Below are positions 1-64,000 of a DNA stretch of 64,000 bases, piece after piece (the first letter of the stretch is position 1; every line of letters starts with the position of its first letter). The stretch is from Xanthomonas sp. AM6. Its GTDB lineage: Bacteria > Pseudomonadota > Gammaproteobacteria > Xanthomonadales > Xanthomonadaceae. Made by a program: the position numbers and the translations under genes. Under the pieces are notes generated by a model. It was not told where the DNA came from. It searched no databases and saw nothing but the letters and a program-made list of their open reading frames with translations. Where the stretch lies: contig NZ_CP106869.1 in assembly GCF_025665335.1 (NCBI RefSeq), positions 4,738,501-4,802,500 of the forward strand. The letters are read 5' to 3'.

Positions 1-3065
<3,065 letters not shown>

Positions 3066-3083
3066 GGGCGCGCGATGCGCAGC

Positions 3084-4373
3084 TCAATGATCATGCGATG
3101 CCCCCGACTTCTCGATGTCCGCCTTGACCAGGTAGCTCTGCTCCACCACCACCTGGTCGCCGGCCTGCAGCCCGGACAGCACCTGCACCTGGCGCGCATC
3201 GCGCGCGCCGATCCGCAGCGGCCGCACTTCGTAGGTGTCGCCGACGCGCACGAACACCACGTCCCAGTCGCGGAAGCTCTGCAAGGCGGTCGCCGGCACC
3301 ACCAGCGCGGCCGGCTGCTGCGCCACCGTCACCTTCGCCTTCACCGCCGAGCCCGGCCGCCACAGGCCGTCGTCGTTGCGCAGCACCGCGCGCGCCACCG
3401 TGCTCTGGCTGGCGGTGGCGGTGCCCGGCAGTACGCGTTCCAGCGTGGTCTGCGCGACCGCGCCGTCGCTGATCCGGGTCACCGTCACCGGCGCGCCGGC
3501 GGCGATGTGCCCGGCGTCGGCGCCGAAGATGTGCAGGTCCACCCACAGCGTGGACAGGTCGGCGATCTCGAACAGCGCCTGGCCTTCGCCGGCCGCGCTG
3601 CCCACGCTGGCGTTGCGCGCCAGCACCGTGCCGGCGATCGGCGCGGTCACGGTGTAGGTGGTCAGGCTGAGGTTGCTCTCCACCGTGGCCAGCGCCTGCC
3701 CGGCGCGCACGCGGTCGCCGACGTTGGCGCGCAGGCTGCGCACCGGCCCGGGGAAACGCGCGGTGGCCTGGGCCTGCGCGCCTTCGGCCGGGGTCAGCAG
3801 GCCCTGCACCTCGTGCTCGTCGGCGATGCTGCCGGGGCCGACCGGCGCGACGCGGATGCCGGCGTCGGCGGCGATCTTCGCCGCGATCCCGGTGCGCCCT
3901 TCGTAGCTGGGATAGGTCCAGCGCAGCGCCTTGCCCTGCACCGTGGCGCGCACCTCCACGTCGAAGGAGTGCGGCTCCTCCACCACGCTGTCGGCCAGCA
4001 GGCTGCCGTCGTCGCGTGCGCGCAGGCGATGCGTCTCGGCGGCGCCGCCCAGGCGCTTGAGCCGCACCTCGACGCTGCCGGCGGCGGGCGGCAACGGCTT
4101 GCCGTCGCGGTACAGCCAGGCCTGGTAGGCCGGCGGCGTGCCGTCCTCGGCGATCGCCAGTTCGACCGCGTGGCCGTCCTGCTCGAGCAGGCGGCCGCCG
4201 TGCGCGCCCTTGCGCGCTTCCTCGGCGTGGGCGTCGCCGGCTGCGCCGTGCGCGTCGGTTTCATCGTGAGTGCCGTGGGTGTCGCGGCCCTCGCCGCCGG
4301 CGCAGCCGCCGAGCAGGAGTGCCAGCAACGCCAACAGCGATGGCGCGATCAGCGCGGTGGATTTGGTTTTCAT
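3084..4373 (-). CDS. czcB: Efflux RND periplasmic adaptor lipoprotein, CzcB type
   Basis: Membrane-fusion adaptor joining the RND pump to the outer-membrane channel. It has 429 aa from the ATG at 4373. The start is chosen because it opens a lipoprotein signal peptide with lipobox LGGC (Cys24); the frame continues open upstream but without coding character. Directly after Cys24 comes a His/Asp/Glu-rich stretch (about residues 27-60, several HG and HD pairs) and the protein ends in SHDH, both plausible metal-capture segments. The middle has the expected adaptor organisation: two lipoyl half-motifs around GDRVRAGQALATVES and PIAGTVLARNASVG, then beta-barrel and membrane-proximal domains. It lies downstream of czcC and upstream of czcA on the same strand. 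Confidence 0.92.
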   Translation of the reverse strand: MKTKSTALIAPSLLALLALLLGGCAGGEGRDTHGTHDETDAHGAAGDAHAEEARKGAHGGRLLEQDGHAVELAIAEDGTPPAYQAWLYRDGKPLPPAAGSVEVRLKRLGGAAETHRLRARDDGSLLADSVVEEPHSFDVEVRATVQGKALRWTYPSYEGRTGIAAKIAADAGIRVAPVGPGSIADEHEVQGLLTPAEGAQAQATARFPGPVRSLRANVGDRVRAGQALATVESNLSLTTYTVTAPIAGTVLARNASVGSAAGEGQALFEIADLSTLWVDLHIFGADAGHIAAGAPVTVTRISDGAVAQTTLERVLPGTATASQSTVARAVLRNDDGLWRPGSAVKAKVTVAQQPAALVVPATALQSFRDWDVVFVRVGDTYEVRPLRIGARDARQVQVLSGLQAGDQVVVEQSYLVKADIEKSGASHDH

Positions 4374-4780
4374 CGTAGGCAGTCCTGAGAGACGCCGGCG
4401 GTGGACGCCAGGCGTTGGGAAAGGGTGGTCGCGAGCGATGGCGTTCGCCGGCGCTGCGTGGCGCGGCTCGCGCGGCGCCACGTCAGGCGGCAGCGACCGG
4501 CAATGGCAATCGCCGTGCCCCGCACAGCGGCTGGCATCGCCTGGCGCCGTGCACGACAGCCGCGCTGCGTTCCGCTCGCGGCGCAGGCGCTGCGGGCGGC
4601 GTGGCGCAGCGGGCCCGAGGACGGCCGTGCCGGTCGGCAACCAGTGGCACGAGGCATCCGCGGCGCTGCCGTTGACCCGACCTGTGGACCACGGCCACGC
4701 GCGTCTTTGCGCCGGTGCCGCAGCCAGCGGGGACGCCAGCCGACGCCACGCGCAACGGATGCGCGACAGCGGCGCGCGGC
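4374..4780. other. Long spacer between czcC and czcB, no gene seen
   Basis: About 400 bp of GC-rich DNA lie between two genes that are usually almost contiguous. The short frames on both strands have no recognisable protein, ribosome-binding site or signal peptide. No REP element or clear terminator was seen. It may hold an internal promoter or a degraded small gene. Confidence 0.5.
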
Positions 4781-6049
4781 TCATCGCGGCGCCTCCGCGC
4801 CCGCGGTCACGAACGGCTGCCCGGTCAAACGCTGGATCTCGATCAGCGCGGTCTGCGCCTCGATCGCGGCGGCGAGCTGCTGCCGCCGCGCATCGCCGTG
4901 CTGGGCCTGCAGTTGCGCCCACTCCAGATAGCTGATCGCGCCGCCGCGGTAGGCGCGCTCGGCGGCGGCCTCGGCGCGCGCCAGGATCGGCAGCACCTCC
5001 TCGCGCGTGCGCGCCACTTCCAGCTGCGCGGCGCGGTAACGGCCGTGCGCGTCGGCGAGCGTGGAGTACAGCGCCAACGCCTGCGCCTGGCGCTCCACGC
5101 CGAGCAACTCGCGCTCGGCTTCGGCGGCACGGATCTCCGGCTGCGCGCGCGACGCGCTGCCCAGCGGCAGCGAGACTCCGGCAATCAGCGCGGTGGCGTC
5201 GCCGTCCTGCAGCCGGCGCACGCCGAACTGCCAGTCCAGATCCGGCCGCGCCTGGCTGCGCGCCAGCCGCAGCCGCGCCTCGCGCACGCGCGCCTCGCCG
5301 GCGAACCGCGCCAGTTCCGGCGTCGCATCGAGCAGGGCAACCAGCACGTCGAACTCCGGCACCGCCGGCAGCGCCAACGGATCGCCGGCCACGCGCACGA
5401 AGCCCGGATCGCGCTCGCCCCACAGCACCGACAGGTGGCGCCGCGCGGCGGCGTGCTCCTGCTGCGCGCGGTCGCGGTCCAGTTCGGCGCGGGCCTGCAG
5501 CGCCTGCGCGGTCAACAGCACCGATTCGGGCGAGGCGCCGGCCTGCAGCCGCTGCCGCGCGGCGGCGACGGTGCGCTGGCGCTGCGCCAGGTCGGCGGCG
5601 GCGATGGCCTGGCGCTGCGCCGCGGCGGCGATCGCCAGGTAGCGGCGCGCGACCTCGGCGAGCAGGTCCAGCCGCGCCAGTTCGCGCTGCGGGGCCAGCG
5701 CGTCGATGCGCGCCTGGGCCAGGGTCCTGCGCGCGTCGAGCTTGCCGCCGCGTTCGAGCACGCCGGCCAGGCTGACGGTCAGTTCGGCCTGGTCCAGGCC
5801 GCGCGCGTCGCCGCTGCCGAAGGCGTTCTCCAGTTCCGCGCCCAGGCGCAGCGGCGGGCGCAGCGCGTCGCGCTCGGCCTCGGCGGCGAGCACGCGGCGC
5901 TGGCCGTCGGCCAGGCGCAGGTCGGGATGGGTCCGGGCGACGCGGGCGAAGGCGTCGTCCAGGGTGAGCACAGCATCGGGCGGCACGGCCTGCGCCCACG
6001 CGCAGGGCGCGACCGCGAAGGCGGCAACAGCCGCCAGTCGCAACCACAT
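4781..6049 (-). CDS. czcC: TolC-family outer-membrane efflux protein, CzcC type
   Basis: Outer-membrane channel of the tripartite metal-efflux complex. It has 422 aa with a Sec signal peptide (MWLRLAAVAAFAVAPCAWAQ). Two long, alanine/arginine-rich helical halves with the internally repeated TolC architecture follow. Opening residues LTLDDAFARVARTHPDLRLA match the usual start of outer-membrane efflux proteins (LxxAxxxAxxxNP-like), and the length agrees with CzcC (about 420). A GGAG lies about 10 bases before the ATG. It is the first large gene of the operon, preceded by a small exported peptide gene. Confidence 0.9.
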   Translation of the reverse strand: MWLRLAAVAAFAVAPCAWAQAVPPDAVLTLDDAFARVARTHPDLRLADGQRRVLAAEAERDALRPPLRLGAELENAFGSGDARGLDQAELTVSLAGVLERGGKLDARRTLAQARIDALAPQRELARLDLLAEVARRYLAIAAAAQRQAIAAADLAQRQRTVAAARQRLQAGASPESVLLTAQALQARAELDRDRAQQEHAAARRHLSVLWGERDPGFVRVAGDPLALPAVPEFDVLVALLDATPELARFAGEARVREARLRLARSQARPDLDWQFGVRRLQDGDATALIAGVSLPLGSASRAQPEIRAAEAERELLGVERQAQALALYSTLADAHGRYRAAQLEVARTREEVLPILARAEAAAERAYRGGAISYLEWAQLQAQHGDARRQQLAAAIEAQTALIEIQRLTGQPFVTAGAEAPR

Positions 6050-6103
6050 GGGATGTCTCCGGAGTCGGGGATGATGGACGGGCCGGCAGGCGCCGGCGGT
6101 GCA

Positions 6104-6478
6104 TCACGCCGCGATCGGAGGGCGCAGCGGGGTATCCAGCAGGTGCGAGCGGTAGTCCTGGTGCGCGGCGACCGGGCGCAGCTGCGCGGCCGGCGGCAGC
6201 GCCTGCCACAGCAGCGACGACAGCAGCGCCGGGCTCTGTCCATGGCAATAGCCGCTGTGCATCAGCGCGTGCATCAGGCCGGCGCCATCGCGTTCGCCGC
6301 TGCCGTCGCCATCCGCGCGGTGCGGGGCGTCTTCGTCCACATGCGCCTGGTCGTGCGCCAGCGCATGCACGTCGCCCAGCGCGCAGGCCACCGGCGCCAC
6401 CAGCACACCCAGCGCCAGCATCGCCAGCGCCATCAGGCGCAGCAACGGGGACAACAGGCGGGCACGGCGGAGGGACAT
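6104..6478 (-). CDS. Small exported metal-operon leader protein (CzcI/CopL-like)
   Basis: A 124-aa protein with an N-terminal hydrophobic segment (residues about 12-33) followed by a His- and Asp-rich central part (HALAHDQAHVDEDAPHRADG) and a second cluster HALMHSGYCHG. It ends with the RSHLLDTPLRPP type tail seen in small proteins that head czc/cop operons in proteobacteria. It is the promoter-proximal gene of the czc operon, 54 bp before czcC. The likely role is periplasmic metal binding or regulation of the operon; this is inference from position and composition. Low sequence complexity makes exact family assignment uncertain. Confidence 0.7.
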   Translation of the reverse strand: MSLRRARLLSPLLRLMALAMLALGVLVAPVACALGDVHALAHDQAHVDEDAPHRADGDGSGERDGAGLMHALMHSGYCHGQSPALLSSLLWQALPPAAQLRPVAAHQDYRSHLLDTPLRPPIAA

Positions 6479-6792
6479 GGCGCCAGCCTAGCGATGCGGC
6501 AGGGGTTACACAATCGCAGGAGGCTGGGTGGGAGCGCAGGTGGTTGGCGGCGGGCGCGCCCCGTGCGGCGCTGGTTGCCTCTTCGTTGGCTGGCGTGCTG
6601 CGCTGGCTGTTACGCCTCGCTGGCTGTCCACTGGCAGCCACACCTCGTTGGGTGGCCCGCTGGCTGCGACACCTGGCAGGTGGTCCGCTGGCTGCGATAC
6701 CTCATTGGCAGCCGTCCCCTCATCCGGCGCTGCGCGCCACCTTCTCCCGGTGGGAGAAGGAGGAGCATTGCGCACTCTATTGGTTGCCAGGG
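6479..6792. repeat. Intergenic region with decayed short repeats
   Basis: Between the czc operon head and the DUF885 gene end. The core cgctggctg recurs four times (about 6601, 6618, 6659, 6690) in irregular units of 17-40 bp with cacct/gcagcc satellites. Near 6718-6770 is a dispersed element, ctcatccggcgctgcgcgcc followed by the hairpin cttctcccggtgggagaag. No gene is seen. The hairpin may terminate the upstream (minus-strand) DUF885 message. Confidence 0.5.
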
Positions 6793-8628
6793 TTACTCGG
6801 GCGTGCGCGCTGCGGGCTTTGCGGCGGCGGCCCGATGCTGCTGCTTGCTCTGGGCGATAAACGCGCGCACCTGCTGCTGCAGGACCGGCAGCGGCACCGA
6901 GCCCTGCTTCAGCACGGCGTCGTGGAAGGCCTTGATGTCGAAGTCCGCGCCCAGTTCGCGCTCGGCCTCGGCGCGCAGCTTGACGATGGCGATCTCGCCG
7001 AGCTTGTAGCTCAGCGCCTGGCCCGGCCAGGAGATGTAGCGGTCGACCTCGGTGGTGACCTCGTGCTCGCTGAGCGCGGTGTGCTCGCGCAGGTAGGCCA
7101 GCGCGCGGTCGCGGCTCCAGCCCTTGTGGTGCACGCCGGTGTCGATCACCAGCCGGCAGGCGCGCCACATCTCGTAGCTGAGCCGGCCGAAATCCTCGTA
7201 CGGGGTCTCGTAGATGCCCATCTCCTTGCCCAGCTTCTCGGTGTACAGCGCCCAGCCCTCGCCGTAGGCGGAGATGTAGTTCTCGCGGCGGAACGCCGGC
7301 TGCGCGCCCTGCTCCTCGGCCAGCGCGCCCTGCAGCGAATGGCCGGGCGAGGATTCGTGCAGGGTCAGCGCCGGCAGGTTGTACAGCGGGCGCGACGGCA
7401 GGTCGTAGGTGTTGAGCCAGTAGGTGCCCACGCCGCCGCGGCCGGCGGTCCAGAACGGGGCGATCTCCGGCGGCACCGGCACGATGGTGAAGCGCCCGCG
7501 CGGCAGCGTGCCGATGAACTTGCCGACTTCCCCGTCCACCCGCTTGGCGATCCACGCGGCGCGGTCCAGCAGTTCCTGCGGCGTCTTGACGTAGAACTGC
7601 GGGTCGCTGCGCAGGAACTGCAGGAACGCCGGGAACGTCTGCTGCCCCGCCGGCGCCTTGAAGCCGACCTGCTTGATGATCGTGTCCATCTCCTTCTGGA
7701 TCCGCGCCACTTCCTGCAGGCCGATCTGGTGGATCTGCTCGGGACTCATTTCCAGCGTGGTGTATTCGCGGATCTGCTGCCGGTAGTAGGCCTTGCCGTC
7801 GGGCATCGCCTCGGCGGCCAGCGTGGTGCGCGCCTGCGGCACGTATTCCTGGCGGTAGAAGGCCAGCAGTTGCGCATAGGCCGGGATCACCTTGTCGCGG
7901 AGCGCCGCCTGCGCCTGTTCGCGCAGCGCCTGCTGCTCGGCGGCCGGAATCTGCGCCGGCAGCCGCTTGAACGGCGCGTACAGCGCCGCGGCGGTGGGGT
8001 CCTTCAGTTCGGCGACGCCGGCGATCGAGCCGTCGCGGCCTTCCAGCACCGCGCGCGGCACGCTGAAACCGCGCTTGAGCCCGGCGCGCATGTTGTCGGT
8101 CTGCTGCGCGAAATAGCGCGGCACGTCGTTCAACCGCGCGATGTAGGCGCGGTATTCGGCCGGCGTGCGCAGCGTGCGCCGCGCCATGAAGCTCAGGTCC
8201 GACCAGAACGAGCTGTCGGAATTGAACGGCATCTCGTAGGCGCGCAGGCGCACCGCGGCGGCCAGGTTCTCGATCTGCGGGCGGTACACCGCCAGGTTGA
8301 CCTGGTTGTCGGCCGACAGCTGCGCCGGATCGATGCCGTCGAGCTGGCGCAGCACGTCCTGCCACACCTGCAGCCGCGCGGCCTGCGCCGCCGCGCCGAC
8401 GTCGGGCAGCTGCGGGTTGTCGCCGCTGCTGTCGCTGTCCTCGTCGGCCTGCCCGACCTGCGCCTGCCGCCACTTCCATTCCTTCTCGTAGATGGCCTGG
8501 AAACGGGCATCGGCGGCGGACGCGGCCGCCGCTGGCGGCGCGGCGGCTGGCGCGGCGGCCAGCGCCGGCGTGGCCAGTGCGAGGGCGAGCAACAGGGAAG
8601 CGGCCAGCGGGGTCTTGGCGATCGGCAT
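6793..8628 (-). CDS. Exported DUF885-family metallohydrolase
   Basis: A 611-aa exported protein. The start at 8628 is chosen because it gives a clean Sec signal peptide (MPIAKTPLAASLLLALALATPALAA); upstream codons in the same frame lack coding character. The diagnostic DUF885 motif HESSPGH is at residues 424-430, a variant of the zinc HExxH arrangement, with the downstream YGEGWALYTEKLGKE motif that supplies further ligands. Family members are predicted periplasmic peptidase-like hydrolases with poorly defined substrates. Monocistronic here, followed by a dispersed hairpin. Family assignment is firm; substrate unknown. Confidence 0.88.
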   Translation of the reverse strand: MPIAKTPLAASLLLALALATPALAAAPAAAPPAAAASAADARFQAIYEKEWKWRQAQVGQADEDSDSSGDNPQLPDVGAAAQAARLQVWQDVLRQLDGIDPAQLSADNQVNLAVYRPQIENLAAAVRLRAYEMPFNSDSSFWSDLSFMARRTLRTPAEYRAYIARLNDVPRYFAQQTDNMRAGLKRGFSVPRAVLEGRDGSIAGVAELKDPTAAALYAPFKRLPAQIPAAEQQALREQAQAALRDKVIPAYAQLLAFYRQEYVPQARTTLAAEAMPDGKAYYRQQIREYTTLEMSPEQIHQIGLQEVARIQKEMDTIIKQVGFKAPAGQQTFPAFLQFLRSDPQFYVKTPQELLDRAAWIAKRVDGEVGKFIGTLPRGRFTIVPVPPEIAPFWTAGRGGVGTYWLNTYDLPSRPLYNLPALTLHESSPGHSLQGALAEEQGAQPAFRRENYISAYGEGWALYTEKLGKEMGIYETPYEDFGRLSYEMWRACRLVIDTGVHHKGWSRDRALAYLREHTALSEHEVTTEVDRYISWPGQALSYKLGEIAIVKLRAEAERELGADFDIKAFHDAVLKQGSVPLPVLQQQVRAFIAQSKQQHRAAAAKPAARTPE

Positions 8629-8837
8629 GGGCGGTGGCGGCAAGTGGGAACGGGATCCCGATGATCGCACCCCCGGCGCGGCAGGGGGTGGGCCGGAAGT
8701 CCTGGCACGGCGCCGACCGGAGACGGCGACACTGAGCGGCGACGCGCTGCGCATCATCGAACCAATCGGGTCGACAGTCACCGCTGGCATTGGGGCCGAT
8801 GTTCCTGCCACAGTGCCCTTCCGCTGTCGGCGAGTCG

Positions 8838-8862
8838 CTGTGGGAGCGACTTCAGTCGCGAC
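8838..8862 (+). repeat. REP element upstream side of the transposase gene
   Basis: The sequence ctgtgggagcgacttcagtc followed by gcgac, a full copy of the dispersed REP family. It lies about 95 bp beyond the 3' end of the RAYT gene, with another copy on the gene's other side. The rest of the gap 8629-8957 shows nothing recognisable. Confidence 0.8.
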
Positions 8863-8957
8863 GCGGAGCAGGACGACATCGCCGCCTCGCTCGTCGCCGG
8901 GAGCGACGACCGGACGCTATCTAGATTCCCTCGGCTCATCCATGTGCGCCATCCGGA

Positions 8958-9461
8958 TCACGCTGTCGCGGCAGGCGTTCCGTCCTTCGCCGCACCCAAC
9001 CAGACCGCATCCCAATAGGGATAGCTGCCAAGCCTGTCCACCAGGCCCGCACGCAACGGATTGGCGACGATGTAGCGCGCACTCGGCAAGATGTCTCGCT
9101 CGTGGCGCAGCGCATGGTCGTGAAAGCCCGGCATCCATACCGATCCGCCGCGCCCCCGTGCCAGATTCACCGCCCTGGCCGCACTGCCCTTGGCGTTTTG
9201 CATGACGGCCGAGAGCGGGCCGGACCCGTCCAGCAGAAGCAACCCATGCCAGTGATCGGGCATCAACACCCAGCACAGCAACCGTGCGCAATCCCAGGTC
9301 GCCGGATTGGAAAGACAGGCCGCGGCGGCCCAGGCGCAACGCCAGTCCTCGAACAGGTGTTGGCGCTCGCAGGTCACCGTGGTGACTAGGTAGATTCGGC
9401 CCGGCTCGGTGCAACGCCCTGCGCGCAGGGCGCGATAGCCTTTGGCGGGTTGCATGTGCAT
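8958..9461 (-). CDS. REP-associated tyrosine transposase (RAYT, IS200-like Y1 fold)
   Basis: A single-strand-DNA HUH nuclease that processes REP sequences; 167 aa from the ATG at 9461 (MHMQPAKGYRALRAG). The HUH motif is seen as PDHWHGLLLL, preceded by the typical WVLMPDH strand, and followed by NAKGSAARAVN and the RAYT tail motifs GFHDHALR and ARYIVANPLRAGLV. REP elements lie on both sides (8838-8862 and 9563-9587), the usual arrangement of a REPtron. The gene appears intact: no internal stop and normal length. It is probably the enzyme behind the many REP copies in this window, which is inference. An ATG two codons further in (9455) is an alternative start. Confidence 0.9.
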   Translation of the reverse strand: MHMQPAKGYRALRAGRCTEPGRIYLVTTVTCERQHLFEDWRCAWAAAACLSNPATWDCARLLCWVLMPDHWHGLLLLDGSGPLSAVMQNAKGSAARAVNLARGRGGSVWMPGFHDHALRHERDILPSARYIVANPLRAGLVDRLGSYPYWDAVWLGAAKDGTPAATA

Positions 9462-9562
9462 GGCGCCAGCTTCGCGGCGCCGGCATGGTGGCGCTATCGG
9501 GGATCGCCCGTGAGCCGTGTCGGAAAAATGCGCGAGAGCGCGATGGCGGAAATGGCAAGGCG

Positions 9563-9587
9563 TCGGGACTGAAGTCCCTCCCACAAG
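9563..9587 (-). repeat. REP element flanking the transposase gene
   Basis: The sequence gtcgggactgaagtccctcc followed by cacaag, inverted relative to the copy at 8838-8862. It completes the REP-RAYT-REP arrangement, just upstream of the transposase start. Confidence 0.75.
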
Positions 9588-9638
9588 GAAGCGCTCGCAA
9601 CGAGCGCTTTGGCTTTCCTCAGCGCTACCGCACCACCC

Positions 9639-9980
9639 TCAATGCGACGCGCGGTCGCGGTGCCAGCCGCGGTGCTTGATGTCCAGGTACAGGCTGTAGA
9701 AGGCGGTGAAGGCGGGGAACAGGTTCTGCAGCACGCCCACCGAGTCCTGCTTGGCCGAGAACAGGAAGTAGCTCAGCGTCATCAGGCTGCCCACCACGCT
9801 CATGTACCAGAACAGGCGCGGGATCACCGGCTTGCCGGCGCGCTTGGAGGCGACGAACTGCACCAGCCAGCGGCCGCCGAACATCAGCGCGCCGACGTAG
9901 CCGATCAGCTTCCAGCCGGTGACGTGCAGGCCGGTCCAGTACAGCGCCTGGATCGGTTCGTTGAGGAAATGCACTTCCAT
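9639..9980 (-). CDS. Small membrane protein with lipid A disaccharide synthase N-terminal (LAB_N) domain
   Basis: A 113-aa integral membrane protein, three hydrophobic helices, matching the stand-alone LpxB-N-terminal (LAB_N) family: WKLIGYVGALMFGGRWLVQF, then PVIPRLFWYMSVVGSLMTLSYF, then LQNLFPAFTAFYSLYLDIKH. Such proteins commonly sit beside DPM1/ArnC-like glycosyltransferases. Here it begins 1 bp after the glycosyltransferase stop, so the two are almost certainly translated together. The molecular role is not established; transport or anchoring of a lipid-linked sugar is inference. It lacks the LpxB catalytic part, so it is not lipid A disaccharide synthase. Confidence 0.85.
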   Translation of the reverse strand: MEVHFLNEPIQALYWTGLHVTGWKLIGYVGALMFGGRWLVQFVASKRAGKPVIPRLFWYMSVVGSLMTLSYFLFSAKQDSVGVLQNLFPAFTAFYSLYLDIKHRGWHRDRASH

Positions 9981-9981
9981 C

Positions 9982-10704
9982 TCAGCGCTCCTGCACCACG
10001 GTGCGGCGGCTGCGCGCGATCAGCCAGGCTACGCCGCGCAGGTCGCGGATGCCGACCAGCGCGCGGTTGAGGTTGTTGTACTTGGACACGCCCGAGGTGC
10101 GGTGGCGGTGGTTCACCGGCACGCTCAGGGTCCGCCAGCCGGCGCGCTGCATCAGCGCCGGCAGGTAGCGGTGCATGTGGTCGAAGTACGGCAGGTCCAG
10201 GAACGCCTCGCGCTCGAACAGCTTGATGCCGCAGCCGGTGTCGGGAGTGTCGTCGCGCAGCATGCGCGCGCGGATCGCGTTGGCCCACTTGGAGGCCCAG
10301 CGCTTGCTGCCCGAGTCCTGCCGCGACACGCGCCAGCCGGCGAACAGCTTGACCTGCGCATCGGCGGCGGCGCGCGCGGCGAGCAGCTTGGGGATGTCGG
10401 CCGGGTCGTTCTGGCCGTCGCCGTCCAGGGTGGCGATCCAGGCGCCGCGCGCGGCCTTGACCCCGTTGCGCACCGCGGTGCTCTGCCCGCTCTGGGTGAC
10501 ATGGTGCAGCACCCGCAGCTCCGGCACGCTCGCCTTCAGCGCGTCGAGCACGGCCAGGGTGTCGTCGCGCGAATGGTCGTCGACATAGACGATCTCGAAG
10601 TCGGTCACGCCGCGCAGCGCGGCGACGATCTCGGCCACCAGCGGCGGCACGTTGTCGCGTTCGTTGAACACCGGGACGACGACGGAAAGGGAAGGCTGGC
10701 TCAT
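9982..10704 (-). CDS. Family 2 glycosyltransferase, polyprenyl-phosphate sugar synthase-like
   Basis: A 240-aa GT2 enzyme of the DPM1/ArnC class that should transfer a sugar from a nucleotide donor to a polyprenyl phosphate. Start at the ATG 10704 (MSQPSLSVVVPVFNERDNV). Seen: VVVPVFNERDN N-terminal strand, VYVDDHSRDDT, the metal-binding DGDGQNDP, and the acceptor-side region ending NHRHRTSGVSKYNNL. No C-terminal transmembrane segments, as in soluble DPM1. It lies between a UDP-uronate epimerase and a LAB_N membrane protein on the same strand. Donor sugar is not visible from sequence; the neighbouring epimerase suggests a uronic acid such as galacturonate. Confidence 0.87.
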   Translation of the reverse strand: MSQPSLSVVVPVFNERDNVPPLVAEIVAALRGVTDFEIVYVDDHSRDDTLAVLDALKASVPELRVLHHVTQSGQSTAVRNGVKAARGAWIATLDGDGQNDPADIPKLLAARAAADAQVKLFAGWRVSRQDSGSKRWASKWANAIRARMLRDDTPDTGCGIKLFEREAFLDLPYFDHMHRYLPALMQRAGWRTLSVPVNHRHRTSGVSKYNNLNRALVGIRDLRGVAWLIARSRRTVVQER

Positions 10705-10812
10705 GGCTCGACTGGGCTCGACGGCAACGCAAGGGGGGAACACGGGGAACGCCGGCAACGGCGCAAAAAGACCGCGCATTGTGCCCTGGGCCGGTGACCC
10801 GGGGCTGAAGCG

Positions 10813-11778
10813 TCAGGCCGCGGCACCGAAATAGTCCCGGCACCACTGCACCACCTGCGGCAGCCCGACCTCGATCGGTGTGCTCGGATCGAAGCCGAAG
10901 GCGGCGTGGGCACGCGCAGTATCGGCCATCGTCTCGACCATGTCGCCCGGCTGCATCGGCTTGTAGACCTTCTCGGCGCTGCGCCCGGCGGCGGCCTCGA
11001 TCACGCCGATGAAGCGCTCCAGCTCCACCGGGGTGTGGTTGCCCAGGTTGAACACGCGGTGCGGCACCGGGTCCTGCGACGGGTGGTCGAGCGCGCCGAG
11101 CACGCCGGCGACGATGTCGGCGACGAAGGTGAAGTCGCGGCGCATGCGGCCGTGGTTGAACACCTCGATCGGGCGCCCGGCCAGCACCGCGCGGCTGAAC
11201 AGCAGCGGCGCCATGTCCGGCCGGCCCCACGGGCCGTACACGGTGAAGAAGCGCAGGCCGGTGGCGCGCAGGCCGTACAGCTGCGCATAGGTGTAGGCCA
11301 TCAGTTCGTTGGCGGCCTTGGTCGCCGCGTACAGCGAACGCGGCTGGTCGATGCGCTGCTCCTCGGAGAACGGCGGGGTCGCCGAATCTCCGTACACCGA
11401 GCTGCTCGACGCATAGGCCAGGTGCTGCACGCCGCGGTGCCGGCACAGTTCCAGCACGTTGACGAAGCCGACCAGGTTGCTGTCGACGTAGGCGTACGGG
11501 TTCTGCAGCGAGTAGCGCACGCCGGCCTGCGCGGCCAGGTGCACCACGCGCGCGGGCCGGACCTCGTCGAACAGCGCGGTCAGGCCGTCGCGGTCGGTCA
11601 GGTCGAGCGGGCGGATGTCGACCTGCGGGCACAGCGCGGCGACGCGGTCGCGCTTGAGCTGCGGGTCGTAGTAGTCGTTGTAGTTGTCCAGGCCCACCAC
11701 CGCCTCGCCGCGCGCGGCCAGCGCGCGGCAGGTGTAGGCGCCGACGAAGCCCGCAGCGCCGGTAACGAGGATGGTCAT
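10813..11778 (-). CDS. NAD-dependent UDP-glucuronate 4-epimerase-like enzyme
   Basis: A 321-aa extended short-chain dehydrogenase. The nucleotide-binding GxxGxxG is GAAGFVGAY near residue 8; the catalytic YxxxK is in SLYAATKAANE; the LDNYNDYYDPQLKRDR segment is characteristic of UDP-glucuronate 4-epimerases, as is AQAGVRYSLQNPYAYVDSN. The start at 11778 follows the short-chain pattern MTILVTGAAGF; the frame extends 43 codons upstream without homology. Product would be UDP-galacturonate, a donor for LPS core or capsular sugars. It precedes the lipid-phosphate glycosyltransferase by about 108 bp. Confidence 0.88.
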   Translation of the reverse strand: MTILVTGAAGFVGAYTCRALAARGEAVVGLDNYNDYYDPQLKRDRVAALCPQVDIRPLDLTDRDGLTALFDEVRPARVVHLAAQAGVRYSLQNPYAYVDSNLVGFVNVLELCRHRGVQHLAYASSSSVYGDSATPPFSEEQRIDQPRSLYAATKAANELMAYTYAQLYGLRATGLRFFTVYGPWGRPDMAPLLFSRAVLAGRPIEVFNHGRMRRDFTFVADIVAGVLGALDHPSQDPVPHRVFNLGNHTPVELERFIGVIEAAAGRSAEKVYKPMQPGDMVETMADTARAHAAFGFDPSTPIEVGLPQVVQWCRDYFGAAA

Positions 11779-11833
11779 GGCAAGCGTCCTGGGTTGAGCG
11801 GGGATTGCAGGGTGTCCGGAAGCGGCGGCGCGT

Positions 11834-12559
11834 TCAGAACAGGCCGAAGCGCTTCCTGGCCACGTTGACGCGGCCGGGGTCGACGATGTCCTTGACGCCC
11901 TTGGCATCGAAGCGGTCCAGCAAGGCGTCGCAGCCCTTCTTCAGCTTGAGCGCCATCTCTTCCGGATACAGCGGCACGATCGCCATGAACGCGATGGTCT
12001 TGTCGGCATCGATGACCAGCTCGCCGAACGCGTCCGGCGCGCTCAGCGGCGGCAGCACGATCGCCCCGTCGAAGCCGACCCCGGGCGCGTACGGCTCGGC
12101 CGGGTCGCCGTTGGGAACGGTGTGGCCGAAGCCCAGCCAGGTGGCGTGCTTGTGCGGCAGCCGCGCCAGGGTCTTGAGCAGGCGCACCGGCCAGTAGTGG
12201 CGTTCGTCCTGAAAGTCCTCGTGCTGGACCGGCCAGTCCGCAGGCAGGGTCAGCATCAGCTCCATGTGCCGCGGCGCCCCCACATCCTCGGGCAGCGCCA
12301 TCGGCAGATCGCTCATGCCCGAGGTCACCAGCCGCAGGTAGGGGACGTCCGCGGTGGCCGGCACCACGTGCACGTCCAGGTGTACGGTATCGGAGACGAT
12401 TTCGTGGAACACGCCCGAGATCGGCCCCAGGTGCCGTTCGATATGCGCGCTGATCTGCTCGATGCAGGCATCGCCTTGGGCCGGCGCGACGTCCTTCTCC
12501 TGCGTGTGCAGCAGGATCGGGCTGCCGCCCGGGCTGATCTCGTCGAATTGGTCGCTCAT
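11834..12559 (-). CDS. Suppressor-of-fused (SUFU) domain protein
   Basis: A 241-aa cytoplasmic protein (no signal peptide or membrane segment). The segments HLDVHVVPATADVPYLRLVTSGMSD, ELMLTLPADWP, WPVRLLKTLARLPHK and HTVPNGDPAEPYAPG are those of the bacterial SUFU family. Start at the ATG 12559. It lies 82 bp after parB on the same strand and 55 bp before the epimerase. Some bacterial SUFU proteins act as immunity proteins in polymorphic-toxin loci, but no toxin is adjacent here, so a general housekeeping or unknown role is more likely. Function not known. Confidence 0.85.
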   Translation of the reverse strand: MSDQFDEISPGGSPILLHTQEKDVAPAQGDACIEQISAHIERHLGPISGVFHEIVSDTVHLDVHVVPATADVPYLRLVTSGMSDLPMALPEDVGAPRHMELMLTLPADWPVQHEDFQDERHYWPVRLLKTLARLPHKHATWLGFGHTVPNGDPAEPYAPGVGFDGAIVLPPLSAPDAFGELVIDADKTIAFMAIVPLYPEEMALKLKKGCDALLDRFDAKGVKDIVDPGRVNVARKRFGLF

Positions 12560-12641
12560 GCAGTGCTCCCGGTTGGTGGCCACGGGTGGTTGCGGCAGTG
12601 CTCCGGTCCGGGCCGGCGAGGGTGCCGTGGCCGGCGTGGAC

Positions 12642-13568
12642 TCAGCCCTGCCGCGCGCGCAGCCGCTCCAGCACGCCGTCCAGCGTGTCCAGGTCGGTGT
12701 AGTGGATCACCAGCTTGCCCTTGCCACCGCGGCCATGGGCGATGGCGACCTTGGTGCCCAGCGATTCGGACAGCTCGGTTTCCAGCGAGGCGATGTCGGC
12801 CTGCGGCGCGGTGCGGCCGGGCTTGGGCTTGCGGTTGTTGGGCACCTTGCCGGCGGCGAACTGCTGCGCGCGGTGCTCGACCTCGCGCACCGACCAGCCC
12901 TGGTCGGCGGCGTCGGAGGCCAGGCGGCTGGCCAACTCCGGCGACAGCGTCAGCAGCGCGCGCGCATGGCCCATCTCCAGGCGCCCGGCTTCCAGCAGCG
13001 CGCGGATCGCCGGCGGCAACTCCAGCAGGCGCAGCAGGTTGGACACCGAGGCGCGCGAGCGGCCCACCGCTTCGGCGGCCTCGGCGTGGGTCAGCGCGAA
13101 TTCGTCGATCAGCCGCTGCAGCGCCTGCGCTTCCTCCAGCGGGTTGAGGTCCTCGCGCTGGATGTTCTCGATCAGCGCCATGGCGATGACGGTGCGGTCG
13201 TCGAGCTCGCGCACCACCACCGGCACTTCGCTCAGCCCGGCCAGCTGCGAGGCGCGCCAGCGGCGTTCGCCGGCGACGATCTCGAACCTGCCCGGCTCCA
13301 GCTCGCGGGCGACGATCGGCTGGATCACCCCCTGCGCCTTGATCGACTCGGCCAGCTCCTGCAGCTTGCCCTCGTCCATTTCCTGGCGCGGCTGGTACTT
13401 GCCCGGCTGCAGCTGCCCGACCGGCAGCTGGCGCAGGCTCTCGCCGGGCTGCGCCTCGTCGTTGGGCGCCGGCGCGGCCGTGGCGCCGCCCTTCGGGCCC
13501 AGCAGCGCTTCCAGGCCGCGGCCGAGGCCGCGCTTCTTCGCTCCGAGGGCGGGGGGCTTGGCGCTCAT
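12642..13568 (-). CDS. parB: Chromosome-partitioning protein ParB
   Basis: 308-aa CTP-dependent DNA clamp that loads at parS and spreads to organise the origin. Seen in order: basic N-terminus with KKRGLGRGLEALLG (ParA-stimulating motif), box I around PVGQLQPGKYQPRQ, box II GERRWRASQLAG, the helix-turn-helix THAEAAEAVGRSRASVSNLL, and a C-terminal dimer region ending LDTLDGVLERLRARQG. The ATG at 13568 overlaps the parA stop by one base, so the genes are translationally coupled. No canonical parS palindrome was seen in the window. Confidence 0.96.
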   Translation of the reverse strand: MSAKPPALGAKKRGLGRGLEALLGPKGGATAAPAPNDEAQPGESLRQLPVGQLQPGKYQPRQEMDEGKLQELAESIKAQGVIQPIVARELEPGRFEIVAGERRWRASQLAGLSEVPVVVRELDDRTVIAMALIENIQREDLNPLEEAQALQRLIDEFALTHAEAAEAVGRSRASVSNLLRLLELPPAIRALLEAGRLEMGHARALLTLSPELASRLASDAADQGWSVREVEHRAQQFAAGKVPNNRKPKPGRTAPQADIASLETELSESLGTKVAIAHGRGGKGKLVIHYTDLDTLDGVLERLRARQG

Positions 13569-14365
13569 CAGACGGTCTCCATGGCCGGGGCGGCCCTGTT
13601 GCGTTCGTTGCGGCGGCGCACGATCTCGCCGGCCAGGCCGAGGTAGGCGACGCCGCCGCGCGAGGTGCGGTCGTAGCCGACGATGCTCTGGCCGTGGCTG
13701 GGCGCCTCGGCCAGGCGCACGTTGCGCGGCACGATGGTGCGGAACACCTTGTCGCCGAAGTGGTTGGTCAACTCCGCCGACACCGCGTTGGCCAGGTTGT
13801 TGCGCACGTCGAACATGGTGCGCAGCACGCCCTCGATCTCCAGGGTCGGGTTGAGGTTGGCGCGCAGCGCCTCGATGGTCTCCAGCAGCGCGGTCAGCCC
13901 TTCCAGCGCGTAGTACTCGCACTGCATCGGCACGATGATCGAGTCGGCGGCAGTCAGCGCGTTCAGGGTCAGCAGCGACAGCGCTGGCGGGCAATCGATC
14001 AGGATGAAGTCGTACTCGGCGCGCAGCGGCGCCAGCGCGGTCTTCAGCCGCTGCTCGCGCGCCGGCTGGTCCATCAGCTGGATCTCGGCGGCGGTCAGGT
14101 CGATGTTGCCGGGCAGCAGGTCGAAGCCTTCCGGCGCGGTCACCCGGATCTGCGCGGCGCTGCTTTCGCCCAGCAGCACGTCGCAGGTGGAGGCGGCCAG
14201 CTCGCGCTTGTCGATGCCGCTGCCCATCGTCGCGTTGCCCTGCGAATCCAGGTCCACCAGCAGCACGCGCTGCGGCTGGCGCGCGAGCGCCGCCGCCAGA
14301 TTGACCGCGGTGGTGGTCTTGCCGACGCCGCCTTTCTGGTTGGCGATGGCGATGATGCGGGCCAT
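13568..14365 (-). CDS. parA: Chromosome-partitioning ATPase ParA
   Basis: 265-aa deviant Walker-A ATPase that forms the nucleoid gradient moving ParB-parS complexes. Start MARIIAIANQKGGVGKTTTA contains the deviant Walker A (KGGVGKTT, residues 11-18), followed by the LVDLDSQGNAT Walker A' aspartate and IDCPPALS Walker B. The absence of an N-terminal HTH identifies it as the chromosomal (type Ib/Soj) kind rather than a P1-type plasmid ParA. It is between rsmG and parB in the conserved order. Confidence 0.96.
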   Translation of the reverse strand: MARIIAIANQKGGVGKTTTAVNLAAALARQPQRVLLVDLDSQGNATMGSGIDKRELAASTCDVLLGESSAAQIRVTAPEGFDLLPGNIDLTAAEIQLMDQPAREQRLKTALAPLRAEYDFILIDCPPALSLLTLNALTAADSIIVPMQCEYYALEGLTALLETIEALRANLNPTLEIEGVLRTMFDVRNNLANAVSAELTNHFGDKVFRTIVPRNVRLAEAPSHGQSIVGYDRTSRGGVAYLGLAGEIVRRRNERNRAAPAMETV

Positions 14366-14466
14366 GCGGGGAGCCTCGTCGGCGATGGGTGGGACCGGGC
14401 ATTATGCGGGCACACCCCCCCGGGGCGGAAATCGGCGTCGGCGTCCGGGCCGCCGCCCTCCCCGGC

Positions 14467-15108
14467 TCAGCCGCGCTCGACCACCACCAGGTGGCGGTCC
14501 GCGCCCAGGCCCGGCACCTGCAGCGGGTGCACCGCCTGCGCCACCCAGCCCGGCGGCAACGCGGCGATCTCCTCGTCCGGGCGCACGCCCTTCATCGCCA
14601 GCAGCAGCCCGCCCGGGCGCAGCAGGTGGCCGCCGACGGCGACGATGCCGGCCAGCGTGTCCAGCGCGCGCGCGGTCAGGAAATCGTAGGCCCCGGGCTC
14701 GTCCACCGCCTCGGCGCGCGATTCGGCCACGCGCGCGTTGTCCAGGCGCAGCTGGCGCACCGCCTCGCGCAGGAACCGCGCCTTCTTGCCGTTGCTCTCG
14801 ACCAGGGTCACCCGCAGCCGCGGCCGCGCGATCGCCAGCGGGATCCCCGGCAGCCCGGGGCCGGTGCCCAGGTCGGCCAGCGTGCCCGCTTCCACGAACG
14901 GCTGCATCGCCAGCGAATCGAGCAGGTGCCGGGTGACCATCTCGTGCGGGTCGCGGACCGCGGTGAGGTTGTAGGTGCGGTTCCAGCGCGCCAGCAACGC
15001 CAGGTAGGCCAGCAGTGGCGGCGCCAGCGCGGCGGCGTCCAGGCCTTGCGCGCGCAGGCCCTGGTCGAGCGCGGCGCGGACGGAGTCGGGGAGGGAGGCG
15101 TCGTTCAT
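14467..15108 (-). CDS. rsmG: 16S rRNA (guanine527-N7)-methyltransferase RsmG
   Basis: 213-aa SAM-dependent methyltransferase modifying G527 of 16S rRNA. Start chosen at the ATG 15108 ([17 protein letters not shown]); the frame extends upstream through a REP element without coding sense. Motifs seen: [25 protein letters not shown] (the NLT-HxxDS signature), and the SAM-binding [17 protein letters not shown]. It lies upstream of parA, the arrangement common near chromosomal origins, though no origin is visible here. Confidence 0.95.
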
Positions 15109-15210
15109 CGCAGGATTATCGCAGGTGCCGCCACTCCGAGCGCCGTGGCTGTGCGCCACGTCTCCACGCGAGAGCGCTGCGTGGCCGCGGCAGGCGCGCC
15201 GGCGCTGCCT

Positions 15211-15280
15211 ATGTGGGAACGACGTCGGTCGCGACGGGCATTCCCAGGAGAGCGCGTCGCGACTGAAGTCGCTCCTACAG
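15211..15280. repeat. REP inverted pair upstream of rsmG
   Basis: A left copy atgtgggaacgacgtcggtc at 15211 and a right copy gtcgcgactgaagtcgctcc around 15256-15280 face each other around about 25 bp. It separates the phosphopantetheinyl transferase gene from rsmG. Confidence 0.75.
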
Positions 15281-15316
15281 GAACACCGCACAACGCCTGG
15301 TGGCGGCGCGTTGGCG

Positions 15317-15940
15317 CTACGCCGGCTCCAGCGGGTACCAGGCCAGCGCGGCGCGGTAGGCCGGCGCCGGCACCCATTCGTGCACCTGCCAGCGCGCGGC
15401 CGCGCCCAGCGCCGGGTCGCACCAGGCCAGGCGCAGGGCGCCGCCGGCGTCCTCGGCGAACCGCAGCCGGTGCAGCCCGAACGACAGCCCGTGGCCGTGC
15501 GCCTTCAGCAGCGCTTCCTTGGCGCACCACAGGCGGAAGAACAGCGCCTCGCGCGCCGGCTCGGCCAGCGCCTGCAAGCGCGCGACCTCGTCGGGATGGA
15601 AGAACCGCTGCGCCACCTCCAGCAGCCGCGGCCGCGGGCGTTGGTGCTCGATGTCCACGCCCAGCCGCGCGTGCGCGCCGATCCCCACCAGCAGATAGTC
15701 GCCGCTATGGCTCCAGCCGGTGCCGACGTGCGCCAGCGGCGCGTGCAGCCACGGCCGGCCGCGTTCGTCGCGGCGCAGCGGCAGTTGCGCTTCCGGGGTC
15801 GCCAGTTCGGCGGCGAGCAGGCGCCGCGCCTGCGCCTCGCCGGGCGTGCGCGGCGGATGCGGGCGCAGCCACAGCGCCACCGGGCCGAAGCGCCAGTCGG
15901 GCGGATCCGGCCGCAACGGGGCGTCGGCGGACGTACTCAC
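15317..15940 (-). CDS. 4'-phosphopantetheinyl transferase (Sfp/HetI type)
   Basis: A 207-aa enzyme that transfers phosphopantetheine from CoA to carrier proteins. The family motifs [10 protein letters not shown] (Mg-binding GVDIE) and [19 protein letters not shown] (WxxKEA) are present, as is the earlier [13 protein letters not shown] segment. The start is taken as GTG at 15940 ([15 protein letters not shown]); an in-frame ATG lies at 16051 but adds residues without family resemblance. Broad-range transferases of this class activate polyketide, NRPS or pigment carrier proteins; in Xanthomonas one acts in xanthomonadin/albicidin-type pathways, so the substrate remains open. Confidence 0.87.
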
Positions 15941-16069
15941 GCCGCGTCCACGAACCGCAACGCCCGCTGCGCCGCGCGCGCCTCGGTACACGGTCGCTTC
16001 ACGGCAGCGCTCCTTAAATGGCCCCCGCCACACCGCTCCCGGTGCGGGCAAAACCGAGGAGTCTCATCC

Positions 16070-16321
16070 ATGGGCATCATCATCTGGTTGATCGTCGGCG
16101 GCATCGTGGGCTGGCTGGCCAGCATCATCATGCGCCGTGACGCACAGCAGGGCATCATCCTGAATATCGTGGTCGGCATCATCGGCGCGTTGATCGCCGG
16201 CTGGTTGTTCGGCGGCGGCATCAACCAGGCGATCACCCTGTGGACGTTCCTGTATTCGTTGATCGGCGCCGTCATCCTGCTGGCCATCGTCAACCTGTTC
16301 ACCCGCGGCCGCGCGCGCTGA
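16070..16321 (+). CDS. GlsB/YeaQ/YmgE family stress-response membrane protein
   Basis: 83-aa inner-membrane protein with three glycine-rich transmembrane helices: IIIWLIVGGIVGWLASIIM, then ILNIVVGIIGALIAGWLFGG, then LYSLIGAVILLAIVNLF. This is the transglycosylase-associated (GlsB/YeaQ) small family, tied to envelope stress. Start ATG 16070 has a GAGGAG-like ribosome site about 8 bases upstream. It is the only plus-strand gene among minus-strand neighbours and is followed directly by a strong hairpin terminator. Confidence 0.92.
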   Translation: MGIIIWLIVGGIVGWLASIIMRRDAQQGIILNIVVGIIGALIAGWLFGGGINQAITLWTFLYSLIGAVILLAIVNLFTRGRAR

Positions 16322-16345
16322 GCGCAGGCGCCACCGCAGGTGTGT

Positions 16346-16373
16346 GCAAACGCCCGGTCCGCCGGGCGTTTGC
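16346..16373. terminator. Hairpin terminator between convergent genes
   Basis: Perfect 12-bp arms GCAAACGCCCGG (16346-16357) and ccgggcgtttgc (16362-16373) with a 4-base loop, between the stop of the GlsB gene and the stop of the GFA gene. A/T-rich outer bases (caaa/tttg) on both sides suit termination in both directions. Confidence 0.8.
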
Positions 16374-16387
16374 GTATGCGGCGGCGC

Positions 16388-16819
16388 TCACGGGTCGTCG
16401 CGGTCGGACGGATGGTGCACGCCGTCGCTGACCGGCACCGCGATGGCCAGCGCATACGGGTCCACCCCTTCCAGGCAGCCGACGTTGTAGCCGTACTCGT
16501 TGGGATCGGAGCGGCGCTGGTGGTGCGTGTAGATCCCGCACACGCCGCAGAAATAGTGCTGCGCGGTCCGGGTATGGAAGGTGTACAGGCGCAGCGCCTC
16601 CGCGCCCTCGCGCAGGTGCAGCGCGGCCAGCGGCACCGAGGCGACGATCGCGCCGCGGCGGCGGCACAGCGAGCAGTTGCAACGGCGCGGGTCGACGATG
16701 CCGTGCGGCAGCTCCAGATCGATCTGCACCGCGCCGCAGTGGCAGCTGAGCCGGTGCAGCGGCGCGATCGCGGTGTCGCCGACCCTGTCCACGCAGCGGC
16801 GCAGGTGGCGCTCGTTCAT
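16388..16819 (-). CDS. GFA (glutathione-dependent formaldehyde-activating/CENP-V) family protein
   Basis: 143-aa zinc-binding protein of the Mss4-like fold. The paired cysteine motifs are visible: LSCHCGAVQIDL, RRCNCSLCRRRGA, and HYFCGVCGIYTHH, matching the CxC...CxxC arrangement of the GFA family. Start ATG at 16819 overlaps the xthA stop by 4 bases (ATGA), so it is the downstream partner of exonuclease III. Real biochemical role of most family members is unknown; a formaldehyde or glutathione link should not be assumed. Confidence 0.9.
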   Translation of the reverse strand: MNERHLRRCVDRVGDTAIAPLHRLSCHCGAVQIDLELPHGIVDPRRCNCSLCRRRGAIVASVPLAALHLREGAEALRLYTFHTRTAQHYFCGVCGIYTHHQRRSDPNEYGYNVGCLEGVDPYALAIAVPVSDGVHHPSDRDDP

Positions 16820-17595
16820 GCCTCGCCCTCCTCCAGTTCGATCCAGGCCGGCGCGTGGTCGCTGGGGCGTTCCCAGCTGCGCGGTTCGCGGTCGATGCCG
16901 GCGGCGCGGGTGCGCGCCTTCAGCGCGTCGGAGACCAGGGTCAGGTCGATGCGCAGGCCGAGGTTGCGGCGGAAGCCGGCCTGGCGGTAGTCCCACCAGC
17001 TGAAGACGCCGCCGTCTTCGTGGTGCAGGCGGAAGCCGTCGTGCAGGCCCAGCGCCTGCAGCCGGTGCAGCGCGCCGCGCTCGGCGGTGGAGGTGAGGAT
17101 GTGGTTGTCGCTCCACACCAGCGGGTCGTGCACGTCGCGCGCGTCCGGGGCGATGTTGAAGTCGCCCAGCACCACCATGCGCGGGTGCCGCTGCAGCTCG
17201 GCGGCGAGCCAGTCGTGCACCGCGTCGAGCCAGCGCAGCTTGTAGGCGTACTTGTCGGTGCCCACGTCCTGGCCGTTGACCACGTACAGGTTGACGATGC
17301 GCAGGTCGCCGACGGTGGCGGCGATGACCCGCTTCTGTTCGTCCTCCAGGCCGGGCACGCCGACCTGCACGTCGCTGGCCGGCGAGCGCGACAGGATCGC
17401 CACGCCGTTGTAGGTCTTCTGCCCGGCGAACACGCTGCGGTAGCCGGCTTCGGCCAGCGCCGTATCCGGGAACTTGTGGTCTTCCAGCTTGGTTTCCTGG
17501 ATGCCGACCACGTCCGGCGCGAAGGCCGCCAGCCACTGTTGCAGGTGCGGCAGGCGCACGTTGAGCGAGTTGACGTTCCACGAGGCGATTTTCAT
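16816..17595 (-). CDS. xthA: Exonuclease III (AP endonuclease)
   Basis: 259-aa Mg-dependent AP endonuclease/3'-5' exonuclease of base-excision repair. Start MKIASWNVNSLNVRLPHL is the family N-terminus; IQETKLEDHKFP carries the metal-binding Glu, LVVNGQ-type strand is NLYVVNGQDV, LGDFNIAPDARDVHD carries the Asp/Asn pair, and RPSDHAPAWIEL is the C-terminal catalytic Asp-His. Normal length. It overlaps the GFA gene by 4 bp, giving a two-gene operon. Confidence 0.96.
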   Translation of the reverse strand: MKIASWNVNSLNVRLPHLQQWLAAFAPDVVGIQETKLEDHKFPDTALAEAGYRSVFAGQKTYNGVAILSRSPASDVQVGVPGLEDEQKRVIAATVGDLRIVNLYVVNGQDVGTDKYAYKLRWLDAVHDWLAAELQRHPRMVVLGDFNIAPDARDVHDPLVWSDNHILTSTAERGALHRLQALGLHDGFRLHHEDGGVFSWWDYRQAGFRRNLGLRIDLTLVSDALKARTRAAGIDREPRSWERPSDHAPAWIELEEGEA

Positions 17596-17651
17596 GGCGC
17601 GCAGTTTAACCGCTGGCGGCGCGGACGCCGCGTCCCGCGCGCGTGGCGCCC

Positions 17652-19088
17652 TCAGCGCAGCAGGACGTCGATCATGCGCTGGATGCGCCGGTACGGCGGC
17701 TTCAGCAGGTCGCTGCCGGCCCAGCGCGACTGCCACAGGATCGGCAGCGCCTTGCTGAAGGCATCGAAGCCGGCGCGGCCGTGGTAGGCGCCCATGCCGC
17801 TGGGGCCGATGCCGCCGAACGGCAGCGCGTTGGCGGCGAAGTGCAGCAGGCTGTCGTTGACGGTGACGCCGCCGGCGACGGTGGCGTGCAGGATCGCGTC
17901 GATCTGGGCGCGGTCGTGGCTGAAGGGATACAGCGCCAGCGGCCGGTCGCGGCCGTTGACCAGCGCGATCGCCTCCTCCAGCGTGCGGTAGCTGCGCAGC
18001 GGCAGGATCGGGCCGAAGATCTCCTCCTGCATCAGCAGCGCGTCGTCGCCGGGCTGCAGCACCACGGTCGGCACGATCAGGCGTTCGCGCTCGGCGCGTT
18101 CGGGCTCGACGCTGGCCAGTTCGACCACCTCCAGGCCGCGCGCGCGCGCATCGTCCAGGTAGCCGCGCAGGCGCCGGTACTGGCCTTCGTTGACGATGCG
18201 GGTGTAGTCCTCGGCCACGGCGAAGTCGCCGTAGCGCGCCAGCACCTGCGCGCGCAGCGCCTGCACCAGCGCCGCGCGGCGGCCGGCGTCGATCAGCACG
18301 TAGTCCGGGGCGATGCAGGTCTGCCCGGCGTTGAACCACTTGCCGGTGGCCAGGCGCGCGGCGGCCTGCTCGAGCGGGTAGTCGGCGCAGACGATGGCCG
18401 GCGACTTGCCGCCCAGCTCCAGGGTCAGCGGGGTCAGGTTCGGCGCGGCGGCGGCCATCACCTTGCGCCCGACCGCGGTGGAGCCGGTGAACACCAGATG
18501 GTCCAGCGGCAGCGCGGCGAAGGCGCCGGCCACCTCGGCGCCGCCCAGCGCCAGCGCCACGCGCTGCGGCGGGAACACCTCGGCCAGCAGCGACTGCAGG
18601 AAGCGCGCAGTGCGCGGGGTGTGTTCGGAGGGTTTCAGGTAGACGTGGTTGCCGGCGGCGATCGCGGTGGCCAGCGGGATCAGCGCCAGGTTGACCGGGT
18701 AGTTCCACGGCGCGATCACTCCGACCACGCCGACCGGCACCGGCCGCACTTCGGCGCGCGCCGGCCACAGCCGCCAGCCGGCGCCGACGCGCTGCGGCCG
18801 CATCCAGCGCTTGAGGTGGCGCAGCAGGTGGTCGATCTCGCCGAGCACGGTCATGCCGTCGGCCAGCAGCGATTCGTGGCGCGAGCGATGGCCGAAATCG
18901 GCGGCGATGGCGTCGGCCATCTCCGGCAGGCGCCGCTTCAGCGCCGCGCGCAGGCGCAGCAGGTCGTCGCGGCGCTGCGCCCGGTCCGGCTTGGCCGCCT
19001 GCCAGGCCGCGCGCAGCCGCTGCAGCGTGGCCGGCAGGTCGGCGAGCGGCGTGTCGGTGGCGCTGGGTGCGGGGTCGGGTGTGGACAT
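17652..19088 (-). CDS. calB: Coniferyl-aldehyde dehydrogenase family protein
   Basis: 478-aa class-3-like aldehyde dehydrogenase. Catalytic Cys258 in WFNAGQTCIAP and general-base Glu224 in LTLELGGKSP are present; the PWNYPVNLALIPLATAIAAG segment and the C-terminal FGGIGPSGMGAYHG are also typical. It is close to coniferyl aldehyde dehydrogenases (CalB), which oxidise lignin-derived coniferyl aldehyde to ferulate, a sensible activity for a plant-associated bacterium. Substrate assignment rests on family resemblance only; other aliphatic or aromatic aldehydes are possible. It lies 56 bp upstream of xthA on the same strand. Confidence 0.85.
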   Translation of the reverse strand: MSTPDPAPSATDTPLADLPATLQRLRAAWQAAKPDRAQRRDDLLRLRAALKRRLPEMADAIAADFGHRSRHESLLADGMTVLGEIDHLLRHLKRWMRPQRVGAGWRLWPARAEVRPVPVGVVGVIAPWNYPVNLALIPLATAIAAGNHVYLKPSEHTPRTARFLQSLLAEVFPPQRVALALGGAEVAGAFAALPLDHLVFTGSTAVGRKVMAAAAPNLTPLTLELGGKSPAIVCADYPLEQAAARLATGKWFNAGQTCIAPDYVLIDAGRRAALVQALRAQVLARYGDFAVAEDYTRIVNEGQYRRLRGYLDDARARGLEVVELASVEPERAERERLIVPTVVLQPGDDALLMQEEIFGPILPLRSYRTLEEAIALVNGRDRPLALYPFSHDRAQIDAILHATVAGGVTVNDSLLHFAANALPFGGIGPSGMGAYHGRAGFDAFSKALPILWQSRWAGSDLLKPPYRRIQRMIDVLLR

Positions 19089-19200
19089 GGACGCACTATA
19101 CGATGCGGGCGCATGGCCCGATGTGGGTACTGCAGGACAGGCGTGGCGCGTCGGCGGCAGGCTAGCCGGGCCGCTTGTGCAGGTGCCGCAGGGTTTGCCG

Positions 19201-19380
19201 CGTCGCGACTGAAGTCGCTCCTACAAGGGGCGATCGGTGCGCGGCTCTTGTGGAGGGGCGTGGCCCCGACGGCTTCCGGCGTGTGGATGTGTGTCGCTGG
19301 CAATCCTGCAGGAGCCTCCCTGCCCTAGCGAACATGACGTGCGCCGAGTTGGTGTGTCGCGGCTGACGCCGCTCCTACAG
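19201..19380. repeat. Two REP elements in the calB upstream region
   Basis: Copies gtcgcgactgaagtcgctcc (about 19203) and gtcgcggctgacgccgctcc (about 19357), both in the same orientation, lie in the gap 19089-19419 between calB and the nucleotidase gene. No gene is seen in this gap; the calB promoter should lie in its left part. Confidence 0.75.
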
Positions 19381-19419
19381 GAGGCGTTTCGGCGCTGGCA
19401 CGCGCGGCAACGCGAGCGG

Positions 19420-20100
19420 TCATGTCTCCCCGAGCAGCAGGACCTGCAGCTGCGCCAGCGTCGCCACTTCGTAGTGCGGCACGATGCCGTCCGGCGCCGG
19501 TACACCGTGCGCGTTGACCCAGCAGGTGTGCAGGCCGGCGGCCAGGCCGCCGGCGATGTCGGCGTGCGGGTTGTCGCCGACCATCAGCACCTGCGCGCGC
19601 GGCGGATCGCCCAGTTGCGCCAACGCGTGTTCGAAGATGCGCGGATGCGGCTTGGCCACGCCCAGCTGCTCGGAAATGGCGAGGACCTCGAAACGGTCGT
19701 GCAGGCCGGTGCGCTGCAGCCGCGCCTGCTGCAGCGCGGTGAAGCCGTTGGTGACCAGGCCCAGCCGCGCATGCCCGCGCAGCGCGTCCAGCAAGGCCAC
19801 CGCACCGTCCAGCGGCGCGCACAGCTCGGCCATCGCCGCCAGGAACGCGGCGTTCAAGGTCTCCGGCGTGGTCTGCAGCCGCTGCGCCCACGCGTCGAAG
19901 CGGCGCTGCTGCAACTGCAGCGCGGTGATCGCGCCGTTCTGGTACTGCACCCACAGCGGCTGGTTGCGCGCGGTGTAGTCGGCGTAGTCCTGCTCGGCGA
20001 AGGCCACGCCGTAGCCGGCGAACATGCGCTGCAGGCCGGCATAGGCATCGAAGCGGAACAGCGTGTCGTCGGCGTCGAACAGGATCCAGCGGTAGCGCAT
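19420..20100 (-). CDS. yjjG: HAD-family pyrimidine 5'-nucleotidase, YjjG type
   Basis: 226-aa HAD hydrolase expected to dephosphorylate (non-canonical) pyrimidine nucleotides, a house-cleaning function. Motif I is FDADDTLFRFDAYAG, motif II the VTNGFTALQ segment, Lys in GVAKPHPRIFEHAL, and motif IV MVGDNPHADIAGG. Length matches YjjG (about 225). Start taken at ATG 20100 (MRYRWILFDADDTLF) as in the family; a further upstream ATG (20130) is possible. Confidence 0.9.
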   Translation of the reverse strand: MRYRWILFDADDTLFRFDAYAGLQRMFAGYGVAFAEQDYADYTARNQPLWVQYQNGAITALQLQQRRFDAWAQRLQTTPETLNAAFLAAMAELCAPLDGAVALLDALRGHARLGLVTNGFTALQQARLQRTGLHDRFEVLAISEQLGVAKPHPRIFEHALAQLGDPPRAQVLMVGDNPHADIAGGLAAGLHTCWVNAHGVPAPDGIVPHYEVATLAQLQVLLLGET

Positions 20101-20283
20101 GCGGCGGCCCGGAGAGGGATTGGCGCGCATGGTAAACGCTTGCCGGCGTCGGCCGCCCGGCCGCACGCGGCGTGGCGCTGCTGCGGCTGGTCGGTACCAC
20201 CGCGCCAAGGCAGGTTGTCGCCCGCGTTCGGATCGACGCCACCGGTGCCTTCGATCGCGATGGGCGCGCCTGCCGCAAACGAC

Positions 20284-20306
20284 GACGCCGGCACAGGGCC
20301 GGCGTC
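20284..20306. terminator. Hairpin after the MHS transporter gene
   Basis: Arms gacgccggc and gccggcgtc around a 5-base loop, extended by flanking cgac/gtcg pairs; on the minus strand it is followed by gtcgtttgc. It lies 38 bp beyond the transporter stop and probably ends the dcaP-MHS message. Confidence 0.6.
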
Positions 20307-20343
20307 GCAGTGCCGGGACATCCCGGCGCAAGGGTGCGCTCCG

Positions 20344-22002
20344 TTACTTGGTGATGTCCACGTCCTTGGTCTCGCGCAGGAAGAACAGGCCGATGACGAA
20401 GGTCATCACCGCGATGCCGATCGGGTACCACAGCCCGTAGTACATGTTGCCGGTGGCCGCGACCAGGGCGAAGGAGATGGTCGGCAGGAAGCCGCCGAAC
20501 CAGCCGTTGCCGATGTGGTACGGCAGCGACATCGAGGTGTAGCGGATGCGGGTCGGGAACAGCTCGACCAGGTAGGCGGCGATCGGGCCGTAGACCATGG
20601 TCACGTAGATCACCAGGATCCACAGCAGCAGCAGCGTCATCGGCTTGTTGATGCGCGCCGGGTCGGCCTTCTCCGGGTAGCCGGCGGCGGTCAGCGCGCC
20701 CTTCAGCTGCTTGCCGAATGCATCGGACTTGGCCTTGGCTTCGTCCTTGCCGAGTCCGGCGGCCTCGTAGGCCGGCACCTGGGTGCCGCCGATGCTGACC
20801 TGCGCCAGCGAACCGGCCGCGGCCGGCTTGATCTCGTAGGGCACGCCGGCCTTGGCCAGCGCCGCGGCGGCGACGTCGCAGGAGTTGGTGAACTTGGCCT
20901 TGCCGATCGGATCGAACTGGAAGCTGCAGGTGGCCGGATCGGCGACCACGGTGGCCGGCGCGCTCTGCCGCGCTTCCTCGACCGCCGGATTGGCGAAGTG
21001 GGTCAGGCCCTTGAAGATCGGGAAGTAGGTGATCGCCGCCAGCAGGCAGCCGGCGAGGATGATCTTCTTGCGCCCGATCTTGTCCGACAGCCAGCCGAAG
21101 ATCACGAAGAACGGGGTGGCCAGCGCCAGCGCCGCGGCGATCAGCAGGTTGGCGGTGGTACCGTCGACCTTCAGCGTCTGGGTCAGGAAGAACAGCGAGT
21201 AGAACTGGCCGCCGTACCAGACCACGGCCTGGCCGGCGGTAGCGCCGAGCAGCACCAGCAGCATCAGCTTGAAGTTGCCGTCCTTGAGGCTGTCGCGGAA
21301 CGGCTTCTTGGAGCCCTTGCCTTCGGACTTCATCTGCTGGAACAGCGGCGACTCGCTCAGCTGCATGCGGATCCACACCGAGATGCCGAGCAGCACGATC
21401 GAGACCATGAACGGAATGCGCCAGCCCCAGTCCTCGAACACCTCGGTGCCCAGGGTCATGCGCGTGCCCAGGATCACCAGCAGCGACAGGAACAGGCCCA
21501 GCGTGGCGGTGGTCTGGATGAAGCTGGTGTACAGGCCGCGCTTGCCCGGCGGCGCGTGCTCGGCGACGTAGGTCGCCGCGCCGCCGTATTCGCCGCCCAG
21601 CGCCAGGCCCTGCACCAGCCGCAGCACGATCAGGATGATCGGTGCGGCCATGCCGATGCTGGCGTAGTTGGGCAGGATGCCGACGATGAAGGTGGACAGG
21701 CCCATCAGCACGATGGTGACCAGGAAGGTGTACTTGCGGCCGATGCGGTCGCCCAGGCTGCCGAAGAACGCCGCGCCGAACGGACGCACCGCGAAACCGG
21801 CGGCGAAGGCCAGCAGCGCGAAGATGAAGCCGGTGGTCTCGTTGACCCCGCTGAAGAACTGCTTGGCGATGATCGCGGCGAGCGAACCGTACAGGTAGAA
21901 GTCGTACCACTCGAACACGGTGCCCAGGCTGGAGGCGAAGATCACCTTCTTGTGGCCTTGGGTCAGGGTCTTGCCCGACGGGTTGATGGCGGTGCTGGAC
22001 AT
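20344..22002 (-). CDS. MHS-family (MFS) proton symporter with a large loop insertion
   Basis: 552-aa major facilitator of the metabolite:H+ symporter group (KgtP/ProP relatives), probably importing a small carboxylate. The N-terminal VIFASSLGTVFEWYDFYLYG and the loop motif LGDRIGRKYTFL are diagnostic, with LVQGLALGGEYGGAATYVAE in the fourth to fifth helix area. Ordinary members have 430-460 residues; this one carries about 115 extra residues (roughly 335-452) between two membrane segments, with two cysteines (TCSFQF and NSCDVA), predicted soluble. The ATG at 22002 has a GGAGGGGAAG site. Gene order porin-symporter, divergent from acs, suggests acetate or a related acid as substrate; that is inference. 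Confidence 0.87.
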   Translation of the reverse strand: MSSTAINPSGKTLTQGHKKVIFASSLGTVFEWYDFYLYGSLAAIIAKQFFSGVNETTGFIFALLAFAAGFAVRPFGAAFFGSLGDRIGRKYTFLVTIVLMGLSTFIVGILPNYASIGMAAPIILIVLRLVQGLALGGEYGGAATYVAEHAPPGKRGLYTSFIQTTATLGLFLSLLVILGTRMTLGTEVFEDWGWRIPFMVSIVLLGISVWIRMQLSESPLFQQMKSEGKGSKKPFRDSLKDGNFKLMLLVLLGATAGQAVVWYGGQFYSLFFLTQTLKVDGTTANLLIAAALALATPFFVIFGWLSDKIGRKKIILAGCLLAAITYFPIFKGLTHFANPAVEEARQSAPATVVADPATCSFQFDPIGKAKFTNSCDVAAAALAKAGVPYEIKPAAAGSLAQVSIGGTQVPAYEAAGLGKDEAKAKSDAFGKQLKGALTAAGYPEKADPARINKPMTLLLLWILVIYVTMVYGPIAAYLVELFPTRIRYTSMSLPYHIGNGWFGGFLPTISFALVAATGNMYYGLWYPIGIAVMTFVIGLFFLRETKDVDITK

Positions 22003-22133
22003 AGGAAGCTTCCCCTCCGAAGCGGGTGGTGTGGCGGTGGTGAACGTGGGCGGGTGGCGCGGTCCGTCGCGTGTGCGTGGCAAGCCCGCGGCGGGCGCGG
22101 CGCGCCCTCCCGGGCGCCGCGCCGGCCGCGGCC

Positions 22134-23540
22134 TCAGAAGCTGTACTTGGTGGTGAACTGCAGGCGGGTGATGTCGCCCTTGGCGCCGCTTTCGATCTCG
22201 CGCTTGCCGTACATCAGCTCGGCGCCGACGTCGACCTTGGGCATCGGCGTATAGAAGATGTTGCCGCGGATGCTCTGCACGCTCTTGGTCACGCCCAGCC
22301 CGGTCAGCGCGGTGTCGTTGTCGTAGTCGCTGCGCGCGTAGATCAGGTTGGTGCGCAGCTTGGGCGAGAACGCATGGCGCCAGCCGATGTAGCCGGCGAC
22401 CACGCCAACCGTGTCCAGGTCGCGGTCGGCCGCGTCGTAGACCGCGTTCTGGGCGATGCCCAGGCCGATGTAGCGGCCGATGCCCTCGCCGCCGCTGAGC
22501 TGGTAGAACAGGCTGTCGCTGTCCCCGGCCACCCACTTGCCGCCCAGGGTCAGGCCGCCGGAGACCTTGCTGGCGTCGGCGCCGGTGGCGCGGTTGTCCA
22601 CCTTCTGCTGGCCGAGCAGGCCGCCGATGCCGAAGCTGCCCCAGTCGCCCTTCCAGCCGTAGCGCACGGTCAGGTCCGGCAGCGAGCCGCGGTCGGAACT
22701 GACGCTGGTGACCACGCCGATGGCGCTGCGGTTGTAGACGGTGGTTTCCGGGTTCTCCAGGGCCACGCTGAAGCCGCCGTTGGTGTAGCGCAGCTGCGCC
22801 TGGCGCACGAAGATCACGCCGTCGGTGGGGCCGATGAAGTCGGCCGCTTCCGGCAGCGCCGCCGGATCCATGAAGTTGGACCAGGTCTGGCCGGCCAGCC
22901 AGTGGTTCCAGTACATGTAGGCGTGGCGCAGGGTGGCGCCATAGGTGTTGGTGGCGGTCTGGGTGCCCAGGGAATTGCCGAAGAAGTCCAGTTCCACCAG
23001 CGCGCCGGCCTTGTTGCCGGCGTCGGTGACGCTGTCCACGCCGAAGTTGATGCGCGAGAACTTGGCGTGCGCGTTGTAGTCGGTACCGGACTTGGCGCCG
23101 CCCACCGGGGTCTGCCCGGGCAGGTACAGCGCGCGGCCGGTGGCGTCGTCGGCCAGCTGGCCGTCGCCGGTGCGGGTGGCCAGGAAATCGGCCTTGATGA
23201 AGCCGCCGACCTTGAACGTGGTGCCGGGCGCGGCGCCGGGGGTGATCGTGGTCACCTGGATCGGCGCCTTGCCGGCCGGCAGCGCCGGTTGCGCGGCCTG
23301 GCTGGACTTGACCGCGGCCACCTCGGTCTGGGTCTGCGCGATCTGGCCCTGCTGCTGTTGCTGCGAGGACAGCAGCAGCTGCACCTGCCGCTCCAGCTCG
23401 GCCACGCGGGCCTCCAGCGCCTGCTCGCGCGCCGACGGGGTCTTGCCGCTCTGGGCGAAGGCCGCGCCGGGGGCGACCAGGGCCACGAACAGCGCGGCGG
23501 CCAACGGGCGCCGTGCCAAGGATGCGATGCGGTTGCTCAT
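22134..23540 (-). CDS. DcaP-family trimeric outer-membrane porin
   Basis: 468-aa outer-membrane protein. Sec signal peptide MSNRIASLARRPLAAALFVALVAPGAAFAQ, then a Gln-rich coiled coil (about residues 38-75: EARVAELERQVQLLLSSQQQ), then a 16-strand type barrel starting FKVGGFIKADFLATRTGDG and ending LQFTTKYSF. The coiled coil plus GGYIK/GFIK start identify the DcaP family, porins for small acids such as phthalates/dicarboxylates. A strong ribosome site GGGAGGGAG precedes ATG 23540. It is first in a two-gene unit with the MHS symporter, and its promoter faces that of acs. Confidence 0.87.
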   Translation of the reverse strand: MSNRIASLARRPLAAALFVALVAPGAAFAQSGKTPSAREQALEARVAELERQVQLLLSSQQQQQGQIAQTQTEVAAVKSSQAAQPALPAGKAPIQVTTITPGAAPGTTFKVGGFIKADFLATRTGDGQLADDATGRALYLPGQTPVGGAKSGTDYNAHAKFSRINFGVDSVTDAGNKAGALVELDFFGNSLGTQTATNTYGATLRHAYMYWNHWLAGQTWSNFMDPAALPEAADFIGPTDGVIFVRQAQLRYTNGGFSVALENPETTVYNRSAIGVVTSVSSDRGSLPDLTVRYGWKGDWGSFGIGGLLGQQKVDNRATGADASKVSGGLTLGGKWVAGDSDSLFYQLSGGEGIGRYIGLGIAQNAVYDAADRDLDTVGVVAGYIGWRHAFSPKLRTNLIYARSDYDNDTALTGLGVTKSVQSIRGNIFYTPMPKVDVGAELMYGKREIESGAKGDITRLQFTTKYSF

Positions 23541-23649
23541 TACTCCCTCCCGAATAATGGATGTCCACCGCGCGCAGGCACGGCCGAGGCCCAGGGTGCG
23601 CGCCGCCGCGGGCCGCGCCTATTGGCCATTAGTCGAACGCTGGGGCTGT

Positions 23650-23686
23650 CCTCCACTCCCGAGCGCGGCGCGCTCGGGAGTGGAGG
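23650..23686. promoter_or_regulatory. Perfect 17-bp inverted repeat in the dcaP/acs divergent promoter region
   Basis: Arms cctccactcccgagcgc (23650-23666) and gcgctcgggagtggagg (23670-23686) with a 3-base spacer, about 110 bp upstream of the dcaP start and 122 bp upstream of acs. Immediately right of it is ttacgaccatcgtctaaag (23700-23718), an imperfect TTA-CGAC/TCGTC-TAA dyad that could be an activator site. The hairpin could be an operator, an attenuator/terminator separating the two units, or an mRNA stem; which cannot be told from sequence alone. Confidence 0.55.
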
Positions 23687-23807
23687 GCAGGCCCTAGGGT
23701 TACGACCATCGTCTAAAGCCCGGTGGGTGCGCGCTTAACGGCGGATGCGGCACACTGCGCGATGACGCGCCGCCGCATGCGGCGCCCCGTTCATTGCAGA
23801 GGGAACC

Positions 23808-25751
23808 ATGGCCGATCTCTATCCCGTCGATCCGCAGTTCGCCGCCCAGGCACGGATCGACAAGACCCAGTACCAGACCCTGTACCGGCAATCGGTCGAA
23901 CAGCCGGACGCGTTCTGGGGCCAGGCCGCCGAGCGCCTGGACTGGTTCAAGAAGCCGACCCGGATCAAGGACGTGAACTTCGCCCTGGACGATTTCCACA
24001 TCCGCTGGTTCGACGACGGCGAGCTCAACGCCAGCGTCAACTGCCTGGACCGCCAGCTGGCCACCCGCGGCGACAAGACCGCGCTGCTGTTCGAGCCGGA
24101 CAGCCCGGATGCGCCGTCCTACCCCGTCAGCTACCGCGAGCTGTACGAGCGCGTGTGCCGGCTCGGCAACGCGCTGCGCAACCTGGGGGTCAAGAAGGGC
24201 GACCGCGTCACCATCTACCTGCCGATGATCCCCGACGCGGCGGTGGCGATGCTGGCCTGCGCGCGCATCGGCGCGATCCACTCGGTGGTGTTCGGCGGCT
24301 TCGCGCCCAACTCGATCGCCGACCGGGTGATCGACTGCGGCAGCAAACTGATCATCACCGCCGACGAGGGCCTGCGCGGCGGCAAGAAGATCCCGCTCAA
24401 GGCCAACGTCGATGCGGCGCTGAAACTGCCCGGCACCACCACCGTGGAGACCGTGCTGGTGGTGCGCCACACCGGTGGCGCGGTGGACATGCAGGCCCCG
24501 CGCGACCGCTGGTTCCACGACGTGGTCGACAGCCAGCCGGCCGAGTGCGAGCCCGAGCGCATGAACGCCGAGGACCCGCTGTTCATCCTCTACACCTCCG
24601 GCTCCACCGGCAAGCCCAAGGGCGTGCTGCACACCACCGCCGGCTACCTGCTGTACGCGGCCTACACCCACGAGGCCGTGTTCGACCTGCGCGAGGACGA
24701 CATCTACTGGTGCACCGCCGACGTCGGCTGGGTCACCGGCCACAGCTACATCGTCTACGGGCCGCTGGCCAACGGCGCCACCGCGCTGATGTTCGAGGGC
24801 GTGCCGAACTACCCGAACGTGTCGCGCTTCTGGGAGGTCATCGACAAGCACCAGGTGACGATCTTCTACACCGCCCCGACCGCGATCCGCGCACTGATGC
24901 GCGAGGGCGAGGCGCCGGTCAAGCGCACCTCGCGCGCCAGCTTGCGCCTGCTCGGCAGCGTCGGCGAGCCGATCAATCCCGAGGCCTGGCGCTGGTACTA
25001 CGACGTGGTCGGCGACGGCCGCTGCCCGATCGTGGACACGTGGTGGCAGACCGAGACCGGCGGCATCCTGATCACCCCGCTGGCCGGCGCGATCGACCTC
25101 AAGCCCGGCTCGGCGACGCTGCCGTTCTTCGGCGTGCAGCCGGCCCTGGTCAACGCCGACGGCGAGATCCTGGAAGGCGCCACCGAGGGCAACCTGGTGC
25201 TGCGCGACTCCTGGCCGGGGCAGATGCGCACCGTCTACGGCGACCACCAGCGCTTCATCGACACCTATTTCCGCACCTATCCGGGCAGCTACTTCACCGG
25301 CGACGGCTGCCGCCGCGACGAGGACGGCTACTACTGGATCACTGGCCGCGTGGACGACGTGATCAACGTGTCGGGCCACCGCATCGGCACCGCCGAGGTG
25401 GAGAGCGCGCTGGTCTCGCACCCGAAGGTGGCCGAGGCCGCGGTGGTCGGCTTCCCGCACGACATCAAGGGCCAGGGCATCTACGCCTACGTGACCCTGG
25501 TGGCCGAGGAAGCCCCCAGCGAGGAACTGCACAAGGAGCTGGTGGCCTGGGTGCGCAAGGAGATCGGCCCGATCGCCGCGCCCGACCACCTGCAGTGGGC
25601 GCCGGGCCTGCCCAAGACCCGCTCGGGCAAGATCATGCGCCGCATCCTGCGCAAGATCGCCGAGAACGCCCCGGACCAGCTCGGCGACACCTCGACCCTG
25701 GCCGATCCGTCGGTGGTCGATTCGCTGGTGAACGAGAGGCTGACGCGCTGA
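23808..25751 (+). CDS. acs: Acetyl-CoA synthetase
   Basis: 647-aa AMP-forming acetate:CoA ligase, feeding acetate into central metabolism. The P-loop [12 protein letters not shown] begins at residue 262; [12 protein letters not shown] (A5 region) and [20 protein letters not shown] (A7-A8) are present, and the C-terminal RSGKIMRR places the acetylatable catalytic lysine at Lys608, equivalent to Salmonella Lys609. Full length, ATG at 23808 with AGAGGG upstream. Divergent from the porin/MHS unit and followed by a NarL-type regulator and, 8 kb away, a symporter-type hybrid kinase, a combination known to control acs in Vibrio and Pseudomonas (CrbS/CrbR). Regulation by these neighbours is inference. 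Confidence 0.97.
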
Positions 25752-25763
25752 CGCGCGTGCAGC

Positions 25764-25890
25764 CGGGATTGGGGAGTCGGGATTGGGGATTCGCCAAAGC
25801 GGTCCCCTGCCCCCGCCCACGCTCCTGACGACGTCACGCTCCGCTGTTGCTTTGCTTCACGAATCCCCAATCCCCTATCCCGAATCCCGG
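25764..25890. repeat. Long inverted pair of the 'gggattgggga' dispersed element
   Basis: The left arm cgggattggggagtcgggat continues as tggggattcg (25764-25793); the right arm gaatccccaatcccctatcc continues as cgaatcccgg (25861-25890). The arms pair almost fully around a loop of about 65 bp. A third, single copy lies after mntP (27986-28016). It sits between acs and the response-regulator gene and could terminate acs transcription or stabilise the message. Confidence 0.8.
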
Positions 25891-25896
25891 CCCCCC

Positions 25897-26562
25897 ATGC
25901 CCACCCTGCTGATCGCCGACGACCATCCCCTGTTCCGCGAGGCGCTGCGCGGGGCGGTGCAGCGGGTGATGCCGGGGGTGCAGCTGTACGAGGCCGACAG
26001 CGTCGAGGCGTTGTACGCGCTGGCCGACCACCACGCCGATGCCGACCTGCTGCTGATGGATCTCAACATGCCCGGCGCGCAGGGGTTCAGCGCGTTGGTG
26101 CACATGCGCGCGCTGCATCCGCAGCTGCCGGTGGTGGTGGTGTCCGCGCGCGAGGAGCCGACGGTGATGCGGCGCGCGCTGGACCACGGCGCGTTCGGCT
26201 TCATTCCCAAGTCGGCCGATTCGGACACCATCGGCCTGGCCCTGGGCACGGTGCTGGACGGCGAACGCTGGGCGCCGCCGGAAGCGCACACCGTGCCGCC
26301 CACCGACCGCGCCGAACGCGAGGTCGGCCAGCGCCTGCGCGAACTGACCCCGCAGCAGTTCCGCGTGCTGCAGATGCTCGGCGCCGGCCGCCTCAACAAG
26401 CAGATCGCCTACGACCTGGGCGTGTCCGAGGCCACGATCAAGGCGCACGTCACCGCGATCCTGCGCAAGCTCGGCGTCACCAACCGCACCCAGGCGGTGC
26501 TGATGGCCGGCAAGCTGGCCATCGACAGCGACGGCATCGTGCTGCCGTTGGAAGAGGACTGA
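25897..26562 (+). CDS. NarL/LuxR-type response regulator, CrbR/ErdR-like
   Basis: 221-aa two-component regulator: receiver domain (residues 1-125) with acidic pair Asp8/Asp9 (IADDHPLF), phosphoacceptor Asp55 (LLMDLNMPG) and conserved Lys in FIPKSAD, then a LuxR-type helix-turn-helix (about 155-215; LTPQQFRVLQMLGAGRLNKQIAYD). Start ATG 25897 lies right after the inverted repeat, with no visible Shine-Dalgarno sequence. Orthologues adjacent to acs in Vibrio, Shewanella and Pseudomonas (CrbR/ErdR) activate acs in acetate-utilising cells. The probable kinase partner is the symporter-type hybrid kinase at 34078-37515; this pairing is inference. Confidence 0.88.
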   Translation: MPTLLIADDHPLFREALRGAVQRVMPGVQLYEADSVEALYALADHHADADLLLMDLNMPGAQGFSALVHMRALHPQLPVVVVSAREEPTVMRRALDHGAFGFIPKSADSDTIGLALGTVLDGERWAPPEAHTVPPTDRAEREVGQRLRELTPQQFRVLQMLGAGRLNKQIAYDLGVSEATIKAHVTAILRKLGVTNRTQAVLMAGKLAIDSDGIVLPLEED

Positions 26563-26837
26563 GGGCATACGTTTCGGCAACGGTGCAGATGCGCCGCTTC
26601 GCGCGGCACGCGCGGCGTTGCGCGGGACCGGCCTGGCGGCCTGATCGCTTCGCGATGGGACGCGCAGCCGCGGCGACGGTCGGCGAGCATCGGGAACGGG
26701 AGCGGCCAGGAATTGCGTGAGGATGGCGCGGCTTGCTTGGCGGGTTCCTTGCCTTGACTGTTGCTCGCGTTCCTCGTGCATCGCCGTTGCACCGGTCCTG
26801 TCTCATGCCGGAATCGCTATCGGCGCAACGAGGTTCG

Positions 26838-27055
26838 GTCGCGGCTGAAGCCGCTCCTACAGAGAGCCAGGTGGGCCACCACCCACTCAGAAGCATTTTC
26901 AATCCGACCGCTGCGCGCGTACTGGACCCTCGCCAGCGCATTCGCGCTCACCGGACTGTGGGACCGCTGGAGGTCTCGGTCGCAGCTGAAGCCGCTCCCA
27001 CGGTGCGTTGGCATCACACCGCGATGTCCCCTGTAGGAGCGGCTTCAGCCGCGAC
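26838..27055. repeat. Three REP elements before mntP
   Basis: Copies gtcgcggctgaagccgctcc at 26838, gtcgcagctgaagccgctcc at 26978 and, inverted, ctgtaggagcggcttcagcc at 27031. The 26563-27235 stretch is otherwise without a convincing gene; its frames are short and REP-derived. An A-run (27172-27178) lies just before the mntP leader. Confidence 0.8.
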
Positions 27056-27235
27056 CGCTGTCCGCAGCGCTCGCCCTCGCCTGCATTCCATCACTTGCCG
27101 GTGTGCTGGACGGCCCTCCGGCACCACGCCGCCGCAGCGCCGACGACGCGCTGCATATAGCCGCTGCTAAGAAAAAAAGCTGCAGGCTCGCGTGCGTTCG
27201 CCGCGTATTCGCCGGCATTTGCCGCTGTTAGACTG

Positions 27236-27400
27236 CGCGTCCCCTTGGGGAGTAGCCTGCTGTCCGGCCTGTCCGGACGGCGCCCGCATCAACACACTCG
27301 GCCATTGCGCCGTGGTGCGGGCAGCCTTCGTGGTTGGCGAGACCAGCGGCGAGCTTGCGTGGCGAAAGCCGGGCGCGCGCGCTCGTCGTCGTCTCCTGCC
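27236..27400 (+). ncRNA. yybP-ykoY manganese riboswitch (mntP leader)
   Basis: The strictly conserved loop ggggagtag (27247-27255) lies in ccttggggagtagcctgc, followed about 80 bases later by the second conserved internal segment ggcgagacc (27336-27344). These two Mn-binding elements and the position directly before mntP identify the yybP-ykoY class. Mn2+ binding in this class turns on expression of Mn exporters. The stem boundaries are approximate. A tagact -10 candidate at about 27227-27232 puts the transcript start near 27236. No clear Shine-Dalgarno sequence is seen before the mntP ATG, which may be masked or unusual. Confidence 0.85.
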
Positions 27401-27416
27401 CCGGCGCGGTCCCCCC

Positions 27417-27983
27417 ATGTCGTTTCTTTCGATTCTGTTGCTCGGCATCGCCATGTCCACCGACGCCTTCGCCGCGGCGGTCGGCAAGGGCGCGGCCATG
27501 CGCAGGCCGCTGTGGCGCGACGCGCTGCGCGCCGGCCTGATCTTCGGCTGCATCGAGGCGCTGACGCCGGTGCTGGGCTGGTTGCTGGGCCAGGCCGCGG
27601 CCAAATACGTGGCCGCGTTCGACCACTGGATCGCGTTCGGCCTGCTCGGCGCGCTGGGCGTGCACATGATCGTCGCCGGGCTCAGGCCGCAGGAAGCCGA
27701 GCAGGCCGACGACGCACCCAAGCGCCACGGCTTCTGGAGCCTGGCCGCGACCGGGCTGGCGACCAGCATCGACGCGATGGCGGTCGGCGTGGGCCTGGCT
27801 TTTCTCGACGTGAACATCGTCGAGGTCGCCGCGATCGTCGGCCTGTGCACGCTGACCATGGTGACCCTGGGCATCATGCTCGGCCGCGTGCTCGGCGCGC
27901 TGGCCGGCAAGCGCGCGGAGATCGTCGGCGGCGCGCTGCTGATCGCGATCGGCAGCACCATCCTGTTCGAGCATCTGCATTGA
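27417..27983 (+). CDS. mntP: Manganese efflux pump MntP
   Basis: 188-aa six-helix inner-membrane Mn2+ exporter. The duplicated acidic motifs are present: [19 protein letters not shown] near the start and [21 protein letters not shown] in the second half, the Asp residues being the metal ligands. Length equals E. coli MntP (188). Its expression should be switched on by the yybP-ykoY riboswitch just upstream, preventing Mn toxicity. Single gene, followed by a dispersed repeat. Confidence 0.96.
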
Positions 27984-27985
27984 CG

Positions 27986-28016
27986 CCGGGATTGGGGAGT
28001 CGGGATTGGGGATTCG
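27986..28016 (+). repeat. Single copy of the 'gggattgggga' element after mntP
   Basis: The sequence cgggattggggagtcgggat continues with tggggattcg, near-identical to the left arm at 25764. It lies immediately after the mntP stop and in the same orientation as the gene. Confidence 0.75.
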
Positions 28017-28058
28017 TAACGGCGAAGCGCGTCGCTGCCTTGTCCCTGATCGACCGCT

Positions 28059-28655
28059 TCAGCCGCGCGGCGGCGGGGACGGTCTGGCGGTGAATTCCAG
28101 GTAGGTGGAGAGGATGTACTTGTCGCCGCTGCGCGGCGGCAGTGCGGCGTGCATGTACATCCAGTACGGCGGGAACATCAGCAGCCGCCCGGTGCGCGGC
28201 GCGACCTCCAGGTCCAGGTCGACGAAACGGGTCTGCCCGCCCTCGGCCACGTCGTTGAGGTACCACAGCAGCACCAGGTAGCGGCCCGTCTCCTCGTCGC
28301 AGGCGTCGAAATGCGGCTGGAAGCGCTCGCCGGCGCTGGCGCGGTAGCGCTTGATCCGCAGGTCGGCCAGGCGCGGGCGCCACGGGACCGGCGCGGACAG
28401 GCCGAGGTCGGCGTTGTAGCGCGCCAATGCCGCGCGCACCCGTTCGAGGAAGAAGCCCTGGAACGCCGGATCGGCGGCCTGGGTGACGTTGAGTTCGGTC
28501 CAGGCGCTGTCGTGCAGACCGGCGCGCGCGCCGGCGCCGTTGTGGCGGTGCTGCGCCGATGCGCGCTCGAACTGCGCGACCAGCTGGCTGCAGAAGCCGG
28601 CCCCCAGCGCGGCGTCGTAGACGCGGACGTAATGGCGAAGATCGGTGTGGGTCAT
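28059..28655 (-). CDS. 2-oxoglutarate/Fe(II)-dependent oxygenase (prolyl-4-hydroxylase fold)
   Basis: 198-aa Fe(II)/2OG dioxygenase. The facial triad is His115 and Asp117 (FQPHFDA) with distal His169 (YWMYMHA), and Lys179 (SGDKY) binds 2-oxoglutarate. Overall this is the P4Hc (proline-hydroxylase-like) subfamily; sequence around RIKRYRASAGERFQPHFD supports it. Substrate is unknown. It lies 270 bp after the TonB-dependent receptor gene on the same strand; such oxygenases often accompany TonB receptors (PiuC type), but this one is shorter than PiuC and not clearly the same. A hydroxylase of a ribosomal protein or peptide is also possible. Confidence 0.88.
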   Translation of the reverse strand: MTHTDLRHYVRVYDAALGAGFCSQLVAQFERASAQHRHNGAGARAGLHDSAWTELNVTQAADPAFQGFFLERVRAALARYNADLGLSAPVPWRPRLADLRIKRYRASAGERFQPHFDACDEETGRYLVLLWYLNDVAEGGQTRFVDLDLEVAPRTGRLLMFPPYWMYMHAALPPRSGDKYILSTYLEFTARPSPPPRG

Positions 28656-28842
28656 GGCGGTGGGTGCCTGTGCGTGGTGGCGGGACGGCGGCCGCGGGGC
28701 ATCACGTCACCTGCGCAGCGCGGTCGCCGTCGACCCGCGTGTGCGCCACGACGCGCCCGCCGCCACGCATCGCGCAGCCCCCGCCGCACCGCGTCTGCGG
28801 CCCCCTCGCGGCATCCCGCTCGGCCGCCATCGGCGCATCTCT

Positions 28843-28874
28843 CAAAGAAACGGCGCGCCCAACCGGGCGCGCCG
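28843..28874 (-). terminator. Terminator after the TonB-dependent receptor gene
   Basis: Arms cggcgcgccc (28851-28860) and gggcgcgccg (28865-28874) with a 4-base loop; on the minus strand the stem is followed by tttctttgag, a pyrimidine-rich tail. It is 53 bp after the receptor stop. Confidence 0.8.
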
Positions 28875-28926
28875 CGTGTCGCGACCTGGCGCCCCTGCGA
28901 ACGCAGGAGATGCCGGCCGAGGCCAC

Positions 28927-31683
<2,757 letters not shown>

Positions 31684-31966
31684 TGGGGAAAACCTCATGT
31701 GATGGGCAACAGCGCGCCAGCGGTGCACGCGGACGCGAACCGATTCCGATCGCGCAGGGCGCGATGTCTTTTTTTGTCGGATACCTCGGGCAGGCGGCCG
31801 TCGAGACCGTCGAGCACTTGTTAGTTTTTTATAAGAGAAGTGTTGTTTCGATGTGCCGGATTGCGCCAGGCCCTGGCACAATCGCTACACCGTCCGAAAT
31901 ACAGGCGTCCATCCGCATGGAGGCGCGCCGCGTGGGCGCCTGCCGCAGACGGCGCACAGGCGCCGA

Positions 31967-33817
31967 TCAGTCGACGCGATAGCCCCAGCGCTGCAGGTAG
32001 GGCTGCAGCAGCGGCAGCACCGGCTCGAAGAACCCGCGATACGGGCGCCAGCGGTCCAGGCCCTTGCGGTTGATGCCCTCGACCACCTGCGCGTAGCTCG
32101 GCGTGCTGATGAAGCCCTTGGCGCGCGCATGGCGCTGGAACTCGAGCAGCCGCGCCGGCTGTTCGAGTTGCAGGAAATCGCCCAGCCGCGCGACCTGCGC
32201 CTGCGGATCGGCGACCAGGTCCTCGTAGCGCAACTCCAGCGCGCGCGGCTGCAGCAACTGGACGTGGTGCAGCCAGAATCCCATCGCATCGGCGTAGCCC
32301 TGCGCCAGGCGTTGCGCGCTGGAGCACAGCAGCGCGAACGCTGGCGAACGGAACGCCTGCATGTAGCAGCTCAACAGCACATCGCACGGATGGCGCAGCG
32401 CCAGGATCACGTGCGCCTCGGGAAACAGCCGCCGGATCAGCGGCAGGCGCAGCAGGTTCAGCGGGTTCTTGTCGACCAGGCGCTGCCCGGGCTGCAGTTG
32501 CACCACGCCGCGCACCGACTGCCAGTAGTCGGCGCGCAACGCGGCGCAGGCGGCGTCGTCCAGCTCGCCCAGGCCATCGGGCCAGGCCACGCCGCGCCGC
32601 TCCAGGCGCTCGGCCACGCCCTGCAGAAACGGGCGTTCGTCCATCGCGCACAGCTGCGGATGCGCGTCGAGCATCTGCTCCAGCAAGGTGGTGCCCGAGC
32701 GCGGGAAACCGACCACGAAGATCGGCGAGGCCTCGCGCGGCGGGCTGGCCACCGGCAGCGCCGCGGCGTAGCGCGCCGGATCCCAGCGGCGCCGCGCGGC
32801 CGGCAGCGGCGCCGCGTCCGCTGCGGCCAATTCGGGCACCAGCGAGGCCACGCCGTCGACCTGCCCGGCATGCCCCTGCGCGCATGCCGCCAGCGCCTCG
32901 CCGTGGCGGCCCAGGCGGTCGCACACGCGCGCCAGCGCGAAGAACAGGTTGCTCTGCTTGCGCGTGTCGGTAGCCGCGCCGAGCAGGCCGGACAGCAGCC
33001 GGTAGGCGTGGTCCCAGTGCCCGTCGCGCATCGCCAGCACCGCCAGCGCATTGAGCGCATCGTGGCGCGCGTCCAGGTCCTCGATCCGGTCCGGTGCCGG
33101 CAGGTGCGCCGCCGCCTGGCGCGCCTCCTCCAGCCGGTTGGCGCGTTCGAGCACCAGCACCAGCCGCGACCAGGCGCGCGCCGGCTGCGGCATCGGGCCG
33201 GCCGCGCAAGCGCGTAGCATCTCCACGGCGGTCTCGGTGTGGCCGGCCTGCGACAGCAGCCAGGCCAGCTCCAGCGTGGTCTCCGGGTTCTGCGCCGGCC
33301 ATCGCCGCCAGTGAGCGAGCAGCGCCTCCACGCGTTGGACATCGCCGCACTCGTGGCAGGCCATCGCGGCGTGGACGCTCAACTGCGGCGACTGCGGCGC
33401 CAGCGCGTGCGCGTCCAGCAGGTGCCCGCGGGCCGCGCCGTAGTCGCCGTCGTCCATCGCCAGCAGGCCCAGGTTGTGGTGCGGCATCGGATCGTCCGGC
33501 GCCAGCGCGCACGCCTGCGCATACGCCTGCCGCGCCTCGGCGAAGCGCCGCGCCTCGCGCAAGGCGGTGCCCAGGTTGTTCCAGTGCACCGCGTCCTGCG
33601 GCTGGCGCTCGGCCAGCGCGCGGTACAGCGCGGCCGCCCGCGCCGGATGGCCCTGCATCTGCAGGCTCATCGCCAGCAGGCTGCTGGCCAGGGCGTCGCC
33701 GGGCACGTGCTGCAGGTAGCGGCGCGCACCCTGCTCCAGTTGCAGCGCCTGCCCGGCCTCCAGCGCAGCCAGCAATGCGGGAACCGACGGGATCGCGGCG
33801 TCGTGCGGTGAGGTCAT
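31967..33817 (-). CDS. TPR-repeat protein with C-terminal sulfotransferase domain
   Basis: 616-aa fusion: the N-terminal half (residues about 20-330) is a series of tetratricopeptide repeats (for example VHWNNLGTALREARRFAEAR and MPHHNLGLLAMDDGDYGAA), the C-terminal half a PAPS-dependent sulfotransferase with the 5'-phosphosulfate loop VVGFPRSGTTLLEQML and the 3'-phosphate region ALRHPCDVLLSCYMQAF. The TPR half should bind a protein substrate. No signal peptide, so cytoplasmic. Substrate unknown; tyrosine sulfation of a secreted peptide is known for a Xanthomonas sulfotransferase (RaxST) but this protein differs in architecture, so the analogy is inference only. Confidence 0.87.
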   Translation of the reverse strand: MTSPHDAAIPSVPALLAALEAGQALQLEQGARRYLQHVPGDALASSLLAMSLQMQGHPARAAALYRALAERQPQDAVHWNNLGTALREARRFAEARQAYAQACALAPDDPMPHHNLGLLAMDDGDYGAARGHLLDAHALAPQSPQLSVHAAMACHECGDVQRVEALLAHWRRWPAQNPETTLELAWLLSQAGHTETAVEMLRACAAGPMPQPARAWSRLVLVLERANRLEEARQAAAHLPAPDRIEDLDARHDALNALAVLAMRDGHWDHAYRLLSGLLGAATDTRKQSNLFFALARVCDRLGRHGEALAACAQGHAGQVDGVASLVPELAAADAAPLPAARRRWDPARYAAALPVASPPREASPIFVVGFPRSGTTLLEQMLDAHPQLCAMDERPFLQGVAERLERRGVAWPDGLGELDDAACAALRADYWQSVRGVVQLQPGQRLVDKNPLNLLRLPLIRRLFPEAHVILALRHPCDVLLSCYMQAFRSPAFALLCSSAQRLAQGYADAMGFWLHHVQLLQPRALELRYEDLVADPQAQVARLGDFLQLEQPARLLEFQRHARAKGFISTPSYAQVVEGINRKGLDRWRPYRGFFEPVLPLLQPYLQRWGYRVD

Positions 33818-34077
33818 GCGCGTGGGGTGCGGACAGGAGAATGGAACGGGTCGCCACGATAGCCGCGCGGGATCGCGTCGCAACGCGGTGCGTGCCGGCT
33901 GCCGGCAAATCGCGAACACATTGCAGCTACGTAGCGCCACCGCCTGGCCTGCCAACGCGATCGGCAGCCCAACGCCGTCGACGCGATCGGGAGCGCCGCC
34001 CGACGTGGACGTGCACGGGGCCGCGGCACGTCCCATAGTGTGCGGCCTGGGCTGCGCAGGCGATCGCGTCGCGGGCG

Positions 34078-37000
34078 CTAGTCGCCCTTGATCGGATCGT
34101 GGTACGCGGTCAGGAAGGCGCGCAGCGAGGCCGGCTTGACCGGCTTGGTCAGCACCCGGTAGCCGCGTTCGCGCGCCTGCAGCTTCAGTTCGTCGCGGCC
34201 GTCGGCGGTGAGCAGCGCGCCGGCGACCGGGCCGGGCATCGCCTCGCGCAGCGCGTCCAGCGTGTCCAGCCCGTCCAGGCGGTCGTGCAGGTGGTAGTCG
34301 ACCAGCATCACGTTGGGCGCGCGCCCCGCCAGCGCCAGCGCGTCGTCCACCGTGCTGGCGCAGATCACCTCCACCTGCCAGCGGCCGAGCAGCGCGCGCA
34401 TGCCGTCGAGGATCTCCTGGTCGTTGTCCACGCACAGCACGCGCAGCCCGGCCAGCGAATCGGCCGCGGCGGCGGCGCGTTGCTGGCGCAGCTGCTTCTG
34501 CGGCACCGGCGCCACCCGCGGCAGGGTGATCGAGAACATGCTGCCGTGGCCGACCGCGCTGCGCGCATCCAGGTCGTGGCCGAGCAGGCGCGAGATGCGC
34601 TGGCAGATCGACAGGCCCAGGCCCAGGCCCTGCTCGCCCCAATCGAACGGCTGCTGGTAGCGCTGGAATTCCTCGAAGATCTGCTGCATGTGGTGCTTGG
34701 GGATGCCCGGGCCGGTGTCCCACACCTGCAGCTCCAGTTCCGCGCCGCGCCCGCGCATGCCCAGCACGATGCGGCCCTGGCGGGTGTAGCGCAGCGCGTT
34801 GGCGAGGAAGTTCTGCAGCACGCGGCGCAGCAGGCGGCGGTCGCTGCGCACCCAGATCGGCCGCGCGTACACGTGCATGCGCAGGCCGCGGCCGGCGGCC
34901 ACCGGCGTGTACTGCGCAGCCAGTTCGCGCAGCAGCACGCTGGCGTCGAAATCCTCGATGGTCGGGCGCAGCCCGCCGGCGTCCAGCCTTGATACGTCGA
35001 GCAATCCGTCGAGCAGTTCCTCGGCCGCGCGCAGCGAGGCGTCCACGCGCTCGGCCAGGTGCCGCTGCTCCTCGTTCTGGTGCGCCTCGCGCAGCGCCGA
35101 GGCGAACAGCCGCGCGGCGTTGAGCGGTTGCAGCACGTCGTGGCTGATCGCGGCCAGGAAGCGGGTCTTGGACTGCTGCGCCAGCTCGGCCTCGCGCGAG
35201 CGCGCGGCCACGCGCTGCTCCAGCGTCTCGTTGGCCTCCAGCAGCGCCTGCTCGGCGCGCTTGTAGTCGGTGATGTCGTTGTAGCTGGTCACGTAGCCGC
35301 CGCCGGGCAGCGGCTGGCCGCGCATCTCGATCACCTTGCCGTCGCTGCGGGTGCGCTCGAACACGTGCGAGGTGCCGGCGCGCAGGTGCGCGATGCGGCG
35401 GCTGATCTGGTCCTCGATCTGGCCCTCGCCCAGTTCGCCGCGCTCGGCGTTGTAGCGGATCAGGTCGGCGACCGGGCGGCCGACGTAGAGCATGCCGTCC
35501 GGATAGCCAAACATCTGCTGGTAGCGCCGGTTCCACGCGGTCAGGCGCATCGCCGGATCGACCACGCTGACTCCGGCGCTGATGTTCTCCAGCGTGGTCG
35601 ACAGGATCTCGCGGTTGAAGCGCAGTTCCTGCCCGGCCTCGTCGAGCACCGCCACCACTTCGCCCAGGTCCATGCCCGAGCCGCGCAGCAGGCTGGTCAG
35701 CACCAGCCGCGCCGAGGCCGCGCCGATCGAGGCGGCAAGCAGGCGTTCGGTGAACTGCACCCAGACCCGGTCGGCCACCGCGTTGGGTTGCGGTTCGCGG
35801 CCCAGCAGCTGCGCCTGTTCGGCGAAGGCGCGGCGCGCGTGGCGCTCGCCGACCATGCGCTCGGCCAGGGCCTGCAGGTCGACCACGTGCACCAGCCCGA
35901 TCCAGTCGCCGGCCACCGCCGGCCGCTGCGAATACGGCTCCAGGAACGGCGCCGCGCGCAGCCGCTCGTCCAGGCCCGGCCGCCAGCGCGCCGACACCAG
36001 CATCATCGTGCCGACGTTGAGCAGCAGCGACCAGAACGTGCCGTGCGCCAGCGGGTCCCAGCCGCTCATGCCGAACAGCTGCTGCGGGCGCAGCCAGGAG
36101 ATGCCGAACGGCCCGTCGTGCAGCCACTGCGGCGCCAGCCAGCCGGCCTGGGTCAAGGCCGGCAGCAGCAGGGTGTAGATCCACACGACGAAGCCCAGCA
36201 CCATGCCGGTCTCCACGCCCTTGCGGCTGGCGCCGCGCCAGTACAGCCCGCCGATCACGCCCGGCGCGAACTGCGCCACCGCGGCGAAGGCCATCAGCCC
36301 GTACGAGGCCAGGGTGCTGTCGTTGCTGCTGCTGCGGTAGTAGCCGTAGGCGATCAGCGCCAGCAGCAGGATCGCCAGCCGGCGGATCCACAGCACCCGC
36401 GAGGCGACGTCGGCACCGGCGGCCTGGTGCCCGCGGCGGCGCAGCAGCACCGGCATCACCAGGTCGTTGCTGATCATCGTCGCCAGGGCGATGCTGGAGA
36501 CGATGACCATGCCGGTGGCGGCGGAGAAGCCGCCGACGTAGGCCACCAGCGCCAGCGCGGTGCGGCCCTGGGCCAGCGGCAGCGCCAGCACGATGCTGTC
36601 GTCGGCCACGTCGCCGCCGCCGAACAGGGCGATGCCGGCCGCGGCGATCGGCACCACCATCGCCGAGATCACCACCAGGTAGAACCCGAACAGCCAGCGC
36701 GCGCGGCGGATGTCGCCGATGTCGCTGCACTCCACCACCGCCACGTGGAACTGCCGCGGCAGGCACACGATGGCCAGGAAGCTGAGCAGGGTCTGCGAGA
36801 TGAAGCCCACCGGCGGGGTGTTCTGGAACAGCGTGCGCGCTGACTGCAGCACCTGGCCGTCGCGGCCGCTGAGCCACACGTAGGCGAACACGCCGACGGC
36901 GACCATCGCCAGCAGCTTGACCACCGACTCCAGCGCGATCGCCAGCATCATGCCGTGGTGGTGTTCGGTGGCGTCGACCTGGCGCGTGCCGAACAAGGTC

Positions 37001-37515
37001 GCGAACAGCGCCATCAGCAGCGCCACGTACAGCGCCGGATCGGCGTAGAACGGCGCGCCGGCGCTGGACTGGCCGCTGAGCACCTGCAGGCTCATCGCCA
37101 CCGCCTTGTACTGCAGCGCCAGGTACGGCACCACCCCGATCAGCGCGATCACCGCCACCAGCGCCGCCAGCCGCCGCGAGCGGCCGTAGCGCGAGGAGAT
37201 GAAGTCGGCGATGGACACCGTGTTCTCGCTGCGCGCGATCAGCGCCAGCCGTTCGATGATGCGCCAGCCGAACAGCAGCAGCAGCAGCGGACCCAGGTAG
37301 ATCGGCAGGTAGCCGGCGCCGTTGCGCACCGCGCTGCCGACCGCGCCGTAGAACGTCCACGACGAGCAGTACACCGCCAGCGCCAGGCTGTACACCGCCG
37401 GGCGCAGCCACGGCCGCTCGGGATACAGCGGGCGCCGGTCGCCCCACCACGCCACCGCGAACAGCAGCGCGGCGTAGCCGACCGACACCAGCAGCAGGAT
37501 CCAGCTAGACACCAT
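34078..37515 (-). CDS. Hybrid sensor kinase with SSS-symporter sensor, CrbS/NahK-like
   Basis: 1145-aa protein. Residues 1 to about 500 are a sodium:solute-symporter-like module (13 helices, NTVSIADFISSRYGRSRR), then a STAC-like linker (about 510-630), a PAS domain (about 638-748, NISAGVSVVDPAMRLTAWNR), HisKA with phosphoacceptor His792 (AAISHDVLQPLNAAR), HATPase (about 905-995, DTGPGIP and GLGLGLSI), and a receiver domain with Asp1073 (VMLVDYHL). This order equals CrbS of Vibrio, which with CrbR controls acs; NahK/ErcS-type kinases of Pseudomonas are also similar. Start at ATG 37515, the fifth codon after an upstream ATG. acs and a CrbR-like regulator lie 8-14 kb away. Confidence 0.93.
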   Translation of the reverse strand: MVSSWILLLVSVGYAALLFAVAWWGDRRPLYPERPWLRPAVYSLALAVYCSSWTFYGAVGSAVRNGAGYLPIYLGPLLLLLFGWRIIERLALIARSENTVSIADFISSRYGRSRRLAALVAVIALIGVVPYLALQYKAVAMSLQVLSGQSSAGAPFYADPALYVALLMALFATLFGTRQVDATEHHHGMMLAIALESVVKLLAMVAVGVFAYVWLSGRDGQVLQSARTLFQNTPPVGFISQTLLSFLAIVCLPRQFHVAVVECSDIGDIRRARWLFGFYLVVISAMVVPIAAAGIALFGGGDVADDSIVLALPLAQGRTALALVAYVGGFSAATGMVIVSSIALATMISNDLVMPVLLRRRGHQAAGADVASRVLWIRRLAILLLALIAYGYYRSSSNDSTLASYGLMAFAAVAQFAPGVIGGLYWRGASRKGVETGMVLGFVVWIYTLLLPALTQAGWLAPQWLHDGPFGISWLRPQQLFGMSGWDPLAHGTFWSLLLNVGTMMLVSARWRPGLDERLRAAPFLEPYSQRPAVAGDWIGLVHVVDLQALAERMVGERHARRAFAEQAQLLGREPQPNAVADRVWVQFTERLLAASIGAASARLVLTSLLRGSGMDLGEVVAVLDEAGQELRFNREILSTTLENISAGVSVVDPAMRLTAWNRRYQQMFGYPDGMLYVGRPVADLIRYNAERGELGEGQIEDQISRRIAHLRAGTSHVFERTRSDGKVIEMRGQPLPGGGYVTSYNDITDYKRAEQALLEANETLEQRVAARSREAELAQQSKTRFLAAISHDVLQPLNAARLFASALREAHQNEEQRHLAERVDASLRAAEELLDGLLDVSRLDAGGLRPTIEDFDASVLLRELAAQYTPVAAGRGLRMHVYARPIWVRSDRRLLRRVLQNFLANALRYTRQGRIVLGMRGRGAELELQVWDTGPGIPKHHMQQIFEEFQRYQQPFDWGEQGLGLGLSICQRISRLLGHDLDARSAVGHGSMFSITLPRVAPVPQKQLRQQRAAAAADSLAGLRVLCVDNDQEILDGMRALLGRWQVEVICASTVDDALALAGRAPNVMLVDYHLHDRLDGLDTLDALREAMPGPVAGALLTADGRDELKLQARERGYRVLTKPVKPASLRAFLTAYHDPIKGD

Positions 37516-37560
37516 GGGCGCGGTTCCCACAGCGATCGCGGCGGTCTGCCCGGCCGCCGC

Positions 37561-38964
37561 TCACGTGGCCGCCGCCGTGCCGGCGTGCAGCGGCAGCCGC
37601 AGGCGGAACACGCTGCCGCGCCCGGGCGCGCTCTCCACCAGCAGCGCGCCGCCGGCCGCGGCGATCAGGTTGGCGCTGACCGCCAGGCCCAGGCCGGTGC
37701 CCTGGCCGCTGGGCTTGGTGGTGAAGAACGGCTCCAGGCAGCGCGTGCGCACGTCCTCGCTCATGCCGTGGCCGTTGTCGCGAGCGACGATCTCCAGCAT
37801 CGCGTCGGGCTGCGGCGCCAGCGCCAGTTCGAACTGCCCGCCCTCGGGCATCGCCTGCTGCGCATTGGCGGCCAGGTTGAGCACGATCAGTTCCAGCTGC
37901 GCGCGGTCGAAGCGCACCGGGCACGGCGCTTCGTGCAGCTGCAGGCGCACCTGCACGTCCGGGCCGAACAGCTGGTCGAGCATCGGGCGCATGCCGGCGA
38001 TGGTCTCGGCCGGCTCGAACACCTCCAGCCGGGTAGCTTCCTGGCGGCTGAAATCCAGCAGCTTGCGGGTCACCGCGGCCGCGCGCCGCGCCGCCGCGTC
38101 GGCGCCCTGCAGGGCGGCCTTGAGCTGCTCCGGATCGTCGCTGCGCCGCGCGCGCGCGGCATAGCCCATGATCAGGCTGAGCAGATGGTTGAAATCGTGC
38201 GCCACGCCGCTGGCCAGGCGGCCGACGCTCTCCATCTTCTGCGCGTGCACCAGCTGGTCGCGCGAGCGCTCCTTTTCCTGCATCTCCAGCTGCAGCCGGT
38301 CGCGCGAACGGGCCAGCTCGTTGCCGCGCTTGCGCGCCAGCGCCAGGCTGTCGCGCAACGCCGCCACCGACTGGTCCAGCGCCAGCGCGACGATCACGAA
38401 GCCGACCAGGTTGCCAAGCGCGGCCTCCAGGATCCGCGGCCACATCGCCGGCAGGAAGAACATGCCGGCCGCGTCGCGCCACGCCCCCAGCGCCACCACC
38501 AGCACCAGCCACGCCACCGTGCCCCACAGCGCGCGCCGGCTCAGCAGCAACCCGCCGATCAGCACCGGCAGCAGCTGCGCCAATTGGCTGCGCAGTTGCA
38601 CCTCCAGGCCCCAGCGCGCATACCCCACCGTCAGCAGCGCCAGGCTCACCACGACGAACAGCCGTGCCGCCCACAGGAACGCGCCGCGCCGCAGCCACAC
38701 GAAACACCCGACCATCGCCAAGGTGTTGAATCCCGCCAGCGACAACGCGACCGGGTCGATGGCCGCGCCGACCCGCCACCAGGCCATCAGCATCGATGCC
38801 AGTTGATGCAGGCCCACGAACACCAGCACCGACTGCAGCATCGCCGCGTTGCGCCGGTCGACACGGTCGGCCAGCGGGATCGCGCGCCACCAGCGCAACG
38901 CGCACGCCAGCGGGCCCGCGGCGGGCGGATCGGCGGAGGGTGGCGGAGCAGGCAGGTTGGGCAT
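37561..38964 (-). CDS. Membrane sensor histidine kinase
   Basis: 467-aa kinase. The N-terminal part has 6 hydrophobic helices (residues 43-200, alternating with short loops) and no obvious extracytoplasmic domain; a coiled coil (about 200-245) leads to the HisKA-type box with His256 (GVAHDFNHLLSLIMGY), and a HATPase domain with DNGHGMS and EPFFTTKPSGQGTGLGLA. The AHDFNH-LL form is typical of the NtrB-like HPK4 subfamily. No receiver domain. It ends 45 bp before the hybrid kinase and no response regulator is adjacent, so it could feed the CrbR-like regulator or another orphan regulator. Confidence 0.88.
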   Translation of the reverse strand: MPNLPAPPPSADPPAAGPLACALRWWRAIPLADRVDRRNAAMLQSVLVFVGLHQLASMLMAWWRVGAAIDPVALSLAGFNTLAMVGCFVWLRRGAFLWAARLFVVVSLALLTVGYARWGLEVQLRSQLAQLLPVLIGGLLLSRRALWGTVAWLVLVVALGAWRDAAGMFFLPAMWPRILEAALGNLVGFVIVALALDQSVAALRDSLALARKRGNELARSRDRLQLEMQEKERSRDQLVHAQKMESVGRLASGVAHDFNHLLSLIMGYAARARRSDDPEQLKAALQGADAAARRAAAVTRKLLDFSRQEATRLEVFEPAETIAGMRPMLDQLFGPDVQVRLQLHEAPCPVRFDRAQLELIVLNLAANAQQAMPEGGQFELALAPQPDAMLEIVARDNGHGMSEDVRTRCLEPFFTTKPSGQGTGLGLAVSANLIAAAGGALLVESAPGRGSVFRLRLPLHAGTAAAT

Positions 38965-39120
38965 GCGGAGCCAGGAGGAAGCGCCATCGCGGGCAGGACG
39001 CGGACTGCGGCTATATTAGCCATCTCCGTCTTCCCGCTGGGGGCGGCGCGGCCGGACCTGCATGCCGCCGCGCACGCTGCACGGGCCGATTCCCGCTGGA
39101 CGCGCCTGGATGACACATCG

Positions 39121-41022
39121 ATGACGCCTCACTTCCTCACCGGCCCGGCCCGGGCTGTATGCGTGGCCCTCGGCCTGCTGGCCGGCCCGGCGCTGGCGCA
39201 GACCATTCCCGGCGCCGATCCGTACGAACCGCTGCTGCAGCGCTGCCATGCCGGCATCATGCAGCAGCCGCAGACCTCGCTGGCCATCGCCCGCGAGCTG
39301 CTGGGCAAGCCGAACCTGCCCCTGCCAGTGCAAGTGCAGGCGAACGGCTGCCTGGCCGCCGCACAGCAGATGCTGGGCGACAGCACGCAGTCGGCCGCGA
39401 CCACCGAACGCCTGATCGCCCTGCTGCAGAAACCGGGCCTGCCGCCGACGGTCCTGACCGGCGGACGCCTGCAGGCGGCGATGTTGCTGCAGCAGAACCG
39501 CCAGCTGCCGCGCGCGTTGAAGCTGCTGGAACAGGTGCAGGCCGATGCCGAGCGCAACGGCGACACCGCCGCGCAGATCGGCGCGTTGGCGAGCATCGGG
39601 ATGATGCGCGCCGACGCGCTGGACGATCCGGAAGGCGCGCTGCACTACTTCCGCCAGGCCATCGCCCTGGCCGACCAGTTGCAGCGGCCACCGCGGCCCG
39701 GCGACATGATGCTGTACTACAACTATGGCTACGCGCTGCTGCTGCTCAAGCGCTACGACGAAGCCGACGCCGCGTTCGACCGCGCCTCCGGCGTGGCGAC
39801 CAAGCTGCCCGGCCAGGACCTTTTCCTGCACCGCATCGCCGGCCATCGCGGCGAGATCCAGCGCGCCGGCGGCCACACCGAGCGTGCCGAGCCGATCCTG
39901 CAGAAGACGCTGCAATGGCAGCAGAAGTACGATCCGCAAGGCGCGGTGGTCAGCCTGCAGCGCCTGGCGCGGCTGCGGCTGGACCAGGGCAGGGCCAAGG
40001 ACGCACTGGTCTATGCCGAACAGGCGCAGACGCAGTCCGAGCGCAGCCGCTTCGCCGCGGAGACCCGCGACGGACTGGACCTGATCAGCGAGATCCACGC
40101 CGCGCTGGGCAATGCCGACGCCGCGGCCCACTACGCGCAGCAGGCACGCGCGATGGATCGCGACAAGGCCCGCGCCGAAACCCTGACCTCGCTGGCCAAG
40201 CTGCAGGCCGATGCGGCGCGCAGGCTGCCGCCGGCCGCCGCCACGCGCACGGCGCGCGCCGACAGCGCCGGCCGCATCGCGATCGGCCTGGTGCTGGTGC
40301 TGCTGCTCGGCGCCGCGCTGGTGATCGTGTACCGCCGCCGCCAGCGCCGCGCCGCCGATCAGAGCCTGCTCGATCCGCTGACCGGGCTGCTGAATCGGCC
40401 GGAGGCCGGACGCAGGATACAGGCGCTGTTCGCCGCGCCGATCCGGGACAAGCGCGAGACCGGCAGCCGCAGCGCGCTCCTGCTGGTCGACGTGGACGGC
40501 TTCAAGGCGCTGAACGCGCGCTACGGCCACGCCGCCGGCGACCGCGCACTGCTGGCGCTGGCCGCCTGCCTGCGCGAAAGCTGCGACGCCGACGACCTGA
40601 TCGCGCGCTGGGGCAGCGAGGAATTCCTGGTGGTGCGCGCCGATACCACCGCCGCCGCCGCATTCGCGCTGGCCGGCCACCTGCGCGGCGCGGTCGAACG
40701 CCTGCGGGTGGAGGCCGGCGAGGGCGAACTGCTGCCGTTGACGGTGTCGGTGGGCGCGGCGCCGTTCCCGCTGTTCCGCGGGCCCGATGCGCGCCTGCAG
40801 GACAGCGTGGCGCTGGCCGAACGCGCGGTCCAGGCGGCAGGGCACGCCGGCGGCAACGCCTGGGCCGGACTGTGGGCCGCGTCGGGCGATGCGGCGGCCA
40901 CGCCGCAGCAGGTGCTGGAAGATCCGTTGCAGGCGCGCGCGCAGGGCTGGGTGCTGCTCGACGGCAGCGACCCGCTGCTGTGGACGCGCGCGTTCGCCGC
41001 GCCGGCCACGCGGCGCGCGTGA
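39121..41022 (+). CDS. Exported/membrane TPR-GGDEF protein with degenerate GSEEF site
   Basis: 633-aa protein: signal peptide (residues 1-26), a periplasmic series of TPR-like helices (about 40-370), a single TM segment (about 385-403, IAIGLVLVLLLGAALVIVY), then a cytoplasmic GGDEF domain. The active site reads GSEEF (residues 498-502) in RWGSEEFLVV: the second glycine is Ser, and no RxxD inhibitory site precedes it (the equivalent four residues are DADD). The rest of the domain is conserved (LTGLLNR, VDVDGFKALNARYGHAAGD). It may be an inactive or weakened cyclase, or a GTP-binding sensor. It is divergent from the sensor kinase. Ends at 41022. Confidence 0.88.
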   Translation: MTPHFLTGPARAVCVALGLLAGPALAQTIPGADPYEPLLQRCHAGIMQQPQTSLAIARELLGKPNLPLPVQVQANGCLAAAQQMLGDSTQSAATTERLIALLQKPGLPPTVLTGGRLQAAMLLQQNRQLPRALKLLEQVQADAERNGDTAAQIGALASIGMMRADALDDPEGALHYFRQAIALADQLQRPPRPGDMMLYYNYGYALLLLKRYDEADAAFDRASGVATKLPGQDLFLHRIAGHRGEIQRAGGHTERAEPILQKTLQWQQKYDPQGAVVSLQRLARLRLDQGRAKDALVYAEQAQTQSERSRFAAETRDGLDLISEIHAALGNADAAAHYAQQARAMDRDKARAETLTSLAKLQADAARRLPPAAATRTARADSAGRIAIGLVLVLLLGAALVIVYRRRQRRAADQSLLDPLTGLLNRPEAGRRIQALFAAPIRDKRETGSRSALLLVDVDGFKALNARYGHAAGDRALLALAACLRESCDADDLIARWGSEEFLVVRADTTAAAAFALAGHLRGAVERLRVEAGEGELLPLTVSVGAAPFPLFRGPDARLQDSVALAERAVQAAGHAGGNAWAGLWAASGDAAATPQQVLEDPLQARAQGWVLLDGSDPLLWTRAFAAPATRRA

Positions 41023-41066
41023 GCGCGTCCGACGCGCGGCGCCGACGTGGGCCGCGGTGCCGTACG

Positions 41067-41100
41067 CTCACCCCAACCCCTCTTCCGATGGGAGAGGGGC
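41067..41100. repeat. Dispersed hairpin element 'caccccaacccctcttcc'
   Basis: A ctcaccccaacccctcttccgatgggagagggg hairpin with arms cccctcttcc/ggagagggg between the GGDEF gene and the AAA gene. It shares its cttcc/ggaag style with the element near 6722-6770, suggesting the same or a related dispersed family. Confidence 0.5.
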
Positions 41101-41206
41101 CATGTGCCGCGGCGGCGGCCGTGCCGTGCACGCTCTGCGCCGGCGCAGTGCGGCGCGGGCGGCACGCTAAGATCCGTGCCGTGAACGCCTGCGCCCGCCC
41201 ACGCTG

Positions 41207-43633
41207 ATGTCGTCCGTCCCGACCGAATCGCGGGCGAACTACCTGCAGCAGCAGCGCCTGCGGCTGCAGGCCCAGTTGCAGCAGGCGCAGGCGCGCCAGG
41301 CCGCGGCCGACGCCGAGGTGGAGCGGCACCTGCCGGCGGTGGAACAGGCGGTAGCGGCGATCCGCCGCGACTTCGTCGCGCAGGCGGCGCAGGCCGCGGC
41401 CGCGGTGCTGCGCCGCGAACGCCGCCGCGCATGGTGGCCGGCGCTGTTGCTGCGTCCGCTGCTGCCGGACTGGCGCTGGCGGCTGGCGCTGCTGGCGTTC
41501 CTGCTGCTGGCGCTGCCGTGGATGAGCGCGCACTGGCTGGGCGATGCGCACGGCCCTCTGGACTGGTGGCGCCTGCTCGGCGTGCAACGCGACACGCTGC
41601 AGCTGCTGCAGCGCGCGCTGCCGTCGCTGCTGCTGTATGCGTTGCTGGTGATCGGCGGCGCGCAATTGCTGGCCCGCCATGTCAGCCACGACGAACGCGC
41701 GCTGCTGGCCGGTTTCGCGCAGCGGCCGCTGGCGCTGATGCAGTTCGCCGACGGCGACCGGCACGACGCCGCCCATCCCTACCGCGTCACCCGCGCGCCA
41801 TGGCCGCTGCGCGAACTGCAGGGCCGCTGGCAGATCGCCGCGGCGCACGGCGACCTGTCCGGCGCGCGCGTGCTCGCGCTGCACGACGGCGCCGAACCGG
41901 ACCCGCACGTGCAGGCGCTGCTGGTGCTGCCCGACGACGCCCATGCCGCGGCGCTGATCCCGATCGCCCCCGAACTCGGCGCGAGCGAACAGGCGCAGCT
42001 GCGCGAGCTGGCGCTGGCGGTGGCCGCGCGGGCGGCCGCCGAGGCGCAGCCGATCGCCGAACTGCACCGGCACGTGGACGCCTGGATGGAGGCGCGCAAC
42101 CAGCAGCGCGTATTGCAGCAGCGGCTGCAGAGCGTGGACGCGATCCACCGCCACTGGGCCGACGTGGCGCTGCCCGACAGCACCCTGGACCAGATCCTGA
42201 AGCTGGTGGACCTGTTCGTGTCCGGGCGCACGCCGGCGCCGAAGGGCATGCTGCTGCACGGCCCGCCGGGCACCGGCAAGACCCTGATCGCGCGCAAGCT
42301 GGCGCGCCATGCCGGCTGCCATTTCGAGGCGCTGGGCGTGGCCGACCTGAAGGCCGCGCACGTCGGCCACACCGGCCCCAAGGTGCAGGCGATCTGGCAG
42401 CGCTGCCGCGCCAAGGCGCCGGCGATCCTGTTCATCGACGAATGCGAGAGCGTGTTCGCGCGCCGCGGCGGCACGGACAGCGACAGCTTCGGCGCCGAAC
42501 TGGTGCAGACCTTCCTCGCCGAATGGGACGGTTTCCACGAAGCGCGCGGCCAGGTGCTGGTGATCGGCGCCACCAACCGCCCCGCGCTGCTCGACGACGC
42601 GGTGATGTCGCGCTTCACCGCCAGCATCGGCATCGGCCTGCCCGACGCGGCCGCGCGCGCGCGTATCCTCGGCGGCGAGCTGGAACGCGCCGGTTTCGCG
42701 CTGGCGCTGGATCCGCGCGTGATCGCCGACAGCAGCGGCCTGTCCGGCCGCGACCTGCACACCCTGGTGGCGCGGGTGGCGGCCGAATGCCTGGACGGTG
42801 AGCTCGATGGCGACGCGCTGTTGGCGCAGTTGCGTCTGCTGCGCGGCAAGGGCTCCACCCGGGTGGCGCCACTGGACTGGGACGACGTCGTGTTGCCGGC
42901 GCCGGTGATCGAGGAATTCGTCGGCCTGGGCAAGGAACTGCGCAACGCCGAGACGCTGGCCACGCTGGGCGTGCCGGTGCCGCGCGGGATCCTGCTGTAC
43001 GGCCCGCCCGGCACCGGCAAGACCCAGCTGGCGCGGATCCTGGCCAGCCAATCGGGCCTGGCGTTCGTCGCCCTGACCGGCGCCGACCTCAAGGCGGCCT
43101 ACCTGGGCCAGTCGGGCCAGCGCGTGCAGGCCGCGTTCGAGCGCGCCCGCGCGCAGGCGCCGTGCATCGTGTTCGTCGACGAGATCGACGCCGTCGCGCC
43201 GGCGCGCGGCGCCGACGGCGACGATGCGCTGACCCGCGAGATCGTCGGCCAGTTACTGCAGGAGCTGGACGGCGTGGCCAGCCAGGCCGGGCAGGTGTTC
43301 CTGCTGGCGGCCAGCAACCATGCCGCCGCGATCGACCCGGCCTTGCTTTCGCGGCTGGACCGGCAGATCGAGATCGGCCTGCCCGACCGCGCCGCGCGCC
43401 GCGCGATCGTCGCGCGCCTGCTGCACGGCAAGCCGCTGGCGTTCGACCCGGCGCAGGCGGCCGACTGGCTGGCCGAGCGCAGCGCAGGCCGCTCCGGCCG
43501 CGACCTGCAGACCTGGATCAGCCGCGCCCTGCGCCGCGCCGCCCGCCGCGCGCTGCAGGAAAGCGACGACGCGGCCAACACCCGGCTGCAATGGGACGAC
43601 CTGGTCGAAACCGCGGGTGCCGCACCGGTGTAG
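41207..43633 (+). CDS. Membrane-anchored tandem AAA+ ATPase
   Basis: 808-aa protein: N-terminal coiled coil (about 10-70, Gln/Ala/Arg rich), two transmembrane segments (about 88-105 and 138-158), a soluble middle region, and two AAA+ modules of the CDC48/FtsH kind. Walker A motifs GPPGTGKT are at 352-359 and 599-606; Walker B ILFIDECES and IVFVDEIDA. Both second-region-of-homology segments have Arg fingers (MSRFTAS and SRLDRQIEIG), so both modules look catalytically competent. No protease domain or HExxH, so it is not FtsH. Function unknown; protein remodelling or extraction at the membrane is inferred from architecture. No Shine-Dalgarno sequence is seen. Isolated gene between the GGDEF gene and a REP array. 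Confidence 0.9.
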   Translation: MSSVPTESRANYLQQQRLRLQAQLQQAQARQAAADAEVERHLPAVEQAVAAIRRDFVAQAAQAAAAVLRRERRRAWWPALLLRPLLPDWRWRLALLAFLLLALPWMSAHWLGDAHGPLDWWRLLGVQRDTLQLLQRALPSLLLYALLVIGGAQLLARHVSHDERALLAGFAQRPLALMQFADGDRHDAAHPYRVTRAPWPLRELQGRWQIAAAHGDLSGARVLALHDGAEPDPHVQALLVLPDDAHAAALIPIAPELGASEQAQLRELALAVAARAAAEAQPIAELHRHVDAWMEARNQQRVLQQRLQSVDAIHRHWADVALPDSTLDQILKLVDLFVSGRTPAPKGMLLHGPPGTGKTLIARKLARHAGCHFEALGVADLKAAHVGHTGPKVQAIWQRCRAKAPAILFIDECESVFARRGGTDSDSFGAELVQTFLAEWDGFHEARGQVLVIGATNRPALLDDAVMSRFTASIGIGLPDAAARARILGGELERAGFALALDPRVIADSSGLSGRDLHTLVARVAAECLDGELDGDALLAQLRLLRGKGSTRVAPLDWDDVVLPAPVIEEFVGLGKELRNAETLATLGVPVPRGILLYGPPGTGKTQLARILASQSGLAFVALTGADLKAAYLGQSGQRVQAAFERARAQAPCIVFVDEIDAVAPARGADGDDALTREIVGQLLQELDGVASQAGQVFLLAASNHAAAIDPALLSRLDRQIEIGLPDRAARRAIVARLLHGKPLAFDPAQAADWLAERSAGRSGRDLQTWISRALRRAARRALQESDDAANTRLQWDDLVETAGAAPV

Positions 43634-43670
43634 CAGGGCCGGGCGGCCTCGGGTCACCGCCTGCACCCCC

Positions 43671-44036
43671 GTAGGAGCGGCGTCAGCCGCGACAAGCGCA
43701 GCGGCGAGCGTTCCAACTGCCGATGCAGCCGGGGCTGAAGCCCCTCCCACAAGTGCACCCAGCCGGCCAAGCGCAGGCCTTTTTGTAGGAGCGGCTTCAG
43801 CCGCGACAAGCGCAGCGGCGAGCGTTCCAACTGCCGATGCAGCCGGGGCTGAAGCCCCTCCCACAGCGCACCCAGCCGGCCAACGGCAGCGCTTTCTGTA
43901 GGAGCGGCTTCAGCCGCGACGAGCGCAGCGGCGAGCGTTCCGGCGGCGGACAACGTCGGGGCTAAAGCCGCTCCCACAGCACATCGACCCGCCACCCGAA
44001 GCCCCACTGTGGGAGCGACTTCAGTCGCGACGCGCG
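43671..44036. repeat. Tandem REP array, period 111-114 bp
   Basis: Starting points of the gtaggagcgg/gtgggagcg core are 43671, 43785, 43898 and 44009, so three full units and a partial one, each pairing a forward REP with an inverted ggggctgaagcccctcccac copy. Spacers agcgcagcggcgagcgttcc are nearly identical in the three units, showing recent tandem duplication. It fills the gap between the AAA gene and the GH94 gene (both convergent). Confidence 0.9.
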
Positions 44037-44083
44037 AAACGGCCGGCACTCCTTCATCACGCGCATATTGGACGCCGCAGCCC

Positions 44084-46483
44084 TCATCCACCCGGCAGCA
44101 TCACCTCGACCAGATAACGGCGGCCGCGCTCGATGCCCTCGATCCGCGCCCCCTCCAACACCTGCCCATCCACGCTGACCCGCGGCGCCACGCACCCGGC
44201 CTCGCGCCGCATCCGCACCTCGAACGACGCGCCACGAAAACGGCGCTGCGCCGTCGCCTGCGTCCAGTGCGACGGCAGCTGCGGGCGCACGCTCAAGGCC
44301 TCGCCCTCGCCCTTCAGGCCGAACAGGCCCTCGATCAGGCAGCGGTACAGCCACGCCGCGGTGCCGGTGTTGAACAGCTGACTGGAGCGGCCGGCGGTGC
44401 GCGGCAGCTCGCGCCAGGCGCCGCGGTAGTAGTTCGGCACGAACACCGGCAGCTGGCCGCGCTGCAGGTAGTCGCCCAGCTCCGGACCCGGGATCATCGC
44501 GCGCAGCACGCGCCAGGCGCGATCCGCGTCGCCGATCGCGTACAGCGCATGCAGGTAGAACGCCGCGGCGTGGTTGTAGACCGAGCCGTTCTCCGCCGAG
44601 CCGGGGTGCTTCTGCGTGAGCCGTCCCACGTCCTCGCGCATCGCGGTGTACGGCGGCGCCAGCATCGTCGGCCCGTAGGGCGTGTCCAGCTGCGCATCGA
44701 CCGCCTGCAGCAGGCGCGCGCGCCGGTCCGCGTCGGCGGTGCCGGCGAGCAGCGCCCAGCTCTGCGGATTGAGATAGATGCGACCTTCCGCGTCATCCTT
44801 GATGCCGAAGCGCACGCCGTCGTCGGTGATGCCGCGTGCGTACCAGTCGCCGTCCCACAGCTCGCGGTTGACCGCGGCATTGACCTCAGCCGCGCCGGCG
44901 CGGCACGCCGCCGCCTGCGCATCGCGGCCGTGGCGTTCGCAGATCCCCGCCCACAGCTGCAGCGCGTAGGCGGTGGCCACGGACAGCCAGCCGGACACGC
45001 CGCGGCCGCGGTAGCCGACCATGTTCATCGGGTCGCACCAGTCGCCCTGCGCGATGTAGCTCAGCCCGCGCGCATCGCGCGCGCCGAGCAGCCAACGCAT
45101 CGCCGCGTCCAGCCGCTCGGCGACGCTGGCGCCATGCCCGTCGGCGCCGACCACGACCTCCTCCAGCAGGGCGGCGTCGCCGGTCTCGTCCAGGTAGGCC
45201 GACAGGAACACCGGCAGCCACACGCAATGGTCGGTATGCGGCACCTGGTTGATGTACTTCAGCTCCGCGCCTTCGATCAGCAGGATGCCGTCCGGCATCG
45301 CGCCGCTGGCCTCCTGCTGCGACAGCGCGTGCAGCAACGCCGCGCGCGCGGTCTGCGGGCGCAGGAAGCTCATGCCCATGTGGTCCTGCAGGAAGTTGCG
45401 GGTCTGCGGATCGGTGGTCAGGCGGTTGACGTCGCCGTGGTAGAACACCTGCCGCGGCAGCCAGTGGTTGACCAGGTTGTCCAGGCACGGATCGGGCGTG
45501 GCGATGTGCAGGCAGCCGGCCGCTTCGTCCAGGTAGGTGCGGTACGCGTCCGCGGCGTCGGCAAACCCGGCGGCGGACAGATAGCGCTGGCGCAACGCGC
45601 CGATCTCCGCATCGTCGCGCGCCGGGCCGAACAGGAAGCGCAGCGTGCGTTCCTGCTGCGGCGCCAGCGTCAGGCCGTACTGCAAGGCCGCGGTCGGGGT
45701 TTCGTAGCGCGCATCGCTGCCACCCAGCCGCGGCTGCAGCACCGCGCTCGGCGCGTGCAGGCCGCCCTCGCCTTCGAACGCCGCTTGTCGTGCGTCCCAG
45801 GCATCGGGCGGCTGCTCGTGCAGCAGGAAGGTACAGTCCTTGAAATCCCGGTTGCGGAAATAGTCCTCGACCTTCTGGTACGGGGTGACGCTGCGGCAGA
45901 CGATGCCGCCCAGGTCGGCGCGGTACTCGCCGCTCTGGTGCATCCAGGACATGTAGCCGACCGGGAAATACGCATACAGCGCGATCCGGCGCTCACGCCC
46001 GTCCAGGTTGCGCACCTGGCATTGCCACAGCTCGACAGTGTCGTCCACCGGCAACTGCAGGCGCAGTTCCACCTCGATGTCCGCATAACGCGCGCACCAG
46101 ACGATGTCGCGCTTGCCGACCGAGAAACGGAACGCCTGCGGCGTTGCCCGCACCGGCTCGTACGGCACCGAGTACACCGCGCCGCTGTCCTCGTCCTTGA
46201 GGTAGAAGAAACGCCCGGGGTGGTGCGCGTAGTACGGCTGCTCCGGCTGCATGAAGGTCCGCGCCTCCAGGTTCGGCGCATGCGCGTACTTGGCCGGCTC
46301 CGGCTGCATGAACTGTGCGGTGGCATAGCCGCGGCAGGTGGCCTGGATCATCATCCGCCGGTTCCACAGGAAGCCGCCGGCATTGGGCAGCGCGGTCGGG
46401 CTGTACAGCGTGTAGCGCTCGCCGTCGGCGCTGGGCGCCAGCAGGTCGGTCGCCTCGCGGGATGCGTCGTTGCTGGAACTCAT
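44084..46483 (-). CDS. GH94 glycoside phosphorylase, probably cellobionic acid phosphorylase
   Basis: 799-aa inverting phosphorylase of family GH94 (cellobiose/chitobiose phosphorylase superfamily). Recognised segments: [41 protein letters not shown], the active-site region [22 protein letters not shown], and the late [23 protein letters not shown] motif typical of the family. It overlaps the upstream sugar-transporter gene by 4 bases (ATGA), and a gluconokinase gene lies divergently beyond the transporter. A phosphorylase yielding glucose-1-phosphate and gluconate would need exactly this kinase; Xanthomonas campestris is known to have a cellobionic acid phosphorylase of this kind. Substrate assignment is inference from context; cellobiose or chitobiose phosphorylase are the alternatives. 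Confidence 0.88.
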
Positions 46484-47859
46484 GCATTCGCCTCTTCTGC
46501 GGCGCGCTTGCGCGCGGCCAGTTCCTGCTGGATGTGCAGCAGCTTGGCGTCGTCGAGCGGATAGAAATGCATCGTCCACGCCGCCAGCAACGCGACCGCG
46601 CCCGGGATCACGGTCAGCAGCAGCACGATGCCCAGCTGCGAGGCGCCGCTCTGCGCCTGGTTGGCCACGTAGCCCATCGCCGCCAGCATCCACGCGATGC
46701 AGGCCGAGGCCAGCGCGCCGCCGAGCTTCTGCGAAAAGGTCGCCGCCGAGAACGTCATCGCGGTGGCGCGGCGCCCGGTCTTCCATTCGGTGTAGTCGGC
46801 GGTGTCGGCGTACATCGAGAACGCCAGCGGCGATTTCGGCCCCAGCGCCAGGCCGATCAGCAGGTTGATGGCGAACAAGGCCCAGATCGCCTCGCGCGGG
46901 ATGAAGAACATCGCGCAGCTGAGCACGCCCACCGCCCCCATCAGCAGCATCATCAGCCGGCGCTTGTCGCACAGCCGGGTCAGCAACGGCGTGGCCGCCG
47001 CCCCCACCGCCAGCGCCACCGAATAGCTGCCCAGGAACCAGCCGGTCAGCTCCGGGCGGCCGACGTAGTACTTGAAGTAGTACACGCCGGCGCCGGCGCG
47101 CATGACGATGGTGATCATGATGACCAGCGCCAGCACGAACAGCACCCGCCACGGCGGATTGCGCAGCAGGTCGGCGATGTCCTGCCGCACCGGCACGCGC
47201 GGCTGCGGCAGCGGCTGCACGCGCTCGCGCGTGGTCGCGAACACGATCGCGAACAACGCCGCCGCGGCGATGCCGTAGACCAGCATCGTGCGCTGCCAGC
47301 CCTGCGCATCGTCGCCGTTGCCGAACCAGCGCACCATGTCCAGCGTGGCGTAGTTCACCAGCGTGGTGCCGGCGAAGGCGGCGATGAAGCGGAAGCTGAT
47401 CAGCGTGGTGCGCTGCTGGCTGTCGGCGGTGATCACCCCCGACAGCGCCGAGTACGGGATGCTGATCACCGTGTACATCAGCATCATCAGCCCGAAGGTG
47501 ACGTAGGCCCAGACCAGCCGCCCGCCCTGGTCCAGGTCGGGCGTGGTGTAGGCCAGCACGCCGCTGGCCGCCATCGGCAGTGCCGCGAACAGCAGGTACG
47601 GCCGGAACTTGCCCCAGCGCGAGCGCGTGCGGTCGGCGATCGCGCCCATCAGCGGATCGGTGATCGCATCGACCACCTTGGTCAGCAGGATCATCGTGCC
47701 CACCGCCGCCGCCGGCAGGCCCATGGTGTCGGTATAGAAGATCAGCAGGAACGCGGAGATGTTGGCCCAGTAGAAATTGAAGCCCATGTCGCCGACGCCG
47801 TAACCGACCTTCTCGGTCCAGCGCAGCGGGGCATCGGCGCGTTGCGGCGGTGTGGGCAT
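46480..47859 (-). CDS. GPH-family glycoside:cation symporter (MFS)
   Basis: 459-aa, 12-helix sugar transporter. The N-terminus [19 protein letters not shown] and the [19 protein letters not shown] loop are the signatures of the glycoside-pentoside-hexuronide (MelB/XylP) group, and [18 protein letters not shown] is in the C-terminal half. First gene of a two-gene unit, its stop overlapping the phosphorylase start. In this context the likely cargo is cellobionate or another beta-1,4-disaccharide acid imported for intracellular phosphorolysis. Confidence 0.92.
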
Positions 47860-48009
47860 CGGCGATCCTGTCGGGTGGTCATGCGATGATGGAACGGCGC
47901 AAGGCGCGTTCCGCTGAGCGTGGCGTGCCGACGCTACACCACGCTGCGCGCATCGCCAACGCCAGTGCGCGCATCATGCCAAACCCACCGCCAGGTATAA
48001 CCGCACGTG

Positions 48010-48573
48010 ATGGACCCAGCACCGCCGATTCCCATGCCGCACCGCAGCGAAGCCATCGTGGTGATGGGCATTTCCGGCAGCGGCAAGACCAGTGTCGCCC
48101 AGGCCCTGGCCGCGCACTACGGCCATGCGTTCCTGGACGCGGACGATGTCCACAGCGCCGAGGCCAAGGCGCAGATGGCCCGCGGCATCCCACTCACCGA
48201 CGACCAGCGCGTGCCCTGGGTGGCGGCGCTGGCGCTGCGCCTGCGCCAGTCGATCGATGCCGGCCGCAGCGTGGTGCTGGCCTTTTCCGGATTGCGCCGC
48301 GTGCATCGGCAGCAGCTGCGCGACAGCGGCGTGCCGATGCGTTTCGTGTTCCTGCATGCCGCCGCGCACGTCATCGCCGCGCGCCTGGCGCTGCGCAGCG
48401 GCCACTTCATGCCGCCCAGCCTGTTGCAGAGCCAGCTCGACACGCTGGAGCTGCCGCTGGAAGAACCCGACGTGATCTCGGTGGACGTGGATGCACCGTT
48501 CGACGCGGTGGTGGCGGATGCGATCGCGCAGCTGGATGCGGCGAGTGGCGACGTGAGTGGTGGGGCTGCGTAG
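48010..48573 (+). CDS. gntK: Gluconokinase
   Basis: 187-aa thermosensitive-type gluconate kinase. Walker A is MGISGSGKTSVAQALA (about residues 19-34); the conserved FLDADDVHSAEAKAQMARGIPLTDDQRVPWV gluconate-kinase segment follows, with SALRRVHRQ-type CSGLKRxYR motif seen as FSGLRRVHRQQLR. A GTG directly precedes the ATG 48010, and ATG 48034 is another possible start. Makes 6-phosphogluconate. Divergent from the transporter/phosphorylase unit and separated by about 150 bp, it would use the gluconate released by cellobionate phosphorolysis. Confidence 0.93.
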   Translation: MDPAPPIPMPHRSEAIVVMGISGSGKTSVAQALAAHYGHAFLDADDVHSAEAKAQMARGIPLTDDQRVPWVAALALRLRQSIDAGRSVVLAFSGLRRVHRQQLRDSGVPMRFVFLHAAAHVIAARLALRSGHFMPPSLLQSQLDTLELPLEEPDVISVDVDAPFDAVVADAIAQLDAASGDVSGGAA

Positions 48574-48587
48574 CGGTTTTGCCGCAT

Positions 48588-49176
48588 TTGGGGAGGACTT
48601 CAGTCCCCGAGGCTTGCCCATTGCGGCAATGCCGCCGCTTCGCTCGTCGCGGCTGAAGCCGCTCCTACAAAAAGCTTGCGGCCAGCTTATTGGGCGCACT
48701 GTGGGAGGGACTTCGGTCCCGGCGCCCTCCGATTGCGGCTACTCCATCGCTTCGTTTGTCGCGGCTGAAGCCGCTCCTACAGGAGCTTGCGACCAGCTTG
48801 CCCGGGTGCGATGTGGGAGGGACTTCAATCCCGATACCCCCGGTTGCGACTACTCCGCTGCTTCGTTCGTCGCGGCTGAAGCCGCTCCTACAGGAGCTTG
48901 CGACCAGCATGCCCCGGTGCAATGTGGGAGGAACCTCAGTCCCGATGCCCCCAGTTGCGGGGCCAGTCCACCGCTTCGCTCGTCGCGGCTGAAGCCGCTC
49001 CTACAGGAGCCTGCGGCCAGCTTGCCTGGGTGCACTGTGGGAGGGACTTCAGTCCCGATGCCGTCGGTTACGGTTACTCCACCGCTTCGCTCGTCGCGGC
49101 TGAAGCCGCTCCTGCAGGGGCTTGCGGCCAGCTTGCCTGGGTGCACTGTGGGAGGGACTTCAGTCCCGACGCGTTG
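48588..49176. repeat. Tandem REP array, about 5.5 units of 111-113 bp
   Basis: Starts of the gtgggaggg core: about 48589, 48701, 48813, 48924, 49037 and 49148 (periods 111-113). Each unit has a gggacttcagtccc hairpin, a variable 30-base spacer, then an inverted gtcgcggctgaagccgctcc copy and an aggagcttgcggccagcttg spacer. The unit is not constant modulo 3. It fills the gap between gntK and the DNA glycosylase gene; no independent gene is seen. Confidence 0.92.
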
Positions 49177-49238
49177 TGGTTGCGGCCATTCCGCCGGGCG
49201 GCATCGCCGCGCGGGTATGTGGCGCTTCCATCACTCCC

Positions 49239-49865
49239 TCAGCTCGCGCGCACGACCTTGCGCTTCGTCCCCGGCGCCACAGGCCCCGACACGTTCCGGT
49301 CGCCGGGCACGTACCAGCGCCACGGCGCCTCCGTCGCCTTGCTGATGCCGATGCGCGGCGTGGCCACCGGCTCGGCCGGCGGCGCGGTGCCGTCCTCGCC
49401 CAGCCACAGGCGCGAGCTGGTCCGGGTCAGGTCCAGGCCGTTGTCCGCACCCGAGGCGCCGAGCGCCTTGGCCAACCGGCCCGGGCCGCGGGTGAGATCG
49501 GCGATGCGCGCCGCGCCGCGCGCCAGCTGCATCGCCTCGATGCCCGCGACCGGCGCCAACGCACGGATCAGCACCGCATGCCCGGGCGCGCCGCCGCAGA
49601 CCGCGTTGAGCGCCCAGTGCATGCCGTAGATGAAATAGACGTACAGATGGCCGGGCGGGCCGAACATCACCTGCGTGCGCGGGGTCATGCCACGGAACGA
49701 ATGCGCCGCCGGGTCCTCGGCGCCGCAATAGGCCTCCACCTCGACGATGCGCCCGCAGCGGCCGTCGGCGGCGACCAGCAGCTTGTTCAGCAGCTCCGGC
49801 GCCACCAGGCGCGAATCGCGCGCGTAGAACGCGCGCGGCAACGGAGTCGGAGAGGTCGCAAGCAT
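49239..49865 (-). CDS. 3-methyladenine DNA glycosylase (Mpg/AAG family)
   Basis: 208-aa base-excision glycosylase of the mammalian-type (AAG/MPG) family, removing alkylated and deaminated purines. The catalytic Glu is in [20 protein letters not shown], and [26 protein letters not shown] corresponds to the DNA-binding hairpin region. ATG at 49865; a GTG two codons upstream is also possible. Isolated gene beside the REP array. Confidence 0.93.
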
Positions 49866-49987
49866 CGTCACAGCCTAGAACCGTGCGCGCGAAGACGGTG
49901 TTGCCCCGTGCATGCGGCTGCAGCCGCAGCGACGCGGCCGGACAGGCGCCAGGTGCAGGACACGGCGCCCGCTGGCCGCGGCACGGC

Positions 49988-52135
<2,148 letters not shown>

Positions 52136-52338
52136 GTTGAAATCCACGTTAGCTAGCTTCCGACCTTAGCTTGCCATTGCCGGAAGAGGCAATACGGCAG
52201 CTTTGCAGCAGAGAGTTACTTCCGCCGAGATAGCTAGCGCCATGACATCGAGAACCTCTACAGATCAGGCATACGGGCGAGCCTTGAGTCCATATTAGTA
52301 CTAAATTCTTATAATGATGCACATCCACCTGCGCAACT

Positions 52339-52734
52339 TTAGATTAAAGCCCCAATAACGCTAACTATTGGTATAGACAGAAAAGCGACAATCGCGAATA
52401 CGAGGAAGCGCTTCATATCGGCTTTTAGTCCGTCCAAGTTAGCGTCCCCTGTAGAGCCAGCCCTGAACAGCCAATCCCCTTCGCGCATTGTGTTAGTTCC
52501 CCTGACCTTCAATAATGGTACATATGTAATTTCAGCTTCAGCAGCAGGATCTACAGATCTTATTGCCCGCAGTATTCGAAGTCGTCGCAGTGTTCCAAGC
52601 ACGGCCAATCCACAGAGAATCAGTGCGGTATAATAACCCGACAACACCCTCGGACTTATAGAACCAAAAATAAGCAATATTATTAAAGCGATAAGCACTG
52701 CCACCCAAACCATCCAAAGATACCTGACCTTCAT
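52339..52734 (-). CDS. Small two-plus-one-helix membrane protein, possible orphan immunity protein
   Basis: 131-aa protein of unknown family. Hydrophobic segments at about residues 4-30 (WMVWVAVLIALIILLIFGSI), 33-50 (GYYTALILCGLAVLGTL) and 108-130 (FLVFAIVAFLSIPIVSVIGA), with a soluble loop of about 55 residues between (AEAEITYVPLLKVRGTNTM). Start ATG 52734 with GCGAGG 6 bases upstream; the frame also opens at a GTG 6 codons earlier. The DNA is visibly lower in GC than its surroundings. It lies right after the remains of an RHS gene in the same direction, the place of an RHS toxin's immunity gene. Immunity role is inference. Confidence 0.7.
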   Translation of the reverse strand: MKVRYLWMVWVAVLIALIILLIFGSISPRVLSGYYTALILCGLAVLGTLRRLRILRAIRSVDPAAEAEITYVPLLKVRGTNTMREGDWLFRAGSTGDANLDGLKADMKRFLVFAIVAFLSIPIVSVIGALI

Positions 52735-52758
52735 TTTATACCTCGCAATCACTTTGCA

Positions 52759-53227
52759 TCAGGGGCCAAGAGTGTTGGCATAGAAACCAGCGGCAGCGTA
52801 CGATCTCCAGTGGCCCGAGTTATTATTAGCATATCGATATCTATTAAAAACTCGCATCGGCACTGATTGCACTTATTAGATCGCCGCTAAGGAACCGCCC
52901 TGTGTTCTGGTCATGGTAGCGCTGTTGCATATATGTGAGCCCAATCGCCGCATCCATGACGTGTCCCGTATAGCCGGCCGGACGGAGAGCCTGCTGTTGC
53001 CGGGAATGTCGATGTCGGTCCAGTTGAACTCTACCTCACCATTCTTCAGGCTGACCTGTTCGCCGAAAGAATCGACGCTCAGCCGCCCGATGTCCCGACG
53101 ACTGCTTGCTGCACTCGATGTATTTCTGATCGAACCTCAACTCCTGGGCATTGGCTAGCGTCGCGAACGCCATCGCCAGCAGGGTCGCGCCTGCGCGCAG
53201 ACGAAGAAACGTAGCGAACGTGTCCAT
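52759..53227 (-). pseudogene. Collapsed RHS-repeat protein gene
   Basis: The three frames together rebuild the two ends of one RHS protein. Frame of ATG 53227: exported start MDTFATFLRLRAGATLLAMA, then AQELRFDQKYIECSKQ, after which the frame is lost. The next frame then reads DIGRLSVDSFGEQVSLKNGE followed by VEFNWTDIDIPGNS, the usual N-terminal RHS segment. A third frame then gives GYTGHVMDAAIGLTYMQQRY followed by HDQNTGRFLSGD, the C-terminal RHS core signature, to a stop near 52844. The missing hundreds of residues between point to a large internal deletion plus frameshifts. A further 21 codons ending at 52759 (GHWRSYAAAGFYANTLGP) look like a C-terminal protein tail. Lower GC than neighbours. 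Not functional as it stands. Confidence 0.65.
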
Positions 53228-53660
53228 GTGTGTTCTCGAGATCGATCGATAACCAATAGATGGCCATGCCTCGCCCGCGGCATGGAATGCATCGATGTGC
53301 CGCAGGAGCGACTGAGTTCAATGCATCAGCTTGCAGCGCCGACCAGGTCGATCGAACGCAGCAGCCAACAACGACGCTTTACGTCGCTGGCATCCGTTGA
53401 TATGAAACAGCGCCCCCGTTGCAGCAAGCGCGAAAGCACCCGAATGACGATCCATGTTTCCCTTGATCTCGACACCATATGCCGCTGCGCTTCAGTTCGA
53501 AGCGAAGCAGAACACACGCCCTTCGCAGACGGCGCAGCCATCAATACAGCAGCATTGCACCGCCGATTACCCGTACTTAGCTGTGATAGAGCAAACCTGG
53601 GCCTGTCAAGAAAATTTTGGCGCTCGTAAAGCTTCAGTCAGGCTATGCCTGGGAAAGCCC
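53228..53660. promoter_or_regulatory. Lower-GC upstream region of the RHS remnant, with promoter-like elements
   Basis: No gene is supported in this region. On the minus strand TTGACA (53604-53609), a perfect -35, is followed 15 bases on by TATCAC (53583-53588), a weak -10; both lie about 360 bp upstream of the RHS start. The region is less GC-rich than the chromosome average. A promoter for the former RHS gene or for a small RNA is possible; both are weakly supported. Confidence 0.35.
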
Positions 53661-56600
53661 CTACTTCTCCTTCCGCCAATTGATCGACCCACGATTCTCC
53701 ACCGTGCTCGATTCCACTTCCGCGTCGAAACCGCGGCCAAGCAGGTATTTGAGGGTCAGCACCGAGCCGCTGCCGACCAGGGAGACGCCGTAGCTGACGT
53801 AAAGCCGGGGCGAGAGGTATTTGCCGAAGCCGACCACCGAGCCGCCGAGCGCGCGCGACTGGCTGACGCCGGCGTCGTCGAAGCCGAGCTTGGCGCCCAG
53901 TTGCGAGGCGAGGATGCCGCTGCCGGCCGACAGCGCGCTGGCCGCGGCGGTGACCTGGTCGGCTTCGTCGCTGCTGGCGTTGCTCAGGCTGCGGCCCAGC
54001 ACCAGGTAGGACATCGCTTCGGATTGCGACATCGAAGGGTCCGACCACACGTCGGCGCGCGGGGCGGTGGCGCGGCCGGTGACGTCGATGCCGGCGGTGA
54101 CGTCGCCGATCTTGCGCTGCGCGCGCATGTTGATGCGCGGGTCGGAGACGACGTTGTTGCTCCAGGTCAGCTGGCCGCGGGTAATGGTCAGGTCCTGGCC
54201 GTAGGCCTTGTACTGGCCGCTGACGTCCAGGCCGCCGGTGGCGGTCATCTCGCGGCCCTGGCGCGAGCGCACCTGCATGGCGCCGGTCAGGGCGCCCTTC
54301 AGGCCGAAGCCGGCCATCTTGACCTGGTCGCCGAGCACCACACGCAGGTCCATTTCCAGCGGCGAGCTCGGCGCTTCCTCGGGGTCGGCCGGGTCCAGCA
54401 CCACCACGTCCTCGGACACCGAGGTGCCGCGATCCAACCGCTCCAGGTCGATGTCCGCCGACGGCACGGTGACCTGGCCGTTCAACTTCATGGTCTTGTT
54501 GGCGATGCCGAACTGCAGGTCGGGGTTGGCCACCGCGCGCAATTCGGCGGTATTGGAAACCAGCACGTTGCTGCCGCGGATGTTCAACTGCAGCGGCGTG
54601 GTGTCGCCGTACCAAGACAGGCCGCCGTCGACGTTGAGCGTGCCTTCGCCGGATTTCACCGCGGCGACGATGCGCGCCGAGCCGTCCGGCTGCGCGTCGA
54701 AGCGGCCGTTGCCTTCGCTCAGGGTCAGGCCCAGTGCCGGCAGTTCGCCGGTGAAGTTGCTCAGCGTGGCGTTGCCGCCCATCGACGGTTGCGAGCGCGT
54801 GCCGCGCAGGCTGACGTGGCCTTCGACCAGGCCCTTGGGCCGCACCAGGTCGGGCGAGAACAGCTCCATCCAGTACAGCCGCGACATGTTCATGTAGATC
54901 TCGCCGTTGAGCGGCGCGTACGCATCCCAGCCGGTATCCACGGTGGCGTCGATGAAGCCGTCGCCCTTGAAGCCGACGCCGAGCTTGGAGTGGATGTGCT
55001 GGGCGCTGAAGTCGGTGACGAAACTGAACTGGTCGTAGCGCACCAGCTCGCCGCGCGCGTTGTCGCCCAGGCGCAGGCCGCCTTCCGGAGAAGCCAGGCG
55101 CAGCGATCCTTGCCAGGCGTTGCCGGCCGGCTTGAAGCTGCCGTCGAGGGTCAGTTCGCCGCGCAGGTACATCTTGCGGCCGCTGTTGGGCGGCAGCCAC
55201 GGCTGCACCAGCGACAGCGGCAAGGCGTCGCCGCGCACGGTCAGGCCCTGCCTGGGCCAGTTCGCGGCCACGCACAGCGCACCGCCGCCGCTGGCGCCGA
55301 GGCAGGTGTCGGAGAGGGTGAAGGCGCTGCCGGCGATGGCGAACGTGGCCGGCTGCCGCAGTTGCCACGGCTCGCCCTTGGCCGGCGCCACCCGCAGCGC
55401 GTTCAATCCGCCCTGCCAGCGCGCGCCGTCGCGGCGCACTTGGCCGGCGAGGGCGAGCGCGCCCATGTCGTTTTGGGTATCGGCGTCGAGCTGCAGGTTC
55501 TCCACCGCGCCGCGCGCGTCCACGCGCAGCGTCTGCAGCGCCACGCCGGCACTGATCGCGCTGCCGCGCAGCGCCAGTTCGCCGCCGTTGCCGCGCCACG
55601 GCAGGCGCCCGCGCAGGCTGAGGCTGTCGGCGCCGTAGCTGTCCCACTTCAGGCCGTTGCCGGTGAGATCGGCGGTAAGGTCGGGCGCGTCGCGGCGCCC
55701 CTTGACCTGTACGCTGCCGCGCAGGCTGCCGGTGGCGCCGGGCAGCAGGTCGGCCAGCTGCAGCGGTTGCAGTTGCGCCTCGATGTCGAGCTGGTCGCCG
55801 ACCTTGCCCTGTGCCTGCACGCGGCTGTCGCCCAGCGCCAGTTGCAGCTTGCCTTCGCCCTGCTCGCCCTGCAGCGCGAACTTGCCGTTGGCGTCGAGCG
55901 GGCGGCTGCGCAGCTTGCCGTTCAAGCGCGGCACGTCGAGGCTGGCCTGGTAGCCGGCGGCGCTGCCGTCCGGGCGCGCCGGCAGCTGCTTGCCCTTGGA
56001 CGCGAACTGGCCGGACAGGTTGCCGTCCCAGCCCGGCGCGAAATAGCCGGGGTCGAAGCCGGCGAGCTTGCCGCTCAGGTCCCAGCTCAGTTCTGGCGTC
56101 CACGCCACCGCACCGCCGAGATCGAGCGTGCCGCTGGGCATGGCCGCCTGCAGCTGCACGATCTGCGCCTGCCGGTCGTCGCCGCGCACGTCCAGCTGCA
56201 GGCCGGCGCTGTCCTTGCCGCGCGCGACGGTGGCTTCGCCGTAGGTGGCCCACTGTTTCAGCGTGCCGGCCAAGCCGAGGTTGGCCTCGACCAGCTGGAT
56301 CGGCACCGCCGGCGCGTCCGGCGTGGAGGGATCCGGCGCGGCAGTGAACTTCAGCCCGCTGGCGTTGACCGAGAAGCGGAAGGTCGCGTTGTCCCGGTCG
56401 CGGAAATCGGCCGTGCCGCGCAGCCGTGCCTGGCCGTCGAAGGCGCGCAGCTGCAGCGGCGCGACGGTCAGCACCTGGTTCTCCAGGCGCACGTTGGACG
56501 GGTCCAGCGTCAACTTCTGCTCGCCATACGCGAGTTGGCCTTGCAGCTTGGCATCGCCGCCCTTGCCGGACGCGCCCAGGTCGAACGCGATCGGTTCGCC

Positions 56601-57500
56601 GGCGGCGGCCGTGGCATCGCTGGGAGGCACGAACAGCGACGGATCCAGCGCCTTGCTGCTGGCGGCGAACTGCCAGGTCGGATCGGTGCGGCCGGTGAAC
56701 ACCAGCGTGACGCGCAGCGGCGCCGGCGCGGCGCCGGCGATCGCCACTTCCATCTTGTCCAGGTTGCCGCGCGCCACCAGGCCCAGCCGCGCCGGCGTGC
56801 GCCCGCGCGCGGCCGGCAGCACGGCGCTGGCGGTGAGATCGGCCTTGTAGTCCTGCGCCGGCACGTAGTCGCCATCGACGCGGAAATCGCCGCGGTCGCT
56901 GGTCACCACCAGCTGCGTGGCGCGGAATTCGCCGTTGGCCACCTCGATGCCGCCGCGCAGCGTGCGGATGTCGATCATCGGTTGCTGCGACTGGGTGATG
57001 CGGAATCCGTCGATGGCGATGCGGTCGGCCTGCAGCGCCAGCGGCATTTCGATCTGCGGCAGCGACTCCGGCCAGCTCGGCAGTTCGAACGGTTCGTCGC
57101 TCTTGGCCAGGTTGAGCGTGGCGTTTTTCAATTGCAGCGCATCGAGCTGCAGCTTGCGCCCGAGCAGCGGGCGGATGTCCGGATCCAGGTAGGCGCGCTC
57201 GGCGGTGAAGTGGATCTGGTCGTAGCGGAAATCGAGGTTGTACAGGGTCAGCGGGCCGGCCAATGGCCCTTCGGCGCGCTCCCAGGTCAGCGAGGAGCCG
57301 GCCGGCAGCCGCGCCACGATCTGCGTCAGCAGCACGTCGCGCCCGGCCACCGTCTGCAGCAGCCAGTACACGGCGATCAGGGCCAGCAGGCCGAGTCCGG
57401 CGACGGTCAGCGCCGAGCCCCACCAGAAGCGCTTGCGGCGGTAGAAGCGCGGACGCCGCGGCGGCGGCGGCGCGGGCGTGGCGGGACCGGTCGCGCTCAC
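53661..57500 (-). CDS. tamB: Translocation and assembly module protein TamB
   Basis: 1279-aa inner-membrane-anchored AsmA-like protein spanning the periplasm as a long beta-taco and partner of TamA. One N-terminal TM segment (about 25-50, FWWGSALTVAGLGLLALIAVYWLL) after a Pro/Arg-rich cytoplasmic start, then repetitive beta-rich sequence, then the conserved C-terminal DUF490 domain (GRSLSNASSDEADQVTAAAS and LYVSYGVSLVGSGSVLTLKY, ending IEWR-like GSINWRKEK). The start is GTG at 57500, which overlaps the tamA stop (GTGA), as expected for translational coupling. Roles in outer-membrane protein insertion and lipid transport are known for the family. Confidence 0.94.
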   Translation of the reverse strand: MSATGPATPAPPPPRRPRFYRRKRFWWGSALTVAGLGLLALIAVYWLLQTVAGRDVLLTQIVARLPAGSSLTWERAEGPLAGPLTLYNLDFRYDQIHFTAERAYLDPDIRPLLGRKLQLDALQLKNATLNLAKSDEPFELPSWPESLPQIEMPLALQADRIAIDGFRITQSQQPMIDIRTLRGGIEVANGEFRATQLVVTSDRGDFRVDGDYVPAQDYKADLTASAVLPAARGRTPARLGLVARGNLDKMEVAIAGAAPAPLRVTLVFTGRTDPTWQFAASSKALDPSLFVPPSDATAAAGEPIAFDLGASGKGGDAKLQGQLAYGEQKLTLDPSNVRLENQVLTVAPLQLRAFDGQARLRGTADFRDRDNATFRFSVNASGLKFTAAPDPSTPDAPAVPIQLVEANLGLAGTLKQWATYGEATVARGKDSAGLQLDVRGDDRQAQIVQLQAAMPSGTLDLGGAVAWTPELSWDLSGKLAGFDPGYFAPGWDGNLSGQFASKGKQLPARPDGSAAGYQASLDVPRLNGKLRSRPLDANGKFALQGEQGEGKLQLALGDSRVQAQGKVGDQLDIEAQLQPLQLADLLPGATGSLRGSVQVKGRRDAPDLTADLTGNGLKWDSYGADSLSLRGRLPWRGNGGELALRGSAISAGVALQTLRVDARGAVENLQLDADTQNDMGALALAGQVRRDGARWQGGLNALRVAPAKGEPWQLRQPATFAIAGSAFTLSDTCLGASGGGALCVAANWPRQGLTVRGDALPLSLVQPWLPPNSGRKMYLRGELTLDGSFKPAGNAWQGSLRLASPEGGLRLGDNARGELVRYDQFSFVTDFSAQHIHSKLGVGFKGDGFIDATVDTGWDAYAPLNGEIYMNMSRLYWMELFSPDLVRPKGLVEGHVSLRGTRSQPSMGGNATLSNFTGELPALGLTLSEGNGRFDAQPDGSARIVAAVKSGEGTLNVDGGLSWYGDTTPLQLNIRGSNVLVSNTAELRAVANPDLQFGIANKTMKLNGQVTVPSADIDLERLDRGTSVSEDVVVLDPADPEEAPSSPLEMDLRVVLGDQVKMAGFGLKGALTGAMQVRSRQGREMTATGGLDVSGQYKAYGQDLTITRGQLTWSNNVVSDPRINMRAQRKIGDVTAGIDVTGRATAPRADVWSDPSMSQSEAMSYLVLGRSLSNASSDEADQVTAAASALSAGSGILASQLGAKLGFDDAGVSQSRALGGSVVGFGKYLSPRLYVSYGVSLVGSGSVLTLKYLLGRGFDAEVESSTVENRGSINWRKEK

Positions 57501-59278
57501 AGGTTGGCCCCGATGTTGAGGTAGAGCTGGAACTGCGAGTCCGGATCGTTCAGGCCATGCGCGATGTCCACCCGCACCGGCCCCACCGGCGAGCGCCAGC
57601 GCACGCCGAAGCCGACGCCGGTGTGCCAGTCGGGCGTGTCGTCGAAGGCGCTGCCGCTATCGACGAACACCGCGCCGCCCCACGGCCCGCCCTTGTAGTA
57701 GTGCTCGTATTCGGCGCTGCCGGTGAGCACGTGCTTGGCGCCGAGCGCGAAGCGGTCGGGCCTGGGCGTGCGCGGGCCGACTTCGCGGAACGCGTAGCCG
57801 CGGATGCTGTTGTCGCCGCCGGCGAAGAACCGCAGGCTCGGCGGCATCGCCACCAGCGCGTTGGTCCAGGTGCTGCCGGCTTCGCCGCGCAGCAGCAGGC
57901 GGCTGTTGGCGCCCAGGCCCTGGAACCAGTTCAGGCGCAGATGCGCCTGGACGAAGCTGGCGTCCGATCCCAGCCCCTCGGCGCCGCCGCGCAGGCTGAG
58001 GTTGCCGCTGAAGCCCTTGCGCGGGAACAGCTTGTCGTCCACGCCCACGTAGTCGGCCTCGATCTGCGGATAGACCAGCGTGGAGTACTGGTACAGCGCG
58101 CCGTCGAACACTTCGTCGGTGGCGTAGCGCCAGCGCTCGCGCAGCGCGTTGAGCGAGGCGATCGCGGTCCAGTGCTCGTTGATCTCGCCGCTGCGGCTGC
58201 CGGTGAGTTTGAGGTTGCGCAGGTCGATGTAGTCGGTCTGCTCGTCGTAGGCGCGCAGCGAGGCGGTGTACCAGCCATCGAGCCAGCGGAACGCCGGCAC
58301 CCGGTAGCTGGTGATCAGGCTCTTGCGCTTCTGCGCATAGTCCAACTGGGTGCTGAGCTTGTGCCCGCGCGCATTGACGTAGCGGCGGTCCACGCCCAGG
58401 CGCACGCCGGCGCCGCTCTCGCTGCCGTAGCTGACGCCGCTGGTGTAGATGCTGCGCTTGGCGCGGGTCAGGTTCACGTCGACCGGCACGTTGCCGTCGG
58501 CGTCGGCTTCCTCGGGCTTGGGCTGGATGTCGACGGCGCTGAAATAGTCCAGCTTGACCAGCGACTCGCGCAGCCGGTCGAGCTTGCCTTCGTGGTAGTA
58601 GCTGCCTTGGTCCCAGTACACCAGCGGGTCGAACAGGTCCTGCCGGAAGTAGTCCTGGTGGAAGCGGATCGCGCCCATGTTGTAGCGGCGGCCGCTGTCC
58701 CAGCTCAGGTCGATGTCGGCGGCGTGGTCGGCGCGGGTCACCTCGACCTTGCGCTGGGTGAAGTCGGCATCGAAATAGCCGCGTTCGGCCAGGCGCCGGG
58801 TGATGGTGACCTTGCTGGTCTCGTAGGTGGTGTGGTCGAAGACCTCCGACGCCTTGGGCCGGAAGTTCTGCAGGTCCTCGCCCAGGTAGCGGTCGTCCTC
58901 GGCCGGGCCGGTGATGGCCACATGGAAATTGCGCACCCGCACCGGCTCGCCCTTGTCCACGTGCAGGGTGACGGTGAGCTTGTCGTCGTTGCGCGGCGCC
59001 TCGACGGTGATGGTCGGGGTGTAGTAGCCGAACGGCTCCAGCGCCTGCCGGGTCTGCCGCTCGGCCTGGCTCAGCAGGTACTCCAGGCGCGATTCGCCCT
59101 GGACCTTGCCGATCGTCTGGTACAGCGACAGCGAGACCTCGATGTTCTCGATCATCGCCGCGTCGGCGTCCTCGTCCAGGCCCCGTATCTGGACTTTTTC
59201 GATCGTGCCGCGCGCCTGGACGAGGCCGGCCAGCGACAGCAAGGACAGGAGCAGAGCGAGGCGGGGGATGGATCGCAT
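57497..59278 (-). CDS. tamA: Autotransporter assembly factor TamA (Omp85 family)
   Basis: 593-aa outer-membrane Omp85 protein with signal peptide (about 1-22, MRSIPRLALLLSLLSLAGLVQA), three POTRA domains (about 23-280; for example RGYFDADFTQRKVEVTRADH) and a 16-strand barrel (from about 290, SYGSESGAGVRLGVDRRYVNARGH), ending YLNIGANL. The RGYAFREVGPR segment is the Omp85 lid-lock region. Start ATG 59278. First gene of a tamA-tamB operon with a 4-base overlap. Confidence 0.95.
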   Translation of the reverse strand: MRSIPRLALLLSLLSLAGLVQARGTIEKVQIRGLDEDADAAMIENIEVSLSLYQTIGKVQGESRLEYLLSQAERQTRQALEPFGYYTPTITVEAPRNDDKLTVTLHVDKGEPVRVRNFHVAITGPAEDDRYLGEDLQNFRPKASEVFDHTTYETSKVTITRRLAERGYFDADFTQRKVEVTRADHAADIDLSWDSGRRYNMGAIRFHQDYFRQDLFDPLVYWDQGSYYHEGKLDRLRESLVKLDYFSAVDIQPKPEEADADGNVPVDVNLTRAKRSIYTSGVSYGSESGAGVRLGVDRRYVNARGHKLSTQLDYAQKRKSLITSYRVPAFRWLDGWYTASLRAYDEQTDYIDLRNLKLTGSRSGEINEHWTAIASLNALRERWRYATDEVFDGALYQYSTLVYPQIEADYVGVDDKLFPRKGFSGNLSLRGGAEGLGSDASFVQAHLRLNWFQGLGANSRLLLRGEAGSTWTNALVAMPPSLRFFAGGDNSIRGYAFREVGPRTPRPDRFALGAKHVLTGSAEYEHYYKGGPWGGAVFVDSGSAFDDTPDWHTGVGFGVRWRSPVGPVRVDIAHGLNDPDSQFQLYLNIGANL

Positions 59279-59694
59279 GGGCGCCAGAATACCGACACAA
59301 CGTGTGAAGCTGTTAACTAGACGTTCGCCGATGGCCAACCGGAGGTTGCTTGCATCGGCGGGCGATGTCGCGTATGCGGCCTGCGACGATGTGGACGGGG
59401 CGGTGGCGGCGTGGCGGCGATCGGCGTTGGTGCGGCTGCGGGGTTGCCTGGCATGTATGTCGAGCGGCGCGCACCGACGGCTGCAGCACACCGCTGGCTA
59501 CCACCGAGCACCCGCACGACGCGCACCGGCGTCGCGTGCTGGGCGGCGCACGGCGGCTGCCAGGCTGGGAGCAGCCGATGCGGTCTCCCATGTGCGAATG
59601 CCGCATGCGCGCCGCAAGGCCGCCGCCCCGCACCTTGCCAAGTCGCGGAGGCCGCGCCACGCTGATGCGCTCGTCATCCCCGCAAGGAACGGCC
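59279..59694. other. Divergent intergenic region between tamA and the GNAT gene
   Basis: About 416 bp. The first 60 bases contain an A/T-rich patch (59299-59325, gtgtgaagctgttaactagac) suited to the tamA promoter. The remainder is GC-rich; frames on either strand have no resemblance to known proteins. The end provides a good AAGGA ribosome site (59684-59688) for the next gene. Confidence 0.5.
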
Positions 59695-60234
59695 GTGTCC
59701 ACCGTGATCGAAACCGCGCGCCTGCGCCTGCGCTTGCTGGAGCCCGATCGCGACGCCGCCGCGATGCTGGCGCTGCTCAACGACCCCGGCTTCCTGGCCC
59801 ATATCGGCGACCGCGGCGTGCGCGACGAAGCCCAGGCGCGCCGCTACCTCGCCGACGGCGCGGTACTCAGCTACGCCCAGCATGGCTTCGGCCTGTATGC
59901 CCTGGAGCGCCGCGACGACAACGCCTGGCTCGGCGTCGCCGGCCTGGTGCTGCGCCCCGCCCTGCCCGCGCCGGATCTGGGCTACGCCCTGTTGCAGCCC
60001 TACCAAGGCCATGGCTACGCCAGCGAAGCCGCGCAGGCGGTGCTGGCGTACGCACAGGGCACCCTGGCACTGCCGCGCCTGTGCGCGATCGTGGCGCCGG
60101 ACAACCTGCGCTCGATCCGGCTGCTGGAAGCGCTGGGCTTCGCCGCGCAAGGCCGCATGCGGGTCGCGGCCGACGCGCACGAGGTCGAGCTGTACGCACG
60201 CGACCTGGCTGGCGCCGTGCGCCCGGAGGCTTAA
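59695..60234 (+). CDS. GNAT-family N-acetyltransferase (RimJ/RimL-like)
   Basis: 179-aa acetyltransferase. VIETARLRLRLLEPDRDAAAML is the RimJ/RimL-type start, PDLGYALLQPYQGHGYASEA contains the acetyl-CoA binding QGxGxA-like loop (YQGHGYASEAAQAVLAYA), and AIVAPDNLRSIRLLEALGF is the final motif. Start taken as GTG 59695 because AAGGA lies 6 bases upstream; the frame runs upstream to an ATG but that part lacks family resemblance. The DinB gene follows after 1 base. Substrate unknown. Confidence 0.88.
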   Translation: MSTVIETARLRLRLLEPDRDAAAMLALLNDPGFLAHIGDRGVRDEAQARRYLADGAVLSYAQHGFGLYALERRDDNAWLGVAGLVLRPALPAPDLGYALLQPYQGHGYASEAAQAVLAYAQGTLALPRLCAIVAPDNLRSIRLLEALGFAAQGRMRVAADAHEVELYARDLAGAVRPEA

Positions 60235-60235
60235 C

Positions 60236-60778
60236 GTGGATGCCCTGGAATCGCTGCAACTGCTCGCGCGCTACAACCAGTGGATGAACGAGCGCCTGTA
60301 CGCCGCGGCGGCGACGCTGCCCGAGCACGCCGTCGCGCAACCGCGCGGAGCCTTTTTCGGCTCGCTGCTGGGCACGCTCAATCACCTGGTGGTGGCCGAC
60401 ACGGTGTGGCTGCAGCGTTTCGCCATGCACCCGGCAAGATATCCGGCATTGGTCGCGATCGCCGCCGCCCCGGCGCCCGCCGCGTTGGACGCGCCGCAAG
60501 CCTCGACCCTGGCCGCACTGCAAGCGCGGCGACAGACGCTCGACGCGACCATCGCCAGCTGGATGACCCAGGTCAGCGCCGCGGACCTGGACGCCATACT
60601 GCACTACCGCAATACCCGCGGCGGCGCCCATCGACGCCGCTTCGGCGACCTGCTGCTGCATTTCTTCAATCACCAGACCCACCATCGCGGCCAGGCCACC
60701 ACCTTGCTCAGCCAGGCCGGCGTGGATGTGGGTGCGACCGATCTGCTGGTGCTGATTCCGCAGATGGAGATCGAATAA
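60236..60778 (+). CDS. DinB-family metal-binding protein
   Basis: 180-aa four-helix-bundle protein of the DinB superfamily. The three metal-binding His positions are His50 (LLGTLNHLVVADTVWLQRF) and the pair His146/His150 in FFNHQTHHRGQ. Start is GTG 60236 with GGAGG exactly 6 bases upstream, and the gene begins one base after the GNAT stop, so both are translated from the same message. Members are thiol transferases or of unknown function. The C-terminus ends LVLIPQMEIE. Confidence 0.88.
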   Translation: MDALESLQLLARYNQWMNERLYAAAATLPEHAVAQPRGAFFGSLLGTLNHLVVADTVWLQRFAMHPARYPALVAIAAAPAPAALDAPQASTLAALQARRQTLDATIASWMTQVSAADLDAILHYRNTRGGAHRRRFGDLLLHFFNHQTHHRGQATTLLSQAGVDVGATDLLVLIPQMEIE

Positions 60779-60981
60779 GGATCGATACAGCCGGCGGCGC
60801 GAGAGTCGCACGCGCTGGTGCTGTGGAGACAACAAGTCCGCGCGCCCGGCGTCGGCGAGCGGTTGGCAGACACCACTCGTCGCATTTCCTTCGGCGAGTC
60901 GGTGAGCGCGCCATGATGCCGACTACACGCTAGCGACGTGCATCAGCCCACTAGCGTGGCGGGCTCCTGCGCAACAAGGCG

Positions 60982-61635
60982 CTACGCCTCCCTGCTCTGC
61001 GCCTGCAACCCGGCGACGATCTCGCGCAGCTCCGCCACCTCGGCCTCCAAGGCCTGCACCCGCGCTTCCAGTTCGTCGCTGCCGGACGCCGCAGGACGCG
61101 CCTTGAACGAGGCCGCCAACGCCTCCGCATCGATCGGCCCGCCAAGCAGGTGCATGTAACGATCCTCGCGCTGGCCGCTGGCGCGCGGCAACTGCACCGC
61201 CAACTGCCGCTGCGCCAGCCGCTCCAACTGGTGCCGCACGTCCTCGGCATCGGCGAACCGCGCCATGCGCTCGGCCCGCGACAGCAGCTCGTTCACCGTC
61301 TGCGGACCGCGCAGCAACAACAGCCCGATCAGGATCACCTGCTGCTGGGTCAGATCCAGCGCCGCCGCCAGGCGGTGCTCATAGCGCACCGCACGCGAGG
61401 AGAACTGCTGCCGCGCCAGCCCACGCCCTTCCAACTGACGCAGCGCATGCTGCACATCGCCCGGACTCAGCGACATCACCGGCTCGCGCGACGTCTTCTG
61501 GTTGGCCGCCACCACCGTCGCATTGACCGTGAGCGGATACGCATCCGGCGTGGTGGCCTCCTTTTCGATCAGGCAGCCCAGCGCGCGGGCTTCGATGGCG
61601 GAGAGAACGGGAGGCGGCGGCGCATCGGTCGTCAT
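60982..61635 (-). CDS. yceH: YceH family (DUF480) protein
   Basis: 217-aa protein with two winged-helix domains. [29 protein letters not shown] is the family signature, followed by [27 protein letters not shown] and a C-terminal coiled coil ([21 protein letters not shown]). Start ATG 61635. Its molecular role is not established; the winged-helix fold suggests nucleic-acid or protein binding. Neighbours do not help. Confidence 0.92.
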
Positions 61636-61865
61636 CGTGGGATTCCAACGGCAGGGGTGGCTAGGATAGCCCGGCATGCGGCGTCCGCTTGGATTTCCAA
61701 CCGTGCGGGGGCGCTTGCAACGCCCTTCATGCCGTCAGTTGCAGCGCACCGCCTGGCAGTGCGGCCACGCCGCCGCCCACGCCGTGCCTGGAGCCATGCC
61801 AGGTTCATCGCGCGCGGCCTAGATTCGTCCACGTCGCGCGTCGCCGCGGTCGTATGGAGTGCCCC

Positions 61866-62954
61866 ATGTCGTTCGCCGGATTGCGAGCAAGCCTCGTCAT
61901 CGCCGTTCTTGCCTTGTCCACCTCCGCGCCAGCCACCGCACTGCAGCGCCTCTGGCCGACCGAGCAGCAATGGCACCAACTCGGCACCGGCAGCGACGCG
62001 GCTGCCGCGCAACTGCGCCTGGCCAACGCGGCATTGCACGATACCGCGCACCCCATCGCGGTGCTGAGCAGCGCCGGCCGGCTGAAAGGCGACCCGGTCA
62101 AGGCAAGCACCGAAGCGAGCCTGGGCGACATGCGCAAGATTCAGGCGCTGGCCGTGGCCTATGCGCTGACCGGCGAGGAACGTTATGCGACCAAGGCCGG
62201 CGACTATCTCGGCCGATGGGCCGCCGTGAACCAGCCCACCGGTCAACCCATCGACGAGACCGGCCTGGAACCGGCGACCTTTGCCTACCGCATCGTCAGG
62301 AAGGCATTGTCCCCCGGCACCCGTCATGACGTGGACGACTGGATGCGACGCATCGCGCGCGCCGAAATCGCGTCGCGCGATACCAGGCGCAAGACCGCCA
62401 CCAACAACTGGCACAGCCATCGCCTGAAGAGCGTCGGCCTGATCGGCATCGCGCTGGACGACGACGCCTTGATCGCCTACGCCCGGGATGGATTCAAGCA
62501 ACAGATCGGCGACAACCTGCGACCGGACGGCCAGAGCATCGACTTCATCGAGCGCGATGCGCTGTCCTACCATGTCTATGACCTGCGCCCGTTGGTCACG
62601 CTCGCCCTGGCCTTCTCCGAGCGCGGCGAAGACCTGTATCACTGGCAGGCGCGCAATGGCGCATCGCTCGCGCGCAGCGTGCAATGGCTGCTGCCCTATG
62701 TCCGCGGCGACAAGACCCATGCCGAATTCGTCGGCAGCGACGTCGCCTTCGACAAGGCCCGCTCACGCAATGGCGAAGCGGGCCATGTGATCGGCAGCGC
62801 CTACGCCCCGGGCGACGCTTTGCCGTTGCTGGCGTTGACGGCCGCCTACGATCCCGACAGCGCCCGTCTGGCGATACAGCTCGCCGGCGGTGCGGCGGAC
62901 CTGCGCCTGGCCTTGAGCCTGCTGCCGGCGCAGCCGCTGTTGAGTGCCAAGTAG
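61866..62954 (+). CDS. Exported alginate-lyase-like (PL5-type fold) protein
   Basis: 362-aa exported protein. Signal peptide about 1-26 (MSFAGLRASLVIAVLALSTS then APATA). The alginate-lyase family pattern is present: NNWHSH (residues 180-185, the conserved Asn-Asn-x-His) and, about 50 residues on, ERDALSYHVYDLRPLVTLA with the Tyr/His pair. GGAG 6 bases before ATG 61866 fixes the start over an earlier in-frame ATG (61854). Probably a periplasmic polysaccharide lyase acting on uronate polymers; exact substrate unknown. Isolated gene, no obvious uronate operon nearby. Confidence 0.82.
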   Translation: MSFAGLRASLVIAVLALSTSAPATALQRLWPTEQQWHQLGTGSDAAAAQLRLANAALHDTAHPIAVLSSAGRLKGDPVKASTEASLGDMRKIQALAVAYALTGEERYATKAGDYLGRWAAVNQPTGQPIDETGLEPATFAYRIVRKALSPGTRHDVDDWMRRIARAEIASRDTRRKTATNNWHSHRLKSVGLIGIALDDDALIAYARDGFKQQIGDNLRPDGQSIDFIERDALSYHVYDLRPLVTLALAFSERGEDLYHWQARNGASLARSVQWLLPYVRGDKTHAEFVGSDVAFDKARSRNGEAGHVIGSAYAPGDALPLLALTAAYDPDSARLAIQLAGGAADLRLALSLLPAQPLLSAK

Positions 62955-63111
62955 AAAAGCCGGCCGATTACGCTGCCATCGAAGAACCTGACTTCGCCAG
63001 CGCTGGCCGATGGCCATAGCGCGTTTCTGAGCGTGGCGGCTGCCCACGCGCCGCGGCAGCCGCCGCAACCCGCTAAAATCCGCCGATTCCCCGCCTAGGT
63101 TCCCGCGCCCG

Positions 63112-64000
63112 ATGACCCCGATCGCCCGCACCGCACTGGCCTGCGCCGTGCTCGCCCTGTCCGCCTGCAAGCCGCAGGCGCCAGCCGCCGACGGCAAGGC
63201 GCCGCCCGCCGCGAGCAGCGCCGCCGCGCCGGTCGCCGGCGACGACAACCTCAACGCGGTGCTGTGGATGCAGCGCTCGGCCGAGTACCAGGCCGTTGCC
63301 GAGCAGACCTATCGCGCCGCCGCCGACCGCCTGGATGCGGCGCTGAAGGAGCCGAACTGGGACGCGCTGGTGCCGGAGGAACGCGGCAACGCCGCGGCCG
63401 GGCTGAAGCCGGCGGTGGTGATGGACGTGGACGAGACGGTGCTGGACAACTCGCCGTACCAGGCGCGGCTGATCCGCAACGGCAAGGAATACGACGAATT
63501 GAGCTGGGACCAGTGGGTGGCCGAGAAGAAGGCCAGGCCGATCCCGGGCGTGGTCGATTTCGCCAAGGCGGCCACCGCCAAGGGCATCACCGTGCTGTAC
63601 GTCTCCAACCGCGCCGTGCACCTGACCGACGCGACCCTGGCCAACCTGCGCAGCGCCGGCCTGCCGGTGGCCGACAACAGCGTGCTGCTGGGCCTGGGCA
63701 CGGTGGTCAAGGACTGCGAGCAGAACGGCTCGGAGAAGAACTGCCGGCGCAGGCTGGTCGGCCAGCAGTACCGGGTGCTGATGCAGTTCGGCGACCAGCT
63801 CGGCGATTTCGTGCAGGTCGTGGCCAACACCCCGGACGGCCGCGCGCAGCTGCTGCAGCAATACCACGACTGGTTCGGCGAGCGCTGGTGGATGCTGCCC
63901 AATCCCAGCTACGGCTCCTGGGAACCGGCGCTGTTCAACAACGACTTCGCGCAGCCGCGCGCCGCGCGCCACCAGGCCAAGCGCGACGCGCTGGAGCTGG
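63112..64000 (+). CDS. Lipoprotein e(P4)-type 5'-nucleotidase/acid phosphatase (C-terminus beyond window)
   Basis: 296 codons before the edge, probably almost complete (family 260-310 aa). Lipobox LSAC (Cys19) in MTPIARTALACAVLALSACK marks an outer-membrane lipoprotein. The HAD nucleophile motif is VVMDVDETVLDN with Asp105 and Asp107; a second motif VLYVSNR and a motif MQFGDQLGDF complete the class-C non-specific acid phosphatase signature. Haemophilus e(P4) releases phosphate from NMN and nucleotides for uptake; a nucleotide-scavenging role is likely here. Gene is preceded by about 150 bp of unmarked DNA. Confidence 0.9.
   Translation, partial: MTPIARTALACAVLALSACKPQAPAADGKAPPAASSAAAPVAGDDNLNAVLWMQRSAEYQAVAEQTYRAAADRLDAALKEPNWDALVPEERGNAAAGLKPAVVMDVDETVLDNSPYQARLIRNGKEYDELSWDQWVAEKKARPIPGVVDFAKAATAKGITVLYVSNRAVHLTDATLANLRSAGLPVADNSVLLGLGTVVKDCEQNGSEKNCRRRLVGQQYRVLMQFGDQLGDFVQVVANTPDGRAQLLQQYHDWFGERWWMLPNPSYGSWEPALFNNDFAQPRAARHQAKRDALEL

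Follow-up and report, generated by a model that had tools for sequence, protein, structure and literature searches.

Polymorphic toxin modules of the RHS and CDI kinds combine a conserved core with a variable toxic end, and the cognate immunity gene lies directly behind. The loci described here depart from this general scheme in that the tip is carried by a cassette gene separate from the large RHS gene, and each of the two has a signal-peptide-like leader. Among described systems, the Bcn-A locus of Xanthomonas perforans (Marutani-Hert et al. 2020; PMC7259588) is the closest; in the sections of that article drawn on here, it adjoins tamB and comprises ORFA (1398 aa, RHS family), ORF2 (124 aa), ORF3 (100 aa), ORF4 (290 aa, with a signal peptide and some identity to RhsA) and ORF5 (145 aa). 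According to the same sections, killing was abolished without ORFA, ORF2 or ORF4 and was weaker without ORF3, and a sensitive strain was protected by ORF5 alone, which is predicted to be an inner-membrane protein and lacks homology to known proteins. The discussion of that article treats ORF2 to ORF4 as secondary, while its abstract has Bcn-A delivering accessory proteins (PMC7259588). The region is anomalous and possibly horizontally acquired, according to the relevant passage of an earlier genome paper (PMC3071791).

A second precedent is SMDB11_2280 of Serratia marcescens Db10 (Hagan et al. 2023; PMC10539506), an orphan RHS immunity gene which, in the portions of that article used here, protects against the RHS toxin of another strain. 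The gene studied here would resemble it as a candidate immunity gene kept at an RHS locus from which the toxic tip is gone, its own protective effect being putative. The two differ in that the Serratia gene belongs to a type VI-delivered RHS system and still has a resident toxin adjacent to it, as far as those portions describe it (PMC10539506), whereas the locus here is destroyed and would have belonged to a Bcn-A-type secreted system. A literature search covering titles and abstract openings returned no statement of the reading proposed below, and the phrase "split Rhs" did not occur in the papers searched.

The window analyzed here, a stretch of 64,000 nucleotides from Xanthomonas sp. AM6, probably preserves what is left of a ruined RHS bacteriocin locus of the Bcn-A type, flanked by tamB and a peptidase S46 gene, the surviving 131-aa gene being an orphan immunity gene; we assign this reading a probability of roughly 75%. 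All the features involved are on the minus strand. The site is bounded by tamB (53661..57500; Pfam PF04357, 216 bits) on one side and by the S46 gene (49988..52147; Pfam PF10459, 709 bits) on the other. Measured in 500-base windows, the GC content was 45-55% over 52250-53249, against 64-76% before 52250 and after 53500, in agreement with the lower GC reported for this region in the initial annotation. The RHS pieces recognized there were also confirmed to follow one another in the right order (53227-52759), by their ORFs, by a match to TIGR03696 and by DNA matches to a second locus of the same genome (L055) and to another genus genome (G005).

The first remnant behind tamB is the start of a large RHS gene of the Bcn-A ORFA type (53036..53227), with an exported-type N-terminus, called by eye and not by a signal-peptide program, after which the frame is lost; this piece showed 60-64% identity to sequences in three other genus genomes (G018, G007 and G010). 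The gene continues in another frame at 52978..53136, within an open stretch at 53136-52879, where the NWTDIDIPGNS segment is found; a 34-residue part of this piece was 91% identical in the same three genomes. With 83 residues matched in two pieces, the large gene at this site is a remnant and not a working gene, and small genes of the ORF2 or ORF3 type gave no match here at E 1e-3.

Beyond a junction at 52977, the remnant belongs to the RHS core of a cassette gene of the Bcn-A ORF4 type (52820..52976), present in two frames and identified by TIGR03696 and by a cassette in G005. Its GLTYMQQRY...GRFLSGD piece lies within an open stretch at 53035-52847 and scored 36.3 bits against TIGR03696 (Rhs_assc_core; cut-off 32.5) with an approximate query sequence. 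A six-frame search of the whole genome recovered the same place at 36.4 bits as one of ten matches over the cut-off, for a model that also found matches in two of 14 control genomes. A fourth RHS piece, overlooked in the initial annotation, was detected at 52872-52762, where FNRYRYANNN extends the core and a short tail leads up to a stop codon. In all, 38 core residues of the cassette gene were matched in one frame, and its tip is absent. The tail (52759..52819), which shares its frame with the last core piece, possibly represents the last codons of the lost tip. It showed no convincing match to any of 16 cassette tips, and when a 126-bp query holding it was searched against the 19 other genus genomes, only the core part was matched (G005 and G008), the tail part being unmatched.

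Directly downstream on the same strand is an intact gene for a 131-aa protein (52339..52734), in the position of an immunity gene (ORF5) and here a candidate orphan immunity gene. It starts with an ATG at 52734 preceded by GAGG and stops at 52339; an alternative GTG at 52752 would give 137 aa. The stop of the last remnant piece is 24 nt from the ATG and 6 nt from the GTG. As had been described, the product is membrane-like, with three hydrophobic 19-residue segments (Kyte-Doolittle average, a measure of hydropathy only), comparable to the predicted membrane protein ORF5, and it matched no family in Pfam or NCBIfam. Compared with Bcn-A, as covered by the sections cited above, the window retains only parts of the locus, without the tip, and the 131-aa protein is likened to ORF5 by its position and description.

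The same genome also carries a fuller Bcn-A-like locus (L055, on C1 at about 3.48 Mb), in which an RHS gene of 1861 aa is accompanied by a 300-aa cassette that has its own leader and, after it, by a gene of 134 aa with a likeness to DUF4279 that falls below the cut-off. Window positions 53611-52977, beginning some 50 bp past the tamB stop where the match to L055 starts, were 88.6% identical to L055 over 640 aligned positions. Past 52977, the match resumes 5505 bp further along L055, inside the core of its second gene (67 bp, 83.6%), and a short CCGGC is shared at the junction. The core part matched a cassette behind tamB in G005 at 87% over 161 aligned positions; this match is longer than that to L055 and ends about ten residues short of the end of the core motif. 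The jump of the match on L055, together with the G005 core match, indicates that the start of one gene was joined to the core of another, and that a separate loss took the tip and the final part of the core. As reconstructed from these alignments, the collapse brought the beginning of the large gene up against the interior of a distinct cassette gene, with no small gene left between them. The locus had been interpreted as one collapsed RHS toxin gene; its collapse and the absence of the tip were both upheld, but a single RHS gene was ruled out, the loci behind tamB in other genomes being split into several genes, with a large gene and a separate cassette gene.

From these data, a history of two losses can be proposed. 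The secreted products of the ancestral locus would have been a large RHS protein, small proteins and at least one separately secreted cassette protein, made of a core and a toxic tip, with an immunity gene behind each cassette. The presence of the ORF2- and ORF3-type genes in the ancestor of the window locus is not certain, since no match to either was found in L055. A first large loss would have taken everything between an early point in the large gene and the interior of the cassette core; a second would have taken the tip, the frame also being broken, and the gene behind the tip would have stayed intact.

The ten RHS-core matches in this genome, the one in the window included, raise the alternative that the 131-aa gene is paired with a toxin encoded elsewhere in its own genome, and hence is no orphan. 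Not all of the other cores have an obvious small gene after them: in L054 the next ORF is a large one, and directly after the second core of L057 no small ORF appears. Against the pairing, L055, the closest relative of the remnant, has its own 134-aa following gene, and the cores of L056 and L058 and the first core of L057 are each followed by a same-strand ORF of their own. We consider this pairing very improbable, and return to the orphan immunity gene in comparing the same site in related genomes.

The tamB gene was present in all 20 genus genomes, and the stretches behind it were compared for the window and the 19 others. A large RHS gene, small genes and cassette core matches were found in 12 of them, remnants only in two (the window and G016), and the remaining six showed no Bcn-A-type parts in the first 12 kb behind tamB. 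The S46 gene is near in two of these six (G002 and G015); it is missing within 15 kb in G004, G019, G001 and G013, so that in these four the site is not the same on the S46 side. Among the 12, nine have the large RHS gene as one uninterrupted ORF (1386 to 1423 codons), and G005, G003 and G011 have it in two pieces. It is followed by two to four small genes whose starts look like leaders, and then by cassette genes of roughly 300 codons, each with its own leader, an RHS core, a tip of 162-204 residues and a small gene behind it (the leaders of small genes and cassettes were judged by eye). These clusters resemble Bcn-A, as presented in the cited sections, in the tamB neighbor, the large RHS gene, the small genes, the ORF4-like cassette and the last small gene, a likeness based on layout and on one published segment: a membrane segment of ORF4 matched the tip of the L055 cassette (61% over 18 aa, E 2e-4), while the other published ORF4 segment gave no convincing match.

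The tamB site was thus seen in full, stacked, collapsed and empty versions among related genomes. In G005 (L036 and L104), the interval from tamB to the S46 gene is about 26 kb and contains four cassettes, unrelated genes and what we take to be transposase-like genes, one of which splits the large RHS gene. In G016 (L044), a second collapsed locus was observed; its interval is 1744 bp, and in it the end of a core and a broken tip are followed by an open ORF of 149 aa. This following ORF was present in one of the 20 genus genomes.

Cassettes and the genes behind them were compared all against all in a set of 16, of which 14 came from behind tamB, one from L055 and one from a second site in G008 (two further cassettes of G005 are outside this count). 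The cores were similar in all 120 pairs, with a mean identity of 71%, and the tips in only three of the 120. The following genes were similar in a single pair (G008-G010, 69%), which is also the pair whose tips were 82% identical; the other two pairs of tips shared partial matches (66 and 112 residues), and their following genes did not match. A same-strand ORF started between -53 and +20 nt from the cassette stop in 16/16 cases, under a loose rule that takes the longest ORF of at least 55 aa near that stop, and these ORFs do not all look like membrane proteins. Conserved cores combined with variable tips and variable following genes form the pattern of putative toxin tips with cognate immunity genes, a single co-varying pair being a thin basis for the pairing itself. 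Since the tip of the ORF4-type protein varies between loci together with the following gene, this tip, and not the large ORFA protein, is likely to be the toxin. The comparison therewith suggests a change to the Bcn-A model, with the ORF4 tip as the variable toxin.

The 131-aa protein was unrelated to the 16 following genes (best E 0.98), a result that any unrelated gene would also give. Unrelated neighbors of this RHS gene in intact relatives had been listed as an argument against the immunity reading; although the neighbors do differ in sequence, they do not refute it, because polymorphic toxin-immunity pairs predict exactly that. The position directly behind the cassette remnant, on the same strand, is that expected of an RHS or Bcn-A immunity gene, and on this point the proposal of an immunity gene stood. 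Its other expected companion, an RHS gene beside a homologue, was not found: no cassette with a homologue of the 131-aa protein behind it was detected in the searches of genomes, family, species collection and viral contigs. The RHS remnants and the ORF are nonetheless more than a chance resemblance, given the 88.6% match to L055, the 87% match to the G005 cassette and the 48% identity to a protein homologue.

This homologue, from Xanthomonas sp. NCPPB 1128, is the sole relative found and aligns over nearly the full length. The protein occurred in two of 395 family genomes, its own included, and two degenerate patterns retrieved one record from a collection of 84,980 species, which may leave out its own genome. 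A two-sequence profile run against 397 genomes of the order recovered the window gene itself, besides 18 hits scoring 14 to 18 bits that we attribute to chance; the 127 pattern matches in viral contigs included no relative of the protein, and plasmids yielded none by DNA or protein. The protein is therefore not widespread, and its wide occurrence apart from RHS genes, named at the outset as evidence against an immunity role, was not observed, although one relative does lack RHS motifs in its surroundings (see below). The DNA flanking the two genes is not counted as shared (best match E 0.06).

Between the two genes, codon positions 1, 2 and 3 agreed in 73, 95 and 42 of 129 codons, respectively, with pN of 0.335 and a saturated pS of 0.80. 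This pattern shows long selection on the 131-aa protein over the divergence of the two copies, not necessarily since the collapse. These data bear on the possibility that the ORF is a functionless leftover, decaying like the rest of the locus. Its adjoining pieces are decayed, and a promoter scan detected no promoter-like site on its strand (one site on the other strand, against 1.4 expected); however, the ORF is full length relative to its homologue, with differences mainly at third codon positions, a signal of long divergence that need not postdate the collapse. A leftover seems to us improbable, even if the retention of one 396-bp ORF beside a decayed gene could reflect recency or chance instead of selection. 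As an immunity gene, still expressed as we presume, it would most likely encode an inner-membrane protein that continues to shield the cell from relatives whose toxins are of the same type as the lost tip; resistance to toxin-bearing siblings, the reason first proposed, may be why it was kept. By analogy with the Bcn-A assays and the Serratia orphan, in the published portions used here (PMC7259588, PMC10539506), it may block a tip that acts at or crosses the inner membrane.

The second site, at which the homologue is found, was then compared across the genus. In NCPPB 1128, the gene is flanked by what we take to be a gene for an S9-type peptidase on one side and a cydA-like gene on the other. 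A search with exact motifs found no RHS motif within 19 kb around it, and the 3.7 kb at the homologue gave no match to Bcn-A parts; it is consequently its site that links this gene to RHS loci. Bcn-A-type parts were found at this site in three (G008, G011 and G012) of the 19 genus genomes with the cydA-like gene. In G008, they comprise a cassette, a following gene and an ORF3-type piece. The Bcn-A-type inserts and the NCPPB 1128 insert have flanks whose end points differ by no more than a few bases. However, G006, G007, G009 and G010 have the same flanks around 480-810 bp of other material without Bcn-A matches, which weakens the link drawn from the site. The interval is 220-470 bp in most of the remaining genomes, that of the window included.

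These observations bring in a further explanation, in which the 131-aa gene has no relation to an RHS toxin and is instead an accessory or cargo gene for a membrane protein, lodged at an insertion-prone site. The surroundings of the NCPPB 1128 homologue and the other material in the four genomes just named fit such a gene, as do the differing GC contents of the two copies (45.5% against 60.8%) and the presumed transposase-like and other genes that G005 also acquired behind tamB. Against it, the copy in the window lies directly behind the cassette remnant, on the same strand and in the ORF5 position, and the other copy occupies a site where three genomes carry Bcn-A-type parts. Cargo is, in our estimate, unlikely, though the strongest competitor of the orphan immunity gene.

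Extended to the genus, the orphan immunity gene becomes part of a wider proposal, which we put forward tentatively, at slightly less than even odds: Bcn-A-type loci would be genus-wide secreted, split RHS toxins whose cap is exported separately, with cassettes swapped or stacked at no fewer than two sites, and lineages would repeatedly drop the weapon and keep the last immunity gene as a shield. The window, G016 and NCPPB 1128 are the candidate cases of a weapon lost with the last gene kept, three being a number that chance could also produce, in a tally that leaves out collapsed loci that also lost the last gene, and another gene having remained in G011 and G012. Orphan immunity genes are already known as a kind, and Bcn-A is known but little studied, which makes the genus-wide pattern the more interesting part. 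If the reading is correct, the window gene would be an orphan RHS immunity gene derived from a secreted RHS bacteriocin of plant-associated bacteria, the earlier ones, in the portions of the source used here, being from the type VI system (PMC10539506).

Some minor observations were made at the second site and in the window. G011 (L099) and G012 (L101) each have a lone ORF3-type small gene at the second site, the rest of the locus being absent. In G008 (L098), the second-site cassette is preceded by a piece similar to the TamB tail, which suggests that this cluster may have been copied from behind tamB. At 48560-49250 of the window, several ORFs repeat the same short phrases (e.g. CRSGFSRDERSGG), and the region looks like a cluster of short interspersed repeats.
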